Translations under genes and position numbers: made by a program
NCBI GenBank assembly: GCA_028383305.1
Contig: JAOEVD010000004.1
Location: 62,001 to 126,000, forward strand
Length of the DNA stretch: 64,000 bases
Direction of reading: 5' to 3'
Source of the DNA: Candidatus Puniceispirillum sp.
GTDB lineage: Bacteria; Pseudomonadota; Alphaproteobacteria; Puniceispirillales; Puniceispirillaceae
Part shown: positions 1 through 64,000 of the stretch, piece after piece
Position numbering within the stretch: position 1 is the first letter of the stretch
Layout of the letters: each line of letters starts with the position of its first letter
The notes under the pieces: model-generated
The model's database searches: none
The model's input: only the letters and a program-made list of their open reading frames with translations
What the model was told of the DNA's origin: nothing

Positions 1-1471
1 TGGCAAAGCTTATCTGAATAAAGCGTTCACGGCCTTCGCGTTCGATCAGGATCAAAACCCCCGAACGTCCACCTTTTTCAGCATCATTGATATCCTTAGC
101 AAGATTGGCCACGCCTTCAACCGGACGCTGGCCAAATCGCCGCAAGATATCACCAACCTGAAGCCCTTTTTCGGCGGCAGGACTGCCAGCAATCACCTCG
201 CTAACAACAACACCGGTCTTTTCGGCATCGAGCCCCATTTCCCCAGCAATTTTTGGGGTCAGCGTTTGCACTGAAAAACCAAGGCTTCCAAAGCTCTGCT
301 TGGCACCATCTTGAGCTGATTTATCACCCCCAGCAAGGCCAACAAGCTCGGCTTTTTCCAATTCACCAAGGGTGATTTGAACAGTCTTTGTCTTGCCTTG
401 GCGGAATAATTCGACATCAACCTTTGTGCCAATATCGGTTTCGGCAACAATGCGCGGCAGATCACGCATTTTATCAATGACCTTGCCATCAAATTTCACG
501 ATCACATCACCTGGCTGGACACCACCTTTGGCAGCTGGGCTATTTTCATTGGTCGATGATACCAGCGCCCCGCCTGCCTCTTTCAAACCAAGTGATTCGG
601 CAATGTCAGGTGTGACTTCTTGAATAAAAACACCAAGCCAGCCACGACGTGTTTGACCAAATTCAACAAGCTGACTTGCAACCCTGCTTGCCAGATTTGA
701 CGAAATCGCAAAGCCGATTCCAACAGAACCACCGGATTGCGAATAGATGGCCGTATTGATGCCAATCACCTCACCAGCAATGTTAAACAAAGGACCACCG
801 GAGTTACCGCGATTGATCGACGCATCAGTCTGGATGAAATCATCATAAGGGCCGTTGCCAATGTCACGGCCACGCGCCGAGACGATTCCGGCTGTTACCG
901 TTCCGCCAAGACCAAAGGGATTGCCAATTGCAAGCACCCAATCGCCAACGCGCAAATCATCCGAGTCACCAAAAGCAACCGCGGTTAATTTGGTTTCGCC
1001 TGGATCAATTTTCAGAACCGCAATATCAGTCTTTTTATCCTGACCCAAAACCTTGGCAGTAAAGCTTGTTTCATCAGCCAAAATAACACGAATTACTTCG
1101 GCATTTTCGATCACATGATAATTCGTGACGACAATACCTTCAGCATCGATGATAAAGCCTGATCCAAGCGATTGCGCTTTGCGCTGGCGGTCATTATCGC
1201 CAAAATTTTTAAAAAACTCTTCGAATGGCGACCCTGGTGGGAATTGCGGCATGTCAGCGCTTGGTCCATCTTTTACGATTGTGGTAGTTGAAATATTGAC
1301 CACCGATGGTGATAGTTTTTCGACTTCATCCGCAAATGAGTCGGGGCGCTGCGCTGCCGATAGGCTAAACGAAACAAACATAATTGTGAACGCCACGGCA
1401 AAGGACACCAAAAGGTCACTGCGCATGTGACTTAAAGGTTGCCGGATGGGCTGCAACAGTCTGACAAGCAT
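1..1471 (-). CDS. degP: DegP/HtrA-family periplasmic serine protease (3' end beyond window)
   Basis: This is a periplasmic protease/chaperone of the Do family that degrades misfolded envelope proteins. I translated it directly from the minus strand. An N-terminal hydrophobic segment (about residues 19-40) ends in a signal-peptide-like SLSAAQ. The trypsin-like domain carries the triad His119 (TNYHV), Asp149 (KKTDI) and Ser224 (GNSGG). Two PDZ domains follow, the first at about 260-350 and the second from about 370 into the window edge. The ATG at 1471 is preceded by AGGGAG at 8-nt spacing. It lies downstream of hflK-hflC, the usual alphaproteobacterial order, but a terminator and a 256-bp gap suggest its own promoter. 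The C-terminus is missing only because the window ends. Confidence 0.95.
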   Translation of the reverse strand, partial: MLVRLLQPIRQPLSHMRSDLLVSFAVAFTIMFVSFSLSAAQRPDSFADEVEKLSPSVVNISTTTIVKDGPSADMPQFPPGSPFEEFFKNFGDNDRQRKAQSLGSGFIIDAEGIVVTNYHVIENAEVIRVILADETSFTAKVLGQDKKTDIAVLKIDPGETKLTAVAFGDSDDLRVGDWVLAIGNPFGLGGTVTAGIVSARGRDIGNGPYDDFIQTDASINRGNSGGPLFNIAGEVIGINTAIYSQSGGSVGIGFAISSNLASRVASQLVEFGQTRRGWLGVFIQEVTPDIAESLGLKEAGGALVSSTNENSPAAKGGVQPGDVIVKFDGKVIDKMRDLPRIVAETDIGTKVDVELFRQGKTKTVQITLGELEKAELVGLAGGDKSAQDGAKQSFGSLGFSVQTLTPKIAGEMGLDAEKTGVVVSEVIAGSPAAEKGLQVGDILRRFGQRPVEGVANLAKDINDAEKGGRSGVLILIEREGRERFIQISFA

Positions 1472-1514
1472 GATAAACACTCCCTAAGGATACTGAGATC
1501 GGTAAAATACGTAT

Positions 1515-1538
1515 AAGCACCCGCAATTGCCGGTGCTT
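1515..1538. promoter_or_regulatory. 24-bp near-perfect palindrome upstream of degP
   Basis: The arms AAGCACC and GGTGCTT flank a GCAATTGC core, with one mismatched C on each side. It lies 44-67 bp upstream of the degP start. It could be an operator for a stress regulator or a leader hairpin. I cannot tell which, and no regulator is recognised. Confidence 0.35.
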
Positions 1539-1642
1539 AACTTTCTTTGTCATGCCGTAACAGCGTGACCAAAAAAAGGCAGTTTCGTGTTCTTTTCGGC
1601 CATTCCCCAAAGGCCGCCAGAAAGCCCCTAAAAAGCGGCTGT

Positions 1643-1705
1643 AAAAAAGGGCCGGACATGTTGATCAGCCAGTTGTTGCACTGCATCTAATCAACCAGCC
1701 GGCCC
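1643..1705 (-). terminator. Rho-independent terminator after hflC
   Basis: Read on the minus strand, the stem GGGCCGG ... GTTGAT pairs with ATCAAC ... CCGGCCC and is followed at once by six T residues (1643-1648). It sits 23 bp past the hflC stop and separates hflKC from degP. Confidence 0.75.
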
Positions 1706-1727
1706 CCCTTAGCTTGGCTTTCTATCC

Positions 1728-2612
1728 CTATTTGGATTTGGCAGGCGTACCGTCCTTATCCAAGAAGAAACGGAAAAATGCGCTATCTGGTGACAGCACC
1801 ATCGATGTATCCTTTTCGGTAAAGGATTTCCGATAAGCTTCCATTGACCGATAGAAGGCAAAGAATTCCGCATCCTGACCAAAACTTTCCGCATAGATCC
1901 GGATCGCTTCAGAGTCACCGGCACCGCGTGTTTCCTGTGCGGTACGTTGGGCTTCGGAAATGATCACAGTCCGGATCTTTTCCGCTGCCGAACGGATCTT
2001 CTGGGCTTCTTCTTCACCTGTTGCGCGGAATTCCTTAGCCTCTCTTGTCCGCTCTGACTTCATGCGGTTAAAGATATTCTGGCTGGTAGCGTCAGGATAA
2101 TCGGCACGACGCAAACGCACATCGATGATCTGAATACCAAGCGATGAAACAGATTCGTTCACCTCATCACCAATCGACCGTGTAATGTCGTTGCGCTGCC
2201 CGGTTAGAATTGATGCCAAAGTTTCCCTACCAAGAGCCCGACGAACCGATGAGTCGATAATCGCCTCAAGACGTCCCCGCGCACCTAATTCATTGCGAAC
2301 TGTTTGATAGAAAAGTAATGGATCGGATATTTGATAACGGGCATACGCATCCACCATCAAACGCTTCTGATCAGAAAGGATGACTTCCTGCGCATCCTGC
2401 GGGATTAGGCTGAGCACACGCTTTTCATAATAGGTGACGTCCTGAATGAACGGCAGCTTAAAGGCAAGACCCGGTTCCTGAATGGTCCGTTTTGGTTCAC
2501 CCAATTGCAGAACAAGCGCCTGCTGGGTCTGATTAACGGTGAAAGCTGAATTATAAGCTGCAAAAACACCGGCAGCCAACAAAACAATAATCGCTATACG
2601 AAATGATGCCAT
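1728..2612 (-). CDS. hflC: HflC, SPFH-domain modulator of FtsH
   Basis: HflC forms with HflK the large membrane complex that surrounds and restrains the FtsH protease. At 294 residues it matches the family length. One N-terminal transmembrane helix (about 5-23) is followed by the SPFH/prohibitin domain (about 25-200) and a charged helical region with alternating Glu/Ala/Arg. The GDSEAIRIYAESFG segment near the C-terminus is typical of HflC. One base separates its start from the hflK stop, so the two are co-translated. A strong terminator follows. Confidence 0.96.
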   Translation of the reverse strand: MASFRIAIIVLLAAGVFAAYNSAFTVNQTQQALVLQLGEPKRTIQEPGLAFKLPFIQDVTYYEKRVLSLIPQDAQEVILSDQKRLMVDAYARYQISDPLLFYQTVRNELGARGRLEAIIDSSVRRALGRETLASILTGQRNDITRSIGDEVNESVSSLGIQIIDVRLRRADYPDATSQNIFNRMKSERTREAKEFRATGEEEAQKIRSAAEKIRTVIISEAQRTAQETRGAGDSEAIRIYAESFGQDAEFFAFYRSMEAYRKSFTEKDTSMVLSPDSAFFRFFLDKDGTPAKSK

Positions 2613-2613
2613 G

Positions 2614-3729
2614 TTACTGCCCCCCCGCCGACTTGTTTAATTCTTTCAAAGGTAGATATGGCACAACACCATTTCCGCCGCCCTGACCATCGATAATGAC
2701 CTTTTCAACATTTGAGAAAATTTCCTCGACTGTTTCAATATAGATCCGTTCACGGGTCACAGCCTTATCTTGAAGATATGCTTGGTAGATTTGGTCAAAA
2801 CGCGATGCATCACCTGCCGCACGGTTGACTACCTCGGCCTGGTAAGCTTCGGCCTCTGCAACCAGTTTCGCTGCTGCACCACGCGCCCGCGGCACAATGT
2901 CGTTACTGAAGGATTCAGCTTCGTTCTTGAGCCTGTCTCGGTCTTGGCGCGCACGCTGCACCTCGTTGAAGGCATCAATAACATCAGCCGGTGGATCAAC
3001 CGCCAAAAGCTGAACATCACGGACACGAACACCAACGCCATATTCGTTCAACAGATCTTGCAACTGCTGGCGAGCTTGGACTTGAATAGATTGGCGTCCT
3101 TCTGTCAAAACATTTTTGATTGGTGTACGGCCGATAATTTCACGCATCACCGCTTCAGCTGTCACTTTGATGGTTTCGTCTGGTTCGGCAAGATTGAATA
3201 GATACTCTCCAGCGTCTGAAATTCGCCAGAACACCACAAAATCGATATCAACAATGTTTTCGTCGCCCGTTATCATCTGACTTTCGTCTTTAATGTCACG
3301 GCGTGATGAAGAATTACCGGTCACATCCCGAAACCCGATTTCAATTCGGTTATCGCGGGTCACTTCTGGACGCAAAACTGATTCGATAGGGAAGGGAAGA
3401 TGGTAGTGCAGACCTGGCGGGCTAGTCCGAACCCATTCGCCAAAGCGCAAAACAACTCCTTGCTGTTGTGGGTTTACGCGGTAAAAACCGGTCACGCCCC
3501 AAATCAGCGCAAAAACAATCGTCAGAAGCAGAATTGACCGGCCACCGCCGCCGCCGCTTGGCATCATCCTGCGCCAAGCTTCTCCAAATTGACGGATTAC
3601 CGCGTCAACGTCTTGTGGAGGCTGGCCGCCGCCTTGACCCCACGGACCGCCGCCGTTTCCGCCGCCGCCTTGGCCCCACGGACCGCCGCCGCCTTGGCCA
3701 CCTTGGCCGCCTTGATTATTCCATGGCAT
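2614..3729 (-). CDS. hflK: HflK, SPFH-domain modulator of FtsH
   Basis: HflK is the partner of HflC in the FtsH-regulating membrane complex. The 371-residue protein starts with a Gly/Pro/Gln-rich tail (residues 5-39, PWGQ repeats), one transmembrane helix at about 65-83, then the SPFH domain and a long coiled segment. I chose the ATG at 3729 (MPWNNQ) because GGGAG lies 10 nt upstream and the glycine-rich tail is the family N-terminus. An upstream in-frame extension to 3795 has no family support. The next gene upstream is the divergent mrp. Confidence 0.95.
   Translation of the reverse strand: MPWNNQGGQGGQGGGGPWGQGGGGNGGGPWGQGGGQPPQDVDAVIRQFGEAWRRMMPSGGGGGRSILLLTIVFALIWGVTGFYRVNPQQQGVVLRFGEWVRTSPPGLHYHLPFPIESVLRPEVTRDNRIEIGFRDVTGNSSSRRDIKDESQMITGDENIVDIDFVVFWRISDAGEYLFNLAEPDETIKVTAEAVMREIIGRTPIKNVLTEGRQSIQVQARQQLQDLLNEYGVGVRVRDVQLLAVDPPADVIDAFNEVQRARQDRDRLKNEAESFSNDIVPRARGAAAKLVAEAEAYQAEVVNRAAGDASRFDQIYQAYLQDKAVTRERIYIETVEEIFSNVEKVIIDGQGGGNGVVPYLPLKELNKSAGGQ
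3628..3690. repeat. Short tandem duplication in the hflK N-terminal coding region
   Basis: A 27-bp GC-rich unit at 3628-3654 recurs at 3664-3690 with one difference. It encodes the repeated GGPWGQGGG stretch of HflK. The tail is low-complexity and likely varies in length between relatives. Confidence 0.8.
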
Positions 3730-3945
3730 GATGCTCTCGCTCCCTCGCCCTTTGATAGTCGTGTTGCTGTGTTCATAACCCAGCGTCACGACCAATATGT
3801 TTCATGGTCTTAAAATTCCGGCATTTTTATCATTGCTGCTGTATCAATTACCACCCTTAACTTGCAAAACGCGTTTCAAAGGCTTATGTCACAGTCTCCA
3901 TTAAGACTACCACCAATATTTGCATAGAAGCGGTTGATTTCAAGA

Positions 3946-5067
3946 ATGACAAACGAATTGAACGAAAGAAAAATTGCGGAGACCCTCTCTGGCGTCCTAA
4001 TCCCCGGATCTGAGCAGTCGCTTTTTGATGCTGGCGCTGTTTCAGGAATAGTTATCAAGGACGGCCATGTTGGCTTTACCATTGAAATTGATTCAAAAGA
4101 TAAAGACAAGGCCGATGCGGTTCGCAGTTCGGCCGAAAAGGCAGTTCTGGCGCTTGACGGCGTGCTGTCGGCAACGGCAATGCTGACCGCGCATCAGGCC
4201 GGCCCAACCATGCAGCCGAAGGGCGGTGACCGTGGCTCGCCAATTGGCGCTGGCCAGCAAATGCAGGCCGAACCACATCAACCAGCCAAATATGTCATTG
4301 CCGTTGCGTCGGGCAAGGGCGGTGTTGGCAAATCAACAACCTCGATCAATCTGGCCTTGGCGTTGGCAGCAACCGGGAAAAAAGTTGGCATTCTTGACGC
4401 TGATATTTACGGCCCGTCATTACCGCGCCTCATTGGTTTGAACCGTAAACCTCAAAGCGATGGCAAAAAAATCGTACCAATCGAAGCATGGGGTCTGCAA
4501 ACCATGTCGATTGGCTATCTTGTCGCCGAGGATGCGCCGACCATCTGGCGCGGGCCGATGGTGATGAGTGCCATCGAGCAAATGCTTCGTGATGTCGCTT
4601 GGGACGCACTGGATATTCTGGTCATTGATATGCCACCCGGCACAGGTGATGCGCAATTGACCCTGTCCCAGCGTGCTGCGCTGGCCGGTGCCGTGATCGT
4701 CTCGACACCGCAGGATCTAGCGTTGATCGATGCGCGCAAAGGGTTAAACATGTTCCGCAAAGTGAATGTGCCGCTTCTCGGGATTATCGAAAATATGAGC
4801 CATTTCCTATGCACCGAATGTGGCGCAAGGCATGAAATTTTTGGCAATGGCGGCGCCCGCGCCGAAGCCGCCAAATTGGGCGTGCCGTTCCTTGGTGAAG
4901 TGCCACTGGAAATGGCAATCCGCGCAACCTCTGATGAAGGCACACCGATCGTGGCAAGCCAGCCAGACAGCCCGCATGCCGCGCATTATCGGGCAATTGC
5001 CCAGGCGGTTTTGCAAACGCTTGAGCGCAACGCACCAAAGGCCAGCCCAAAGATCATCGTCGAATAG
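3946..5067 (+). CDS. mrp: Mrp/ApbC/NBP35-family iron-sulfur cluster carrier ATPase
   Basis: This cytosolic P-loop ATPase carries and delivers Fe-S clusters. Residues 1-85 form a DUF59/MIP18-like domain. The deviant Walker A GKGGVGKS is at 123-130. The Mrp Cys pair is CTEC (Cys289, Cys292), which bridges a cluster at the dimer interface. With ATG 3946 it has 373 residues. A TTG at 3934 in the same frame is an alternative, and neither has a strong ribosome binding site. It is divergent from hflK and sits inside the usual thyA-folA-hflKC block. The role is firm from family motifs; the start is less sure. Confidence 0.93.
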   Translation: MTNELNERKIAETLSGVLIPGSEQSLFDAGAVSGIVIKDGHVGFTIEIDSKDKDKADAVRSSAEKAVLALDGVLSATAMLTAHQAGPTMQPKGGDRGSPIGAGQQMQAEPHQPAKYVIAVASGKGGVGKSTTSINLALALAATGKKVGILDADIYGPSLPRLIGLNRKPQSDGKKIVPIEAWGLQTMSIGYLVAEDAPTIWRGPMVMSAIEQMLRDVAWDALDILVIDMPPGTGDAQLTLSQRAALAGAVIVSTPQDLALIDARKGLNMFRKVNVPLLGIIENMSHFLCTECGARHEIFGNGGARAEAAKLGVPFLGEVPLEMAIRATSDEGTPIVASQPDSPHAAHYRAIAQAVLQTLERNAPKASPKIIVE

Positions 5068-5092
5068 CTGCCTCAAAAATGGCAAAATGTGC

Positions 5093-5638
5093 CTAAGCCA
5101 TCGGTTTTGCGGTGGTACGCCTAGTTGCGCGTTCATAGTGATAGGCGGGCACATCACCAGCGGCATCAATTTCGGCCTCGATTTCGATGCCCCATTGATC
5201 GGCTGGTAAATCAGGGAAAAAAGCAGCATCTTTGCCGCCATCAGCGGCAATATTGATAACGGTTCGTTCAACGCGGTGACAATAATCCAGCCCTTGAGAA
5301 TAGATTTCGCCGCCACCAAACAGAATGATTTCTGGCCGCGCCTCGGCAGTGGCTTCAATCCAGTCACGCGCTGCTGCGATGGCTGCGGTCATTGTTGCAA
5401 CGCGAATGGCGCCATCAGCCGCCCAATCAGCATCACGCGTCATCACGATACTGGCACGGCCCGGCAATGGGCGGCCAATCGAATCCCATGTTTTGCGCCC
5501 CATAATCAAAGGGCACCCCATGGTGAGCGTTTTGACACGTTTCAGATCATCAGGAATATGCCAGATAAGCCCTTTACCATCGCCAATCACCCGGTTTTTG
5601 GCCATTGCCACAACGGCGGTCATATGGACCATCATCAT
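5093..5638 (-). CDS. folA: Dihydrofolate reductase
   Basis: It reduces dihydrofolate to tetrahydrofolate with NADPH, regenerating the cofactor consumed by ThyA next door. The sequence shows the Met20-loop region (VIGDGKGLIWHIPDDL), the active-site Asp of that segment, the NADPH-binding GRKTWDSIGRPLPGR, and the conserved GGGEIY. Length is 181 residues. Several closely spaced Met codons (residues 1, 2, 3 and 6) make the exact start uncertain. It lies 5 bp after the thyA stop and is surely co-transcribed with it. Confidence 0.96.
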   Translation of the reverse strand: MMMVHMTAVVAMAKNRVIGDGKGLIWHIPDDLKRVKTLTMGCPLIMGRKTWDSIGRPLPGRASIVMTRDADWAADGAIRVATMTAAIAAARDWIEATAEARPEIILFGGGEIYSQGLDYCHRVERTVINIAADGGKDAAFFPDLPADQWGIEIEAEIDAAGDVPAYHYERATRRTTAKPMA

Positions 5639-5643
5639 AACCG

Positions 5644-6438
5644 TTAAACCGCAATTGGCGCAGCGATATGCGGCGCGGCAACATAATCAACAATTTCGAA
5701 ATCTTCAAATTTGAAGTCGTCAATTTGATCAGGAATATTGCGGATTACCAGTTTTGGCAGCGTCGTTGGCTGGCGGCCAAGCTGGGCGCGGGCTTGTTCG
5801 AAATGATTGGCATAAAGATGCGCATCACCAAGCGTATGCACAAATTCACCCGCCTTCAGCCCACAAATGGCGGCGATCATGTGCGTTAACAGTGCATAGG
5901 AAGCAATATTGAATGGCACACCCAAGAAACAATCGGCGCTGCGCTGATAAAGCTGGCAGGACAAACGCCCATTCGCGACCTGAAATTGAAACAGGCAATG
6001 GCATGGTGGTAAGGCCATATTCGGTACATCAGCCGGATTCCAAGCGGTTAACATCAAGCGCCGCGAATCCGGATTGGTTTTAATCATCTCAATCAAATCG
6101 GCAAGCTGGTCAATTTCGGTGCCATCAGGCGTTTGCCAATGGCGCCATTGTTTGCCATAGACCGGCCCCAAATCACCATTTTCATCCGCCCAGTCATTCC
6201 AGATCGATACACCATTTTCCTGCAAATAGCAGATATTCGTATCGCCACTGATAAACCATAGCAATTCATGGATAATTGATTTGATATGCAGCTTTTTCGT
6301 GGTCAATAACGGGAATCCATCGACAAGGTCAAACCGCATCTGATGGCCAAAAACCGCTCTCGTGCCGGTGCCGGTGCGATCGCCGCGATCAACCCCGTCA
6401 TCCAAAATTCGTTGCAATAAATCCAGATATTGCCGCAT
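5644..6438 (-). CDS. thyA: Thymidylate synthase
   Basis: It makes dTMP from dUMP with methylenetetrahydrofolate. From ATG 6438 the protein is 264 residues and collinear with E. coli ThyA. The nucleophile Cys146 lies in LPPCHC, with RTGTGT at 21-26 and QRSAD downstream. GAGAGG precedes this ATG at 7 nt. A longer reading to 6459 adds seven residues that the family lacks. It is first in a thyA-folA pair. The 281 bp upstream, to the tmRNA, show no convincing gene. Confidence 0.97.
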
Positions 6439-6684
6439 TCGCAGGCCTCTCTTAATCACTTGATTGACATTTTATCACCGCGCGTCACGCAAAAGGTCAC
6501 GATCGACGCTTATAATGCCGCGAAGGCACCTATTCGCCGTTCGGTTAAAATGGCATGGCCATACGTCACGGTGCAAGCGGATAATCGGATTATCTGGCGA
6601 CCGTGAATCTGGCCAATCCTTTGCCCAGAAAGGGCGAATCATGCAGTTATCACGCCGCAAAAACAATTCAGTGCAAAACTATCC

Positions 6685-6713
6685 TTTAAAACCGGCGTCA
6701 TTGCTTCTATATT
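6685..6713 (+). promoter_or_regulatory. Possible ssrA promoter
   Basis: TTTAAA (6685-6690) and TATATT (6708-6713) are separated by 17 bp. They place a start near 6720, where the first stem-loop of the tmRNA acceptor piece begins. The -35 match is weak. Confidence 0.4.
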
Positions 6714-6719
6714 AAAGAT

Positions 6720-7075
6720 GCTGGTTCGCCAGCTATGGCGATAAACGTGCTGTAGAATAAGCAGAGCGGACCCGGGGGCGGTACCCGGCGCCTCCACCAT
6801 TTTAGCCCGAAACGACGGCCATCACGGCCTGCAGCAGAATTTGAGCTAAAAGATTGGGGGCGAAATAGGATCGACGCATGTGGTAAAGGCAGTATTTTTG
6901 CTCGGTATGGTACCCGCCGTTATCGGGCCATGTAGTAGTTGCAAATGACAACACTGCTCCGGTAGCAATCGCAGCCTAAAGGCAGCGGGAGTAACCGATC
7001 TTAAGTCCAGATCGATTGAGCTCGGTCTGGCGGGGTTTGGGGCGCACCTGGCAACAGAAGCGTTCCGCTTTACCT
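6720..7075 (+). ncRNA. ssrA: tmRNA, circularly permuted two-piece form
   Basis: tmRNA rescues stalled ribosomes and tags the unfinished peptide. The order is permuted as in alphaproteobacteria. The acceptor piece comes first, ending CGCCTCCACCA at 6799 with a T-arm just before it. An excised spacer (about 6800-6855) follows, then the coding piece begins GGGGGCG at 6856. The two ends pair as a 7-bp acceptor stem that contains the G3-U70 alanine identity pair. GCATGT (6876-6881) can pair with ACGTGC (6745-6750) as helix P2. The acceptor piece opens with a UUCG hairpin (6720-6733). The tag frame is 6941-6979. The 3' end near 7075 is an estimate. sspB follows directly. Confidence 0.9.
6941..6979 (+). 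other. tmRNA tag reading frame
   Basis: The resume codon GCA begins ANDNTAPVAIAA, then TAA. With the tRNA-borne alanine the full tag would be AANDNTAPVAIAA. The ANDN start is the SspB-binding part in this class and the final Ala-Ala is the ClpX recognition signal. Confidence 0.88.
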
Positions 7076-7156
7076 TGGCGGATCCATGATAAAGGTGCAT
7101 GTTCATCTATCGATTTTCCATCATCCTGCCCGCTGACACAGAAAGACCAAAACCTC

Positions 7157-7669
7157 ATGACCGATGACGACATGCTGCAAACCGGCTTGAATTATGAACT
7201 TTTGGTAGAAGATGCGCTTCGGTCGGTGGTTCGCTCGTCGCTTAGCATTGTTCAAAAGGTTGGGCTGCCCGGTGAAACGCATTTCTATATTGGCTTTTCA
7301 ACAACCTATAAAGGTGTTGAAATCGATGATCATCTTCGCGCCAAACATCCAGAAACTATGACAATCGTTCTCCAGCATCAATTTGCCGATTTGATTGTTG
7401 GTGAAGATGAATTTTCGGTCACTTTATTCTTTGGCGGCAAGCCAAGCCCGATGATCATTCCCTTTGAGGCCGTGACCAGCTTTAACGACCCGTCGGTTGG
7501 CTTTGGGTTACAATTCGGCATTGCCGAAGATGATGACAGCGATGAAGATGATCATGATGATGACATCCCGCCATCGGATGACCAGCCAGCGCAAAGCAAT
7601 GATGATGCTTCTGGCAATAGTGCCGATGTTGTGTCGCTTGACACCTTCCGAAAAAGACCGACAAAATAA
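7157..7669 (+). CDS. sspB: SspB, ClpXP adaptor for SsrA-tagged proteins
   Basis: SspB binds the SsrA tag and tethers the substrate to ClpX. The alphaproteobacterial form is recognised by NYELLVEDALRSVVR near the N-terminus, a folded core to about residue 115 (ending FGLQFG), a very acidic linker (SDEDDHDDD), and a C-terminal ClpX-binding module VVSLDTFRKR. I chose ATG 7157 (170 residues). Upstream codons of the open frame fall in the tmRNA gene and have no family counterpart. The adaptor gene sits immediately downstream of the RNA whose tag it reads. Confidence 0.93.
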   Translation: MTDDDMLQTGLNYELLVEDALRSVVRSSLSIVQKVGLPGETHFYIGFSTTYKGVEIDDHLRAKHPETMTIVLQHQFADLIVGEDEFSVTLFFGGKPSPMIIPFEAVTSFNDPSVGFGLQFGIAEDDDSDEDDHDDDIPPSDDQPAQSNDDASGNSADVVSLDTFRKRPTK

Positions 7670-7756
7670 AAATCCAATGATCGGCTGGCAGGCCGCTACG
7701 TGCATGCCATGCCAAATATCTGTTCATTTGCCATTTGATATTTACAGGATTTAGCC

Positions 7757-9364
7757 ATGGCCAATTTTGCCTATAGCCCGATGTTTCCAACAACCGCCGA
7801 CACAACCGAATATGAGCTTGTGTCCAGCGATCATGTCCGGCTTGTCGAAATGGAGGGCGAAACCTTCCTTCGGGTTGATCCGGAAGGCCTAACCCTTCTC
7901 GCCGAACGTGCCTTTATCGATATTTCACATCTGCTTCGAAGCAGCCATCTTGGCCAGCTTGCCGATATTCTAAAAGATCCCGAAGCCACCAAGAATGACC
8001 GGTTTGTCGCATTGGAAATGCTGAAAAACGCCGTTATTTCCGCCGAAGGCCTGTTGCCAATGTGCCAAGATACTGGCACGGCGCTGGTAACGGGTTATCG
8101 AGGCGACCATGTTTTGGTCAATGGTGATGATGGCGAGGCGCTATCGCGCGGCATTTACAACACTTATCAAAATTGCAATTTACGCTTTTCACAGCTTGCA
8201 GCGCATAGCATGTTTGAAGAAAGCAATACAGCCACCAACCTTCCGGCGCAGATCGAAATCAACGCCGGCAAAGGCCTTGAATATAAATTCGCTTTTATTC
8301 AAAAAGGTGGTGGATCAGCAAACAAAGCCTTTTTGCATCAGAAAACCAAAGCGGTGCTCAATCCCGAGTCGCTTCGTGAGTTTGTCCGCACCGCCATTCT
8401 GGAGCTTGGCACTTCTGCCTGCCCGCCTTATCACCTTGCGATTGTGATTGGCGGCACATCAGCCGAACTGACAATGAAGACGGTTAAAATGGCATCAATC
8501 AAGGCGCTTGATAATCTGCCAACCGAGGGCAATGCGCTTGGTCATGCATGGCGTGATCTCGATTGGGAAGCAGAAATCCTGCAAATCACCCGTGACCTTG
8601 GCATTGGCGCGCAATTTGGCGGTAAATATTATTGCCATGATGTACGCGTCATTCGCTTGCCGCGTCACGGTGCCTCTTGCCCAATTGGCATTGGCGTGTC
8701 CTGCTCGGCCGACCGGCAGGCCTTTGCCAAAATCACTCCCGAAGGGCTGTTTATTGAAACCTTAGAGCGCGATCCGGCAAAATTCCTGCCCGATCTATCT
8801 GATCAACCCGAAGATGATGTCGTTGCCATTGATCTGAACAAACCAATGAGCGAAATTCTGGCAAGCCTTAGCGCCCATCCGGTTGAAACACGGCTTGCGC
8901 TCACCGGCCCCTTGATCGTGGCGCGCGACATTGCCCATGCCAAATTGCTGGAACGGCTGGATCAAGACGGCAAATTGCCCGATTATTTCAAAAACCATCC
9001 GGTTTATTATGCGGGGCCAGCAAAGACACCCGAAGGCATGGCATCGGGGTCATTTGGCCCAACCACAGCTGGCCGCATGGATTCCTATGTTCCAACTTTT
9101 CAGGCCAATGGTGGATCAATGGTGATGCTTGCCAAGGGCAACCGGTCCCGCATTGTTCGCGATTCCTGTAAAGAACATGGCGGTTTTTATCTTGGCTCAA
9201 TTGGCGGAGTCGCCGCCAAACTGGCGCTTGAGTCAATCAAGAAAATCGAAGTTCTGGAATATCCAGAGCTTGGCATGGAAGCCGTCTGGAAAATTGAAGT
9301 TGAAAATTTTCCAGCCTTCATTGTGATGGATGACAAGGGTAATGATTTCTTTGATCTTGGCTAG
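7757..9364 (+). CDS. fumA: Class I fumarate hydratase, [4Fe-4S] dependent
   Basis: It hydrates fumarate to malate in the TCA cycle. The 535-residue protein has the class I architecture, with an N-terminal Fe-S domain and a C-terminal Fe-S hydro-lyase domain. Three cluster cysteines are visible: Cys103 (MCQDTG), Cys222 (SACPPY) and Cys316 (GVSCSAD). Each is two residues before its E. coli FumA counterpart. KGGGSANK at 183-190 is also conserved. Being oxygen-sensitive, this class often coexists with FumC. It follows sspB by 87 bp on the same strand. Confidence 0.95.
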
Positions 9365-9390
9365 CCGCATCACCTAACAGCGCGTTACAC

Positions 9391-9463
9391 AACCAGCCGG
9401 TATCATTCAGGCATTTTCTATTCAAGCCTGCGGCATCAAGCAGATGCACGGGCTGGTTTTGAT
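9391..9463 (+). terminator. Probable terminator after the fumarase gene
   Basis: AACCAGCC (9391-9398) pairs with GGCTGGTT (9451-9458), enclosing an inner CAGGC/GCCTG stem (9408-9412, 9426-9430). A T-rich tail (TTTTGATTTT) follows. The branched shape makes it less certain than a simple hairpin. Confidence 0.5.
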
Positions 9464-9516
9464 TTTGACACAGGCATGACGCCAGTCTTTTGCCAGCCGT
9501 TTTTTACGGCTGTCGA

Positions 9517-10503
9517 TCAGAATGAAACGGTTGTTGCCGATCCTGCCTCAATTGCGCGGCGTATGGCCACTGACGCCAGCGCCAGATCCTGCAAACCAAC
9601 GCCGGTGCCGTCAAAAATAGTGATTTCATCATCGCTTGTTCGGCCAGCATGATCTTTATTGATAACGCTGCCGATTGGCACAATTGCCCCTTCGCTAACA
9701 AGACTTGCGGCAATGGCATGCTGCGCCTCGCCAATCGTCACTGATTGCGCCACTTCATCGGTAAAACAGGTGCCAATCGAAAATAATGCCGGATCAATTT
9801 CCTGTTTGCCCTTGGTATCGGTTCCCATAAAGACAAGATGCGTTCCCGGGCTGACCTGATCGGCCATCAATAACGGCTGATGCGACGAGGTGATGGTGAT
9901 GATCACATCGGCTTGTGTCATTGCATCCGGAGTCACCGCCTCAAAAGGAATTGCATATTCATCCGCCAGCTTGGTAAGACGCGACAAGGCATCGGCTGAC
10001 CGGTTCCAGCCTAAAATCTTGCTGAATTGACGCTGTTGCAACGCGGCGCGTAATTGGAAAACTGATTGATGGCCAGCCCCCATCATGCCTAGAACCGACG
10101 CATCAGGGCGGCCAAGATGACTTATCGAAACCGCTGCGGCGGCGGCCGTGCGCATCGCGGTTAGATAATTGCCGCCGATAATAGCTTGCAACCGCCCTGT
10201 ATCGGGATCAAACAGAAACACACTTGATTGGTGGTTGCTAATGCCCGCATTGGCCATATTTTGCGGCCAGTATCCGCCTTATTTCACGCCAAGCGCAATG
10301 CCAGCCCGGTCAAAGCCCGATTTAAAACCATAAAGCGCATCAGCATGGCCAATCGCCTCGCGCACAACCGGAAAATTCACCGCATCGCCCGCCGCCATTG
10401 CCGCAAAAACCCCTTCAACCGCGACAAAGGCATCCCAGTCATTCACAACATCACGGCACACATCTTCTCGAACGATGACAACGCCGTCGCTGGTTTTCAT
10501 CAT
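9517..10503 (-). pseudogene. bhcD: Iminosuccinate reductase BhcD, interrupted by an in-frame TAA
   Basis: This is an ornithine cyclodeaminase/mu-crystallin family protein. BhcD reduces iminosuccinate to aspartate with NADH, the third step of the beta-hydroxyaspartate cycle. Residues 1-74 (start 10503) end LGVK, then TAA at 10279-10281, and the same frame resumes with GGYWPQN and runs to the stop at 9517. The restored length, 328 codons, is normal for the family, and both halves match it (NFPVVREAIGH, SNHQSS, FDPDTGR, GAGHQ). One codon is therefore a stop in an otherwise intact gene: a nonsense mutation or a base-call error. A second start at 10257 could yield only a truncated product lacking the N-terminal substrate-binding part. 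A CAGCCG/CGGCTG hairpin lies at 9494-9512, just past the stop. Confidence 0.85.
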
Positions 10504-10551
10504 GATATCAATTTTCCTTTTTTGCGGTGCTTTTGGCCGTTATTTTCAAGC

Positions 10552-11715
10552 CTAGAATGCCTTGCCGCGTGCAGTAATTGGCCAAAGAGCTTCGACCTTG
10601 CCATTGCGGACACCAACATACCAATCATGGACATTGCAGGTCGGGTCACAATGACCTGGCACCAGCTTTAATTTGTCGCCAACTTTCAGCACGCCGTCAG
10701 GATCGGCGATCACCCCATGTTCATCTGAACATTTGATATATTCGACATCGGTTCGGCCAAAAATAACTGGCAAGCCACTATCGACCGATTGGGCTTTCAG
10801 TCCAGCGTCACAAATCGCTTTATCGGCCTTGGCATGGCTCATCACCGAGGTCAGAAGGAAAAGCGCATTTTGCCATTCGCCCTGATCAATCCGGTTGCCG
10901 TCACGATCCAGAATACGGCCATAATCAGCATCCATAAAGGCGTAGGAGCCGCATTGCAATTCGTTATAGACGTCCGATTCACCTTCAAAATAATATGATC
11001 CGGTGCCGCCACCGCCAACAATATCACATTCCAGCCCAACTGACTTCAGCGCCGCAACAGCCTCGGCCACCATCGCAACCGCAATCTCAATTTTGGCTTT
11101 GCGTTCCTGATAATCATCAAGATGCTGCATTGCGCCCTGATAGGCCTGAAGTCCGGCAAATTTCAACCCAACAGCCGCGTCAATCGCCGTCGCAATCGCC
11201 ACCACATCTTCGGTCGATTGAACGCCGCAACGCCCTGCCCCGCAATCAATTTCAACAAGACACTCAATTTGGGTTCCATGCTTTACCGCGGCTGCCGACA
11301 AATCAGCGATATTCGCCAGATCATCAACACAGCAAATTGCCCGCGCACCAAGCTTTGGCAGACGTGCCAACCGGTCAATTTTGGCCGGATCGCGCACCTG
11401 ATTAGACACCAGAACATCCTTGATACCGCCGCGCACAAACGCCTCAGCTTCGCTGACCTTCTGGCAGCAAACACCGCAACTGCCCCCAAGCTTTTCTTGA
11501 AGCAGCGCCACATCAACCGATTTATGCATCTTGCCATGAACGCGGTGACGCATGTTTTTGTCTTTGGCGAATTGACCCATCTTGATGATATTGCGCTCTA
11601 GCGCATCAAGATCAAGAACAAGACAGGGTGTCTGGATATCGGCCTCATCCATGCCAACCATGGCGGGAATATTATAGCCAACTTCTAATTCTTCGGGTTT
11701 TACCTGCATATTCAC
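10552..11715 (-). CDS. bhcC: Beta-hydroxyaspartate aldolase BhcC
   Basis: It condenses glyoxylate and glycine to beta-hydroxyaspartate. The fold is the alanine-racemase/D-threonine-aldolase type III PLP barrel. The PLP lysine is Lys62 in HGKMHKS, and the metal site is in PGHCDPTCNVHDWY near the C-terminus. The length of 387 residues equals what I recall for the Paracoccus enzyme. The start is GTG at 11715, seven bases after AGGAG, overlapping the bhcB stop (GTGA), so translation is coupled. An ATG two codons on is the alternative. BhcC is preferred over generic D-threonine aldolase because bhcB, bhcD and the glycolate oxidase genes flank it. Confidence 0.88.
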   Translation of the reverse strand: MNMQVKPEELEVGYNIPAMVGMDEADIQTPCLVLDLDALERNIIKMGQFAKDKNMRHRVHGKMHKSVDVALLQEKLGGSCGVCCQKVSEAEAFVRGGIKDVLVSNQVRDPAKIDRLARLPKLGARAICCVDDLANIADLSAAAVKHGTQIECLVEIDCGAGRCGVQSTEDVVAIATAIDAAVGLKFAGLQAYQGAMQHLDDYQERKAKIEIAVAMVAEAVAALKSVGLECDIVGGGGTGSYYFEGESDVYNELQCGSYAFMDADYGRILDRDGNRIDQGEWQNALFLLTSVMSHAKADKAICDAGLKAQSVDSGLPVIFGRTDVEYIKCSDEHGVIADPDGVLKVGDKLKLVPGHCDPTCNVHDWYVGVRNGKVEALWPITARGKAF

Positions 11716-12699
11716 TGTTTATCTCCTGTAGCTGTGATCCAGGGCAATTTATCCAAATCAACATTTCCGCCCGTAAAAATCACACCAACCTTTTTGCCGC
11801 GAAATAGATCGGGATTTTTTAAAATAACCGCCAATGGCACGGCGCAGCTTGGCTCAATCACCATTTTCATACGCTGCCATGTCAGTTTCATCGCATCAAT
11901 GATTTCCTGCTCACTGGCGGTTAGAATGTCAGTCACATGGTTTGATACGAAATGCCATGTCAAATCCTTGAGCGGCACTTTCAACCCATCTGCAACCGTT
12001 ACCGGCGCATCATCGGCAATAATATGCCCTGCCTTGAAACTGCGATAGGCATCATCCGCCTGTTCAGGCTCGGCAGTGTAAATTTCAATTGATGGCGCAA
12101 GATGGCTTAAGGTCAAGCAAGTGCCCGAAATCATGCCGCCGCCGCCGATTGGCGCAACAACACAATCAAGATCCTTCACCTGATCAATCAATTCCAATGA
12201 ACAGGTCGCCTGCCCGGCAATCACCCGTGGATCATTATAGGGATGCACAAAATCAGCGCCCGTCTTGGCAACCACTTCGGCAAATACCGCCTCGCGGCTT
12301 GTGGTTGACGGCTCGCATTCGACAATTGTGCCGCCATAGCCGATAACCGCATCTTTTTTCGCCTGTGGTGCGGTTCTCGGCATAACAACCGTACAGGGAA
12401 ATTCCGCGCCGTCCCGCCGCATAGCTTAGCGACAGCGCATGATTGCCCGATGAATGCGTGGCGACCCCTTTCGCCGCAGTTGCATCATTGAGGCCAAAAA
12501 CAGCGTTTGACGCCCCGCGCACCTTAAACGCGCCTGCCTTTTGAAAATTCTCGCATTTGAAAAACAGCTCGGCACCTGTTTTCGCATCAAGAAACTGGTT
12601 TGTCACAATTGGCGTGCAGTGAATATGCGGCGAAATCCGCTCATGCGCTTTTTTGACATCGCTCAATTCAGGAATATTCAATTTTTTCTGATCAGTCAT
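11712..12699 (-). pseudogene. bhcB: Beta-hydroxyaspartate dehydratase BhcB, frameshifted
   Basis: This is a fold-type II PLP enzyme of the serine/threonine dehydratase family. BhcB dehydrates beta-hydroxyaspartate to iminosuccinate. The N-terminal part (ATG 12699, PLP lysine in AFKVRG, then HSSGNHA) is in one frame as far as GRRGI. The rest (PCTVVMPRTAP, GGGGMISG, ending GDKQ) is in another. One extra T in the minus-strand run ATTT (plus 12399-12401) explains the break: removing it gives the family-typical RRGIPCTVVMPRTAP and a 328-residue protein. The local sequence is not a slippery heptamer. A real inactivation and a homopolymer error are both possible. Confidence 0.85.
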
Positions 12700-12794
12700 T
12701 TCGATCTCAAAATTCAAGATTTATGTCGGCTGTCGCCTGTCTGTTACGGTAATCATCAGGAACAAAACACATCTAAACCTATCCCAAGCAAATT

Positions 12795-12810
12795 GTGGTT
12801 CATTTACCAC
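12795..12810. promoter_or_regulatory. Inverted repeat upstream of bhcB
   Basis: GTGGT and ACCAC flank six bases in the 148-bp gap between glcF and bhcB. The TGGT...ACCA form resembles operators of GntR/FadR-type regulators. No regulator gene is adjacent. It may mark an internal, separately controlled promoter for bhcBCD. Confidence 0.35.
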
Positions 12811-12847
12811 TAATTTCAACCCGAATGCAGCAAGATGATATCTTGGA

Positions 12848-14137
12848 TTAGCGCGGATTAGGCCCACCTGTTGCCCAATCAATAAATTGAACCGTATGGC
12901 GTACCGGCAAATCTTTCCGGTTTAACTGCGTGATACAGCCAATATTGCCAGCGGCGACAAATTGCGCGCCGGTTTTATCAAGGCTGTCCAATTTATGGGC
13001 TTTTAATTCATCAGCCATCTCGGGTTGAAGGATATTATAGACCCCTGCCGAGCCACAGCAAAGATGGCCATTCAGCGGTTGCACCACATCAAATCCGGCC
13101 TGACGAAGCAAACGCAAAGGCAAATCATGGATCTTTTGCCCATGTTGAAGCGAACAAGCCGAATGATAGGCAACCTTGCCGCGCCCCTCGGCAGGCGCTG
13201 GCTGCAAAATCGACTCGACATCAAGATTATCAAGCAATTCAGAAACATCAACGCATTTATCCGAAACCGCCTTGGCGATACTAGCAAGCTCGGCGTCATC
13301 TTTCATCATATGGTCGTAATCCTTGACCATTGTTCCACAGCCAGACGCATTCACAACAATCGCATCAAGACCGCCCGATTTCATTTCATCATACCATGCC
13401 AGAACCGCCGCCCGAACCGTGTGATGCGCCCGATCAGTTTCGCCAATATGATGCGCCAACGCACCGCAACAATGCGCCTCGGACCGCACAACAACCTCGA
13501 CACCAAGCCGATTGAGAACGCGGATCGTGCTTGCATTGATCTCGGGATCAAGCGCGCGCTGCGCACAGCCGGCCAGCAAGGCAACGCGCTTAACCGGTTT
13601 TTGATCGGGCAAAAATACCGCATTCTGGCCACCAACCCGATCAAATGGCTTTAACTCGGCCGGAATCTTGGCCAGAGCCGCGCGCATGGCCGCCGGCATC
13701 GCCCAGCGAAACAACCGACCGATCCGCGCCAGCGCAATCATCATCCGAAACCGGCCAGCATAAGGAATGATCATGCCAAGCATGCGGCGCATCATCTTGT
13801 CGGCAAATGGCCGCGGCACCAGCTTGTCCAGCTTTTCGCGACCAATATCGAGAAGATGCGGGTAATCCACACCCGATGGACAGGTGGTTGTGCAAGACAG
13901 ACAGCCAAGGCAACGGTCAATATGATAGCCGGTGTTAGCTGATACGGTTTCAGGGCTTTCCAGCACTTCACGCAACATCCAGATGCGGCCACGCGGGCTG
14001 TCGCGCTCATCGCCCGTAATCACAAAGGTCGGACAGGTGGCCGTGCAGAAACCGCAATGAACACATTTACGAAGAATGGCATCAGCTTCGGCGATTTGCG
14101 GGTCGGCAAGCTGGTCAGCGGTGAAATGAGTTTGCAT
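12848..14137 (-). CDS. glcF: Glycolate oxidase iron-sulfur subunit GlcF
   Basis: GlcF is the electron-transfer subunit of the membrane-associated glycolate dehydrogenase GlcDEF. Near the N-terminus are two ferredoxin-type motifs, CVHCGFCTATCP and CLGCLSCTTTCP, each for one [4Fe-4S]. Downstream are two CCG-type cysteine-rich repeats (HCCGALAHH and LCCGSAGVY) of the heterodisulfide-reductase type. It is 429 residues long. It follows glcE by 12 bp. Glyoxylate made here is the entry substrate of the Bhc enzymes encoded next. Confidence 0.95.
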   Translation of the reverse strand: MQTHFTADQLADPQIAEADAILRKCVHCGFCTATCPTFVITGDERDSPRGRIWMLREVLESPETVSANTGYHIDRCLGCLSCTTTCPSGVDYPHLLDIGREKLDKLVPRPFADKMMRRMLGMIIPYAGRFRMMIALARIGRLFRWAMPAAMRAALAKIPAELKPFDRVGGQNAVFLPDQKPVKRVALLAGCAQRALDPEINASTIRVLNRLGVEVVVRSEAHCCGALAHHIGETDRAHHTVRAAVLAWYDEMKSGGLDAIVVNASGCGTMVKDYDHMMKDDAELASIAKAVSDKCVDVSELLDNLDVESILQPAPAEGRGKVAYHSACSLQHGQKIHDLPLRLLRQAGFDVVQPLNGHLCCGSAGVYNILQPEMADELKAHKLDSLDKTGAQFVAAGNIGCITQLNRKDLPVRHTVQFIDWATGGPNPR

Positions 14138-14149
14138 AAACCTTGCTCC

Positions 14150-15340
14150 CTAGATGCCGTCGTGCATACGGCCAAAATTAAGAACCGACCGCGGGTCAAA
14201 CGCTGCCTTTACCCGCTTGTGAAGCGCATAATGTGCTGATGACAGGGGCTGCAAAGGGGCAATGACATTTTTGCTATTACCGCTGTCACGGATCAATTGC
14301 GCATGTCCATTGCCATTTGCCGCCAATGCCGATCGCATTGCCGTGCCAAATTCCGCCCCTGACGGTCCTGCAAGCCATAATAGCCCGCCCGCCCAATCGG
14401 CAAAAAACTGCAAATCAAAATGGTCAAAAAGTGTGGCAATGATTGCCGGTGCCGAAGCCGGTGCGCAGGATAATTTCCAGATATCGCCATCGGCATCTGC
14501 CAGCAAATCAACATCCCGGATTTGCTGCCATAGCGCGGTGCTGGCATCGCTATCAATTTTTACACCCTCTTTATGCGCTGACAGCAAATGCGCGGCGCGA
14601 TCAGCAACCGAAACATCAATCCCCTCAAGCCGGATGATGGCCAGAATCGCACCGGCAACATCAATACCCGCTTTTGCCGCAATGGCTTGTGGCAGAATGG
14701 CGGCCGCATTGGGTTCATGTGGACTGGCAAAAATACCGGCAATGCGGGCAACAGCCGCGCTAAGATCATCACAAGGAAATAAAAGGCTGATTTTGGTTTC
14801 CGGCTTTGGCAGCGTTTTCAGCGTCACCTCATCAACGATGGCCAATGTGCCATAAGACCCGCAAATCAATTTTGACAAATCATAACCAGTGACATTTTTC
14901 ATCACCTTGCCGCCCGATTTGAACCGCTCGCCACGCCCCGAAATCGCATCAAACCCAAGCAAATAATCACGCGCGGCACCGGCGGTCAGGCGGCGAGGGC
15001 CGCTGGCATTGGTTGCCAGAACGCCGCCAATGGTTCCCGCCGACTGGCTGGCCAGAATCTTATGCAAGTCAGGCACTTCAAATGCCAACATCTGGTTTGA
15101 GCTGGCCAATGTCGATTCAACTTCGTGCATTGGCGTGCCAGCGCGCAAGGTTAGGATCAATTCATCAGGCTGATAGTCGATAATGCCGGAAAAAGCCGAA
15201 ACATTTATCACGTCATCATAGTCGGCATCGCGGCCAAGCGCGGCCTTTGTTGCCATCGCTTGCACGCCGAGATGCTGTTGCTGTTCCATCGCATCGGCAA
15301 TGACCGCAGCAGCGTCATCAAGCCCGGTTACGTTTATCAT
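14150..15340 (-). CDS. glcE: Glycolate oxidase FAD-binding subunit GlcE
   Basis: GlcE is the second, shorter FAD-binding (PCMH-type) subunit of glycolate oxidase. The FAD-binding region includes SAGTIGGVLATNASGPRR and KSGGKVMKNVTGYDLSKL, diagnostic of GlcE. I place the start at ATG 15340 (396 residues). The frame stays open upstream to a TTG at 15385, only 5 bp from the glcD stop, and could be used. It lies between glcD and glcF. Confidence 0.93.
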   Translation of the reverse strand: MINVTGLDDAAAVIADAMEQQQHLGVQAMATKAALGRDADYDDVINVSAFSGIIDYQPDELILTLRAGTPMHEVESTLASSNQMLAFEVPDLHKILASQSAGTIGGVLATNASGPRRLTAGAARDYLLGFDAISGRGERFKSGGKVMKNVTGYDLSKLICGSYGTLAIVDEVTLKTLPKPETKISLLFPCDDLSAAVARIAGIFASPHEPNAAAILPQAIAAKAGIDVAGAILAIIRLEGIDVSVADRAAHLLSAHKEGVKIDSDASTALWQQIRDVDLLADADGDIWKLSCAPASAPAIIATLFDHFDLQFFADWAGGLLWLAGPSGAEFGTAMRSALAANGNGHAQLIRDSGNSKNVIAPLQPLSSAHYALHKRVKAAFDPRSVLNFGRMHDGI

Positions 15341-15390
15341 CTCGAAACTTACCCTTATCACTGCGGCAAAACCGGCAGTGGCCAAAAACC

Positions 15391-16878
15391 TTAAAAGCGC
15401 GGCAGATCAGGAAATGGCATTTTGCCCTTATGGACATGAAGCCGCCCCAATTCGGCACAACGATGCAAATGCGGGAACATCTTTCCCGGATTCAGCAGAT
15501 GATCAGCATCAAAGGCGCATTTCAGCCGTTGTTGCTGTTTCATGTCCTCTTCAGTGAATTGAATTCCCATCAGATCACGTTTTTCAACGCCAACACCATG
15601 CTCGCCAGTTAAAACGCCACCCATTTCAACACATGCCCGCAAAATATCAGCGCCAAAATTTTCGGCTCGTTGCAATTCACCGGGTTGGTTGGCATCAAAC
15701 AGAATCAGCGGATGAAGATTGCCATCACCAGCATGAAAGACATTGGCAACGCGCAATCCATATTTTTGGCTAAGCGACGCCATTCGCACCATCATATCTG
15801 GCAGGCGGCGGCGCGGGATTGTGCCATCCATACATAAATAATCGGGCGAAATGCGCCCAACAGCGGGAAAAGCTGATTTCCGGCCAGCCCAGAATAGGTT
15901 GCGCTCTTCTTCGGAATTGCTGACTTTAAGTGATGACGCACCGGCGCTATCCATAATTTTGGCAACGCGATCAATCAATGTATTGACCTCGACTTCCGGG
16001 CCATCAAGTTCTATAATCAGCAGCGCGGCAGCCCCGCGTGGATAGCCAGCATTGGCAAAATCTTCAGCCGCATTAATTGCCAGCCCATCCATCATTTCCA
16101 TACCAGCCGGAATAATACCCGCGCCAATCACATCGCCAACGGCCTTTGCCGCTGATCCGGTATCATCAAACCCGACAAGAAGCGCACGCTGGGTTGCTGG
16201 CTTTTGCAAAATCCGCAACGTCACTTCGCTAACAATGCCAAGCAAGCCTTCAGACCCGGTCATCACGCCCATCAAATCATAATCACCAGCATCAAGATGC
16301 TTGCCGCCAAGCCGCAGGATTTCACCATCAATGGTGACAAGCTCAATCCCAAGAAGATTGTTTGTTGTCAGACCATATTTCAGACAATGAACACCACCTG
16401 AATTTTCGGCAACATTACCACCAACAGAACAGGCAATCTGGCTTGACGGATCGGGCGCATAATAAAACCCATCCGCCTGAACCGCATGGGTAATGGCAAG
16501 ATTGGTCACACCCGGCTGGGCAACGACACAACGATTTGTATAATCAACAGCAAGAATCCGGTTAAATTTCCCAAGCCCGACAAGAACCGCATCAGCCAAA
16601 GGTAAAGCGCCGCCAGATAGCGATGTGCCTGACCCGCGCGGCACTACTTTGATGCCTTCGCCATGACAATATTTCATAACGGCGGCAATTTGCTGGACGG
16701 TTTCTGGCAGAACCACGGCGAGCGGAAGCTGGCGATACGCAGACAGACCATCAGCATCATAGGCGCGGCGCCCTTCAACCGAATCAATCACACAATCGGC
16801 GGCGACCAATTTGCGAAGGTCACGACAAATGGTCTCGCGGCGATCAATAACGGCCTGATCTGGTTCTGGCATCTGCAT
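15391..16878 (-). CDS. glcD: Glycolate oxidase subunit GlcD
   Basis: GlcD is the catalytic FAD flavoprotein of glycolate dehydrogenase and oxidises glycolate to glyoxylate. The 495-residue protein has a PCMH FAD domain (PRGSGTSLSGGALP at about 81-94, SVGGNVAENSGGVHCLKYG at about 151-169) and a C-terminal FAD-linked oxidase domain with NVFHAGDGNLHP and GEHGVGVEKR. AGGAG sits six bases before ATG 16878. It heads the run glcD-glcE-glcF-bhcB-bhcC-bhcD. Confidence 0.96.
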   Translation of the reverse strand: MQMPEPDQAVIDRRETICRDLRKLVAADCVIDSVEGRRAYDADGLSAYRQLPLAVVLPETVQQIAAVMKYCHGEGIKVVPRGSGTSLSGGALPLADAVLVGLGKFNRILAVDYTNRCVVAQPGVTNLAITHAVQADGFYYAPDPSSQIACSVGGNVAENSGGVHCLKYGLTTNNLLGIELVTIDGEILRLGGKHLDAGDYDLMGVMTGSEGLLGIVSEVTLRILQKPATQRALLVGFDDTGSAAKAVGDVIGAGIIPAGMEMMDGLAINAAEDFANAGYPRGAAALLIIELDGPEVEVNTLIDRVAKIMDSAGASSLKVSNSEEERNLFWAGRKSAFPAVGRISPDYLCMDGTIPRRRLPDMMVRMASLSQKYGLRVANVFHAGDGNLHPLILFDANQPGELQRAENFGADILRACVEMGGVLTGEHGVGVEKRDLMGIQFTEEDMKQQQRLKCAFDADHLLNPGKMFPHLHRCAELGRLHVHKGKMPFPDLPRF

Positions 16879-16963
16879 GATAGGCTCCTGAGTAGATATA
16901 TCCGCGAAAAAAAACTGATAGCACCTTACTTATTCATTCCGCCCCGTAAGGCAGCCCCCTGCC

Positions 16964-16992
16964 ATGATGCAGAACAGCCCGAGGTGACGCAA
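16964..16992 (-). promoter_or_regulatory. Possible glcD promoter
   Basis: On the minus strand TTGCGT and CATCAT are 17 bp apart, and the predicted start is about 80 bp upstream of glcD. A GGCAG/CTGCC hairpin (16950-16963) lies right at the predicted start and could be an operator or leader stem. The match is moderate. Confidence 0.35.
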
Positions 16993-17005
16993 TCGGAAAT
17001 TTGGG

Positions 17006-17034
17006 CAAAAGAAACGGCCGGAAAACCCGACCGT
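17006..17034 (-). terminator. Rho-independent terminator after rpmJ
   Basis: On the minus strand an 8-bp stem ACGGTCGG/CCGGCCGT with a GTTTT loop is followed by TTCTTTT. It lies 58 bp past the rpmJ stop and shields the glc operon from readthrough. Confidence 0.7.
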
Positions 17035-17092
17035 ACCTTGGATATTCTAAACGCTTTGGACAGGCTGGTGGCACAATGCGCCACGCAAAGCC

Positions 17093-17218
17093 TTAACCCT
17101 GACGAGCCTTGAGGCGCGGGTTCTTCTTGTTGATTACATATAATCTGCCGCGACGACGCACCACCTGACAATGACGGTCACGCGATTTCAGCGTCTTGAG
17201 TGAACTAACAACTTTCAT
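17093..17218 (-). CDS. rpmJ: 50S ribosomal protein L36
   Basis: This is a 41-residue ribosomal protein starting [10 protein letters not shown] and ending LKARQG. The basic core [15 protein letters not shown] is unmistakable. It has a single Cys rather than the CCHC zinc set, so it is the zinc-independent type common in alphaproteobacteria. ATG 17218 is preceded by GGGAG at 9 nt. The longer open frame upstream crosses its promoter and is not used. It is monocistronic, with its own promoter and terminator. Confidence 0.95.
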
Positions 17219-17274
17219 AATTTGGGGCTCCCAAATCGGCGGCCGTAGGCCTAAATGCTTAATAACGAGGTCGA

Positions 17275-17303
17275 AACTTAACACCGCCACGACCCGAGGT
17301 CAA
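17275..17303 (-). promoter_or_regulatory. Probable rpmJ promoter
   Basis: The minus strand shows TTGACC (17298-17303) and TAAGTT (17275-17280) separated by exactly 17 bp, about 50 bp before the rpmJ start. The -35 is strong and the -10 weak. Confidence 0.5.
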
Positions 17304-17332
17304 TCCTTGCATCGCGCTTTTCCAACGCCTTT

Positions 17333-17992
17333 TTAGATCTTTTTATTGTAGCCAGCCTGGCCTGCCGAAACACCCGTTCCCTGAAGGCCACAATAGCCAT
17401 TTGGTACCTTATGCAAATATTGCTGATGATAATCCTCGGCAAAGTAAAATTGGTCATTAGCCGCGATCTCAGTTGTGATCTGGCCGAATCCGGCTTTTGC
17501 CAGCGCCTTTTGATATTGTTCGGCACTCGCGGTGACGATGGCTAGATCATCATCATCCATCACAAAGATCGCCGACCGATATTGCGTGCCGCGATCATTT
17601 CCCTGCCGAAACCCTTGGGTGGGGTCATGCGCCTGCCAGAATGTTGTTAAAATACGGTCAAGCGTCAGCTTGGCGGGATCATAAACCACCAGCACAACCT
17701 CAGTATGACCGGTCAGTCCGCTGCAAGTTTCCTCGTAAGTAGGGTTTGGCGTCACCCCGCCAGCATAGCCAACCGCCGTGACATGAACACCGGGCAGCTT
17801 CCAAAACAGCCGTTCGGCACCCCAAAAACAGCCAAGACCAAGGACAATCTGCTTCATCCCCTTCGGCACAGAACCGGTAAGGGGCGTGCCAAGCACCGCA
17901 TGATTGCCGCCAGCAAAAACTGCCGTGCCGCAACCGGCCAATGCTTCATCGACATTTGGCAAACGCGATTTAAACGGATTATCGAAAAACAT
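17333..17992 (-). CDS. msrA: Peptide methionine-S-sulfoxide reductase MsrA
   Basis: It repairs methionine-S-sulfoxide in proteins using thioredoxin. The catalytic Cys55 is in GCFWGAE. Other family signatures are [20 protein letters not shown] and HDPTQG...NDRGTQYRS. Its 219 residues and an N-terminal segment before the core resemble the longer E. coli-type MsrA. The C-terminal resolving-Cys region is present as [12 protein letters not shown]. It lies 93 bp downstream of pgk on the same strand. Confidence 0.96.
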
Positions 17993-18085
17993 GATGCTTG
18001 TCCTTTATGGCAATCCAGCCCTGCCCCATAACCAAAAATCTTATGACTAACCGTTCTGTAACCAAACGTTTTTTGAGCGTAATGG

Positions 18086-19285
18086 CTAGTCGATACGCAA
18101 CGCCTCGACCCCGGGCAAGCGTTTGCCCTCAAACCATTCAAGAAACGCGCCGCCTGCGGTTGATACATAGGAGAATTGGTCATTCACCCCGGCATTTGCA
18201 AGTGCCGCCATCGTATCACCACCACCGGCAACACTCATCACACCATCATTTTGCGTTTTTGCTGCAACAGCGCGCGCCAAAGTCGTGGTTGCCGCATCAA
18301 ACGGCGGAATCTCAAACGCGCCCATTGGCCCGTTCCAGACAATTGTCGAACAGCGATCAAGAAAGGCCATTGCCGCCGCCACCGATTCGGCACCAGCATC
18401 TAAAATCATTTCGCCATCGGCAACATCGTCACTGCTGACAAGGCGATGCACGGCACCAAGTTTAAATTCACCCGCGACAACCACATCTTGGGGAAGCAGA
18501 ATCTGGCAATTATGCGCGGCAGCACCATCCATAATACGGCGCGCCGTATCGACCATGTCAGGTTCGGCAAGCGAGGCGCCAATTGGCTTACCTTTCGCCA
18601 GCAAAAATGTATTGGCCATCCCCCCGCCAAGCACCAGCCCATCGGCCTGGGTAACAAGATTTTCCAGCAAGGCCAGCTTTGATGATACTTTTGCACCGCC
18701 AACAACCGCCCCAAGTGGGCGCACAGGCGATGATAGCGCCGCATCCAATGCCGCAAGTTCGGCCGCAAAAGACCGTCCAGCCGCCGATGGCATCAAACGC
18801 GGCAAGGCATCAACCGACGCATGCGCCCGATGCGCACAGGAAAAAGCATCACCAACATAAAGGTCACCAAGCGCCGCAAGGCTTTTAGCAAAGGCCAGAT
18901 CATTGGCTTCTTCTTCAGGATAAAACCGCAGATTTTCCATCATCAGAATGTCGCCACCTGCCAGAGCTGCCACGGCCTTTTTCCCACCTGAGCCAATAAC
19001 ATCACTTTCCACTGGCACTGGCTGGCCAAGAATTCCGGCCATTGATTGCGCCACGGGGCGCACCGTCAGGGCTGGCACAAGGGCGCCTTTCGGCCGGCCA
19101 AAATGCGTTAGCACAACAACTTTTGCACCGCGTACCAGAAGGGATTGAACCCCCGGCATAACACGCCGGATGCGGGTATCGTCGCTAACCACCCCGTCAG
19201 CAAGCGGAACATTAACATCAAGTCGAAGAAGCACAGTTTTGCCAGCGACATCTAACTGGTCGGCAAATTGGAAATTAGCTGTCAT
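18086..19285 (-). CDS. pgk: Phosphoglycerate kinase
   Basis: It interconverts 1,3-bisphosphoglycerate and 3-phosphoglycerate in glycolysis or gluconeogenesis. The 399-residue protein shows LRLDVNVPL, the substrate-binding LTHFGRPKG, ENLRFYPEEE, the VGGAKVSSK hinge region and the nucleotide-binding VAGGGDTMAAL. The two Rossmann-like domains are intact. The 93-bp gap to msrA downstream has no clear terminator, so some co-transcription is possible. Confidence 0.97.
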   Translation of the reverse strand: MTANFQFADQLDVAGKTVLLRLDVNVPLADGVVSDDTRIRRVMPGVQSLLVRGAKVVVLTHFGRPKGALVPALTVRPVAQSMAGILGQPVPVESDVIGSGGKKAVAALAGGDILMMENLRFYPEEEANDLAFAKSLAALGDLYVGDAFSCAHRAHASVDALPRLMPSAAGRSFAAELAALDAALSSPVRPLGAVVGGAKVSSKLALLENLVTQADGLVLGGGMANTFLLAKGKPIGASLAEPDMVDTARRIMDGAAAHNCQILLPQDVVVAGEFKLGAVHRLVSSDDVADGEMILDAGAESVAAAMAFLDRCSTIVWNGPMGAFEIPPFDAATTTLARAVAAKTQNDGVMSVAGGGDTMAALANAGVNDQFSYVSTAGGAFLEWFEGKRLPGVEALRID

Positions 19286-19433
19286 GGTCGCTGGCCTCTG
19301 GCAAAATAGTCGATTGTTCGGTTTGGTTCGGCCTTAGGAAGTACCCAAAACGGACGTGAATTGCAAGATTGCTAACCACGCATTTACCAGCAATCAAATT
19401 TCACGCCCATACAACCAAAAATTCGGCGATAGC

Positions 19434-19461
19434 TTGCTAATTCCTTGCCCTGCGCTATCAT
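19434..19461 (+). promoter_or_regulatory. Probable azlC promoter
   Basis: TTGCTA (19434-19439) and TATCAT (19456-19461) have a 16-bp spacer, 45 bp before the azlC start, in the divergent gap with pgk. Confidence 0.5.
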
Positions 19462-19506
19462 GCCGCTGATCGAGACAACCCCTCTTAAATAAAGAGACAT
19501 TTTGCC

Positions 19507-20253
19507 ATGCCAAAAGTCCAAAACAGCCCAAAGGCCAGCCAAAACCTGTCGGCAGGAAGCGAGTTCTGGGCTGGCGTTTGCGAGGAAATGCCCCTTATTT
19601 TTGGCGTTGCACCCTTTGGCCTTGTGTTCGGCGTTCTTGGCCTCGAAAGCGGCCTGACCCCATGGCAAACAATTTTGATGTCAAGCATCCTGTTTGGTGG
19701 TGCCAGCCAAATTGTGTTTGCTCAACTATGGGCAGCCGGTGTGCCAGCCTTGATTGTTGGCGGGTCGGTTTGCGTGATCAATATGCGCCATGTTCTCTAT
19801 AGCGCATCCATTGCGGCCTATTTGCGTCACCTGCCGCTGCGATGGCGAATTTTACTCGGCTATTTGCTGACCGATGAGGCCTATGCCATCTCAATCAGGC
19901 GATTTCAGCATGAGCCACCTGGCCCTAATCAACATTTTCATCTACTTGGAAGCGGTATGCTGCTGTGGACAAGCTGGCAATTTTCGACGATTTTTGGCGT
20001 TCTAGTCGGCGGCACAATTCCCGATTCATGGTCATTGTCATTGTCATTCGCCGTACCGCTTACCTTTATCGCTATTGTTGCGCCAATTCTAAAAACCCGC
20101 GCCGATCTTGCCGCGGCGGTCACTGCCGGAACCATTGCCATATTAGGCCAACCACTGCCGTGGAATTTATGGCTTATCACCGCTGCCATTGGCGGCATTC
20201 TGGCGGGATGGCTTGTCAGCCGTCTTAACCATCAAGCCGGAGCCACATCATGA
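19507..20253 (+). CDS. azlC: AzlC-family branched-chain amino acid exporter, large subunit
   Basis: This inner-membrane protein, with AzlD, exports branched-chain or related amino acids. The 248 residues contain several hydrophobic helices and the family signature LPLIFGVAPFGLVFG near the N-terminus, then SSILFGGASQIVFAQL and NMRHVLYSAS. The stop overlaps the azlD start by 4 bases (ATGA), so the pair is translationally coupled. The true substrate is unknown. Confidence 0.9.
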   Translation: MPKVQNSPKASQNLSAGSEFWAGVCEEMPLIFGVAPFGLVFGVLGLESGLTPWQTILMSSILFGGASQIVFAQLWAAGVPALIVGGSVCVINMRHVLYSASIAAYLRHLPLRWRILLGYLLTDEAYAISIRRFQHEPPGPNQHFHLLGSGMLLWTSWQFSTIFGVLVGGTIPDSWSLSLSFAVPLTFIAIVAPILKTRADLAAAVTAGTIAILGQPLPWNLWLITAAIGGILAGWLVSRLNHQAGATS

Positions 20254-20564
20254 TCTGGTTCATCATGATTGCGGCAGGCCTGTTTACCTTTGCAACGCGT
20301 TTTATCATGCTTAGCAATGGCATTAGCAATCGGCCGCCGCAATGGCTTGTTGATGCTTTGGGGTTTGTGCCAATTGCGGTTCTAACAGCGATTATTGTCC
20401 CTGCCATATTGATTGATCCGGCAGACCAGACAATTGCCCTTTGGGATAATCCGCGTTTATTTGCCGCCGCGCTGGCGATCATTGCGGCATTGGTGACGCG
20501 GCAGATGATCACCACAATTGCGGTTGGTATTGTCGCGCTATGGGTGCTTCAATGGGCGATGTGA
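20250..20564 (+). CDS. azlD: AzlD-family transporter small subunit
   Basis: This 104-residue membrane partner of AzlC has four hydrophobic segments and the typical start FTFATRFIML, followed by a proline-bearing loop and VPIAVLTAIIVPAIL. Small size and the ATGA overlap with azlC identify it. It converges on the pterin carbinolamine dehydratase gene 35 bp downstream. Confidence 0.88.
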   Translation: MIWFIMIAAGLFTFATRFIMLSNGISNRPPQWLVDALGFVPIAVLTAIIVPAILIDPADQTIALWDNPRLFAAALAIIAALVTRQMITTIAVGIVALWVLQWAM

Positions 20565-20598
20565 TGGACAGCCGCGTACCGCTGCAAGCCGGATCGAT

Positions 20599-20916
20599 CT
20601 AGGCCTTCAACCCGCTATCGACGGCAAGCTGATCACAAATCTTTGCCATTTCCAGATCAAGCGCGGTAATGCCACCGCATGAATGCGTTGCCCAGCGAAT
20701 CGTCACCTGACGATATTGATTGTGAAATTCGGGATGGTGATTGGCGCGTTCTGCCATCAGGGCAACCCGTCCCATAAACCCGAAAGCAGCGTTGAAATTC
20801 TTAAAGAAATAAGTTTTTTTTATGATTTGCAAAGACGCATCTTCGGGCGTCAATTGCCAGCCTTGCCTATCTTCAAGACTGGCGATAATCGCGGCCCGAT
20901 CGAGGGATTTGTTCAT
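20599..20916 (-). CDS. phhB: Pterin-4a-carbinolamine dehydratase
   Basis: It dehydrates 4a-hydroxytetrahydropterin formed by aromatic amino acid hydroxylases. The active-site motif HHPEF with a following WATHSCGGITALDLEMAK is diagnostic. From ATG 20916 the protein has 105 residues, the family length. The open frame upstream (to 20988) is not conserved-looking. No phenylalanine hydroxylase gene is nearby, so the partner lies elsewhere or the protein has another pterin role. Confidence 0.93.
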   Translation of the reverse strand: MNKSLDRAAIIASLEDRQGWQLTPEDASLQIIKKTYFFKNFNAAFGFMGRVALMAERANHHPEFHNQYRQVTIRWATHSCGGITALDLEMAKICDQLAVDSGLKA

Positions 20917-21047
20917 ATCAATTTGCCCTTTCCTGCCAGAACCGGCATTGTCTTTGGTGTGTCTTGCATCGCAAGCTGCATGCCGCAAATTGTGCCAATG
21001 AGCCAGCTATCATTGCAATATAGCCAAAACAGCCTAAAATTTCACCC

Positions 21048-21521
21048 ATGTCGAAAACCCTGTTAATCATTGCCCATACGCCATCGCCAAATACCGTCGC
21101 GCTTGCCAAGGCGGGGCTTGATGCCTGCCTTGGTTATAATGGCTATGATCAGGGTGCGGTCAAAATACGCTGTGTCTCGCCATTTGATGTGACCAGCCCC
21201 GATCTATTGGCCGCCGATGCAGTCATCATCGGCACAACCGAAAATATTGGATATATGGCTGGCGCAACCAAGGATATGTTTGATCGTTGTTATAATGACT
21301 GGCTGGATCACAGCGATGCCAAGCCGGTTGCGATCTATATCCGCGCCGGATTGGACGGCACCGCAACCAAGCGCGCACTGACAAGCATTTGTGGCGGCCT
21401 GAAATGGCGACTGGTGGCCGAGCCTTTGATTCTGCATGGCGATTGGAATGATGGTTTTTGCGAGCAGGTTGGCGATCTATGTCTTGGCGTGGCAGCTGGG
21501 TTAGATGCCGGCATCTTCTAG
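21048..21521 (+). CDS. Flavodoxin-like NAD(P)H-dependent FMN protein
   Basis: This 157-residue single-domain protein begins KTLLIIAHTPSPNT, a flavodoxin-type phosphate-binding loop, and contains GTTENIGYMAGATKDMFDRCY, resembling the second FMN loop. It is probably a small flavodoxin or FMN reductase. Redox partner and role are not visible. It is divergent from the carbinolamine dehydratase gene and convergent with the copper chaperone gene. Confidence 0.75.
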   Translation: MSKTLLIIAHTPSPNTVALAKAGLDACLGYNGYDQGAVKIRCVSPFDVTSPDLLAADAVIIGTTENIGYMAGATKDMFDRCYNDWLDHSDAKPVAIYIRAGLDGTATKRALTSICGGLKWRLVAEPLILHGDWNDGFCEQVGDLCLGVAAGLDAGIF

Positions 21522-21549
21522 GCTGGTGGCCGTGCACATGATGGCTTTG

Positions 21550-22074
21550 CTAGTTGCTTTTCGGCATATTCATTGAGTGCGCGTCGGATGAATGCGTATT
21601 AGGTGAATGCGAAGACGGCATTTTCAAATCGGCAGGGCGTTTGGCAAGACCGGTTAGTTTGACCTTTCCAGCTTTTTCAAACACGAACGTCACTTGGTAA
21701 CGTTCGTCAGCATTCAATGGCGCTTTCAACCCGATCAGCATCACATGAAACCCACCAGGTGCCAGCTGGATTGTCTTGCCAGCCGGAATAGCAATGCCGC
21801 CGTCAATCTGCCGCATTTTCATAACGCCATTTGTGATCTCCATTGTGTGAAGTTCGGTTTTGCGGGAAAGGCTGCTTTCAGCGGCCAGCAACCGGTCGGC
21901 CATGGCACCATGATTTGTGATCGACAAATAGGCAGCGCTGCTTGGCATTGATCCGATCGTTGCGCGAAATTGCAGCGTCCCATACATCAGGTCAGACGCC
22001 ATCGCCGGTGACAGCATCATCAGACCCATTACAACAGCAGCAAATATCCGTTGCAAAATCAAAGACAGCATCAC
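21550..22074 (-). CDS. PCu(A)C-type periplasmic copper chaperone
   Basis: It delivers Cu(I) to cytochrome oxidase or other cuproproteins. A signal peptide (residues 1-26, ending PAMA) precedes the DUF461 domain. The copper-site pattern is present: ELHTMEI, then Met residues, then GGFHVML. The C-terminal tail (about 150-174) is rich in His, Ser and Met, an extra metal-binding extension seen in some relatives. It is 174 residues long, with no SenC partner adjacent. Confidence 0.9.
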   Translation of the reverse strand: MMLSLILQRIFAAVVMGLMMLSPAMASDLMYGTLQFRATIGSMPSSAAYLSITNHGAMADRLLAAESSLSRKTELHTMEITNGVMKMRQIDGGIAIPAGKTIQLAPGGFHVMLIGLKAPLNADERYQVTFVFEKAGKVKLTGLAKRPADLKMPSSHSPNTHSSDAHSMNMPKSN

Positions 22075-22092
22075 ATCACCATTCTTGCGCTG

Positions 22093-22114
22093 AAAACAAC
22101 CTAGCCAGAGCTAG
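22093..22114 (-). terminator. Weak terminator at the end of the alpha-hydroxyacid dehydrogenase gene
   Basis: On the minus strand CTAGC-TCTG-GCTAG overlaps the stop codon and is followed by GTTGTTTT. The stem is only 5 bp. Confidence 0.3.
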
Positions 22115-23262
22115 CCATTTCCAAGCCGCTTGACCTCATCAATCGACGACAGGCCAAGCTGCGCCATTACATCGCGAACTTCTTCCAAAAGGATTGAGGC
22201 CGCATGCTCCCCGCCTTTGTTGCCAAGGGCGGCAACGGCATACATGAAACCGCGGCCAACAAGCGCAAAATCAGCGCCTGCCGACAATACCCGCACAATA
22301 TCAAGCCCCGACATGATACCACTGTCGACAATCAGCGGCACATCCTTGCCAACCGCAGCGCGAATGGCTGACAGCTGTGCCAAAGGTGGTGGTGCTGCAT
22401 CTAATTGACGGCCACCATGATTTGAGACAACAATGCCATCAACGCCAAGCTTGATCGCCCGCGCTGCATCTTGTCCATGAAGAACCCCTTTGAGATAGAT
22501 TTCGCCATCCCATTCGGCGCGAATTTCAGCTAGATAATCCCAATCAAGCGAGCCGTTTAGCTGATCGCCGATGAATTTGGTGATGCCCATCGTCCCATTA
22601 TTCTTGGCATAGGGTTCCATATTGCGAAAGCGTGCCCCGCCATTCAGCAAGGTCCGCACTGCCCATTCCGGACGAAGCATGCTTTGCCAGATGACGCGAG
22701 GTGAAAAGGCCGAATTACCTCGGCTGCCAAGTGGCGCGCCCGCAATCCGCATGCGCTCGCGGCGGCTTGGTGATGGCACATCAGCGGTCACAACCAACGT
22801 TGTGTAGCCGCAGCCCTTGGCGCGCCGCAGCAAATCACGCATCAGATCACGGTCACGAGGGGCATAAAGCTGAAACCAGCCCATTTCGCCCGCAGATTCG
22901 GCGATCATTTCGATTGATTCACCAGCCACCGTGCTCAGCGTATAGGGAAAGCCGTGTCTTTTGGCAGCGCGGCCAATAATCGATTCCGCCCCGGGCCAGA
23001 TCAATGATGACAGACCAATAGGCGCCGCACCAAACGGCGCCTTGAATGTTTTTTTGCCAAGCTTGGTTGTTAGATCGGGATCGACCCGCCCTCGCATGAA
23101 TTGCGGTGTTAGCTCGATCGAGTCGAGAAAAGCTCTGTTTTCGTCTTTGGCGCGATCATGGCCTGTTCCTGAGTCAAGATAGGCAAACACAAATTTTGGA
23201 ATGCGTCTCGACGCAGGCTTTTTCAGATCCGACAAGCGCGGATATTTGTTCATCAAATTCAT
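22111..23262 (-). CDS. FMN-dependent alpha-hydroxy acid dehydrogenase (LldD/glycolate oxidase family)
   Basis: It oxidises an L-2-hydroxy acid to the 2-oxo acid, passing electrons to quinone or oxygen. The 383-residue TIM barrel shows PIGLSSL, WFQLYAPRDRD, VVTADVP and the catalytic VSNHGGRQLD (His/Arg), then LIVDSGIMSG and GRGFMYAVAALG for FMN phosphate. L-lactate is the commonest substrate. Glycolate, mandelate or other hydroxy acids are possible. A second paralogue is at 44648-45784. Confidence 0.88.
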   Translation of the reverse strand: MNLMNKYPRLSDLKKPASRRIPKFVFAYLDSGTGHDRAKDENRAFLDSIELTPQFMRGRVDPDLTTKLGKKTFKAPFGAAPIGLSSLIWPGAESIIGRAAKRHGFPYTLSTVAGESIEMIAESAGEMGWFQLYAPRDRDLMRDLLRRAKGCGYTTLVVTADVPSPSRRERMRIAGAPLGSRGNSAFSPRVIWQSMLRPEWAVRTLLNGGARFRNMEPYAKNNGTMGITKFIGDQLNGSLDWDYLAEIRAEWDGEIYLKGVLHGQDAARAIKLGVDGIVVSNHGGRQLDAAPPPLAQLSAIRAAVGKDVPLIVDSGIMSGLDIVRVLSAGADFALVGRGFMYAVAALGNKGGEHAASILLEEVRDVMAQLGLSSIDEVKRLGNG

Positions 23263-23314
23263 GATTTATTCGCCGTAAAAAAGCTTCCAAGAAGGGCCAT
23301 AGCCCGCAACGAAC

Positions 23315-23347
23315 CAAAACTGACGCCCTCTCCTGCGAGGGCATCAG
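23315..23347 (-). terminator. Rho-independent terminator after the cytochrome c gene
   Basis: On the minus strand an 11-bp stem CTGATGCCCTC/GAGGGCGTCAG (one G-T pair) with loop GCAGGA is followed by TTTTGGTT. It starts 2 bp past the stop. Confidence 0.75.
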
Positions 23348-23348
23348 G

Positions 23349-23717
23349 TTATTTTGGTGATTTTAAATAGGCAATCACATTGGCAATGTCGGATTCTTTT
23401 TTCAGGCCAGCAAACGACATTTTGGTGCCTTTTAGGTATTTCTTTGGCTTAGCAAGGAAACCAGCCAAAGTTGCCTCATCCCAAACCAGACCCGATCCAG
23501 CCATCGCTTTGGAATATTTGAACCCGTCAACCGCACCAGCTGCACGGCCAACAATATTCACCAGATGCGGGCCAGATTTGTTTTTTTCCCGATCAACGTA
23601 ATGACAGGCCTTACATTTCTTGAATACTTTTGCACCCGCAGCTGCATCGCCAGCCTGTGCCGGAGCTGCCATAAGAAGTCCTGCCGCTGCTGCGGCGATA
23701 AAAACATAATTTTTCAT
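23349..23717 (-). CDS. Class I c-type cytochrome (c2/c550-like)
   Basis: This is a soluble periplasmic electron carrier. The signal peptide is residues 1-22 (ending AQA). The heme motif CKACH (Cys35, Cys38, His39) and distal Met100 in GTKMSFAG are present. At 122 residues it resembles mitochondrial-type cytochrome c2. GAGG precedes the ATG. It is divergent from ccmE, whose product takes part in attaching the heme to such cytochromes, and it has its own terminator. Confidence 0.95.
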   Translation of the reverse strand: MKNYVFIAAAAAGLLMAAPAQAGDAAAGAKVFKKCKACHYVDREKNKSGPHLVNIVGRAAGAVDGFKYSKAMAGSGLVWDEATLAGFLAKPKKYLKGTKMSFAGLKKESDIANVIAYLKSPK

Positions 23718-23894
23718 AAATTCCTCACTACGTTCTATAAATTTGTAACACTTGTTTACAGCGTTTGACGACGCTACACAATAACCTGCGCTGTCTTGCC
23801 GCGACCCTAAATTTCCGGCAAACTATTGTATGTTTCTAATCTTCTGGTAAGCAGCGTTATCAAATCCCTGATGATACGCATCAACGAGGCATCC

Positions 23895-24332
23895 ATGTCA
23901 CCAAAGGCCAAACGGTTATCAATCATCGCGATGATCGCAGCATTGGTTGGCGTTGCAGCCATGCTTGTGCTTGGCGCGCTTCGCGACAATATCGTTTTTT
24001 TCTATACGCCAACCGAAATTACCACCTCAGGAACAAAGTCGGGGCAGGCATTGCGGCTTGGCGGGCTGGTCAAAGATGGCAGCGTCAAGATCGACGGATT
24101 GCAATCTGTTTTCACGGTCACCGATGGTTCAAATGAAATCAGCGTCCGCTATGACAATGCGTTGCCAAGCCTGTTTCGCGAAGGCCAAGGCGTCGTTGCC
24201 GAAGGGTCACTTGCCAATGGTGAATTTATCGCAACCAATGTTTTGGCCAAGCATGATGAAAATTACATGCCTGCCGAAGTTGCTGAAAAGCTAAAGGATA
24301 CAGGCGTCTGGAAGGGCGGCAAAGCCGACTAG
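23895..24332 (+). CDS. ccmE: CcmE cytochrome c maturation heme chaperone
   Basis: CcmE binds heme covalently in the periplasm and hands it to apocytochromes. It has an N-terminal transmembrane helix (about 7-29), an OB-fold domain, and the heme-binding His120 with Tyr124 in KHDENYMP. ATG 23895 follows GAGG at 6 nt and gives 145 residues, the family size. The frame upstream to 23826 is not needed. No other ccm gene is adjacent. Confidence 0.95.
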   Translation: MSPKAKRLSIIAMIAALVGVAAMLVLGALRDNIVFFYTPTEITTSGTKSGQALRLGGLVKDGSVKIDGLQSVFTVTDGSNEISVRYDNALPSLFREGQGVVAEGSLANGEFIATNVLAKHDENYMPAEVAEKLKDTGVWKGGKAD

Positions 24333-24374
24333 ACGGCGCTGTTATCACTTTTTATGGGCTTAATCCTTTTGGGC

Positions 24375-25412
24375 CTATTCTTTTTGATTTGGCGCTTTCA
24401 AATCCATATCTTGCGGTGCCGCATCGGCAGGTTCTACAATCGCGGCGGTTGCCGGCATCGGGCTTGACGTAATCACGTCAATCGATTGGACATTTTCACG
24501 ATAAAGCGTGTAAAGCCCGCCCGCCAGAATAAGCGTTATCCCAATCATAACCATCTGATCCGGCCATTCATCCCAGATCACAACACCCCAGAAAACACCA
24601 AACGGAATCGCGACATATTCAAATGGCGCAATGACCGATGCCTCAACCGAACGATAGGCGTTGGACGATGCGTAGGACAATAGCAGAACCGAAAAGCTGC
24701 AAATCACCAGATAGCCAAGATTGGTCAAAGACATCAGTGATGGCGCGCGAAGCAGAAAATCAATGGTCGGATTGCCTGATTGATCAACTGGCCAGATCAT
24801 GTTCATAAGCATGAACAGCACGCCAATCGTTAAATAACAAATATGCTGAACCGCAACCATTCCCGATAGATTGCCAACCGATTTTAGGCGTCTTGTCCAT
24901 ATCTGAAAGGCGGCATAGCTGAAGGCCGACATCACAACAAACAAGGTTTCCACCTGAAACTGAACCCCGCCGGGCCGAATGATAAACAAAACCCCAGCCA
25001 TGCCAGCTGATACTGCGGCCAAACGGTGAAGGCCAATTTTCTCGCCAAGAAATGGCACTGATAGAATCGTAATGATTAATGGTGACACAAAGAAAATGGC
25101 GATCACATTTGCCAGCGGCAACGTCCCTAGCGAAACAAAAAACAGCACCATCGCCAGCACTAGACACATGCTACGGGCGAAGAACAGCCAGAAAACTTTT
25201 GCTGGCAGCGCAAACATTGCCTGAATACTGCGGCTGAAAATGCCAAGCATGATCAGCGTCATTCCTGCCCGCAAAGCGACCAGCTGGCCAAGCGAAACAT
25301 CACCACTCATCAATTTAATCAATGCGTCATTAAGGGGAATAATTCCCATTGCCAAAGCCAGAACGCCAAGGGCGAAATAGGGCATCGACATACGATCAGT
25401 GATCATTTTCAT
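24375..25412 (-). CDS. EamA/DMT-family transporter
   Basis: This inner-membrane protein has about ten hydrophobic segments in two EamA repeats. PLNDALIKLMSG near the start, LPLANVIAIFFVSPLIITILSV and VIAPFEYVAIPFGV are typical of the drug/metabolite superfamily. I placed the start at ATG 25412 (345 residues), 9 nt after AAGGA. The frame runs further up to 25514. The C-terminal tail is acidic and Ala/Pro-rich. The substrate cannot be inferred. Confidence 0.85.
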   Translation of the reverse strand: MKMITDRMSMPYFALGVLALAMGIIPLNDALIKLMSGDVSLGQLVALRAGMTLIMLGIFSRSIQAMFALPAKVFWLFFARSMCLVLAMVLFFVSLGTLPLANVIAIFFVSPLIITILSVPFLGEKIGLHRLAAVSAGMAGVLFIIRPGGVQFQVETLFVVMSAFSYAAFQIWTRRLKSVGNLSGMVAVQHICYLTIGVLFMLMNMIWPVDQSGNPTIDFLLRAPSLMSLTNLGYLVICSFSVLLLSYASSNAYRSVEASVIAPFEYVAIPFGVFWGVVIWDEWPDQMVMIGITLILAGGLYTLYRENVQSIDVITSSPMPATAAIVEPADAAPQDMDLKAPNQKE

Positions 25413-25645
25413 TCGCTGCCGTCCTTTGCATGACATTGCGAAACTATCAGGCCGATAGGACATGATATCCGCATCACTTAAATCCCGCTTATCAGGAAAT
25501 GACAAGTCATGCAAATGATTGCCAAAAAACAGATATACCCAGATCGAGTAAAGGGGTTGTGTTCAAATCCTCTTTCGGTCAGCATGACCCATGCCAATAA
25601 AGCGAACTCTTGCAGATATTGGCAGCATGAAAGGCGCGAAAAACC

Positions 25646-27097
25646 ATGTCAGAAACCGGACAGAATTTTATTGCAGGCGCGTGGTGCGATGGGCAAAGCA
25701 CAATTGCCAATATCAATCCATCCGATCTTAGCGATCAGATCGGCCATTTTGCGCAGGCAGATAGCGCCCAGCTTGATCGCGCCCTAGATGCCGCCCAAAC
25801 CGCCCAGAAAAAATGGGTCGCCACCGGTCTTGAGGCGCGTCAAAACATCTTGATGAATATCGGCAATGAATTGATGGAACGCCGCATCGAGCTTGGCACC
25901 CTTCTTAGCCGCGAAGAAGGCAAGCCATTGGCCGAAGGTGTTGGTGAAATCTACCGAGCCGGCCAGTTCTTTACCTATTATGCTGCCGAAGTGCTTCGTC
26001 AGATCGGTGATGCGGCCGATAGTGTTCGTGACGGCATCGAAATTGACGTTCGGCGCGAACCGGTTGGAGTTGTTGCCATCATCAGCCCTTGGAATTTTCC
26101 AACCGCAACAGCAGTCTGGAAAATTGCGCCAGCGCTGGCTTTTGGCAATGCGGTCATCTGGAAACCGGCAAATCTGGTTCCGGCTTCGGCTGTTGCCTTA
26201 AGCGAAATCATTTCGCGTCAGGATATTCCGCATGGGCTGTTTAATCTGGTGATGGGGCCGGGCGGCAGCATTGGCCAGAAACTTGTCGAATCTTCGGCGA
26301 TAAATGCGATCAGCTTTACCGGCTCGCTGGATGTTGGCAAACAGATTGCTACCGCCGCAATTGCCAATCTTACCAAAGTCCAAATGGAAATGGGATCAAA
26401 GAACGCGCTTGCCATTATGGATGATGCCGATCTTGACCTTGCCGTGGCAACCGCGCTTGGCGGCGCTTTTGGCGGGACGGGTCAAAAATGCACCGCCTCG
26501 TCACGGCTTGTTGTGCATGAGGCCATCCATGACGAATTCGCCGACCGGCTTGTTGCCGCAGCATCGGCGATGAAGGTTGGGCATGCCTTGGCTGATGGAA
26601 CGCAAATTGGCCCCGTGGTTAGCGCCGGACAATTGGCCGAAAACCTGCAATGGATGGAAACAGCCAAACAGGAAGGCGGCGAGGTACTGTGTGGCGGCGA
26701 GACGGTTAGCCGCGATCATGATGGATATTACATAACGCCTGCGGTTATTGGTGGCACGAAAAATGACTGGCGCATCAATCGCGAAGAAATGTTTGCGCCA
26801 ATCGCCTGTATCATCAAAGTCGGCTCGTATGATGAGGCGCTTGATGTCGTGAATGACACTGATTTTGGCCTAACATCGGGGATCATCACCCGTTCGCTGG
26901 CGCGGGCAACGCATTTCCGCCGCAATGCCCAAACTGGTGTTGTTACGATTAACCTGCCAACCGCAGGCACTGATTATCATGTTCCATTTGGCGGACGCGG
27001 CAACAGCTCATATGGCCCGCGTGAACAAGGAAGCTATGCCGCCGAATTCTATACAATCGTGAAAACCAGCTATATTGCTGCTGGCAAGCCGGAATAA
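25646..27097 (+). CDS. NAD(P)-dependent aldehyde dehydrogenase, ketoglutarate-semialdehyde type
   Basis: It oxidises an aldehyde to an acid. The catalytic residues Glu249 (EMGSKN) and Cys282 (GQKCTAS) are present, with the SPWNFP cofactor region. The C-terminal FGGRGNSSYGPREQGSYAAEFY matches the YcbD/2,5-dioxovalerate dehydrogenase branch, so a dicarboxylate semialdehyde is a likely substrate. At 483 residues it is full length. It opens a four-gene plus-strand operon, with the M19-like gene 4 bp downstream. Confidence 0.88.
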   Translation: MSETGQNFIAGAWCDGQSTIANINPSDLSDQIGHFAQADSAQLDRALDAAQTAQKKWVATGLEARQNILMNIGNELMERRIELGTLLSREEGKPLAEGVGEIYRAGQFFTYYAAEVLRQIGDAADSVRDGIEIDVRREPVGVVAIISPWNFPTATAVWKIAPALAFGNAVIWKPANLVPASAVALSEIISRQDIPHGLFNLVMGPGGSIGQKLVESSAINAISFTGSLDVGKQIATAAIANLTKVQMEMGSKNALAIMDDADLDLAVATALGGAFGGTGQKCTASSRLVVHEAIHDEFADRLVAAASAMKVGHALADGTQIGPVVSAGQLAENLQWMETAKQEGGEVLCGGETVSRDHDGYYITPAVIGGTKNDWRINREEMFAPIACIIKVGSYDEALDVVNDTDFGLTSGIITRSLARATHFRRNAQTGVVTINLPTAGTDYHVPFGGRGNSSYGPREQGSYAAEFYTIVKTSYIAAGKPE

Positions 27098-27101
27098 TCA
27101 G

Positions 27102-28082
27102 ATGCATCTCATCGACAATCTTCAATATGCAAATTGGTCAGAAAAAATCTTTCGGCAAATGCGCGAAGGTGGCGTTGATGCGGTTCATGTGACGATTGCT
27201 TATCACGAAATGTTTCGCGAAACCGTTACCAAAATCGAACAATGGAATCGTTGGTTTGAACGCTATCCCGATCTGATTTTTCATGGCACCACTGGCGATG
27301 ATGTGCGGCGTGCCAAACGCGAAGGCCGAACCGCGATCTTTTTTGGATTTCAAAACCCGTCACCAATTGAAGATGATATTGGACTTGTTGAAATTTGTCA
27401 CAGCCTAGGCGTTCGCTTTATGCAGCTTACCTATAACAACCAGTCGCTTCTTGCCACGGGATGTTATGAAGATGAAGATACCGGCATCACGCGCATGGGC
27501 CGCCAAGTAATCAAGGAAATGAACCGTGTTGGCATGGTTGTTGATATGAGCCATTCGGCCGAACGATCAACCTTGGAGGCCATTGAAATTTCACAACGCC
27601 CAATTGCCATTACGCATGCCAACCCCTATTTCTGGCATCCGGCCAAACGCAATAAATCGGATGATGTGCTTCGCGCACTTGGCCAATCGGGTGGCATGTT
27701 GGGTTTCTCGCTTTATCCGCATCATTTAAAGGATAAATCAGAATGTAGTCTGACGAGCTTTTGCCAGATGATTGCCGACACTGCCGATTTGATGGGAGCC
27801 GACAATATCGGCATCGGATCCGACCTTTGTCAGGATCAACCTGACAGTGTGGTTGAGTGGATGCGCGTTGGCAGATGGACAAAAGAAATTGATTATGGCG
27901 AAGGTTCAGCCAGTAATGCAGGCTTTCCTCCAATGCCAAGCTGGTTTATAGATAACCGCCATTTCGGAGTGATTGCAGCAGGGTTAAGACAGCAGGGATT
28001 TTCCGAAAAAGACACAAATGCAATTATGGGTGAAAACTGGCTTCGGTTTTATGATAAAAATTTTGGCGCTGAAACGGCCTAA
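27102..28082 (+). CDS. M19 (renal dipeptidase)-like amidohydrolase with altered metal site
   Basis: The amidohydrolase barrel of family M19 is recognisable: EMNRVGMVVDMSH (His151), ITHANPYF (His172), RNKSDD and GIGSDL (Asp241). The usual N-terminal His-x-Asp metal pair is absent (it reads LIDNLQYAN), and the bridging Glu is replaced by Gln84 in FGFQNPSP. Canonical binuclear dipeptidase activity is therefore unlikely. A similar FGFQN variant exists, as I recall, in Pseudomonas glycine-betaine catabolism clusters. I used ATG 27102 (326 residues). The preceding frame overlaps the dehydrogenase gene. Confidence 0.85.
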   Translation: MHLIDNLQYANWSEKIFRQMREGGVDAVHVTIAYHEMFRETVTKIEQWNRWFERYPDLIFHGTTGDDVRRAKREGRTAIFFGFQNPSPIEDDIGLVEICHSLGVRFMQLTYNNQSLLATGCYEDEDTGITRMGRQVIKEMNRVGMVVDMSHSAERSTLEAIEISQRPIAITHANPYFWHPAKRNKSDDVLRALGQSGGMLGFSLYPHHLKDKSECSLTSFCQMIADTADLMGADNIGIGSDLCQDQPDSVVEWMRVGRWTKEIDYGEGSASNAGFPPMPSWFIDNRHFGVIAAGLRQQGFSEKDTNAIMGENWLRFYDKNFGAETA

Positions 28083-28120
28083 CTAGGTTTTTTGGCGCAA
28101 CAAGCAAAGTGGTTTGATTG

Positions 28121-29890
28121 ATGAAAAAACCAGAGATGAAACAAGATAATCCTGTGGCATCACCGCCACCAGTGTCGTCTGTTGCGCTTCGCCCGGCCAG
28201 CCAGGTCATGACCTTGGCGCGGATGGGATCATTTCATCAAAGCCGTCTTAGCTTTATGCGCGTTTTGCTGCGCCGTCTCAAAGCTGAGAATTGGCAGTTT
28301 AAACAAAGCCGATGGTTGATTGATGCCAAGGGCGTTGGCGTTGCCACCTATGAGGCCATTGGCCCTGAGCGAAGCTATACATTGGTTGCCTTTGCGCATG
28401 ATCTGCCAGCCGAAAAACGGTCAGATCGGGTCATAGCCGAAGCATGGGATGCCACCTTTACGCTTCATGATGGCACCATAAGCGATGCCGATATTGAACG
28501 GCTTAGACAGAATGTTCCGCTGCAAGAAGCTGGCCGTATTTCAGATGATGAATTCGTGCTGTCACGCGCAAACCGGTCGGTTCGGCTATTTGACTATGTT
28601 CGTGATTGCCTTGCCGCTGGCAACCAGCCCGACCTTGCGATGATCGAGCCTGTTGGTTATTTGATGCGAACAACGGCCGTTTATGGATCAGGCAAATTTG
28701 GCGCTGCCGATCGTGATATCTGGGCAAACCGGCCTGAATTTTCTGGCTCGTTCCAGCCTGAATTGCTTGCCGTCTGGTTAATCCGGTCATTTACCATTGA
28801 TATTGTCGAACATATGGCTGTGGTCAAAGCACCAGCAAAGGCGGTCAAGCTTGACCCCGATATTCGCCGCCGCATCGGTGTTGGCAATTCAACCGGTCTT
28901 GGCATGGCGCCATTCTTGATTAATCACCCATCATTGATTCACGCATGGATCAATGCGCGTGAAACCGCTTTGGCACGCGTGCGGGCGCTTGCCGCAACCG
29001 ATCAGGCTGGCCTCGCCGGTTTTCTGACGATGATCGCCAAAGCTGCCAAAAACGCGGATGAATGGACAACCGACAGCACTTATCAGCATGGCAAAACCCA
29101 ATCATTGCGGTATGATCTTGTCCGGCTTGACGCGTTTGTGCGCAGCCTTGACGCTGATATCGACCAGCCTTGGGACAGCATCTATCGCTGGGGCGAGTTC
29201 AATCTCAGCCTTGAAGGCCAAGAACAGCTTGTATCGCTTCTGCTTGAAGATCATGGCGACCTGATTGACGATTTGGCAAGCGGCATGGCATCGGATGAGG
29301 CAGCGCATTTCCGTATTGATGGATCAATGCCGCTATCACGGCTACGCCAAATGATGGACACCACCTATGGCTGGACCAAGGGCATTGATTATTCGCAAAA
29401 TGATGCGCTGGCGCGGGTTTGGTATGTGTCTGAAGAAAAGCTTGAGCCACGGCTTGGTGAACGGTTTGAAGAACCAATCGAGCCTTATGAGCAACCGCTT
29501 GCCCCCGGCCGTGATGCCGTTCGGGCGATGAAGGCCATTGGTCAATGGATCAAAAATCCTGGCAGATCAGGCGACGATAATGTTGCGGTCTTTTTGCTGA
29601 AACATCCAGAACACCGGCATATTGTTCGCCGCATGCAAACTGTTTTTACCCTTCCCTATGCCGAAATTCAGGACAATACGATTTCAGCAGAAATGCAGCC
29701 GATTGATTTGCTTCGCTGTAAATTGTCCTTTTTCGGCGCGTCAAAATTTGACCCGCGTTCGGATCGGTGGTTGCGCATTACAATGTATCAAGGCGCGCCC
29801 TTCCCCGATGAATTGGCAATGCTAGACCCTGATAGCCTGTTTTATCCGCCGCTTGCCAGCACTGGCAGACCGGATCATGAAAGGGTATGA
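28121..29890 (+). CDS. Conserved-looking protein of unknown function, 589 residues
   Basis: I do not recognise this family. The protein appears soluble, with no signal peptide or transmembrane helix. After a Pro-rich N-terminus (1-25) comes a compact alpha/beta region. The middle has GVGNSTGLGMAPFLINHP, which looks like a conserved loop, and the end has QPIDLLRCKLSFFGASKFDPRSDRWLRI. Codon usage matches its neighbours. The ATG at 28121 is preferred to the TTG just before it. The stop overlaps the DUF3726 start (ATGA), so the two are coupled. It probably acts with the M19-like protein and DUF3726. Confidence 0.8.
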   Translation: MKKPEMKQDNPVASPPPVSSVALRPASQVMTLARMGSFHQSRLSFMRVLLRRLKAENWQFKQSRWLIDAKGVGVATYEAIGPERSYTLVAFAHDLPAEKRSDRVIAEAWDATFTLHDGTISDADIERLRQNVPLQEAGRISDDEFVLSRANRSVRLFDYVRDCLAAGNQPDLAMIEPVGYLMRTTAVYGSGKFGAADRDIWANRPEFSGSFQPELLAVWLIRSFTIDIVEHMAVVKAPAKAVKLDPDIRRRIGVGNSTGLGMAPFLINHPSLIHAWINARETALARVRALAATDQAGLAGFLTMIAKAAKNADEWTTDSTYQHGKTQSLRYDLVRLDAFVRSLDADIDQPWDSIYRWGEFNLSLEGQEQLVSLLLEDHGDLIDDLASGMASDEAAHFRIDGSMPLSRLRQMMDTTYGWTKGIDYSQNDALARVWYVSEEKLEPRLGERFEEPIEPYEQPLAPGRDAVRAMKAIGQWIKNPGRSGDDNVAVFLLKHPEHRHIVRRMQTVFTLPYAEIQDNTISAEMQPIDLLRCKLSFFGASKFDPRSDRWLRITMYQGAPFPDELAMLDPDSLFYPPLASTGRPDHERV

Positions 29891-30516
29891 GCTGGTCACT
29901 TGGTGAAATCGGCGCCCTAGCCACCAAGGCGGCACGCGGAAGCGGCATGGACTGGGGGCTTGCCGACGAAGCTGGCTATGCTGTGAAATGGCTACAACGC
30001 CGCCAATTGCCTGGTGTTGCCGCGCTATGTCGATATCTAAGCTGGCGGCAAGCTGGTGAAATCACCAATTGGCCCGATGATACAGCGCGTGATGGTCATT
30101 ATTGTCCAATTGCCACTGGCGCTGCCTATGGTGATGGTGTGTTTGGGGATGATCTGCAATTTGCCCGCGTCCGAACACCGTTATTGCTGATCCCCTTTAT
30201 CGCGCTTCGCGCCACAAACAGCCCTGTTTGCCTATCAATGGGCAAAGCTGTTTTTGCGCTAACCCAAGATAAATTTGGGTTTTCAAAAAATGATACGGCG
30301 ATTTTAATGGATTCGTCAGCCTGCCAAATTTACGCAGCATCTGATGACGAACTGCCTGAGATGATGACCATCGCCAATGCCGCAATTCCCCGCGTTCCGA
30401 TAACAGCATCGGCCTGCATCACGGTTTTGAACGGCTTTGCCAAAAACACCTATGCACCAGCAACCGAGGCGTCACGCCTTGCCGGTGCTGGTGCTGGGCT
30501 GAATGATAATGATTAG
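29887..30516 (+). CDS. DUF3726 family protein
   Basis: The N-terminus, SLGEIGALATKAARGSGMDWGLADEAG, fits the DUF3726 pattern as I recall it. Function is unknown. The 209-residue protein has no signal or membrane segment. It is coupled by a 4-base overlap to the 589-residue gene and ends the operon. The 69-bp gap after it is convergent with the aldehyde dehydrogenase on the other strand. DUF3726 proteins could be small-molecule enzymes or partners of the M19-like protein, but nothing in the sequence decides this. Confidence 0.75.
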   Translation: MSWSLGEIGALATKAARGSGMDWGLADEAGYAVKWLQRRQLPGVAALCRYLSWRQAGEITNWPDDTARDGHYCPIATGAAYGDGVFGDDLQFARVRTPLLLIPFIALRATNSPVCLSMGKAVFALTQDKFGFSKNDTAILMDSSACQIYAASDDELPEMMTIANAAIPRVPITASACITVLNGFAKNTYAPATEASRLAGAGAGLNDND

Positions 30517-30585
30517 GCGGCAGAGCTGTCGTCACTGACGCAACTGAAACAACTGCATTGATTTGATCAGCCCCGATAGGTGGTG

Positions 30586-32022
30586 CTAGACAATGCCGCT
30601 GATGGTTTTGATTTCGAGAAATTCTTCAATCCCCCAAAACCCGCCTTCACGACCAACGCCTGACTGCTTGTAGCCGCCAAACGGGCTTCCTGCCGCACGC
30701 GAAGCGCCATTGACTTGAATCATGCCAGCGCGCAATCTTGCCGCAACCCGCTTGGCGCGTTCTTTATCACCCGTCTGGATATAGGCCGCCAGTCCATACG
30801 GCGTGTCATTGGCAAGGGCGATGGCTTCTTCTTCGCTGTCAAACGGCATCAACGCCAGAACAGGGCCAAAAATTTCTTTGCGGATAATCGTCATATCGGC
30901 TGTCGCATCGGCAAATACCGTTGGCTTTACAAACCAACCGCGATTCATGCCCTCAGGACGGCCAACGCCGCCAGCGACAAGCCTTGCACCTTCATCAATG
31001 CCGGCCTGGATCATGCTTTGCACCTTGTTGAATTGTGCTTCAGATACCAAAGGCCCTATGTGATTTCCCGAATTTGATGGCAGATCAACCTTGGTGGCAT
31101 TAGCTTTAGTGGCGGCGATTTCAACAGCCTGATCATAGACGCTTCGCTGAACCAGCATGCGTGTTGCCGCATTACAAGATTGACCTGTATTGTTGAAACA
31201 AAAGGCCGCGCCCATGCGAACTGCCTTATCGACATCGCAATCATCAAAAACCAGATTTGGGGATTTGCCGCCAAGTTCGAGCGAGACGGTTTTCACTGTA
31301 TCTGCAGCTGCCTTGCTGATCAAAATACCGGCGCGTGTTGAGCCGGTAAATGACACAACATCAATATCTGGATGTGATGATAAGATCGTGCCAACACCGG
31401 CACCATCTCCATTGACCATGTTAAATACACCCGCCGGAAAACCAGCCTCATCAATCATTTCGGCAAAAAGAATGCTGGACATTGGGGCAATTTCAGACGG
31501 TTTCAGCACCATTGTGCAGCCTGCCGCCAACGCCGCACCAACCTTTAGAACAACCTGATTCATTGGCCAATTCCACGGGGTGATCAACGCGGCAACACCC
31601 GCCGCCTCAAAGGCAATATCTTGGCCTTCAACACCTTGCCGCAATGGCCGTTGAAATTCCATTGTGCCAAGCGCGCGGATAAATGCCTTTAAATGACTGA
31701 TGCCCGATCCGGCCTGATCACTGACTGCCATATCAATGGGCGCACCCATTTCGGTTGAAATCGTTGCGCCCATTTCATCATTCCGCGCGATATAGACATC
31801 AAGCAATTTTTGCAAATAGCCAGCACGTTCGGTCGGGCTTGTCATCGACCAAGCTGGAAAGGCGGCTTTGGCCGCGGCAATCGCCGCCTCGGCATCTTTG
31901 GCACCGCCAAGCGTAATTGTGGCAAACGCATCTTCGGTAGCTGGATTCAAAACAGGAAAGCTATGCCCATCTTGTGATGGCACCCAAGATCCATTGATAT
32001 AAAATTCGGTTTTATCCAGCAT
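30586..32022 (-). CDS. NAD-dependent aldehyde dehydrogenase
   Basis: This is a classical ALDH with cofactor site ITPWNWP, catalytic Glu in LELGGKSPN, catalytic Cys in NTGQSCNAA and EIFGPVL downstream. ATG 32022 is nine nt after the start of GGAGG and gives 478 residues. The long open frame upstream is not coding-like. It is the last gene of the agmatinase-Pot-aminotransferase series, so oxidation of aminobutyraldehyde to 4-aminobutyrate is a reasonable guess. Confidence 0.88.
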   Translation of the reverse strand: MLDKTEFYINGSWVPSQDGHSFPVLNPATEDAFATITLGGAKDAEAAIAAAKAAFPAWSMTSPTERAGYLQKLLDVYIARNDEMGATISTEMGAPIDMAVSDQAGSGISHLKAFIRALGTMEFQRPLRQGVEGQDIAFEAAGVAALITPWNWPMNQVVLKVGAALAAGCTMVLKPSEIAPMSSILFAEMIDEAGFPAGVFNMVNGDGAGVGTILSSHPDIDVVSFTGSTRAGILISKAAADTVKTVSLELGGKSPNLVFDDCDVDKAVRMGAAFCFNNTGQSCNAATRMLVQRSVYDQAVEIAATKANATKVDLPSNSGNHIGPLVSEAQFNKVQSMIQAGIDEGARLVAGGVGRPEGMNRGWFVKPTVFADATADMTIIRKEIFGPVLALMPFDSEEEAIALANDTPYGLAAYIQTGDKERAKRVAARLRAGMIQVNGASRAAGSPFGGYKQSGVGREGGFWGIEEFLEIKTISGIV

Positions 32023-32209
32023 AAAGCCTCCAAGATTATGGTTGTGGCCGCCGCAAGCGCAGCCATTGCGTTTTTTCGAAACTGATTTTTTGTGCCCAAG
32101 GTTTCTTGTGCCTAAGCCAGCGCCGCAAGCCAGCACCTTGTGGCCAAATTGCACCTTGCAAACAACTCTTGTCAAGTTATTGATAACTGCGTGATATAGA
32201 CTGATTTGC

Positions 32210-33130
32210 TTAGGTTTTTATCTTGCCGCGCTGTACTATGAAAATCCCGCCAAGCACCATAAACAACGCCATAATATGATAAAGATACATGGTTTCGGAC
32301 AAGATCAGCATTGCCAAAAAAGCCGCAAATATTGGCACCATATTCACATAAAGCCCAGCGCGGTTCGCATCCGCCAGTTCGACGCCACGCATATAGAATG
32401 TTTGCGATAGAATTGACGGAAAGATTGCTGAATAAAACAGTAACAGGTTGCCTTTGACCCCGGGAAGCACAAGATCGCCATTCGCATATTCGGCAATCAG
32501 GAACAGGCTACAGGTCAAAAAAGCACAAAAGGCGAAAAAACATAAAAGCAAAACGGGCGGCATTTCAAGCCGCTTTGCCAGTGCGACCGTATAGGCACCA
32601 TAGCAAACACATGCCGCAACCATCAACAAATCACCAAAATTGAAACGAAGCGCCAAAATCGTGGCAAGGCTGCCAGCGCTAACCAGAACCAAAATACCGG
32701 TCAGCGATGAACAAAGGCCAAAAAATTGCAGCCAGCCAATGCGGGTTCGATAAATCAGCCAGCCAAGCACCATAACAACCGCCGGAATCGCCCCTTGCAT
32801 AATGCCAAGATTGACCACGGTCGTATATTGCGCCGCATAGACAAGAAGCAGGCTGAAACCGGCAAGCCCACCACCACCCATAGCAAACACCCAACGCCAG
32901 TTCTGTAAAGCCAAAGGCACATAGCGCGGCAGGGTTTTGCGATAGATCACTACCAAAATAAGAAAGGCACCAAGCCAGCGCAATTGCATCAGCAAAACCG
33001 GTGAGATTTCGCCAACCGACATGCGCAATGCCACCGCATGACCTGCCCAGATCAAGGTTGCCATCAGCAATACCGCATGCGCGCTGCCCCAAAAGCGGCC
33101 AAGAACCGACACGCATTGCTGTTTGATCAT
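32210..33130 (-). CDS. EamA/DMT-family transporter
   Basis: About ten hydrophobic segments over 306 residues form two EamA halves, with ATLIWAGHAVALRM at the start and a short basic C-terminus (QRGKIKT). Fifteen bases separate it from the upstream aminotransferase gene, so it belongs to that operon and may export a catabolic by-product or import a related compound. The substrate is unknown. Confidence 0.85.
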   Translation of the reverse strand: MIKQQCVSVLGRFWGSAHAVLLMATLIWAGHAVALRMSVGEISPVLLMQLRWLGAFLILVVIYRKTLPRYVPLALQNWRWVFAMGGGGLAGFSLLLVYAAQYTTVVNLGIMQGAIPAVVMVLGWLIYRTRIGWLQFFGLCSSLTGILVLVSAGSLATILALRFNFGDLLMVAACVCYGAYTVALAKRLEMPPVLLLCFFAFCAFLTCSLFLIAEYANGDLVLPGVKGNLLLFYSAIFPSILSQTFYMRGVELADANRAGLYVNMVPIFAAFLAMLILSETMYLYHIMALFMVLGGIFIVQRGKIKT

Positions 33131-33145
33131 GACATGGCCATCAGA

Positions 33146-34567
33146 TTAACGAAGCTTTGCCGCAAGCGCGCTAACTTCATCAAGACCGGATTCAATACGG
33201 TCAAACATATCATCAATTTCCGCAGCAGTGATGATCAAAGGTGGGCAAAAGCCAACGATATCACCTGGCAAGGCGCGTAAAATCACCCCATGTTTCTGAA
33301 TGATGGCAACCGCTTGCGCCGCAATTTTCTGGGCTGGTTCAAATTTTTCACCAGTTTGACGATTGGCGGCAAATTCCATTGCACCAATCAGGCCAATCGC
33401 CCGCAAATTGCCGATGAAGTCAAATCTGGCAAGCCGTTCAATCCGGCTTTTGAATTGCGGGGCAATGCGCCTGACATGGCCGACGATATCGCGTTCCTGC
33501 ATCAATTGCTGCGCCCGCAAGGCCACCGCGGCGCAAACCGGATGCGCCGAATAGGTATAGCCATGCCCAAAAATGCCAAGCTGTTCTGCCTGCTTGGCGA
33601 TTGGCGCATAGACCTTTTCCGACAGCATCACCGCCGAAATCGGCAAATAGGCCGATGACAACGCCTTGGCACAGGTCAGCATATCAGGGCGGACATCCAT
33701 GGTTTGAGAACCCCACATATTGCCCGTACGGCCAAATCCGCAAATCACCTCATCCGCGACTAGCAAAACATCATATTTTTCCAGAACAGCACGAATTTTT
33801 TCAAAATAGGTTCGTGGTGGAATAATCACCCCGCCTGCCCCCATGACCGGCTCGGCAAATAGCGCGCCCACGGTTTCCGGCCCTTCTTCGAGGATCAGCG
33901 TTTCAAGATCAGCGGCACAACGGCTAGCAAAATCCTCTTCGCTTTCGCCGTCTTTCGCACCGTTATAAAAGTCGGGCGCGGTTGTGTGTTTGACGAAATC
34001 CAGCGGCAGGCCGAAACCATCTTGCGCATAGGCAAGCGCGGTCATGCTCGCCGCCGCCATAGTCACCCCGTGATAGCCTTTTCGGCGGCTGATGATTTTG
34101 CGCTTTTCCGGCCGGCCAAGCGCCGCATTGTAATACCAGACCATCTTCATGGCGGTATCATTCGCCTCTGATCCAGATGCCGCAAAAAACACTTTGCTCA
34201 TCACGCTGTCACCGCCAGCAAGCGGGGCGCTGGCAATCAAGGTTTCGGCAAGATCAATCGCCGGATTGACCGTTTTGCCAGCAAAGCTGTGATAGAAAGG
34301 CAGTTTTTTGAATTGCGCCATTGCCGCATCAATCAATTCAGGTTCGGAAAACCCAAGCGATGTACACCAAAGCCCGCTCATCCCTTCATAAAACTGATTA
34401 CCAGCATCATCGACAACAAAGACACCATTACCCTGTGCCATGATATGCGGCCCCGCATCACCAAGCATTGCCGGATTGGTATAGGGATGCATATGAAAGG
34501 CAATATCGCGGCTTGCCGGTGAATTGCCAGCAAGCTGTTGTTCGGATGGGGGGATACTTTGTGTCAT
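33146..34567 (-). CDS. Class III omega-amino acid/polyamine:pyruvate aminotransferase
   Basis: This PLP enzyme has NGVFVVDDAGNQFYEGMSGLW near the N-terminus, FFAASGSEANDTAMK, RRKGYHGVT, LFAEPVMGAGG, VADEVICGFGRTG and the PLP lysine in CAKALSSAYLP. Its 473 residues and motif set fit the putrescine:pyruvate or beta-alanine:pyruvate group (SpuC-like). With the Pot transporter, an agmatinase and an aldehyde dehydrogenase in the same series, putrescine to 4-aminobutanal is the likeliest reaction. Confidence 0.88.
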   Translation of the reverse strand: MTQSIPPSEQQLAGNSPASRDIAFHMHPYTNPAMLGDAGPHIMAQGNGVFVVDDAGNQFYEGMSGLWCTSLGFSEPELIDAAMAQFKKLPFYHSFAGKTVNPAIDLAETLIASAPLAGGDSVMSKVFFAASGSEANDTAMKMVWYYNAALGRPEKRKIISRRKGYHGVTMAAASMTALAYAQDGFGLPLDFVKHTTAPDFYNGAKDGESEEDFASRCAADLETLILEEGPETVGALFAEPVMGAGGVIIPPRTYFEKIRAVLEKYDVLLVADEVICGFGRTGNMWGSQTMDVRPDMLTCAKALSSAYLPISAVMLSEKVYAPIAKQAEQLGIFGHGYTYSAHPVCAAVALRAQQLMQERDIVGHVRRIAPQFKSRIERLARFDFIGNLRAIGLIGAMEFAANRQTGEKFEPAQKIAAQAVAIIQKHGVILRALPGDIVGFCPPLIITAAEIDDMFDRIESGLDEVSALAAKLR

Positions 34568-34643
34568 TTCAACTGTCCTAAACGTCCAAGATTACTAGCC
34601 AAGATTGCTGGCCAAAATTACTGATCGAGATTAATAGCTAAGC

Positions 34644-35381
34644 CTAGACATGCTGGCCACCATTCACATGAATTTCCGATCCATTTAGATATTTGGCCTG
34701 ATCACTGCAAAGAAAAAAAACAGTGTCAGCAACTTCATCAGCATTGCCAAACCGGCCAAGCGGAATTTGCGGAATGATTGTTGCCTCGCTATCAGGCGAC
34801 AGAATATCGGTTTTAATCTCACCCGGGGCAATGGCATTTACCCGAATGCCACGCCTGCCAAAATCAGACGCCATTTCGCGGGTCAATGCGCTAAGCGCGG
34901 CTTTCGATGTGGCATAGGCCGAACCGGCAAATTCATGAACCCGGCTTCCGGCAATCGAGGTTACATTCACAATCGAGCCATCACCTTTGCCAAGCGAGCC
35001 GCATAGTTTTTGCGCCAGCATGATTGGGGCAAAAACATTCACCTGATAAACATGCTGCCAAAGATCAAGCGATGTTTTATGACAATCAAGGCGGCCACCA
35101 TCAGGCGTTTTCGGTGAAATTGCAGCATTATTCACCAGCGCGTGAAGTGGTTTGCCATCAAGCCGCGTCAATAATTCTGCCGCGCCACGGCTTACATCTT
35201 CAGGCGATGATAAATCAATTTGCAGATGATCTTCCGGCCCCGCTTCCCACGGGCAATTTTCCGGAAAACCATGGCGTGAACAGGTGATGACGCGCCAACC
35301 AGCGCTGGAAAATCGCTTTACGGTTGCATGGCCAATGCCGCGGCTTGCCCCTGTTAATACCAGAATTTTTTGGTCATCCAT
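34644..35381 (-). CDS. Short-chain dehydrogenase/reductase
   Basis: This is a Rossmann-fold oxidoreductase. The cofactor motif TGASRGIGHA is near the N-terminus, then VNNAAIS, catalytic Ser (VTSIAGS) and the YATSK pair (Tyr, Lys), and PGEIKTD. It ends GGQHV. From ATG 35381 it has 245 residues, the family size. The substrate is unknown. It lies between potC and the aminotransferase, so it may act on an alcohol or keto intermediate of the same pathway. Confidence 0.87.
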   Translation of the reverse strand: MDDQKILVLTGASRGIGHATVKRFSSAGWRVITCSRHGFPENCPWEAGPEDHLQIDLSSPEDVSRGAAELLTRLDGKPLHALVNNAAISPKTPDGGRLDCHKTSLDLWQHVYQVNVFAPIMLAQKLCGSLGKGDGSIVNVTSIAGSRVHEFAGSAYATSKAALSALTREMASDFGRRGIRVNAIAPGEIKTDILSPDSEATIIPQIPLGRFGNADEVADTVFFLCSDQAKYLNGSEIHVNGGQHV

Positions 35382-35510
35382 GAATGATGAACCCCGTTTC
35401 CCTGGCCATTCCACGCAGCCGAGGTCACCCCTGAAACGGCTACAGAAAATGGCTTTGACTCTTATGTCAGAGTGACGTCAAAAATGATTAAGGTCAAATG
35501 GACAGGCTGA

Positions 35511-36425
35511 CTAGCTGCTTGTGATCCCGCGCAGCCGTTCAGAACGCCGCCGCAATAACTCCAAAACCGTCAAAAGAATGATCGATAAGATCACCAACAG
35601 CGTGGCAACGGCAAGAATTGTTGGGCTGATCTGCTCGCGAATACCCGACCACATCTGACGCGGAATCGTTCGCTGTTCCGGACTGGCCAGAAACAGAACC
35701 GCCACCACTTCGTCAAATGAGGTGATAAAGGCAAATAAGCCACCCGAAATAACTCCGGGGATAATCAATGGCATCTGCACTTTGCGAAAGGTGGTAACCG
35801 CCCCCGCGCCAAGCGATTGCGATGCCCGAACAAGTGATTTGTCAAATCCAACAAGGGTTGCTGTTACGGTAATGATCACAAAGGGCGTGCCAAGAACCGC
35901 ATGCGCCATGATCACGCCAAGATAAGTTTGGCTTAGATGCACCTGCGAATAGAAATAGAACATGCCAGCGGCGGTAATAATCAACGGCACAATCATCGGC
36001 GAAATCAAGATCGACATAACCAACCGGCGATAGGGCATTTCAGACCGGCTAAGGCCAATTGCCGCTAATGTTCCAAGCGCCGTTGACAAAAGCGTTGCGC
36101 AAATCCCAATGAAAAAGCTGTTGCGAATGGCTCTAATCCATTGGCCATTATTCCATGTATCGGCAAGCCATGCCCAATCAAATGGCGCATCCGGCGCCTT
36201 CATACCATTGCGCAGAATATCCTCGTACCAGCGAAGCGAATAGGCTGTGGGGTCAAAATTCAACATGCCCTTGGTAAAGCTGAAATAAGGCTCAACATTG
36301 AATGACAGCGGCAAAACCACAATGATTGGCATAATCAAAAACAGGAAGATCAATCCGCAAATGCTGCGATAAACATAATGCCAGATATATTCACCAGTGC
36401 TGGTATAGGGAGGAAGCTTTGCCAT
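35511..36425 (-). CDS. potC: Polyamine-type ABC transporter permease PotC
   Basis: This inner-membrane permease of the spermidine/putrescine family has six hydrophobic segments in 304 residues. The EAA loop region is seen as RASQSLGAGAVTTFRKVQMPLIIPGV. It starts 4 bp after the potB stop, with its GGGA site inside the potB end. It works with PotB as the membrane channel. Confidence 0.9.
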   Translation of the reverse strand: MAKLPPYTSTGEYIWHYVYRSICGLIFLFLIMPIIVVLPLSFNVEPYFSFTKGMLNFDPTAYSLRWYEDILRNGMKAPDAPFDWAWLADTWNNGQWIRAIRNSFFIGICATLLSTALGTLAAIGLSRSEMPYRRLVMSILISPMIVPLIITAAGMFYFYSQVHLSQTYLGVIMAHAVLGTPFVIITVTATLVGFDKSLVRASQSLGAGAVTTFRKVQMPLIIPGVISGGLFAFITSFDEVVAVLFLASPEQRTIPRQMWSGIREQISPTILAVATLLVILSIILLTVLELLRRRSERLRGITSS

Positions 36426-36429
36426 ATTA

Positions 36430-37692
36430 TTATCCCAGCTTCATGTTATCGATACCGATAACCTTGTCATAAGCCCAATAAAGAACCAGAACGCCCGCCA
36501 GCAAAATACCGCCAAGCGCCGCGGCAAGCGACCAGTTCAGCGACTTCTGCATATGATAGGCAATCATATTTGAAATCAATTGACCATCCTGACCACCAAC
36601 AAGCGCTGGTGTGATGTAATACCCAATTGCCAGAATGAAAACCAGCAAACCGCCAGCACCAATCCCCGGAATTGTTTGCGGCATGTAAACCTTGATAAAG
36701 GCCATTGTCGGTGTTGCACCAAGCGAGCGTGCGGCGCGCATATATGATGGTGGAATGGTTTTCATCACTGAATAGAGCGGTAAAATCATGAATGGTAGCA
36801 AAATATGCGTCATCGCAATGATCGTACCAGTCATATTATAGATCAGCGAGAAGCGCGCATCATCTGCAGTGATGCCAACAAAAACCATCAGATCATTGAT
36901 CACTCCTTGCGATTGCAAAATGGCAATCCACGCTGTTGTTCGCACCAAAAGTGATGTCCAGAATGGCAGCAAAACCATGATCATCAGCAAGTTAGATGCG
37001 CGCAATGGTAAGGTTGCCAGCAAATAGGCAACCGGATAGCCAAGCAAAAGGCACAAGCCCATAACCGTTGCCGAAATCAGCATGGTACGCCAGAACAGCT
37101 TTACATATATTTGCCGGTTTTCATCCTGCCGGACAAAGCCTTGATCAACTGTATAGCGTCCATCAAGCGCGGTGGCGTAAAACCCCGGTGTAAGGTCCTG
37201 AGACGTGATCTTCATGGCCTGCCAGACCTCGATATTGTTCCATTTCTTGTTGGCCTTGATGACGCTTTCTTTGAAAGGTGGCTTTAACTTTTTGGCCTTG
37301 CGCGCAGTTGATGTGAACAATGATCGCGTTCCGGGAAATTCTTGGTTCACGCGCGTAGCAGCCCGGCCAATTGTCCGATCGGCACGCGCAGTTTTTAAAT
37401 CGGCAACCAACGCCTCATACATCTTTTCATTCGGCTCGGTTAGCCCATCCCACATGGTTAATCGCTCGGTCAGATTCGGCATGTGGGAAGAAAATCGGTC
37501 GTTGTAGACTCCTTGCCACATCAGCGCAAGGATCGGGATAACAAAGCTGGCCATGACAAAAGCAAACAAGGGCACCACAAGCGAAACAGCACGAACACGG
37601 CTACGGAATAAAGCCTGCGCCAGCTTTTTCTTCAGCGGTGTCCCATCAGCCGCGGTAATTGGCTCGAGAGAAGCCGTTTGACTATCTGCCAT
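36430..37692 (-). CDS. potB: Polyamine-type ABC transporter permease PotB
   Basis: This permease has 420 residues, longer than E. coli PotB because a hydrophilic segment of about 130 residues lies between the first helix (about 36-59) and the remaining ones. The EAA motif is RAARSLGATPTMAFIKVYMPQTIPG. The insertion should face the periplasm and is seen in other marine alphaproteobacterial relatives as far as I recall. A strong hairpin precedes the gene, and its ribosome binding site is weak. Confidence 0.9.
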   Translation of the reverse strand: MADSQTASLEPITAADGTPLKKKLAQALFRSRVRAVSLVVPLFAFVMASFVIPILALMWQGVYNDRFSSHMPNLTERLTMWDGLTEPNEKMYEALVADLKTARADRTIGRAATRVNQEFPGTRSLFTSTARKAKKLKPPFKESVIKANKKWNNIEVWQAMKITSQDLTPGFYATALDGRYTVDQGFVRQDENRQIYVKLFWRTMLISATVMGLCLLLGYPVAYLLATLPLRASNLLMIMVLLPFWTSLLVRTTAWIAILQSQGVINDLMVFVGITADDARFSLIYNMTGTIIAMTHILLPFMILPLYSVMKTIPPSYMRAARSLGATPTMAFIKVYMPQTIPGIGAGGLLVFILAIGYYITPALVGGQDGQLISNMIAYHMQKSLNWSLAAALGGILLAGVLVLYWAYDKVIGIDNMKLG

Positions 37693-37726
37693 AATGAAAA
37701 TAAATCTCAGTTAAAAAGTGACTAAT

Positions 37727-37763
37727 AAAAAGCGGTCACATGACAAACCCCATGTGACCGCTT
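37727..37763 (-). terminator. Strong terminator-like hairpin between potD and potB
   Basis: A perfect 13-bp stem (37730-37742 with 37751-37763) and an 8-base loop are followed on the minus strand by TTTTTATT. Because potB and potC lie downstream in the same direction, it probably acts as a partial terminator that keeps the binding protein above the permeases, or else potBC has its own promoter. Confidence 0.8.
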
Positions 37764-37775
37764 TGGTTTTTGGTT

Positions 37776-38867
37776 TTACTTTGACAACCAAGCGTTGAAA
37801 CGCTCGTTCAACTGGTCAGCATTATCCGCCCAGAATTCAAAGTCGTTCTGCAAGGCATTTTTAAAGTTTGCAGCAGCTGTAGGCATATGATCTGCCATTT
37901 TGATGCTATCATCAGAATGGAAAGTACCAATACGAGCTTCAGATGATGCACGCGCTGGGCCATAAGAGATCCATGATGCCTGCGCAGCAAGCTGCTCAGT
38001 CGCTGTTGAGAAAGCGACGAAATCAAGCGCTGCTTCTTTGTTCTTTGATCCTTTTGGAATCACCCAGAGATCAAGGTCATAAATCTGACCGTCCCACACC
38101 ATTTCAAATGACTGGCCTTCAGCATTTTTGGCATTGAACACACGGCCGTTCCAAGCAGTTGAAAACACAACTTCACCGTCAGCAAGCAGCTGTGGTGGCT
38201 GTGCGCCAGCTTCCCACCAGACCACGTCGTCTTTAATTGTATCTAATTTTGCAAAGGCCCGTGCCACACCTTCCTCTGTTCCAAGAACGTCATAAACCTC
38301 GCTGACAGGAACACCATCAGCAATCAAGGCAAATTCCATGGTCACTTTTGGTGACTTACGCATGCCGCGCTTGCCCGGAAATGCCTTGGTGTTGAAAAAA
38401 TCAGCCATTGTGGTTGGCTTGTTCCAATTACGTGTTTTGCTTGAGTCATAAGCGTATACAGATGACCAAACGATGTTTGCGACCGCACAGTCATGCAATG
38501 TACCTGGCAAAAAGTCTTCCGTTGCGGGCGTACCATCCGGCGCTGGTGGCAGGATTGAATGATCAATTGGCTCCAAAAGGCCTTCATCACATGCGCGAAT
38601 AGCGTCTGACAATTCAACGTCAACAACGTCCCATGTTACATTTCCGGACTCAACCTGAGCTTTGATCTCGGCAATACCCCCGCCATAATCTTCCGAAACA
38701 ATGGCTTTGCCAGTCTTTGCCATCCAAGGCTTATGATAGGCCTCCACCTGTGACTTTGTATATGCACCGCCCCATGACACAACTGTCAAATCAGCTGCCA
38801 TTGCTGCGCCGCTAACAAATGCTGAAGCACCTGCAATCGCAATTATTTTTTTCGTTAATCCAGACAT
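37776..38867 (-). CDS. potD: Periplasmic polyamine-type substrate-binding protein PotD
   Basis: This is the solute-binding protein of the Pot-type importer. The signal peptide is residues 1-24 (ending GAAMA). The mature part begins ADLTVVSWGGAYTKSQ, with WDVVDVE and WWEAGAQPPQLLADGEV typical of the PotD/PotF fold. ATG 38867 follows GGGAG. Ligand specificity cannot be read reliably. A putrescine- or guanidino-type amine is suggested by the operon. Confidence 0.9.
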   Translation of the reverse strand: MSGLTKKIIAIAGASAFVSGAAMAADLTVVSWGGAYTKSQVEAYHKPWMAKTGKAIVSEDYGGGIAEIKAQVESGNVTWDVVDVELSDAIRACDEGLLEPIDHSILPPAPDGTPATEDFLPGTLHDCAVANIVWSSVYAYDSSKTRNWNKPTTMADFFNTKAFPGKRGMRKSPKVTMEFALIADGVPVSEVYDVLGTEEGVARAFAKLDTIKDDVVWWEAGAQPPQLLADGEVVFSTAWNGRVFNAKNAEGQSFEMVWDGQIYDLDLWVIPKGSKNKEAALDFVAFSTATEQLAAQASWISYGPARASSEARIGTFHSDDSIKMADHMPTAAANFKNALQNDFEFWADNADQLNERFNAWLSK

Positions 38868-38930
38868 TATGTCTACTCCCTTTGGTTGTTCGTGCGTTTT
38901 AAGAGCCACACTACTCTATTTTATTAGCCA

Positions 38931-38949
38931 CTACCCGTTAACCGAGTAG
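38931..38949 (-). promoter_or_regulatory. Intergenic hairpin between potA and potD
   Basis: CTACTCG-GTTAA-CGGGTAG on the minus strand gives a 7-bp stem without a T tail. It could stabilise the potD mRNA end after processing. Function is inferred only from position. Confidence 0.35.
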
Positions 38950-38975
38950 CGAGCCATCTTTGACTTTTAGCATAG

Positions 38976-40079
38976 TCAAACTGGTTCATTAAAATCAAGC
39001 GCCCGGCAATCATCGTTCTTCCAGCCAATTTGCGACAATGCTCCAATTTCCAGACCAAGTTGACCCGAAGTGTTTGGAACTTTGACAATGAACTGATCAT
39101 CACCAGCCACACTCATCCGACAGCGGATGTGATCTCCAAGATATATTAATTCTTCGATGCGTGCATCAAGTGAACTTGTCCCAGCAGATTTTTTCGCCGT
39201 AACGATACAGCGTTCCGGACGAACAGATAAGGTTGTTCGGCTGCCAACAGCACCAACATTCACGGCAAGTGCCTTGACAACATCTCCTGCCTCCAGCTTG
39301 ACCGTTGCAATGTTTTTGCTGACCGACTGAACCGTGCCAAGCATTTGATTATTCTCACCGATGAATTGCGCCACAAACGCATTTTCCGGCTTTTCATAAA
39401 GCGTAACTGGATCAGCAAGCTGTTGAATAATGCCGTCATCAAAAACCGCAATCCGATTAGACATGGTCAAGGCTTCAGACTGGTCATGCGTTACATAGAC
39501 AACCGTTACCCCAAGATTTTCATGAATATGCTTGATTTCATATTGCATATGCTCGCGAAGCTGTTTGTCGAGCGCACCAAGCGGTTCATCCATCAAAACC
39601 AGTTCAGGATTAAACACCAATGCCCGAGCCAGCGCGATCCGCTGTTGCTGTCCACCCGACAATTGCGCCGGTTTCCGATCGATAAAGGCAAGCATCTGAA
39701 CCATGTCCAGCACTGCCCGAACTTTGTCTTCGACTTCGGCCGTTGGCATATTGCGCACTTTCAGCGGAAAAGCCAAATTTTCACCCACCGTCATATGCGG
39801 GAACAGGGCGTAATTTTGAAACACCATGCCAATGCCGCGCTTATGCGGCGGAATGTTATTGATTGGGCGGCCGCCTAGCTCAATATCACCATGCGTTGCC
39901 GTTTCAAAACCGGCAAGCATCATCAGACAGGTTGTCTTGCCTGACCCTGACGGCCCCAGCATTGTTAAAAATTCGCCAGATGCGATATCTAGGTTCAGAT
40001 TTTTAACGACAAGCGTTTCTCCGTCATAGCTCTTTTGGACCCCTTTGAAGCTGACGAATGGGTCGTTGGCTTGCACCAT
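38976..40079 (-). CDS. potA: Polyamine-type ABC transporter ATPase PotA
   Basis: This ABC ATPase energises the importer. Walker A is GPSGSGKTT (about residues 43-51), the Q-loop is VFQNYALFPHM, the signature is LSGGQQQRIALARAL, Walker B is LVLMDEPLGALD and the switch is VTHDQSEAL. A C-terminal TOBE domain follows. At 367 residues it is standard. The 195-bp AT-rich gap upstream, before the agmatinase gene, may hold a separate promoter. Confidence 0.94.
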   Translation of the reverse strand: MVQANDPFVSFKGVQKSYDGETLVVKNLNLDIASGEFLTMLGPSGSGKTTCLMMLAGFETATHGDIELGGRPINNIPPHKRGIGMVFQNYALFPHMTVGENLAFPLKVRNMPTAEVEDKVRAVLDMVQMLAFIDRKPAQLSGGQQQRIALARALVFNPELVLMDEPLGALDKQLREHMQYEIKHIHENLGVTVVYVTHDQSEALTMSNRIAVFDDGIIQQLADPVTLYEKPENAFVAQFIGENNQMLGTVQSVSKNIATVKLEAGDVVKALAVNVGAVGSRTTLSVRPERCIVTAKKSAGTSSLDARIEELIYLGDHIRCRMSVAGDDQFIVKVPNTSGQLGLEIGALSQIGWKNDDCRALDFNEPV

Positions 40080-40274
40080 TTTATCCTACCTAGTTTTTGT
40101 TTTAATCTTATTTTTTTGTTACGTTGCAATGCTATTTATTTAGCGAATATTGAGTCGGAACAGCGAAGCTAACTAAAACACCGAAGGGTATGATTTGCAA
40201 CAAGTTCTGAACATTTAGAAAATTTTTATGCCAACTTCTATTTAGCCGACTATTTTTGCGTCAATTGCACCCTG

Positions 40275-41231
40275 CTAGCGCCGGTTATGGTGGATTCTGC
40301 CAATTAGGTTTAACAAGATTTGCGCCGCTAATGTTGTCGTGCTGCCACTATGGTCATAATCAGGTGCCACCTCGACAAGATCGACCCCGATGATGGTGCC
40401 GCGCTTGGTCAAACCATCCAGAAATTCCAGGATCTCATAATAGAAAAACCCACCATGTGACGGCGTTCCCGTCCCCGGGGCAACCGATGGATCAAACCCG
40501 TCAATATCAATCGTCACATAATAGCGGCCACCAGCGGGAACCCGGTCAAGCATGCCAGCAACACCCAATTTGCGGAATTGACGAACCGACTGAATATCAG
40601 ACCCCATTTTGCGGGCATCGTCATAACCGTCCTTTGCCGTTGACGACACATTGCGGATACCAATCTGCGACAGGCCAGTCACATAGGGTTTTTCGGCAGC
40701 ACGGCGCATCGGATTGCCATGTCCGTATTTAACCCCATGCCGTTCGTCAACGAAATCGAGGTGCGCGTCAATTTGCACAAGATGAAACGGCTCTTCATCG
40801 CTAAAGGCATTGATACAGGGAATATTGACCGAATGATCGCCGCCAAGAACCACCGGCACTGCGCCAGCGGCAAGAATGGCACGAACCCCCGTTTCAATAT
40901 TGGCATGGCTTCTGGTGGTATCCGTGTGAATGATATCGGCGTCACCAATATCAACAATCCGAACCTGATCGGCCTGAAGATATGTCACATCATCTTCATG
41001 GTCATAAGCACCCGCGTGGCCGAACGAAAACAGCGTTGACGCTTCGCGGATACCGCGGGGACCAAATCTTGCACCAGCCCGAAATTGGGTGCCAAAATCA
41101 AACGGCGCGCCAAGAATGGCAAAATCAGCATCAATTGACGACCAATCAGGTTGATAGGGATATTTGCCAAAACTACATAATCCGACAAAGGGCAAATTCA
41201 AACGCCCTGTTTCATACCCATGTACCGACAT
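40275..41231 (-). CDS. speB: Agmatinase/guanidino-acid ureohydrolase family protein
   Basis: It hydrolyses a guanidino group to urea and an amine. The binuclear Mn site is complete: GGDHS, DAHLD and DIDGFDP. From ATG 41231 it has 318 residues. The TTG five codons earlier is unlikely. Agmatine to putrescine fits the adjacent Pot transporter and putrescine-type aminotransferase. Guanidinobutyrate or guanidinopropionate are real alternatives in this family. It is the first gene of the minus-strand series and is divergent from dpaL. Confidence 0.87.
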   Translation of the reverse strand: MSVHGYETGRLNLPFVGLCSFGKYPYQPDWSSIDADFAILGAPFDFGTQFRAGARFGPRGIREASTLFSFGHAGAYDHEDDVTYLQADQVRIVDIGDADIIHTDTTRSHANIETGVRAILAAGAVPVVLGGDHSVNIPCINAFSDEEPFHLVQIDAHLDFVDERHGVKYGHGNPMRRAAEKPYVTGLSQIGIRNVSSTAKDGYDDARKMGSDIQSVRQFRKLGVAGMLDRVPAGGRYYVTIDIDGFDPSVAPGTGTPSHGGFFYYEILEFLDGLTKRGTIIGVDLVEVAPDYDHSGSTTTLAAQILLNLIGRIHHNRR

Positions 41232-41346
41232 ATCAAATCCCCCCAATGCCTGCGAGCCGCAAAAACCAGATCGCTAAACGCTAATCCAAGCCGGTAAATT
41301 CTGCAAGCTACCAGATCATTTTGCCCTTTACGGAAAGCACCACTTT

Positions 41347-41378
41347 AGCGCAAGGTTGAGGCGGTAAGGCATTGCGCT
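41347..41378. promoter_or_regulatory. Inverted repeat in the agmatinase-dpaL divergent region
   Basis: AGCGCAA (41347-41353) and TTGCGCT (41372-41378) are exact inverted 7-mers 18 bp apart, centred about 70 bp before dpaL. It could be a shared operator of the two divergent operons. No adjacent regulator gene is present. Confidence 0.3.
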
Positions 41379-41431
41379 TCACGATTGGTTACGCTGGCCT
41401 GAAATGAGACAAAAGATTTGGAGTAAAACGC

Positions 41432-42601
41432 ATGCCGCTTGACCAACAGATATTTGCCAAATGCAAGATCGTAAAGGCCGTCGCCAATCGTGGGCATCAA
41501 CCATCTGCCTTTCCCGAATTTGATGATAATTTGAACAGCCTCAATATGGACAAGGCCTATGCCGCCATTTCGGCATGGCCGCATTATCACCCGACCCCAC
41601 TGATCACGCTTGATAAGCTTGCCGATTTCTGCGGCGTTGCTGCGGTCTATTATAAAGATGAATCACAACGTCTTGACCTGAAATCATTCAAAGCCCTTGG
41701 CGGTGCCTATGCTGTGGCCAACCTGGTTGCCGGTAAAAAAGCCGAAGGTATTGATCCGGCCAGCATTACCGTAACAACCGCAACCGATGGCAATCATGGT
41801 CGTTCGGTTGCATGGGGCGCACAGCAGGCTGGCTGCCACGCCGAAATCTATATTCACGAACATGTCAGTCATGAACGCGCTGATGCCATGGCGGCTTTTG
41901 GTGCTGAGATCAACCGGATTACCGGCAATTATGAAGCCTCGCTTGCCGCCTGCAAAGATGATGCGGCGGCGCATGGATGGCATATTGTATCTGACACATC
42001 ATGGGCTGGTTACCGCGAAATGCCGCTTGATATCATGGCGGGCTATAGCGTGATGGGGCGTGAGGCCATCGCACAAATGCAAGGCGCAGGCCCAAGCCAT
42101 TGCTTCCTGCCAATCGGGGTTGGCGGCATGGCCGCTGGCATCGTTGCACCAATTTGGCAGCATATGGGCGCCAATCTTGGCAAGATGATTGGCGTTGAAT
42201 CCTATATGTCGGCCTGTTTTCTGGAAAGCATCGAAGCCCAAACACCAAGCCTTGTTGATATTAGCGAAGAAACGCTGATGGCAGGTTTGTCATGTGGCGA
42301 AATTTCCGATCTTGCTTGGCAGATTTTGCAGCCAAGTCTGGATCACTGCCTGTCCATCACCGATGACGCCATTGCGCCACTGATGGCAGGGTTTGCCGAT
42401 GGCGTCTTTGGCGGCGGCACAATTGAGGCTGGCGAATGTTCAACCGCCGGTCTTACCGCCTTGGTGGCGGCCAAAAAAGATCCAGCGCTTTGGCAAAAGC
42501 TTGGCTTTGGCCCCACTTCGGTCGTGCTGTTGATCGGTACGGAAGGCGCAACCGATCCCGGGCTTTATGACCGGCTTGTAACCGAAGGACGGCAGAAATG
42601 A
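41432..42601 (+). CDS. dpaL: Diaminopropionate ammonia-lyase
   Basis: This fold-type II PLP enzyme cleaves 2,3-diaminopropionate to pyruvate and two ammonia. It resembles E. coli YgeX: YHPTPLITLD, the PLP lysine in LKSFKALGGAYA, TTATDGNHGRSVAWGAQQ, the phosphate-binding GVGGMAAG and MAGLSCGE. It is 389 residues long. GGAG is eight bases before ATG 41432. The stop overlaps the next gene (ATGA). Its presence with an M24 hydrolase suggests the diamino acid is released from a larger compound first. Confidence 0.88.
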   Translation: MPLDQQIFAKCKIVKAVANRGHQPSAFPEFDDNLNSLNMDKAYAAISAWPHYHPTPLITLDKLADFCGVAAVYYKDESQRLDLKSFKALGGAYAVANLVAGKKAEGIDPASITVTTATDGNHGRSVAWGAQQAGCHAEIYIHEHVSHERADAMAAFGAEINRITGNYEASLAACKDDAAAHGWHIVSDTSWAGYREMPLDIMAGYSVMGREAIAQMQGAGPSHCFLPIGVGGMAAGIVAPIWQHMGANLGKMIGVESYMSACFLESIEAQTPSLVDISEETLMAGLSCGEISDLAWQILQPSLDHCLSITDDAIAPLMAGFADGVFGGGTIEAGECSTAGLTALVAAKKDPALWQKLGFGPTSVVLLIGTEGATDPGLYDRLVTEGRQK

Positions 42602-43818
42602 CAGCGCCGCAACGCGGCTTTGAGATTGTCGAATTCGCCAGCCGCTGCACCAAAGCGCAACTGGCAATGGCAGCTGGTGATATTGGCGCACTGTTATTAA
42701 CAAGCGAAGCCGATATCCGGTATTTTACTGGCTTTATGACCCAATTCTGGCAAAGCCCAACACGCCCTTGGTTCGTCTTAATTCCGGCAAGTGGCAAGCC
42801 AGTCGCCATCATCCCGTCAATTGGCGTGCCGCTGATGCGCGATTGCTATATTGGCGATTTGCAATCATGGCCCTCACCTGCTGCCGATGATGACGGCATT
42901 TCCCTTCTGATAAGCGTGATCCGCAATCATCTTGGCGCGTCAGGCCGGCTTGGCATGATGATGGGACGCGAAACCGCCATTCGCATGCCGTTTAATGACC
43001 TTCGCGCCCTGCAGGGCGATTTGAACGGTATTGCTTTTTGCGATATGACCAATGCGATCCAGCATATCCGCATGGTTAAATCACCTGCTGAACAGGCCAA
43101 ATTAACGTATATCTGCCAACTCGTTTCGGGCGTTTTTGCCGATGTGCCACAATGGGTAAAAGCTGGCATGCCGCTTGATGATTTGTTTCGCCAGTTCAAA
43201 ATAAAGGCGCTTATAGCCGGTGTTGATGATGTCAGCTATCTTGTTGGCAGCGCAGGCCCAGACGGTTATCAAGACATTATTGCCCCACCAACCAGCCGCC
43301 CGCTTGCAGCGGGTGATGTATTCATGCTGGACACCGGATCCGTTTGGGATGGCTATTTCAGTGACTTTGACCGCAATTTTGCCATACATCATGCCAGTGA
43401 TGAAGCGCATGAAACGCATCACCGGCTTTACGATGCAACACAAGCGGCGATTGATATTCTGCGGCCAGGGGTTACGGCGGCTGATCTATTTTTTGCAATG
43501 GATGCCATATTGCGCCCCGATCACCAAGGCATCAGCCGGCGTGACCCAAGCCAGCAGATTAGCACCGTAAAAACGGGTGATGATGGCGTTGGCCGCTATG
43601 GGCATGGGCTTGGCACACAATTGACCGAACCGCCATCGCATACCAATTGGAATCAAACCGTAATCACCGCAGGCATGACGCTAACGCTTGAACCATCGCT
43701 TGGCTATGGCAATGGTCTAACGATGGTCGCCGAAGAAAACCTGCTCGTTCTTGAAGATCGGGTTATGTTATTATCAATCCGCGCCCCACGCGACCTGCCG
43801 GTCATTCCTGCTGGGTGA
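42598..43818 (+). CDS. M24 metallopeptidase-family hydrolase (creatinase/prolidase/ectoine-hydrolase type)
   Basis: This 406-residue pita-bread protein has an N-terminal creatinase-like domain (1-155) and a catalytic domain. The five metal ligands are present: Asp245 (LDTGS), Asp256 (FSDFD), His336 (GRYGHG), Glu365 (LEPS) and Glu380 (AEEN). Members split Xaa-Pro bonds, creatine or the ectoine ring. Coupling to dpaL by a 4-base overlap and an EutA-like gene downstream recalls ectoine utilisation operons. The substrate is probably a small amide or cyclic amidine related to a diamino acid. Confidence 0.85.
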   Translation: MTAPQRGFEIVEFASRCTKAQLAMAAGDIGALLLTSEADIRYFTGFMTQFWQSPTRPWFVLIPASGKPVAIIPSIGVPLMRDCYIGDLQSWPSPAADDDGISLLISVIRNHLGASGRLGMMMGRETAIRMPFNDLRALQGDLNGIAFCDMTNAIQHIRMVKSPAEQAKLTYICQLVSGVFADVPQWVKAGMPLDDLFRQFKIKALIAGVDDVSYLVGSAGPDGYQDIIAPPTSRPLAAGDVFMLDTGSVWDGYFSDFDRNFAIHHASDEAHETHHRLYDATQAAIDILRPGVTAADLFFAMDAILRPDHQGISRRDPSQQISTVKTGDDGVGRYGHGLGTQLTEPPSHTNWNQTVITAGMTLTLEPSLGYGNGLTMVAEENLLVLEDRVMLLSIRAPRDLPVIPAG

Positions 43819-43837
43819 GGCCAAAGGAGGAAATGTC

Positions 43838-44665
43838 ATGACTGCGACTGTCACCACATTTAACGATCGTACACCGCCCGAATTTACGCATGTTCGATTT
43901 CGCGTTGCCCGCGCTGCCGAAACCGCCGTCCAGATGGGGCTGGTCACGCTTGAAACCGATCTGACGATTGAAACCGAATTACGTCATTTCATTGGCGATG
44001 CTACCGGCACTGATGTCGGCAATGGACAGCCCCCCAGCATTCTTCATTGCCGCATTGCCTGCGATGATCAGGTGACTGTCAAAAATCTTACCGCGATGAA
44101 AGAACGTTTTGACGATGCGCTTGCGCTTTTTCCGCCAGGTTATCATTTCGACGTTATTGGCTATGGCTGTACATCGGCATCATTATTGATTGGCGAGGAC
44201 ACGGTTCAGGCCATTGTCAAATCGCTTGTCAATGTCGATCATGTCACCACTCCCTTGACCGGCGCACGGCGAGCGCTAAAGGCAGTTGGCGCCAGAAACA
44301 TTGGCTATCTCGCGCCTTATATCTCTGAAATATCGGAAAAAATGTGTTTTCTTCTTAAAGATGATGGATTTGAGATTGGCGCTGCCGCCACCTTTGGCGA
44401 AGGGCGTGATTCGATTGTTGGCTGTATTCACCCACAATCAATATTAGATGCCATTGACGCAATCATCAGCAGCGCGACCATACCGCTTGACGCTATTTTC
44501 ATTTCCTGTACGTCGCTGAAATGCGCACCCATTATCGCCATTGCCGAAGCGCAATATGGCATCCCGGTCATATCAAGTAATTCGGCAATTGCATGGGATA
44601 TGGCACGGCTTGCCCGCTTGGCCATGCCTGCAAACGAAAAAAGCTTGTTATTTCAGCAGGATTGA
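43838..44665 (+). CDS. Asp/Glu racemase-superfamily protein (EutA/maleate isomerase-like)
   Basis: The two-cysteine active site of this superfamily is visible: Cys111 in GYGCTSAS and Cys224 in FISCTSLKC. Relatives include maleate isomerase, arylmalonate decarboxylase and EutA of ectoine catabolism. AAAGGAGG lies 7 nt before ATG 43838, the best ribosome binding site in this region, and gives 275 residues. It closes the operon dpaL-M24-EutA-like and overlaps the convergent dehydrogenase gene by 18 bp. Confidence 0.82.
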   Translation: MTATVTTFNDRTPPEFTHVRFRVARAAETAVQMGLVTLETDLTIETELRHFIGDATGTDVGNGQPPSILHCRIACDDQVTVKNLTAMKERFDDALALFPPGYHFDVIGYGCTSASLLIGEDTVQAIVKSLVNVDHVTTPLTGARRALKAVGARNIGYLAPYISEISEKMCFLLKDDGFEIGAAATFGEGRDSIVGCIHPQSILDAIDAIISSATIPLDAIFISCTSLKCAPIIAIAEAQYGIPVISSNSAIAWDMARLARLAMPANEKSLLFQQD

Positions 44666-45784
44666 AGAATCCACCTTGGCAAGGTCAGACTGACCACAAA
44701 GGCCAAGGGTAAGATCAAGCTCTTTGTGAATGATTTCCAAGGTCTGACGAACGCCCGCCTGACCTTTGGCGCCAAGCCCATAAAGAAATGCCCGTCCAAT
44801 CATGGTGCCTTTGGCTCCAAGCGCGATGGCGCGAAGCACATCCTGACCCGATCTGATACCGCCATCCATCCAGACCTCGGCACGATCGCCAATCGCCTCA
44901 ACAATGGCTGGCAAGGCGGTGATTGACGACATCGCGCCATCAAGCTGGCGGCCACCATGGTTCGACACGACAATTGCATCAGCCCCAACATTCACCGCAG
45001 CAAGCGCATCTTCGACATCCAGAATGCCCTTGATGATCAAATTTCCGCCCCATTGTTTGCGAATCGCGGCAACATCATCCCATGACAGTGATGGGTCGAA
45101 TTGGCTGACCGTCCAATCGGCGAGCGACGACATATCCTTGACGCCTTTTACATGGCCTACAATATTGCCAAATTGCCGCCGTTTCGTGCCAAGCATGCCA
45201 AGACACCATGCGGGCTTTTGCATGAGATTCAAAATGTTGCGAAAGGTTGGTTTTGGCGGCGCACTTAGGCCATTTCGAACATCTTTATGACGCTGACCCA
45301 ACAGTTGCAGATCAAGCGTGACCATCAAGGCCGAACAATTGGCATCGCGTGCGCGCTCAATCAAGCGTGAAACAAAATCACGGTCACGCATTACATAAAG
45401 CTGAAACCAGAAAGGCGTTGAGCTGTGTTCGGCAACATCCTCGATTGAACAGATCGACATGGTCGATAAGGTGAAGGGAACGCCAAATTCAGCAGCAGCT
45501 TTGGCTGCAAGAATTTCGCCATCGGCGTGCTGCATGCCAGTCAAACCGGTTGGCGCCAACGCCACCGGCATTGGCAGTTTTTTACCAAGCATCGACATTT
45601 CAGTGGTGCGGTTACTGACATCAAGCGCAACCCGCTGGCGAAACTTGATCGCGGCAAGGTCACTCTCATTGGCACGGTAGGTCGATTCAGTCCATGACCC
45701 GCTATCGACGTAATCATAAAACATTCGCGGCACCCGCCGCTTTGCCAATTTTTGTAAATCTTCGATACAGGCAATCGCTGTCAT
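44648..45784 (-). CDS. lldD: FMN-dependent alpha-hydroxy acid dehydrogenase (LldD family)
   Basis: This 378-residue TIM barrel has VPRMFYDYVDSGSWTE, LAPTGLTGMQHADGE, FWFQLYVMRDRDF, the catalytic VSNHGGRQLDG and GRAFLYGLGAKG. It is closer to classic lldD than the paralogue at 22111-23262. ATG 45784 follows GAGG at 6 nt. Likely reaction: L-lactate to pyruvate feeding the quinone pool. It lies 101 bp after fbpB but shares no obvious role with it. Confidence 0.88.
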   Translation of the reverse strand: MTAIACIEDLQKLAKRRVPRMFYDYVDSGSWTESTYRANESDLAAIKFRQRVALDVSNRTTEMSMLGKKLPMPVALAPTGLTGMQHADGEILAAKAAAEFGVPFTLSTMSICSIEDVAEHSSTPFWFQLYVMRDRDFVSRLIERARDANCSALMVTLDLQLLGQRHKDVRNGLSAPPKPTFRNILNLMQKPAWCLGMLGTKRRQFGNIVGHVKGVKDMSSLADWTVSQFDPSLSWDDVAAIRKQWGGNLIIKGILDVEDALAAVNVGADAIVVSNHGGRQLDGAMSSITALPAIVEAIGDRAEVWMDGGIRSGQDVLRAIALGAKGTMIGRAFLYGLGAKGQAGVRQTLEIIHKELDLTLGLCGQSDLAKVDSSILLK

Positions 45785-45885
45785 CACACGCCTCGTCAAA
45801 TCTAACGGAGATAAAATCATGCTTTACAGCATGGCGTGGTGAATCTCAACCAATGCTTCGCGCCGTGAAAACCAAAAATAGAGCC

Positions 45886-47529
45886 CTAGCGATATCGGCG
45901 CAGCATCGCGCTCATTAAAATCACCGGCACCAGCCCCGACAGAACGATCATCAAAGCTGGCAACGCGGCCACTTCAAGCATTTCATCCTTGGCAAATTGA
46001 TAGGTATAAGTTGCCAAAGTATCGAAATTAAATGGCCGCAACAGCAAGGTCATCGGCAATTCTTTCATCACATCGACAAAAACCAGCATCATCCCCGCCA
46101 GAAACGAGCTTTTCAGCAATGGCATAATCACCCGCCGGATCGAATCCATATAGCCTTGTCCCAAAACCTGGCTGGCGTTCATCATATTGGCAGGAAGCCG
46201 CCTAACCCCCGAAATCATCGCGCCATATCCAACCGCCTGAAACCGAACGATATAGGCCAGAAACAAAACGCCAATGCTGGTGATCAAAATGCCCTGAAAT
46301 TGCGCACCGACTACCGCCGCAATCGCGCGATCAAGCTGGCCGGTAAAAATCAACACACCAATCGCCAGAATCGTGCCGGGAAACGCATAGCCAGTCGAGG
46401 CGAATAACGCCATTTTCCGGGTTTTAGACCCAGCGCGGAACGTCGCCGTGACGACAATAAAGGCCGATAAAACCATGATCACCACGGCCGCAATCGCCGC
46501 GACGATCAGCGTATTGCCAATAATGCCCCGAATGGCCAGAAAATCAGCCAGCAAATCATTGGTTGCGACAAGACCCAGAAGCACGCCAACAGGAATGAAA
46601 AACCCAAATAACAAGGGAATGACACAAACCGCCCAACAAGCCAGAGTCCCTGCTTTTGTTGGCACCAGCATCGCAAGTGGTGTTTGGTTACGGCTGCTAC
46701 TGACATATTGCTGGCGCGATCGGGCATAAAGTTCCAGCCCCAAAAGCGCCAGAATAAAGCCAAAACCCACAATCGAAATCTGCGCCGCCGCGACAAGGTT
46801 ATTCATGCCCAGCCAAACATTAAAAATGCCCAAAGTGATTGTCTCGATAGCAAAAAACTCAACCGTGCCAAAATCAGACATCACTTCCATCATAACAAGC
46901 GCAAGACCGGCCATAATCGCCGGACGCGCCAAAGGCAGGCCAACCTGCCAGAATTGCGACCGGTTATGCACAAGCGCAATTTCAAACAGGCTTGCCGGTG
47001 TCAATCGAAAGGCAATCCGCGTCACCATATAAATATAGGGATATAAAACCGAAGCCATGACCAAAATGGCACCACCAAGCGAGCGAATCTCAGGAAACCC
47101 GTAATCGCGCGGGCTTTGCCAGCCAAACAAATGACGAAGCGCCGATTGAAGCGGGCCGGCATATTCAAAAAACTCAGTATAGCTATAGGCAATGATATAG
47201 GCGGGAATTGCCGCAGGCAGCAAAAGCATCCATTCCAAAATGCGGCGACCGGCAAAATCATAACGGCTGACAACCCATGCCGAACTAACGCCAAACCCGA
47301 TCGCAACAACACCAACCCCTGCCATCAAAATCAATGTATTGCTGATATAGCGACCAAGAACCGTATCATAAAGATGCGACCATAACCCACCACTATCGCC
47401 AAATGCCGCCACGAGAACGGCCAGCACCGGCCCTAGAATCAGGCCACAAAGCAGAATGACGCCGACCGACCACCGATCAACCGGCTGGCGCTGTGCGCGG
47501 GCAAAATTTGATAGAAAGGTGGCTACCAT
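45886..47529 (-). CDS. fbpB: Iron(III) ABC transporter permease FbpB
   Basis: This 547-residue double-length permease has about twelve hydrophobic segments in two homologous halves, the layout of FbpB/SfuB ferric-iron permeases. EAA-like segments are seen as NRSQFWQVGLPLARPAIMAG and SQVLGQGYMDSIRRVIMPLL. Its first codons overlap the fbpA stop by 7 bp. No ATPase (FbpC) gene follows, so the ATP-binding subunit must be encoded elsewhere. Confidence 0.9.
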   Translation of the reverse strand: MVATFLSNFARAQRQPVDRWSVGVILLCGLILGPVLAVLVAAFGDSGGLWSHLYDTVLGRYISNTLILMAGVGVVAIGFGVSSAWVVSRYDFAGRRILEWMLLLPAAIPAYIIAYSYTEFFEYAGPLQSALRHLFGWQSPRDYGFPEIRSLGGAILVMASVLYPYIYMVTRIAFRLTPASLFEIALVHNRSQFWQVGLPLARPAIMAGLALVMMEVMSDFGTVEFFAIETITLGIFNVWLGMNNLVAAAQISIVGFGFILALLGLELYARSRQQYVSSSRNQTPLAMLVPTKAGTLACWAVCVIPLLFGFFIPVGVLLGLVATNDLLADFLAIRGIIGNTLIVAAIAAVVIMVLSAFIVVTATFRAGSKTRKMALFASTGYAFPGTILAIGVLIFTGQLDRAIAAVVGAQFQGILITSIGVLFLAYIVRFQAVGYGAMISGVRRLPANMMNASQVLGQGYMDSIRRVIMPLLKSSFLAGMMLVFVDVMKELPMTLLLRPFNFDTLATYTYQFAKDEMLEVAALPALMIVLSGLVPVILMSAMLRRYR

Positions 47530-48569
47530 CCGACTCGGTCAATAATCATCTGCGCCTTGGGTGCCAGCACTGCCAGCCGTTCAATCGGCAAATTATCTGG
47601 CTTGAAACGCCCCCAACTTGCAAGCTCTCCATTCACCGAAACCGCCGGATTAACCGGATATTCGAAATTGATTTCGCCATAAAGATGTTGAGCTTTTTCT
47701 TCGGTCAGAAATTCAAGAAAGGCAATGGCCGCCGATTTGTTTTTCGCATGTTTGGCAACACCACCACCCGAAATATTCATATGATTGCCGCGGTTGGACT
47801 GATTGGTAAAGACCAGTCGGATGGCTTGTGCCCATTCTTTTTGATCCGCTTTAACGCCAAATTTCATATTGCCGTAATAATAGCTATTCATGATCGCAAC
47901 ATCGCAAAGGCCCTGAAAAATTGCTTTGGCTTGACTGCGATCATTGCCTTGCGGTTTGCGCGCCAGATTATCAACAATACCGCGCGCCCATGTTTCGGTT
48001 GCCGCCTCACCATGCGCCGCAATCATTGATGCCACCAAAGCGCGGTTATAATCATGGCTGCCAACACGGCTGCAAATACGACCCTCCCATTCTGGTTTGG
48101 CCAAATCTTCAAGATCAAGAACAGCCCCTTCGGCGACGCGTGTTTTTGACGTCACCAAAATGCGCGCACGTTCTGAAAACCCAAACCACCGATTATCTTT
48201 CGATCGCAGCCGTGACGGTATATTGGCGCGCAAAATTGACGAGTCAACCGGCGCCAACAAATCCAAATCGGCATATTCGGATAGCCGCGCAATATCAACA
48301 GTCAAAATCACATCGGCAGGGCTGGCTGGCCCTTCGGCTTTCAAACGCTGCGCCAATCCTTTTGACGAATAGACGACATTGGTTTCAATGCCGGTTTTGG
48401 CGGTAAAGGCGTCAAGAAATGGCTGAATTAAAACTTGCTGCCGATGTGAATAGATATTGATCTTTTCAGCCGCAATGCCGATTGATGCCGACACCGCTAT
48501 GGCGGTGAAAACGGCGGCTCCCAGACAGGTGCGTGTCAGTTTTAAATTAGGAAAAGCAAAGCGTGTCAT
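47523..48569 (-). CDS. fbpA: Iron(III)-binding periplasmic protein FbpA
   Basis: This transferrin-like ferric-iron-binding protein has a signal peptide of about 34 residues ending GIAA. Mature features are INIYSHRQ, DVILTVDIARL, and the iron-ligand tyrosine cluster SYYYGN. Both ATGs at 48575 and 48569 are possible. The second is preferred because AGGA is 7 nt upstream of it. Fur-box-like palindromes upstream support iron control. Confidence 0.92.
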   Translation of the reverse strand: MTRFAFPNLKLTRTCLGAAVFTAIAVSASIGIAAEKINIYSHRQQVLIQPFLDAFTAKTGIETNVVYSSKGLAQRLKAEGPASPADVILTVDIARLSEYADLDLLAPVDSSILRANIPSRLRSKDNRWFGFSERARILVTSKTRVAEGAVLDLEDLAKPEWEGRICSRVGSHDYNRALVASMIAAHGEAATETWARGIVDNLARKPQGNDRSQAKAIFQGLCDVAIMNSYYYGNMKFGVKADQKEWAQAIRLVFTNQSNRGNHMNISGGGVAKHAKNKSAAIAFLEFLTEEKAQHLYGEINFEYPVNPAVSVNGELASWGRFKPDNLPIERLAVLAPKAQMIIDRVGW

Positions 48570-48602
48570 TTTCATATCCTACCGATCCAGAGCGTTTCGT
48601 GT

Positions 48603-48630
48603 ATAGTAAATAATCATGCTTGACCGCCAA
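48603..48630 (-). promoter_or_regulatory. Possible fbpA promoter
   Basis: TTGGCG and TACTAT on the minus strand are 16 bp apart, about 35 bp before fbpA. The palindrome at 48670 lies upstream of it. An alternative promoter overlapping that palindrome cannot be excluded. Confidence 0.35.
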
Positions 48631-48669
48631 TAAATGGTACGTCTCATTTATCTAACGGTAAAAGCTTAC

Positions 48670-48686
48670 TTGATAATGATTATCAA
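48670..48686. promoter_or_regulatory. Fur-box-like perfect palindrome
   Basis: TTGATAAT-G-ATTATCAA is an exact 17-bp palindrome that closely matches the classical Fur consensus GATAATGATAATC. It lies between fbpA and terC and suggests iron (or manganese) responsive repression. Confidence 0.65.
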
Positions 48687-48711
48687 ACTCAAAAACTAGC
48701 TGCAAGTCTTT

Positions 48712-48730
48712 TTTGCGAATCATTCTCAAA
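48712..48730. promoter_or_regulatory. Second Fur-box-like palindrome
   Basis: TTTGCGAAT-C-ATTCTCAAA is a 19-bp palindrome with one mismatched pair, of the same design as the box 43 bp away. It is nearer terC and could control both directions. Confidence 0.5.
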
Positions 48731-48835
48731 TACCTATTTCATAATTTTTTCGATTGCAAAATATGCTGGCTGGGCTATCACCTGTTGGCTGTTCGGTGGC
48801 GAAAATGCAACCCCACGAAACATTAGGGCGAAGAC

Positions 48836-49534
48836 ATGGATATCATGATGGGAATGAGCACGGATGCGTTTCTGATTGCGCTTGTGCAAATTATTGCAAT
48901 CGACATTGTTCTTGGTGGCGATAACGCCATCATCATCGCCCTTGCCTGCCGAAACCTGCCGCCAAAACAAAAGCGCCTTGGCATCATCTGGGGCACCGCT
49001 GGTGCCGTTATCCTGCGATTCATTCTGGTATTTTTTGCTAGCGCCCTGATGACAACGCCGGGTTTGCGGCTTATTGGCGGGTTACTGCTATTATGGATCG
49101 GGGTGAAATTGCTAACCGATCAGGCCGATCATGATATGGATGGGAAAATCGCCGAAAAAAGTAACCTTATGGGCGCGATCCAGACGATCATTGTTGCCGA
49201 TTTCGTGATGAGCCTGGATAATGCCCTAGCGATTGCCGCCGCCGCAAAAGGAAGCATGTTTCTGGTGATTTTTGGATTGGTGCTTAGCGTGCCGATCATC
49301 ATTGGCGGCAGCGCCATCATTTTGCGGATCATGGAACGTTTCCCCATCATCATCACATTCGGGGCAGGCCTGCTTGGCTGGCTTGGCGGCAGCTTGATTG
49401 CCAATGACGAGATTAATGCCAACATCATACCAGAGGCGATCCTACAAGCCCCGTGGATTGCCGCGATTGCCGGTGCCACTTTTGTAGCTGTGTTTGGCAC
49501 TTTGCTGGCAGCTCGTAAAAAAGCGGGCAGCTAG
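48836..49534 (+). CDS. TerC-family integral membrane protein (YjbE-like)
   Basis: This 232-residue inner-membrane protein has about seven hydrophobic segments and the two TerC acidic signatures DIVLGGDNAIIIA (about 23-35) and VADFVMSLDNALAIA (about 120-134), whose Asp/Asn residues form a metal site. Relatives export Mn(II) or serve secreted metalloenzymes. AGGG lies 7 nt before the ATG. Its divergent position over two Fur-like boxes links it to metal homeostasis. I saw no yybP-ykoY leader. Confidence 0.85.
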   Translation: MDIMMGMSTDAFLIALVQIIAIDIVLGGDNAIIIALACRNLPPKQKRLGIIWGTAGAVILRFILVFFASALMTTPGLRLIGGLLLLWIGVKLLTDQADHDMDGKIAEKSNLMGAIQTIIVADFVMSLDNALAIAAAAKGSMFLVIFGLVLSVPIIIGGSAIILRIMERFPIIITFGAGLLGWLGGSLIANDEINANIIPEAILQAPWIAAIAGATFVAVFGTLLAARKKAGS

Positions 49535-49639
49535 TCATCGCCCAACTATTTTTCAATTAATGCATGCTAATTGATTGGCATGAGGCGAAATCTTGCTAGT
49601 CTCGTACTATCGGAACCACTTACTCATGGCAGCGTTACA

Positions 49640-50536
49640 ATGACCCAACAAAACACTCCCAAAATTGCCGTTATCGGATTTGGCGAAGCCGGATCTTGCC
49701 TGTGCCAAGGCTGGGGTCGCAGTGACGTTCGCGCCTTTGACATCAAGCAGATTGGCGACAGCCAGATCGCTGCTGACAAAACCCGTCAGATGCAGGATGC
49801 GGGAGTCGTCATTGGTGATGATGCGGCAAGCACGGTTCGCGAAGCCGATATGATTTTCAGCACGGTAACTGCAGATCAGGCTCATGCCGCAGCAAGCACT
49901 GTCGCCGCGGGCATCGGGCAAGGTGCCTATTTCTTTGATCTGAATAGCTGCGCCCCCTCAACCAAGCAAAAGAATGCGGCAATCATTACCGCGGCCGGCG
50001 GACGCTATGTCGATGTGGCGGTTATGGCCACCATCACCCCAAAATATCACCAGACCGCAATGTTGGTTGCAGGTGAACATGCCGACGCCGCCATCGCACT
50101 GATGCTAGCATTGGACATGAAGCCGATTCACGTCCCCGGACCCGTTGGCCGCGCTTCGACAATCAAAATGATCCGTTCGGTTCTGGTCAAGGGCATCGAG
50201 GCATTGACGGCTGAATGTTTCAGCGCCGCCACAATTGCCGGAGTTGCCGATGAGGTGGCAGCCTCGCTTGACGCATCACAGACCAAAGATGGCTGGAAAG
50301 ACCAAGCTGCCTATAATATGGAGCGCATGACAACGCATGGCATCCGGCGCGCTGCCGAAATGCGCGAAGTGGCGATCACCCTCGCTGATCTGAATATCGC
50401 TGGCAAAATGACCGCCGGCACGATTGCTTGGCAGGGTCAGCTTGGCAACCTTGGCCTGTCATTGCTTGATACCGAAGGTCTTGAACCGCGATTGAGTGCC
50501 ATTCACACGGCATTGGATGCTCAAAAAAGCGATTAG
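49640..50536 (+). CDS. NAD(P)-binding 6-phosphogluconate/hydroxyisobutyrate dehydrogenase-like protein with DUF1932
   Basis: The N-terminal Rossmann domain begins KIAVIGFGEAGSCLCQG. FDLNSCAPSTK and VDVAVMATI follow. The C-terminal helical part (from about residue 170, GPVGRASTIKMIRSVLVKG) fits DUF1932. It is 298 residues from ATG 49640. The reaction is probably a beta-hydroxyacid oxidation, substrate unknown. It overlaps the convergent EamA gene by 4 bp. Confidence 0.8.
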   Translation: MTQQNTPKIAVIGFGEAGSCLCQGWGRSDVRAFDIKQIGDSQIAADKTRQMQDAGVVIGDDAASTVREADMIFSTVTADQAHAAASTVAAGIGQGAYFFDLNSCAPSTKQKNAAIITAAGGRYVDVAVMATITPKYHQTAMLVAGEHADAAIALMLALDMKPIHVPGPVGRASTIKMIRSVLVKGIEALTAECFSAATIAGVADEVAASLDASQTKDGWKDQAAYNMERMTTHGIRRAAEMREVAITLADLNIAGKMTAGTIAWQGQLGNLGLSLLDTEGLEPRLSAIHTALDAQKSD

Positions 50537-51474
50537 GCGGTGCGTCTTTTTGGTCTCTTGGCTGGTTTGGCCGGTTTTACCGGTTTGCCTTCGTAAAAAC
50601 CGATAAACACACCCGTTGTTAGAATGGCACCAACCCCGATCCATTGCATTGACGACAATGTTTCGCCAAGCCAGAAAGCCGCCGAAACCGCCGCCACCAG
50701 AGCCTCGGACAGCATCAAAATGCCAACAAGACCGGGCGAGACATATTGCATGATGCGGAAAATCAGCAAGACCGACGGTAAAAACACCACCACCGACGCC
50801 AGAAAGGCCGGTGGAATGGCCTGTAGCAACGCATTGAGTTGCGGAACGGGATCGCCAAGATAAAGCGCGGCAAGCAGCGCCATGATCCCGCCGAATAGAT
50901 ATTGCAGGAAACTGACAGTGACGAAATTCAACCCGTCAAAGCGACGAATCATAACAGACCCCAACGCCCAAAACACCCCTGACAAAAGCCCCAATAAATC
51001 AGCCGGATCAAAGCGCAATTCATCACGGCTGACCCCTGTCACAAGGGCGCAGCCCACAAGCGCCGCAGCAATGGCAAGCCACCGCCCCCACCCAGCGCGC
51101 TCGCGAAGCACAAAATAGGCAATCACCGTTGACCAGATTGGCGTCATGTAAAACAAAATAACCGTTTTGGTGACCGACGCCACAACAAGCCCAAGCGCAT
51201 AAAGCGCAAAACCTGCCCCCATCAAGGCGCCGGCAACAAACGCCCGCCCCCAATCGCGGCGTGATGATGGCACGGTTCTGACAATCAGCGGCAGCATCGC
51301 CGAGGCGGGCAGAAAATGGAACAGCACCACCACCCAAAGTCCGGACAGCCCCATCGCTTCGATATGACGCATCGGCACCCATAAAACGCCCCAAAAAGAC
51401 GAAGCGAGGAAAATGATCAACAATGCATGACGTTTTTCATATTCCCGCGTAAATAGCGATAAAAACCAGATCAT
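50533..51474 (-). CDS. EamA/DMT-family transporter
   Basis: Two EamA repeats with about ten helices span 313 residues. SSFWGVLWVPMRHIEAMG marks the start of the first. PGLVGILMLSEALVAAVSAAFWLGE marks the second. A very basic C-terminal tail (KPVKPAKPAKRPKRR) is unusual and cytoplasmic. It is third of three such transporters in the window. The substrate is unknown. Confidence 0.85.
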   Translation of the reverse strand: MIWFLSLFTREYEKRHALLIIFLASSFWGVLWVPMRHIEAMGLSGLWVVVLFHFLPASAMLPLIVRTVPSSRRDWGRAFVAGALMGAGFALYALGLVVASVTKTVILFYMTPIWSTVIAYFVLRERAGWGRWLAIAAALVGCALVTGVSRDELRFDPADLLGLLSGVFWALGSVMIRRFDGLNFVTVSFLQYLFGGIMALLAALYLGDPVPQLNALLQAIPPAFLASVVVFLPSVLLIFRIMQYVSPGLVGILMLSEALVAAVSAAFWLGETLSSMQWIGVGAILTTGVFIGFYEGKPVKPAKPAKRPKRRTA

Positions 51475-51536
51475 GAATTACCTTTTCGGAACGGACTGCG
51501 TAAATTCAGCATGAACAGCAGGCCCCTTCAACCACT

Positions 51537-52715
51537 CTATTGAAGATCTGAAAAGGCGTTTTTAAGCCTTTCTGCCGCCTCGATCACAAGATCACGCCGG
51601 CAGGCAATATTAAACCGTAAAAAACTATCACCACCAACGCCAAAACTATTGCCATGATTAACCGCAATCTGCGCCTGCTGTTCAACGCGGCGGGTGAATT
51701 CGGCGCGATCCATGCCAGTATCGGCAAAATCGACCCAGCAAAGATAAGTGGCCTCGATCGGCATTGATTTTACCCCCGGAATCGACGCCATCGCTTCATC
51801 AAGAATGCGTTTGTTTTCCGCCAGATAATCAAGCAGCGCATCAAGCCATTCATCGCCATGTTCCCATGCGGCGGTACACATCAACATGCCAATGCGGTTA
51901 AAAGACATTCCCGCAGCACCATGAGCCACCCGCGCCAAACGCGAACGCAAGGCGTCATCGGCAACAACCATGCTGCCAATCATACAGCCAGCAAGATTAA
52001 AGGTTTTGGTTGTTGCTACAAGCGTGACAAGCCGGTGCCGAATTGATGGCACTATATTGGCGAGGACATGATGCTTATTACCTTTGTAAACAAGGTCATT
52101 ATGCACCTCATCACTGATGAGCGTCAGATCATGCGTCTCGCAGAAATCAGCTAGCTGTTGCAATTCGTCAGACGACCAAACCCTGCCACCCGGATTATGC
52201 GGCGAGCAAAATAGAACAATTTTTTCATCACCAGTCAGGCTGGCCGCAAGCGCGTCCAGATCCATGTGATAGCGACCATCGCACTGGATCAATGGCGATT
52301 CAACAAGCCGGCGATCAGTGCCTTTGATAATCCTCGCAAAGGCATGATAAACCGGCGCAAAGACGATCACCCCGTCACCTGGCGCACTATAGGCATTCAG
52401 GCAAAGGCTGATGGCATTGCCAAGACCATGCGCATTGATGATCCAGTCAGCTTCAACATCCCAATGATGGCGGCGTTTCATCCAACCGATCAATGCCGCG
52501 CGATATTCACTGTCACCACCAAAATAACCATGAACACCATGATCCAAGGCAGCAGCCAAAGCCGATTGAACCGCAGGCGGGGCGCGAAAATCCATATCGG
52601 CAACCCACATTGGAATGCCGGTTTTGGGCGACACGCCATATTTCGATTCCATCGTATCCCATTTCGATGAATGCGTTCCAACGCGGTCGATGATTTCATC
52701 AAAATCAAAAGACAT
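51537..52715 (-). CDS. MalY/PatB-family PLP-dependent C-S lyase
   Basis: This fold-type I aminotransferase-like enzyme has MWVADMDF at about 36-43, HGYFG, FCSPHNPGGRVW, LISDEVHNDLVY and the PLP lysine in VATTKTFNLAG. It is 392 residues from ATG 52715, preceded by GGGGAGG. The family splits cystathionine, cysteine or S-substituted cysteines to a thiol, pyruvate and ammonia. In a marine bacterium it could release thiols from organic sulfur, but the substrate is not visible. Confidence 0.88.
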   Translation of the reverse strand: MSFDFDEIIDRVGTHSSKWDTMESKYGVSPKTGIPMWVADMDFRAPPAVQSALAAALDHGVHGYFGGDSEYRAALIGWMKRRHHWDVEADWIINAHGLGNAISLCLNAYSAPGDGVIVFAPVYHAFARIIKGTDRRLVESPLIQCDGRYHMDLDALAASLTGDEKIVLFCSPHNPGGRVWSSDELQQLADFCETHDLTLISDEVHNDLVYKGNKHHVLANIVPSIRHRLVTLVATTKTFNLAGCMIGSMVVADDALRSRLARVAHGAAGMSFNRIGMLMCTAAWEHGDEWLDALLDYLAENKRILDEAMASIPGVKSMPIEATYLCWVDFADTGMDRAEFTRRVEQQAQIAVNHGNSFGVGGDSFLRFNIACRRDLVIEAAERLKNAFSDLQ

Positions 52716-52892
52716 TATGCTGCCTCCCCTGCCAATTCTGTTCATATGATATTACCAAACAGGCTTTATCTATAAGGTGCGTTTCAGATATTTGCCAAGC
52801 CAAATCAATGACCAAGCCCAGTCAAAGATCAGGCCAAATCAGAAGCTGGCAAGAGCATCCAGCACCCGCGTGCGCGCAGCGTCCGCACATGC

Positions 52893-54560
52893 CTAAGAGT
52901 TGGCGCGGCGAAGATCGTCAATGGTTTGCCGCGGGGTGATGGCTTCGGTCGAGATAACAAGATCAAGAATAGCCCCCGTATCCGATGCCAAGGCTCGCGT
53001 AAAGGCATCAGCAAAATCAGCGGTTTTTTCAACACGTTCGCCATAAAAGCCATAGGCCTTGGCAAGCGTCACAAAATCCGGATTCGCAAGTTCGGTTCCC
53101 GAGACGCGTTCGGGATAATGGCGTTCTTGATGCATTCGGATTGTGCCATAGGTACCGTTATTCACAATCAATATCACCGGCTGCAAACCGGCCTGCATGG
53201 CCGATCCAAGTTCATTGCCATTCATCTGGAAATCGCCATCACCAGCAAAACACAAAACAAAGCGTTTGGGATCATAGGCCTTGGCCGCAATTGCCGCTGG
53301 CACACCATAACCCATAGCCCCACTTTGCGGTGCTAAAAGCCGTGATTTTGAGCCAAACTTCAGAAATTTATTTGGCCAAATGGCAAAATTACCAGCACCA
53401 TTAGTGATGATGGCATCATCGGGAATAACATCGCGGATATGCGCCATCACATCACCCATATCAAGGCTGCCTGGCTGAGGTTTTACGCTATAGCTAGCAT
53501 CATAGGCGGCCTTGGCGGCTGCAACCCAGTCACGCCTGCCATCATCACTTTGCAGGCTGATGTTTGACAGGGCTGCCGCGATTGCATTTGGTGTCGCCTG
53601 AAGCGGCAGGTCGGCCGCAAAAATCTTACCAAGTTCGTTATCAGACGGATGGCAATGAATCAGCTTTGCCTTCATATTGGGGCAATCAAACATACTATAG
53701 CCATCGGTTGTGCATTCGCCAAAACGGACATTGATTGCCAAAATCAGGTCGGCTTCACCAATCAAGTTTTTGATATAGCCAAGCACACCAACACCGGCAT
53801 CACCAACATAGGACGAATGGTAATTATCGCAGATATCGTGAAAACGGAATGCCGCTACAAGTGGTAGGCGATTCGCACCGGCAAAAGATTCCAGCTGGCG
53901 CGCAGCCTCGATTGTCCAGCCAGAACCACCATAGAGAACCAGCGGGCGCTTGGCCGCGTTTAAAAGGCTGGATAGCTGGTCAATCTGTTTGGCCGAAATG
54001 TCGGGTGCGGGAATATTTACTGGCGCACAGGGCTTAGCAGAAACCGGCGCAGTTAGCATATCTTCAGGAAGCGCAACCACAACCGGGCCAGGCCTGCCGC
54101 TTAGCGCCGTTGTCCATGCGCGCGACATGATTTCAGGAATGCGGTTCGCATCGTCAATTTCAACGACCCATTTGGCTACCTTGCCAAAATAATGTGAATA
54201 TTCAATTTCTTGAAAAGCTTCGCGGCCTTTCATGCCAACACCAACCTGCCCAACAAACACAATCATCGGGGTTGAATTCTGCATGGCGGTATGAATACCA
54301 ATTGAGGCGTTGGTTGCCCCGGGGCCGCGTGTCACAAAACAAAGACCGGGGGTTCCGGTTAACTTTCCCCATGCTTCGGCCATATAGGCAGCGCCGCCTT
54401 CATTGCGGCATAACATAAGGTCAAATTTACCCTTGCGATCAAACATCGCATCAAGAACGGCAAGGTAGCTTTCGCCCGGGACACCAAACCCCTTTGTACC
54501 ACCAAGCGCGATCAGGCAGTCCATAAGCAGACCGCCACCATTTTTTAACCAAGAAACCAT
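52893..54560 (-). CDS. Thiamine-diphosphate-dependent enzyme, acetolactate synthase-like
   Basis: This is a 555-residue three-domain ThDP enzyme. The N-terminal part has FGVPGESYLAVLD and the catalytic Glu in LCRNEGGAAYMAEA. The cofactor motif is GDGDFQMNGNELGS...IVNN near 430-460. It differs from biosynthetic IlvB in the GESYL start and lacks a small-subunit gene nearby. ATG 54560 follows AGGA at 8 nt. The substrate is probably a 2-oxo acid. The neighbouring aminotransferase might supply it. Confidence 0.83.
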   Translation of the reverse strand: MVSWLKNGGGLLMDCLIALGGTKGFGVPGESYLAVLDAMFDRKGKFDLMLCRNEGGAAYMAEAWGKLTGTPGLCFVTRGPGATNASIGIHTAMQNSTPMIVFVGQVGVGMKGREAFQEIEYSHYFGKVAKWVVEIDDANRIPEIMSRAWTTALSGRPGPVVVALPEDMLTAPVSAKPCAPVNIPAPDISAKQIDQLSSLLNAAKRPLVLYGGSGWTIEAARQLESFAGANRLPLVAAFRFHDICDNYHSSYVGDAGVGVLGYIKNLIGEADLILAINVRFGECTTDGYSMFDCPNMKAKLIHCHPSDNELGKIFAADLPLQATPNAIAAALSNISLQSDDGRRDWVAAAKAAYDASYSVKPQPGSLDMGDVMAHIRDVIPDDAIITNGAGNFAIWPNKFLKFGSKSRLLAPQSGAMGYGVPAAIAAKAYDPKRFVLCFAGDGDFQMNGNELGSAMQAGLQPVILIVNNGTYGTIRMHQERHYPERVSGTELANPDFVTLAKAYGFYGERVEKTADFADAFTRALASDTGAILDLVISTEAITPRQTIDDLRRANS

Positions 54561-54631
54561 CGCAATATTCCTAAGAAAAACCAATAAGATGGCAACGGCA
54601 GCGCATCAAAACACCGCCATGCCATCAAAGC

Positions 54632-55822
54632 TTAGGAAACTGCGGCAACCTTCGCAACTGCAATAGCGAATGGCAGGTGACGTTTTCCAGCCAAACCAGC
54701 AATATTGATACGGCTATCACCGACAAGATACATGCCATGATCTTCGCGAAGTGACAGCACCTGCTCGGCATTCAGCCCAAGGCGCGAAAACATGCCACGA
54801 TGATGCGCGATAAAATCGAAATGATCCGAATTGCATTGCTGACGAAGTGCATCTGCCAAATCTTGGCGGATAGTCAGCATGGTCATACGCATCTGTTCAA
54901 GTTCGGCTATCCATTCGGCGCGCAAATCGGCATCAGCCAAAATCATACCAACCACCGCGGCACCATGATCGGGTGCAAATGAATAGTTCAACCGGTTTAA
55001 AACCGCCAAATTACCCTGCACCAATTCGGCAGTGCTGGCATCTTTGGCAACCATCATGGCAATGCCCACACGGTCACGATACAGGCCAAAATTCTTTGAA
55101 CATGATGCCGCAACAAACATTTCCGGCACGCGGGATGCCATATAGCGAAGCGGAGCCACATCTTGATCCAGCCCATCGCCAAATCCCTGATAGGCAATGT
55201 CAATAAAGGGCATGGCGCCCTTTTCAATGACCAGATCGGTAATGGCTTTCCATGTATCCATATCGATATTTGCGCCGGTCGGGTTATGACAGCAGCCATG
55301 AAGAAGCAGCAAATCGCCAGCTTTCAAATCTTGAAACGACGCCATCATCGCGGCGGCATCAACAAGCCGCGTTTCATTATCGAAATACGGATAGCCGCGG
55401 GTTTTGAAACCCATATGCTTTGCCATACTCATATGCGATGGCCAACTAGGATCACTAATCCAGATCTTGCAATCGGGATTCAAAATTTTCATCGATTCGA
55501 AAATCTGCCGAATTGCGCCGGTCCCGCCCGGGGTCTGCAAAGTGGCAACCCGATCGGCGGCAACAGCGTCACCAAGAACAAGATCGCGCATTTGATCACG
55601 GAAAAGCTCGGCGCCGGCAAGCGATACATAGGCTTTTGAATTCTGCTCTTGCAGCAGGCGTGCCTCAGCTTTTTTCACCGATGACATAACCGGCGTTATA
55701 CCATTGTCATCTTTGTAGACGCCAACCCCAAGATCAATTTTTTCGGCGCGTGGATCGGCTTGAAATAGCTTGGAAAGACCCAAAATTGGATCGGCTTTGG
55801 CAGGCTGGAATTTTTCAAACAT
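54632..55822 (-). CDS. Aspartate/aromatic-type aminotransferase (class I)
   Basis: This PLP enzyme of the AspC/TyrB subgroup has DLGVGVYKDDNG, LQTPGGTGAIR, ISDPSWPSHM, LLHGCCHNPTGANI, the PLP lysine in SCSKNFGLYRDRVG and the substrate Arg in GDSRINIAG. It is 396 residues from ATG 55822. It interconverts aspartate or aromatic amino acids and 2-oxo acids. It is not of the class V family expected for BhcA. It lies 71 bp before the ThDP enzyme gene on the same strand. Confidence 0.92.
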   Translation of the reverse strand: MFEKFQPAKADPILGLSKLFQADPRAEKIDLGVGVYKDDNGITPVMSSVKKAEARLLQEQNSKAYVSLAGAELFRDQMRDLVLGDAVAADRVATLQTPGGTGAIRQIFESMKILNPDCKIWISDPSWPSHMSMAKHMGFKTRGYPYFDNETRLVDAAAMMASFQDLKAGDLLLLHGCCHNPTGANIDMDTWKAITDLVIEKGAMPFIDIAYQGFGDGLDQDVAPLRYMASRVPEMFVAASCSKNFGLYRDRVGIAMMVAKDASTAELVQGNLAVLNRLNYSFAPDHGAAVVGMILADADLRAEWIAELEQMRMTMLTIRQDLADALRQQCNSDHFDFIAHHRGMFSRLGLNAEQVLSLREDHGMYLVGDSRINIAGLAGKRHLPFAIAVAKVAAVS

Positions 55823-55966
55823 GCTGGTGTCTCTGGCAATAGATGGCAATGGTTTTGTTTAAGGCAAATCTAGCGGGTAACGCAACGATTTTTACCGCAC
55901 AATTAATTTTCATCGGTATTTTCATTACCGCCGCCAGTTCTTTTCAGGAAAATTCATTACAAATGA

Positions 55967-57868
55967 TCAGCTTTTACCGCCAGCATAGCCAATCGATTGC
56001 AAGGCCATTTTGATTTCATCCAAAATGGCCGGCTCATCAATGGTGGCCGGCATATTCCAGCTTTCACCATCGGCAATTTTGGCCATTGTACCGCGCAAAA
56101 CCTTGCCCGACCGTGTTTTTGGCAGACGTTCAATCACTGCAATCAGATTAAAGGACGAAACCCGACCAACCCGTTCTTTCACAAGCGCAATCGCTTCGGC
56201 CATAATATCATCTTGCAGCCGGTTACAATTCGGATAAAGACAGATCAGGCCAAGCGGCAATTGCCCTTTCAATTGATCAGCAACACCAATGACTGCACAT
56301 TCAGCGATATCAGGATGATCAGCAAGCACTTCTTCAAGCTGGCCAGTTGATAGCCGGTGGCCAGCAACATTGATCACATCATCAGTACGCGCCATGATGT
56401 AGAGATAACCATCTTCATCGCAATAGCCAGCATCACCTGTTTCATAATAGCCCGGAAAGCTGGTAAGGTATTTTTCAACATAAGCATCATCAGCTCCCCA
56501 GATTGAGGCAAGACATGATGGTGGCAAGGGCAATTTCACCGCAATTGCCCCAAGTTCACCCGCCGGCAACACCGCGCCATCAGCGTCGAGAATATCAATT
56601 TCATAGCCGGGCATCGGCAATGATGGCGAGCCAAGCTTGACAGCAAGATGTTCGATTCCCATCGGATTGGCACAAATTGACCAGCCAGTTTCGGTTTGCC
56701 ACCAATGGTCAATCACTGGCACGCCAAGCTGGTTTTCCGCCCAGCTAATCGTATCCGGATCGGCACGTTCGCCAGCCAAAAACAGATATTTCAGACATGA
56801 CGTATCATAATCTTTTAAAAATGCACCATCAGGATCAGCGCGTTTAATCGCCCGAAAGGCAGTTGGCGCGGTGAATAATGCTTTGACCTTATGTTCGGAA
56901 ATCACTCGCCAGAACACGCCAGCATCAGGCGTGCCAACCGGTTTGCCCTCAAATAAAATGCTGGTACAGCCAAAAAGCAACGGTGCATAGACGATGTAGG
57001 AATGGCCAACCACCCAGCCAATATCAGACGCTGCCCAATAAACATCGCCCGGCCGCATATCGTAAATATGGCGCATCGACCAGTGAAGCGCGACAGCGTG
57101 ACCGCCATTGTCACGAACCACACCTTTCGGTTGGCCGGTAGTCCCCGATGTGTAGAGAATATAAAGAGGGTCAGTGGCCTTTATCGGAACCGGCGGCAAT
57201 TCGGTTGCTGCATCAAGCGCTGCATTCCATTCCAGATCGCGCCCCTCAACAAGGCTGGCCTCAAGCGCCTCACGCTGGACAATCACGCAATGGTCAGGTT
57301 TGTGGATTGCCGTTTCGATGGCACCATCAAGAAGCGGCTTATATTCGACAATACGCCCGGGTTCATGGCCGCAAGATGCGCTTATCATCACTTTTGGCGT
57401 GCAATCATCAATGCGTTTGGCAAGTTCAGCAGCGGCAAAGCCACCAAATACAACCGAATGAATGGCACCAAGCCGCGCACAGCCAAGCATCGCCACCACA
57501 GCTTGCGGGATCATTGGCATATAGATGATGACACGATCACCTTTTTCCACGCCAAGATCGGCAAGCATACCAGCAAATTTTGCCGTTTGCTGTTGTAATT
57601 TGGCATAGGTTAGGGTCGATTTTTGGCCGGTGATGGGCGAGTCATAAATAATTGCATTTTGGTCGCCGAGTCCAGCCAGAACATGGCGATCAACAGCGTT
57701 GAAACAGCTATTCATCTCACCATCGGGAAACCAGCGGTAAAACGGCGGATTGCGGTCATCAAGACCGGTTTTTGGTGCCTTTACCCAATCAATCGCCGTC
57801 GCCGCATCAAGCCAGAATCCAGCCGTGTCCAAAATTGCATCGCGATATATTTGCGCATAGCTATTCAT
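55967..57868 (-). CDS. prpE: Propionyl-CoA synthetase
   Basis: It activates propionate (or similar short acids) to the CoA thioester via acyl-AMP. The 633-residue protein has the N-terminal ACAS segment, the P-loop YTSGTTGQPKG, DHWWQTETGW, YYETGDAG and the regulatory/catalytic lysine in TRSGKVLRGTM. AGGAG is 6 nt before ATG 57868. DRNPPFYRWFPDGEMNSCFNAVDRH points to PrpE rather than Acs. It is downstream of an organic-acid symporter, a natural supply of substrate. Confidence 0.93.
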   Translation of the reverse strand: MNSYAQIYRDAILDTAGFWLDAATAIDWVKAPKTGLDDRNPPFYRWFPDGEMNSCFNAVDRHVLAGLGDQNAIIYDSPITGQKSTLTYAKLQQQTAKFAGMLADLGVEKGDRVIIYMPMIPQAVVAMLGCARLGAIHSVVFGGFAAAELAKRIDDCTPKVMISASCGHEPGRIVEYKPLLDGAIETAIHKPDHCVIVQREALEASLVEGRDLEWNAALDAATELPPVPIKATDPLYILYTSGTTGQPKGVVRDNGGHAVALHWSMRHIYDMRPGDVYWAASDIGWVVGHSYIVYAPLLFGCTSILFEGKPVGTPDAGVFWRVISEHKVKALFTAPTAFRAIKRADPDGAFLKDYDTSCLKYLFLAGERADPDTISWAENQLGVPVIDHWWQTETGWSICANPMGIEHLAVKLGSPSLPMPGYEIDILDADGAVLPAGELGAIAVKLPLPPSCLASIWGADDAYVEKYLTSFPGYYETGDAGYCDEDGYLYIMARTDDVINVAGHRLSTGQLEEVLADHPDIAECAVIGVADQLKGQLPLGLICLYPNCNRLQDDIMAEAIALVKERVGRVSSFNLIAVIERLPKTRSGKVLRGTMAKIADGESWNMPATIDEPAILDEIKMALQSIGYAGGKS

Positions 57869-57947
57869 TGACCACTCCTCGAATACCAAAGCCCTAAAAT
57901 CCAATTGTCATTGCTACATGATCATTGTTCAATCGCGCTTGCTGTGG

Positions 57948-58301
57948 CTAGCGAAAAATCTGACCTAAATCATAAACAATCTTTGCCGCTTCTGATTCTA
58001 ACGGGAATGACAGCATCCCCATCACATCATAGCCAAGAAACAATGGCATTATATAGAACCGGATCATAAACAAGAACCAAGCCACATAAAGCGGTTTCAA
58101 CCTATCGACCAAAAAGCCCGGCGTTAAGAACGACATCGCCCTGATCATCGGTTCAGTAACTCTCATAAAAGCGCGCATGAAAAAGAAATCGGAATCTTCA
58201 TTCAAAAAGATCGTCATCCCAAAGCGTCCAATCAGGGTCCACATCGCGGCGCCCAACGCGTAGTCAAGCAACAGCACGCCCCAGCTAATTCCGCTATCCA
58301 T
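57948..58301 (-). CDS. Small membrane protein, YggT-like
   Basis: The 117 residues from ATG 58301 (GGGGGG at 3-8 nt upstream) contain two to three hydrophobic segments (about 5-26, 69-90). VLLLDYALGAAMWTLIGRFGM at the start and two FMR-type motifs in the middle suggest a YggT-like protein, but the match is loose. It sits between the symporter terminator and prpE. Function is unknown. Confidence 0.7.
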   Translation of the reverse strand: MDSGISWGVLLLDYALGAAMWTLIGRFGMTIFLNEDSDFFFMRAFMRVTEPMIRAMSFLTPGFLVDRLKPLYVAWFLFMIRFYIMPLFLGYDVMGMLSFPLESEAAKIVYDLGQIFR

Positions 58302-58371
58302 AATCCCCCCCAGAATCACGCATCGATATGTTTGCCATCAATCTTTAAAGTTTTTATCAAATGAATTTTAC

Positions 58372-58404
58372 AAAAAAATGGAGCAGGAGCCCCCCCCCTG
58401 CTCC
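58372..58404 (-). terminator. Rho-independent terminator after the symporter gene
   Basis: GGAGCAG/CTGCTCC arms enclose a nine-C run (58390-58398, G on the minus strand) and are followed on the minus strand by seven T residues (58372-58378). On the plus strand TTTTTT also follows, so it may work in both directions. Confidence 0.8.
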
Positions 58405-58439
58405 AATATGTTTTTTCGAGTTACATCAAGCAAAAGTCC

Positions 58440-60263
58440 TTAGTTGTTTTGAACTACTTCACCCTTTGGAATACGAATAGAATCAACCATCTTCATGGTT
58501 TCCTCATCTGGCGCCTCAGTGGCCTTTGACACAACTACCATCAGGATCAGACTAACTGGCATACCAATCATTCCAAACCGCAGATGATCAATGCCAAGCC
58601 AAGGATCCATGCCACCCCACTTAATCGCATAGAGGTAAGCAGTTCCTGCGGCGAGACCGCCAATCATGCCAGCGATTGCACCCGCACGGTTTGCACGTTT
58701 CCACCAAATTCCAAGCACCAGTGGGAAGAACAATCCTGAATTAGCAAAACAGAACGCCCAAGCCACTGCACCCAAAATTCCAGTCAGCTTCTGCGCCGCA
58801 ACATAGGCACCAGCAGCACCAATCGCCAACAGCAATATTCGCGCTACGACAAGTCGTTTGCCGCTGTCCGCTTTTGGATCAATGATCTTGTAGTAAAGAT
58901 CATGCGACAAGGCATTTGCAATCGCCAAAAGCAATCCATCAGCAGTTGACATAGCGGCCGCAAGACCACCAGCAGCAACCAGACCTGAGATCACATAAGG
59001 CAGGCCAGCAATTTCAGGTGTCGCCAAGACAACAATTTGACCATTCATGAAGAACTCTTGCAACTGCAACAAGCCATCACCATTGCCGTCCACAAGCTTC
59101 AGGAAACCGGCACTGGTCCATTTCTGAACCCACTCAAGAGACTGCGCATCGGCAAATGACTTACCGATAATACCAGTCGCCAAATTAGGATCGAGCAATG
59201 ACAGCTTGGTAAATGTCGCCAAAGCAGGTGCGGTTAGGTACAAGAGGCAAATAAATACCAATGACCAGCCGACTGATTGACGTGCAGCCTTGACCGACGC
59301 AGTGGTAAAGTAACGCATTAGAACGTGTGGCAGTGAGGCTGTTCCCAACATCATGCATAATACCAGAGTGAAAAACTTCCACTTTGCCATCAATGTGTCA
59401 CTGGCGTCGTTAATACCTACACTAAGAGCCTTAAGCTTGCCAGCTGCGGCCTGAGCTGCCGGATCAACCGCGGCACCAAGGTTGTGGAGTTGCTCTAACT
59501 CTTGGACAGCCAAAACTGCATCAAATTGAGCCAGATGTGGTATCATCCCATAGCCAAGTTTATTGGACATCCAAAACACCGGGATGAGGTAAGCAACAAT
59601 CAGCACGATATATTGAGCAACTTGCGTCCATGTCACCGCACGCATTCCGCCCAGCATTGAACAGGCTAGGATACCAGACAACCCAACCCAAACACCCCAT
59701 TCAAATGGAATATCCAGCATTCGAGCCGCAACCGTACCCGTACCGTTGATCTGCGCCGTCACATAGGTAAAGGATGCCATCACAAGAACGATCACCGCAC
59801 AGAAGCGGGCAAGGTTACCGCCATAACGTGTACCGATAAAATCAGGCACCGTATAACAGCCAAACTTGCGCAGATATGGCGCAATCAAGCTTGCCACCAA
59901 CACGTAACCGCCGGTCCAACCAACAAGGAACGCCATGTAAGGATAGCCGTTCATGTAAATGCCACCGGCCATCGCGATAAATGATGCACCTGACATCCAG
60001 TCAGCAGCGGTTGCCATACCGTTATAAACGGCAGGAACTTCACGTCCGGCAACGTAATATTGCCCCGATTCCATGGTCCGGGACAAAATGCCAATCAAGG
60101 CGTAAATTGCAATGGTAAATCCAACAAACATCCAGCCGATTTTCTCGGCACTGACGCCTGCTTGTTCTAGGATTGCCATGATAATAACAAAGCCTAGGAA
60201 TCCAAGTGTATAGACCCCATAAACTCTGCCTAGGTTTTTAATAAATCCACCTTCAAGTTTCAT
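58440..60263 (-). CDS. Sodium:solute symporter of the VC_2705/ActP-like subfamily, with an EF-hand loop
   Basis: This transporter of the SSS family probably takes up acetate, propionate or similar acids with sodium. The 607 residues contain about 13 hydrophobic helices and ADWMSGASFIAMAGGIY, SMLGGMRAVTWTQVAQY and AAAMSTADGLLLAIANALSHDLYYK. Residues 392-403 form a complete EF-hand loop (Asp392, Asn394, Asp396, Gly397, Leu399, Glu403) in a hydrophilic stretch between helices. AGGAG precedes ATG 60263. A DUF4212 partner is directly upstream and prpE downstream. Confidence 0.9.
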   Translation of the reverse strand: MKLEGGFIKNLGRVYGVYTLGFLGFVIIMAILEQAGVSAEKIGWMFVGFTIAIYALIGILSRTMESGQYYVAGREVPAVYNGMATAADWMSGASFIAMAGGIYMNGYPYMAFLVGWTGGYVLVASLIAPYLRKFGCYTVPDFIGTRYGGNLARFCAVIVLVMASFTYVTAQINGTGTVAARMLDIPFEWGVWVGLSGILACSMLGGMRAVTWTQVAQYIVLIVAYLIPVFWMSNKLGYGMIPHLAQFDAVLAVQELEQLHNLGAAVDPAAQAAAGKLKALSVGINDASDTLMAKWKFFTLVLCMMLGTASLPHVLMRYFTTASVKAARQSVGWSLVFICLLYLTAPALATFTKLSLLDPNLATGIIGKSFADAQSLEWVQKWTSAGFLKLVDGNGDGLLQLQEFFMNGQIVVLATPEIAGLPYVISGLVAAGGLAAAMSTADGLLLAIANALSHDLYYKIIDPKADSGKRLVVARILLLAIGAAGAYVAAQKLTGILGAVAWAFCFANSGLFFPLVLGIWWKRANRAGAIAGMIGGLAAGTAYLYAIKWGGMDPWLGIDHLRFGMIGMPVSLILMVVVSKATEAPDEETMKMVDSIRIPKGEVVQNN

Positions 60264-60273
60264 AACAGCACTC

Positions 60274-60531
60274 CTAATCTTCCGAAACGCCGAATTCGTC
60301 ATCAATTTGGCTTTGTTTTGTTACAAACCAAAAGACAAGAATTGCGAACGATATCTGAACCCCCATGCCGGCCATGAAATAACCGCCAGGGAACGATTCA
60401 GCCCCGCCGTTTAAGGCGTCACCAAACCAATGAATTATAAATGCTAAGAAAATCCAGATGGCCAATGTCTTGAATAAAAGACTTTTCGTCCTATCCCAGT
60501 GACTTGGCGCCCCGGTAGATTGACTGCTCAT
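60274..60531 (-). CDS. DUF4212 small membrane subunit of the solute symporter
   Basis: This 85-residue protein has two transmembrane helices (about 25-43 and 52-73) with the DUF4212 pattern FGDALNG...FPGGYFMAGMGVQ and WFVTKQSQIDDEFG. Proteins of this kind always seem to precede VC_2705-type symporters, as here with 10 bp between the genes. GGAGG is 8 nt before ATG 60531. Confidence 0.9.
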   Translation of the reverse strand: MSSQSTGAPSHWDRTKSLLFKTLAIWIFLAFIIHWFGDALNGGAESFPGGYFMAGMGVQISFAILVFWFVTKQSQIDDEFGVSED

Positions 60532-60738
60532 AACAGCATCCTCCAAAAACCACGATTTATCTCTCCAAATAAATCACTTCCCCACGATCCTTGTTGGGCA
60601 AATCAAAATTCAGCACCAGAGAAGGATCAAAAAGTTGCCGCGGATTATTGTTATTGTGCTCACGACAATACGTAGGCAAAATCTTAGTGAATACAGAGTA
60701 AATGGCAACAAATTTTAGTGTGAGCAATACAAAAACAG

Positions 60739-61389
60739 ATGATAACAGCCATCAAATCAGTGCTGCGCACCATCGGATTCATTAAAGATCCGCCGCTTAC
60801 AACACGCCAGCAACTTTATGATTTCATTGACAGCCGCGCCGCATTTGTGTCGCAGGTGACGCTTTACACCTATGTCAAAGCGCGTGCCGGCACCCGATTT
60901 CCAAAATTATTCCAGAATGACGATTTTTTGACCTCTTTGCGCATTGCCCGCTGGCATGTCTATGGTGCCGCCATTTGCGATCTTGGCTTATTTGCCATTG
61001 CCCAGCTCAAGCGCGAAAGCGGATTAAACGACACGGCCGCGCGGGAACTTGCCGTTGAAATGCTGGATGGCATTTTGCTGGACTACGATCAAAATGACAT
61101 TGATCCAAAAGATTTTGCCGCGATGGGGGATACCGGCAAACAACGCGCCGCCTTTACAAATTGGGATTTAATCGCTGACGGGCCAGCAGCCTTTCAATCG
61201 AGTTCGGATGCGGTCTTCCGCTGGGCACCAATTGCCGATGATCTGAAAGATAATGATGAAGAAATCGTCCGCAATTCAATTCATCTTCGCTGGATTGGCG
61301 TTCGCCGTGATTTAAAGGAATTAATCAAACCCTCCCTTATTCTGGCTGATTGGCATAAATCTGAACGCCCCTACCCGCCCTCAATTTAA
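60739..61389 (+). CDS. Unrecognised protein, 216 residues
   Basis: I do not recognise the family. The sequence is soluble and mostly helical in appearance, with SQVTLYTYVKARAGTRFPKLFQ and SLRIARWHVYGAAICDLGLFA, and a C-terminal SIHLRWIGVRRDLKELIKP. No signal peptide is seen. It is 22 bp before the rhodanese gene and on the same strand, so they are probably an operon. The divergent 207-bp region to DUF4212 should carry both promoters, but I see no strong -35/-10 pair. Confidence 0.75.
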   Translation: MITAIKSVLRTIGFIKDPPLTTRQQLYDFIDSRAAFVSQVTLYTYVKARAGTRFPKLFQNDDFLTSLRIARWHVYGAAICDLGLFAIAQLKRESGLNDTAARELAVEMLDGILLDYDQNDIDPKDFAAMGDTGKQRAAFTNWDLIADGPAAFQSSSDAVFRWAPIADDLKDNDEEIVRNSIHLRWIGVRRDLKELIKPSLILADWHKSERPYPPSI

Positions 61390-61411
61390 CCACAACTAAA
61401 AAAGAGACGAA

Positions 61412-61804
61412 ATGCCTGTTACCAAAACCGTAAAAATGCTTGTTGCCGAGGCAAAGGAGCAAACCAACAGCATCAGCCCAGCCGACGCGCATGACCGGCA
61501 GCAGTCAGGTGATGCCATTTTGATTGATATCCGTGACATTCGCGAATTACAGCGCGACGGTCGCATTGAGGGCGCGTTTCACGCTCCGCGCGGCATGCTG
61601 GAATTTTGGGCCGATCCCGACAGCCCATATCACAAAGAGATTTTTGCGACCAAAGGCGAGCTTGTTTTATTTTGCGCCAGCAGTTGGCGGTCGGCACTTG
61701 CTGCCAAAACCCTGCAAGATATGGGATTCAGCAATATCCGCGACATGAATGGCGGCTTTACCGCATGGAAAACTGCCAGCCTGCCCATCACCAAAGACGA
61801 TTAA
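61412..61804 (+). CDS. Single-domain rhodanese
   Basis: This 130-residue sulfurtransferase domain has LIDIRDIRELQRDGRIEGAFHAPRG, the active-site loop beginning at Cys88 (FCASSWRS) and the C-terminal GGFTAWK. AAGAGAC lies just before the ATG. It could move sulfane sulfur or detoxify a sulfur intermediate. Its position before a putative sulfoacetaldehyde dehydrogenase makes a sulfur-linked role attractive but unproven. Confidence 0.9.
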   Translation: MPVTKTVKMLVAEAKEQTNSISPADAHDRQQSGDAILIDIRDIRELQRDGRIEGAFHAPRGMLEFWADPDSPYHKEIFATKGELVLFCASSWRSALAAKTLQDMGFSNIRDMNGGFTAWKTASLPITKDD

Positions 61805-61935
61805 TGCTGAACAGTTGAACAGGCTGCGGCTGCAGCAATTTTGTAAAATTTGATAAATTCTTCGGCCAGAGTGATTGACAATCAAATGGTCAGAAGGCTA
61901 TTTGCAACCAACTTTTTCTTGGTGGGAGTGTATAA

Positions 61936-63348
61936 ATGACCGACGTAACGGCCGATATTGATGGCATGATCACTCGGGCGCGTAAAGCCCAGCAATCTTA
62001 TGAAGCCAAGGGAAGTCAGGAACGGTTTGACCGTGCCGCCGAAGCCGCCGCATGGGCGCTGATGGAACCAAGCCGCAATGCCGAGCTTGCCGCCTTTGCC
62101 GTTGCCGAAACCGGTCTTGGCAAAATTGCTGATAAAATCACCAAAAACCACCGTAAAACGCTTGGCCTGCTTCGCGACATCCACGGGAAAACCAGCTTTG
62201 GCCTGATCGATGATGATACCACATCGGGGGTCAGCGAATTTTTGCGGCCAAAAGGGATTGTTGCAGCGATCGTGCCGTCAACCAACCCGTTGGCAACGCC
62301 AATCAATAATGTCGTCAATGCTCTGAAAACCGGCAATGCCATCATTCTGGCGCCATCGCCCAAAGGTGCCGCGCCTTTGGCTAAATTGTTGGAATATGTC
62401 TATGCCGAATTTGACCGAATCGGTCTTGACCATGATCTTGTGCAAATGGTGCCGAATCCGCCATCAAAGGAAAAAACCGCACGGCTGATGCAAGGCGTCG
62501 ATATGCTGGTTGTCACCGGCTCGCAAAGCAATGTCCGTTCGGCCTATTCATCAGGCACGCCCGCGCTTGGGGTTGGAATGGGCAATGTTGTAACAATCAT
62601 TGATGAAACCGCCGATCTTGATGATGCAGCTGGCAAAATCGCCCGTTCAAAATGTTTCGATAACGCAACATCTTGTTCATCCGAAAATGCGGTGATTGTT
62701 GTCGATGCTGTTTATGACGCGTTTTTGCAGGCAATTGCCCACGCTGGCGGCATGTGTCTTGACCAAGACCAGACAAATCACCTGATCAGCACGCATTGGC
62801 ATGACGGTCATTTGAACCGCGATATGCTTGCCAAGGATATTGACGCTGTTCTCGACACGCTAGGATTCGCTGACGCAGCACCTGAAGGCACGAAATTTCT
62901 GGTGGCACCAGCGACAGCCATTGGCCCTGACGCGCCAATTTCGGGTGAAAAAATGGCGTTGTTCTTTGCGCTTTACCGCGCATCTGATTTTGCAACAGCC
63001 AAGGAAATGGCACGCGAAATCCACGCCTATCAGGGACGCGGTCATTCATTGGGATTGCATAGTAAAGATGATGACCGTGCGCGCGAATTGGCCATGGATA
63101 TGCAGGCCTGCCGTATCATCGTTAATCAGGCGCATTGCTTTGCCACTGGCGGGTCATTCGACAATGGCCTTCCTTTCTCGCTGTCGATGGGTTGTGGGTC
63201 ATGGGGTGGCAATTCGATTGATGATAATTTGAATTGGACGCATTTTGTCAATCATGTGCGGATTGCCCGTCCAATTGCCCCCGTTGAGCCAACAGTTGAC
63301 GAAATGTTTACTGACTATTTCAAAGCCAGCAACCAGGCGGGCGCCTGA
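61936..63348 (+). CDS. sauS: CoA-acylating aldehyde dehydrogenase, SauS (sulfoacetaldehyde) type
   Basis: This 470-residue acylating ALDH interconverts an acyl-CoA and an aldehyde. NPLATPINNVVNALKTGNAI, VVTGSQSNVR and the catalytic Cys247 in NATSCSSEN are typical of the acetaldehyde/sulfoacetaldehyde branch. The SauS assignment rests on this branch and on a CoA ligase gene 3 bp downstream, as in sauST operons where sulfoacetate is activated and reduced. Ordinary acetaldehyde dehydrogenase is the alternative. GGGAG is 7 nt before the ATG. Confidence 0.78.
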   Translation: MTDVTADIDGMITRARKAQQSYEAKGSQERFDRAAEAAAWALMEPSRNAELAAFAVAETGLGKIADKITKNHRKTLGLLRDIHGKTSFGLIDDDTTSGVSEFLRPKGIVAAIVPSTNPLATPINNVVNALKTGNAIILAPSPKGAAPLAKLLEYVYAEFDRIGLDHDLVQMVPNPPSKEKTARLMQGVDMLVVTGSQSNVRSAYSSGTPALGVGMGNVVTIIDETADLDDAAGKIARSKCFDNATSCSSENAVIVVDAVYDAFLQAIAHAGGMCLDQDQTNHLISTHWHDGHLNRDMLAKDIDAVLDTLGFADAAPEGTKFLVAPATAIGPDAPISGEKMALFFALYRASDFATAKEMAREIHAYQGRGHSLGLHSKDDDRARELAMDMQACRIIVNQAHCFATGGSFDNGLPFSLSMGCGSWGGNSIDDNLNWTHFVNHVRIARPIAPVEPTVDEMFTDYFKASNQAGA

Positions 63349-63351
63349 ACC

Positions 63352-64000
63352 ATGTCGGGCGTATCATCGTCTAGCATTGCCGATCTGCTGAACAACGCCG
63401 CATCGGTTTCACCCGATGCGATTTGGCTGACAACACCTGAAACGGAACAGGCCTTTAGCTGGCAGGACAGCCTAGACCGCGCCACCGAAATTGCCTGTTA
63501 TCTTCAAGGTGCTGGCCTGTCAGATGGCGCGTCAGTTGCGATTGCGTCGGCAAATGGTGCCGCGGCCAGCTTTGCCTTTCTTGGCACTGTGTTTGGCGGT
63601 TATCGCGCAACACCATTGAATTTGGTTGCAGGCGTCAAAACCCTTGGTTTTGTCTTGTCACATTCTAAAACCGAAATCATTCTTTGCGCCGATGATTGCC
63701 TGTCAATGGTCAAAGACGCCTTTGCGGCAATGCCGGACGCGCCAAACACCATGCCGCAGATTGTAAGCATGGATATCGACCAAGGCCCGCGCTGGGGTAA
63801 AACCGAAATCACCCCAATTGATAAGGCTGATTTGCGCCGCCCAAACGCCGACTGTATTGGCCTTTTGATGTATACATCGGGAACCACCGGCGTGCCAAAA
63901 GGGGTTTTGCTGTCACATGCCAATTTGATTGCGGCGGGAAGCAATGTTTGCGTCGCGCATAAGCTGGATAAAACCGATATTGGCATGTGTGTTTTGCCAA
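63352..64000 (+). CDS. sauT: AMP-forming acyl-CoA ligase, probable SauT (3' end beyond window)
   Basis: The first 216 residues of an adenylate-forming ligase are visible, beginning MSGVSSSSIADLLNNAAS. The P-loop TSGTTGVPKGV is at about 177-187. No acyl pocket residues can be judged because the gene leaves the window. Spacing of 3 bp to the dehydrogenase gene indicates one operon. Sulfoacetate-CoA ligase is inferred from that pairing. A generic fatty or organic acid ligase is possible. Confidence 0.75.
   Translation, partial: MSGVSSSSIADLLNNAASVSPDAIWLTTPETEQAFSWQDSLDRATEIACYLQGAGLSDGASVAIASANGAAASFAFLGTVFGGYRATPLNLVAGVKTLGFVLSHSKTEIILCADDCLSMVKDAFAAMPDAPNTMPQIVSMDIDQGPRWGKTEITPIDKADLRRPNADCIGLLMYTSGTTGVPKGVLLSHANLIAAGSNVCVAHKLDKTDIGMCVLP

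Follow-up and report, generated by a model that had tools for sequence, protein, structure and literature searches.

The 64,000-nucleotide stretch of Candidatus Puniceispirillum DNA analyzed here (the window) contains four closely spaced genes on its forward strand:

25646..27097, + strand: aldehyde dehydrogenase (ALDH), 483 aa; Pfam Aldedh, 502 bits
27102..28082, + strand: M19-family amidohydrolase with a noncanonical metal site, 326 aa; Pfam Peptidase_M19, 263 bits
28121..29890, + strand: BIG590, an orphan protein of 589 aa without a Pfam or NCBIfam family
29887..30516, + strand: DUF3726 protein, 209 aa; PF12525, 54.4 bits

These coordinates agree with the tight packing given in a preliminary description of this DNA: 4 bp separate ALDH from the M19 gene (start ATG at 27102, with an alternative in-frame TTG at 27075), 38 bp separate the M19 gene from BIG590, and BIG590 and DUF3726 overlap by 4 bp. 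EamA and ALDH genes flank the operon in the window, and a LysR gene lies at neither side. Scans returned 9 promoter-like sites, as against 6.1 (sd 2.8) in shuffles, and 5 terminator-like sites, as against 6.6 (sd 2.7).

BIG590 has matches in 51 of 61 genomes from its order (the genome of the window is one of them) and, at the level of the class, in 53 of 385 genomes sampled, an occurrence that is not due to chance. In a neighborhood table made by tblastn, DUF3726 follows BIG590 in every one of 80 named loci, the M19 gene precedes BIG590 in 73, and ALDH is found in 50; 69 loci extend 4.7 kb or more upstream, and 24 of these lack ALDH there. The four-gene set thus recurs across the named loci, with ALDH missing from part of them, and we regard it as a real, conserved operon, probably a catabolic one.

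ALDH retains Cys282 and Glu248 in what we take to be the motifs expected of the family. Its best NCBIfam models, NF052305 (472.6 bits, cut-off 750) and NF042993 (463.9 bits, cut-off 770), place it nearest the ketoglutarate-semialdehyde branch, as had been described, though it stays under the equivalog cut-offs of both the 2,5-dioxovalerate and the alpha-ketoglutarate-semialdehyde dehydrogenase models. We consider it a relative of alpha-ketoglutarate-semialdehyde dehydrogenase and propose a C5 semialdehyde intermediate as its substrate. The M19 protein matches the Pfam family profile far above the cut-off of 26 bits. The preliminary description held that it had lost its canonical active site, which is true of one part of the site: relative to renal dipeptidase, with canonical numbering presumably H20, D22, E125, H152, H198, H219, R230 and D288, the first four residues are replaced (H20/D22 by L/Y, E125 by Q, H152 by Y), whereas H160, H181, R192 and D250 align with the last four and are kept. 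The HxD pair and Glu125 of the dipeptidase binuclear metal site are therefore absent; the HxD stretch precedes the region aligned with the true dipeptidase and was placed by eye. The closest solved structure, amidohydrolase 2i5g (195 bits), likewise lacks the HxD pair, having L/I there, and its molecule name gives no specific function.

The remaining two proteins are less familiar. An NCBIfam search gave no matches for BIG590, DUF3726 or the M19 protein, and BIG590 has no Pfam family at E 0.01. Sequence searches against solved structures reached best E values of 1.6 (single sequence) and 1.2 (profile) for BIG590, and of 0.12 and 0.45, respectively, for DUF3726. The predicted model of BIG590 is confident (pLDDT 88.6, pTM 0.89) and found no match at E<=0.001 among PDB folds or in a viral fold library, so that neither by sequence nor by fold did the protein match a characterized enzyme in the libraries searched, in keeping with its earlier description as unassigned. 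DUF3726 scores well above the gathering threshold of PF12525 (22.1 bits), and our literature search for it found no paper. The 12 best Foldseek matches of its model all belong to the Ldh_2 family (best E 0.012, none <=0.001), with a TM score of 0.38 to the top match, and hhalign joined DUF3726 and Ldh_2 over 52 columns at E 0.0026 with a probability of only 11.6. The predicted fold may thus be weakly Ldh_2-like.

In relatives this core is often accompanied by betaine transporters, a LysR regulator, a DpkA-like imine reductase (Ldh) or mgdABCD-like genes. In Ruegeria TM1040 the order is sarcosine-oxidase/mgd-like beta-delta-alpha-gamma, AraC-type regulator, LysR, ALDH, M19, BCCT, BIG590, DUF3726; Phaeobacter P10 shares this order, with Ldh next, and carries the operon in two copies whose neighbors differ. 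Strain M382 has LysR, ALDH, M19, BIG590, DUF3726, Ldh and BCCT. Aminobacter and Shinella repeat this order, the transporter there being a glycine-betaine ABC system. S. meliloti, Bosea and Variovorax form a distant clade in which no ALDH adjoins the core and the transporters are different ones. Linkage of mgd-like genes to the core, in searches that cannot separate Mgd from sarcosine oxidase, was seen in TM1040, Phaeobacter, Shinella, loci L087 and L103, and two loci of the order; the flanks of only 2 of the 80 named loci contain SoxA/B/D-like genes at >=40% identity. Eight loci fetched from other genomes of the order have an Ldh orthologue adjoining the core in four cases (54–61% identical to the window genome's own Ldh), mgd-like genes in two and ProXWV in one. 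The core-adjoining mgd-like genes of two order loci and of three small genomes (L137–L139) are only 58–61% identical to the MgdA-like protein of TM1040, about the level of the window genome's second, sarcosine-oxidase-like set (58%). Across the class, an MgdA-like gene occurs in 50 of 53 BIG590-positive and 96 of 332 BIG590-negative members, a comparison confounded by kinship, and lies within 11.5 kb of BIG590 in 5 genomes against 0.82 expected, in a search that does not distinguish Mgd from sarcosine oxidase. No Ldh or mgd-like gene falls in the label range of the eight close SAR116 tree rows.

Homarine (N-methylpicolinate) is an N-methylated pyridine compound produced by plankton. Its catabolic operon was reportedly named homABCDER in the 2026 work of Ferrer-Gonzalez et al. 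and is said to be present in SAR116; the name did not occur among the matches listed in our literature search. Five structural genes plus LysR in M382 and in Ruegeria loci L100, L101, L104 and L106 match the genes A–E and R of that name. A passage of PMC13390433 (citing Ferrer-Gonzalez et al. 2026, Nat Microbiol 11:1531) states that Mgd takes part in homarine catabolism, a link echoed by the mgd-like neighbors of the core in relatives (Mgd and sarcosine oxidase not being separable there), and the same source places the AraC-type regulator TmaR next to mgdABCD. We think it likely that the four genes are SAR116's version of the homarine catabolic operon and break down an N-methylated pyridinium acid, most probably homarine itself, to N-methylglutamate and then, via Mgd, to glutamate; we infer that they are the genes of the 2026 paper. 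The preliminary description had offered the operon as a candidate for an undescribed pathway; since the mgd-like genes, AraC-type regulator, imine reductase and betaine transporters of relatives fit the 2026 pathway, that proposal probably does not hold. The loci of relatives do show a betaine and N-methyl context, in those transporters and mgd-like genes. Apart from the ring-opening chemistry, a description of the pathway probably appeared in 2026. For hydroxyproline catabolism, our first idea, the matches listed included no paper on the gene set.

The window keeps four genes together with no adjoining regulator. In a difference from the homarine pathway, other contigs of its genome, unlinked to the operon, carry candidates for the missing pieces: contig C2 has a ProXWV transporter plus Ldh locus, and contig C4 an mgd-like set (74/72/62% for three subunits). 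Ldh is closest to 1wtj, a delta1-piperideine-2-carboxylate reductase, and P. putida DpkA, with that activity, makes N-methyl amino acids according to part of PMC6110843.

In the proposed route, homarine would enter by a betaine-type transporter and its pyridinium ring would be opened by BIG590 and DUF3726, for which we propose the roles of ring-opening enzyme (or its main subunit) and partner subunit, respectively. ALDH would oxidize the five-carbon semialdehyde so formed. Hydrolysis of the leftover carbon-nitrogen bond may fall to the M19 protein; were this bond, for example, that of an N-formyl group, the sixth chain carbon would leave as formate, much as in the trigonelline route. Reduction of the N-methyl imine to N-methylglutamate would be the work of the imine reductase, and Mgd would turn N-methylglutamate into glutamate, passing a one-carbon unit to tetrahydrofolate. 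More tentatively, and at somewhat less than an even chance, the pair may constitute a novel type of enzyme for opening pyridinium rings, its fold absent from the PDB, with DUF3726 being a truncated Ldh_2-like subunit and the distant clade opening another heterocycle. The trigonelline pathway (tgnABCDE) resembles this scheme, compared by description, in its N-methylpyridinium carboxylate, ALDH, hydrolase and formyl intermediate; the operon's four genes include no flavin monooxygenase and have BIG590 and DUF3726 instead. The gmaS-mgs-mgd pathway of methylamine users, as outlined in part of PMC13390433, would share Mgd as its last step and differ in the source of N-methylglutamate, methylamine there and, as proposed, ring degradation here.

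The same machinery might instead act on another N-methylated or betaine substrate, such as trigonelline, proline betaine or hydroxyproline betaine, with ring opening or demethylation feeding ALDH and the M19 protein. In its favor are transporters of generic betaine type, Rieske oxygenase genes, or mandelate-racemase-like ones, near some loci, and the different neighbors of the two Phaeobacter P10 copies; we nonetheless judge this unlikely, as N-methylglutamate is what the linked imine reductase and mgd-like genes indicate, and their linkage is met again on deep branches surrounding the SAR116 clade and elsewhere in the order. Some subgroups have RidA without Ldh and, as ALDH is also missing from part of the loci, the substrate may differ by branch. 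Among 95 tree rows RidA adjoins the operon in 12, Ldh in 25 and both in 1, and neither match adjoins it in the SAR116 rows nearest the window, which would suit a SAR116 copy belonging to a branch that hydrolyzes the imine (RidA type) to 2-oxoglutarate and methylamine rather than reducing it to N-methylglutamate. This we find improbable: the mutual exclusion of RidA and Ldh is not significant (p 0.17), and the window genome has a DpkA-like Ldh with ProXWV whose orthologues flank the core in those four of eight loci, from other genera of the order.

Least probable, and very unlikely, is an operon that degrades dipeptides or N-acyl amino acids, its M19 protein being a true dipeptidase. This would account for the Pfam M19 match and for what lies upstream of the second Phaeobacter P10 copy, an ABC transporter having two ATP-binding genes, as peptide transporters usually do, but conflicts with the replaced HxD, E125 and H152 equivalents and with the other annotated ALDH-clade loci, which have adjoining betaine or TRAP transporters or none.

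Homarine catabolism thus remains our preferred reading. Homarine is described, in a portion of PMC12817926, as an osmolyte that marine phytoplankton contain in high concentration and that R. pomeroyi takes up fast; if SAR116 carries the set for its degradation in split form, this would help to trace the flow of marine carbon and nitrogen. The ring-opening step, if true, would fall to proteins without a known mechanism, and the conserved BIG590–DUF3726 pair is a clear target for enzymology.

The operon comprises four genes:

25646-27097, + strand: aldehyde dehydrogenase (ALDH), first gene of the operon
27102-28082, + strand: M19 protein, after a gap of 4 bp
28121-29890, + strand: BIG590, a 589-residue orphan protein, 38 bp after M19
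29887-30516, + strand: DUF3726 protein, overlapping BIG590 by 4 bp

The gene set, coordinates and spacing given in the preliminary description are all borne out. No Pfam or NCBIfam family matches BIG590. Among the matches listed, a Candidatus Puniceispirillum MAG provides the closest named relative, at 96% identity, and further SAR116 records come next. A convergent cluster on the - strand (30586-41246) encodes an ALDH, an EamA transporter, a class III aminotransferase, an SDR, ABC permeases, a solute-binding protein, an ATPase and an arginase-family enzyme, and looks like guanidino or polyamine catabolism; its aminotransferase shares 53% identity with one that neighbors the distant M19-BIG590 clade in S. 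meliloti.

The operon is real and well conserved. A search of 61 genomes of the order detected BIG590 in 51, the window's own among them, and in 37 of the 40 of good quality; it also occurs in 168 plasmid records and in 53 of 385 sampled class genomes, three single-contig genomes of 1.2-1.4 Mb included. Neighborhoods in named genomes were counted at the best 80 BIG590 loci: DUF3726 directly follows in all 80, M19 precedes BIG590 in the same orientation at a distance of up to 2.6 kb in 73, and an ALDH of the window type lies within 4.6 kb in 50 (45 of the 69 where at least 4.7 kb upstream is present). LysR is found upstream at 38, a BCCT transporter within 6 kb at 22, Ldh, a gene for a DpkA-like imine reductase, immediately 3' of DUF3726 at 17 (75 have room for it), and RidA at nine. 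The steady unit is therefore M19-BIG590-DUF3726; ALDH is a frequent rather than universal partner.

At locus L046 (7905-8942), a histone-deacetylase-like amidohydrolase, assigned by Pfam at this locus only, replaces ALDH upstream of M19 or BIG590; the ALDH-position genes of L045, L049 and, less closely, L073 resemble it by sequence start. A second BIG590 clade, about 30% identical (L037, L038, L039), occurs with M19, an IclR regulator and a small partner that has no Pfam match in L037 and L038, where ABC transporters adjoin; this is the same module, probably acting on another substrate. Among the matches listed, BIG590 also turns up outside Alphaproteobacteria, in MAGs whose titles name Acidimicrobiales, Acidiferrobacterales, Chromatiales or Gammaproteobacteria (L059, L060, L069, L076, L077, L083, L089, L091, L092, L095, L116), reflecting either transfer or contaminated bins.

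The predicted BIG590 model is confident (pLDDT 88.6, pTM 0.89). Foldseek alone, which may miss a distant fold, returned no PDB match at E ≤ 0.001, and TM-scores of the 50 listed hits reach at most 0.12 by query length and 0.19 by target length. Many arginines of BIG590 are invariant across both clades, whereas H270 is the sole such histidine and no cysteine is conserved throughout, so a histidine-based metal site is not suggested; the arginines, we guess, form a binding pocket for carboxylates. For the DUF3726 model (pLDDT 86.8), the 12 best fold hits are all Ldh_2 enzymes at weak similarity (none at E ≤ 0.001; best 0.012, TM 0.38), and the profile alignment with Ldh_2 is short, N-terminal and of low probability (11.6%); the protein may be related to Ldh_2 enzymes in truncated form. 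The supposed loss of the canonical M19 active site proved partial: in canonical numbering, equivalents of HxD and E125 are gone, and those of H198 and H219 are retained.

Next to the operon in both Ruegeria TM1040 and Phaeobacter P10, beyond an AraC-type and a LysR regulator, lie four genes whose annotation is sarcosine oxidase beta, delta, alpha and gamma. In R. pomeroyi, according to PMC13390433, the AraC-type regulator TmaR adjoins mgdABCD, encoding N-methylglutamate dehydrogenase (Mgd), and the two stay linked in some strains that lack the trimethylamine genes upstream; the same article cites a 2026 paper for Mgd participation in homarine (N-methylpicolinate) catabolism. The P10 plasmid (L033, L133) carries two operon copies with unlike neighbors: sarcosine-oxidase/mgd-like genes, BCCT and Ldh at one versus RidA and DMSP demethylation-annotated genes at the other. 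The operon of strain M382, and likewise that of Aminobacter and Shinella, runs on into a gene of the Ldh family and a betaine transporter. The closest solved structure to this Ldh is 1wtj, delta1-piperideine-2-carboxylate reductase; in P. putida the enzyme with this activity, DpkA, produces N-methyl amino acids (PMC6110843). A route through N-methylglutamate needs an imine reductase and Mgd, matching these Ldh and mgd-like neighbors.

In the window's own genome, contig C4 encodes mgd-like proteins that share 74, 72 and 62% identity with subunits A, B and C of TM1040, but only 22% with subunit D; a second, sarcosine-oxidase-like set lies apart from these on C6 (first subunit 58%). Contig C2 carries an ABC transporter of glycine-betaine type, with an OpuAC domain, and an Ldh gene after it. 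Among solved structures, 1wtj is the best match to this Ldh by a wide margin (267 versus 131 bits), yet its identity to the Ldh proteins at the Rhodobacterales and Shinella loci is just 34-35%. In the small class genome G090, a corresponding transporter, whose permease finds its best match in the window's genome at the C2 locus (61%), directly precedes ALDH-M19-BIG590-DUF3726. Among eight further genomes of the order, an orthologue of the C2 Ldh flanks the core in four, mgd-like genes in two and an ABC transporter in one; three have none of these flanking it. The window's genome thus appears to carry the pathway in split form.

A search at E ≤ 1e-120, unable to tell Mgd from sarcosine oxidase, detected an MgdA-like gene in 146 of the 385 class genomes. 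These include 50 of the 53 genomes carrying BIG590 and 96 of the 332 lacking it (Fisher p 1.5e-20, a figure inflated by kinship). The gene lies within 11.5 kb of BIG590 in at least five genomes, picked out by eye, versus 0.82 expected (P 0.0016), and mgd/sarcosine-oxidase-like genes at ≥40% identity flank only two of the 80 best named loci. A BIG590 tree of 95 rows (FastTree, with no support values beyond local ones) leaves 35 of its 92 inner branches open. On it, loci that have Ldh or mgd-like neighbors surround the SAR116 clade, on branches that do not belong to it; the eight close SAR116 rows have neither neighbor within the range examined.

Homarine has a six-carbon chain, counting the carboxylate, and N-methylglutamate five; one carbon must therefore leave between them. 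We infer a scheme modelled by analogy on the trigonelline route. Breaking the ring between carbons 5 and 6 would leave a five-carbon semialdehyde with an N-formyl group, which would suit a ketoglutarate-semialdehyde-type ALDH and an amidohydrolase (M19), with the imine reductase yielding N-methylglutamate last; BIG590 with DUF3726 is the remaining candidate for ring opening.

The four genes probably represent the SAR116 version of the homarine operon. Their pathway, once proposed as undescribed, has probably been described already, the neighbors in relatives fitting homarine catabolism via Mgd. The part that lends itself to testing is the fold and chemistry of BIG590 and DUF3726.
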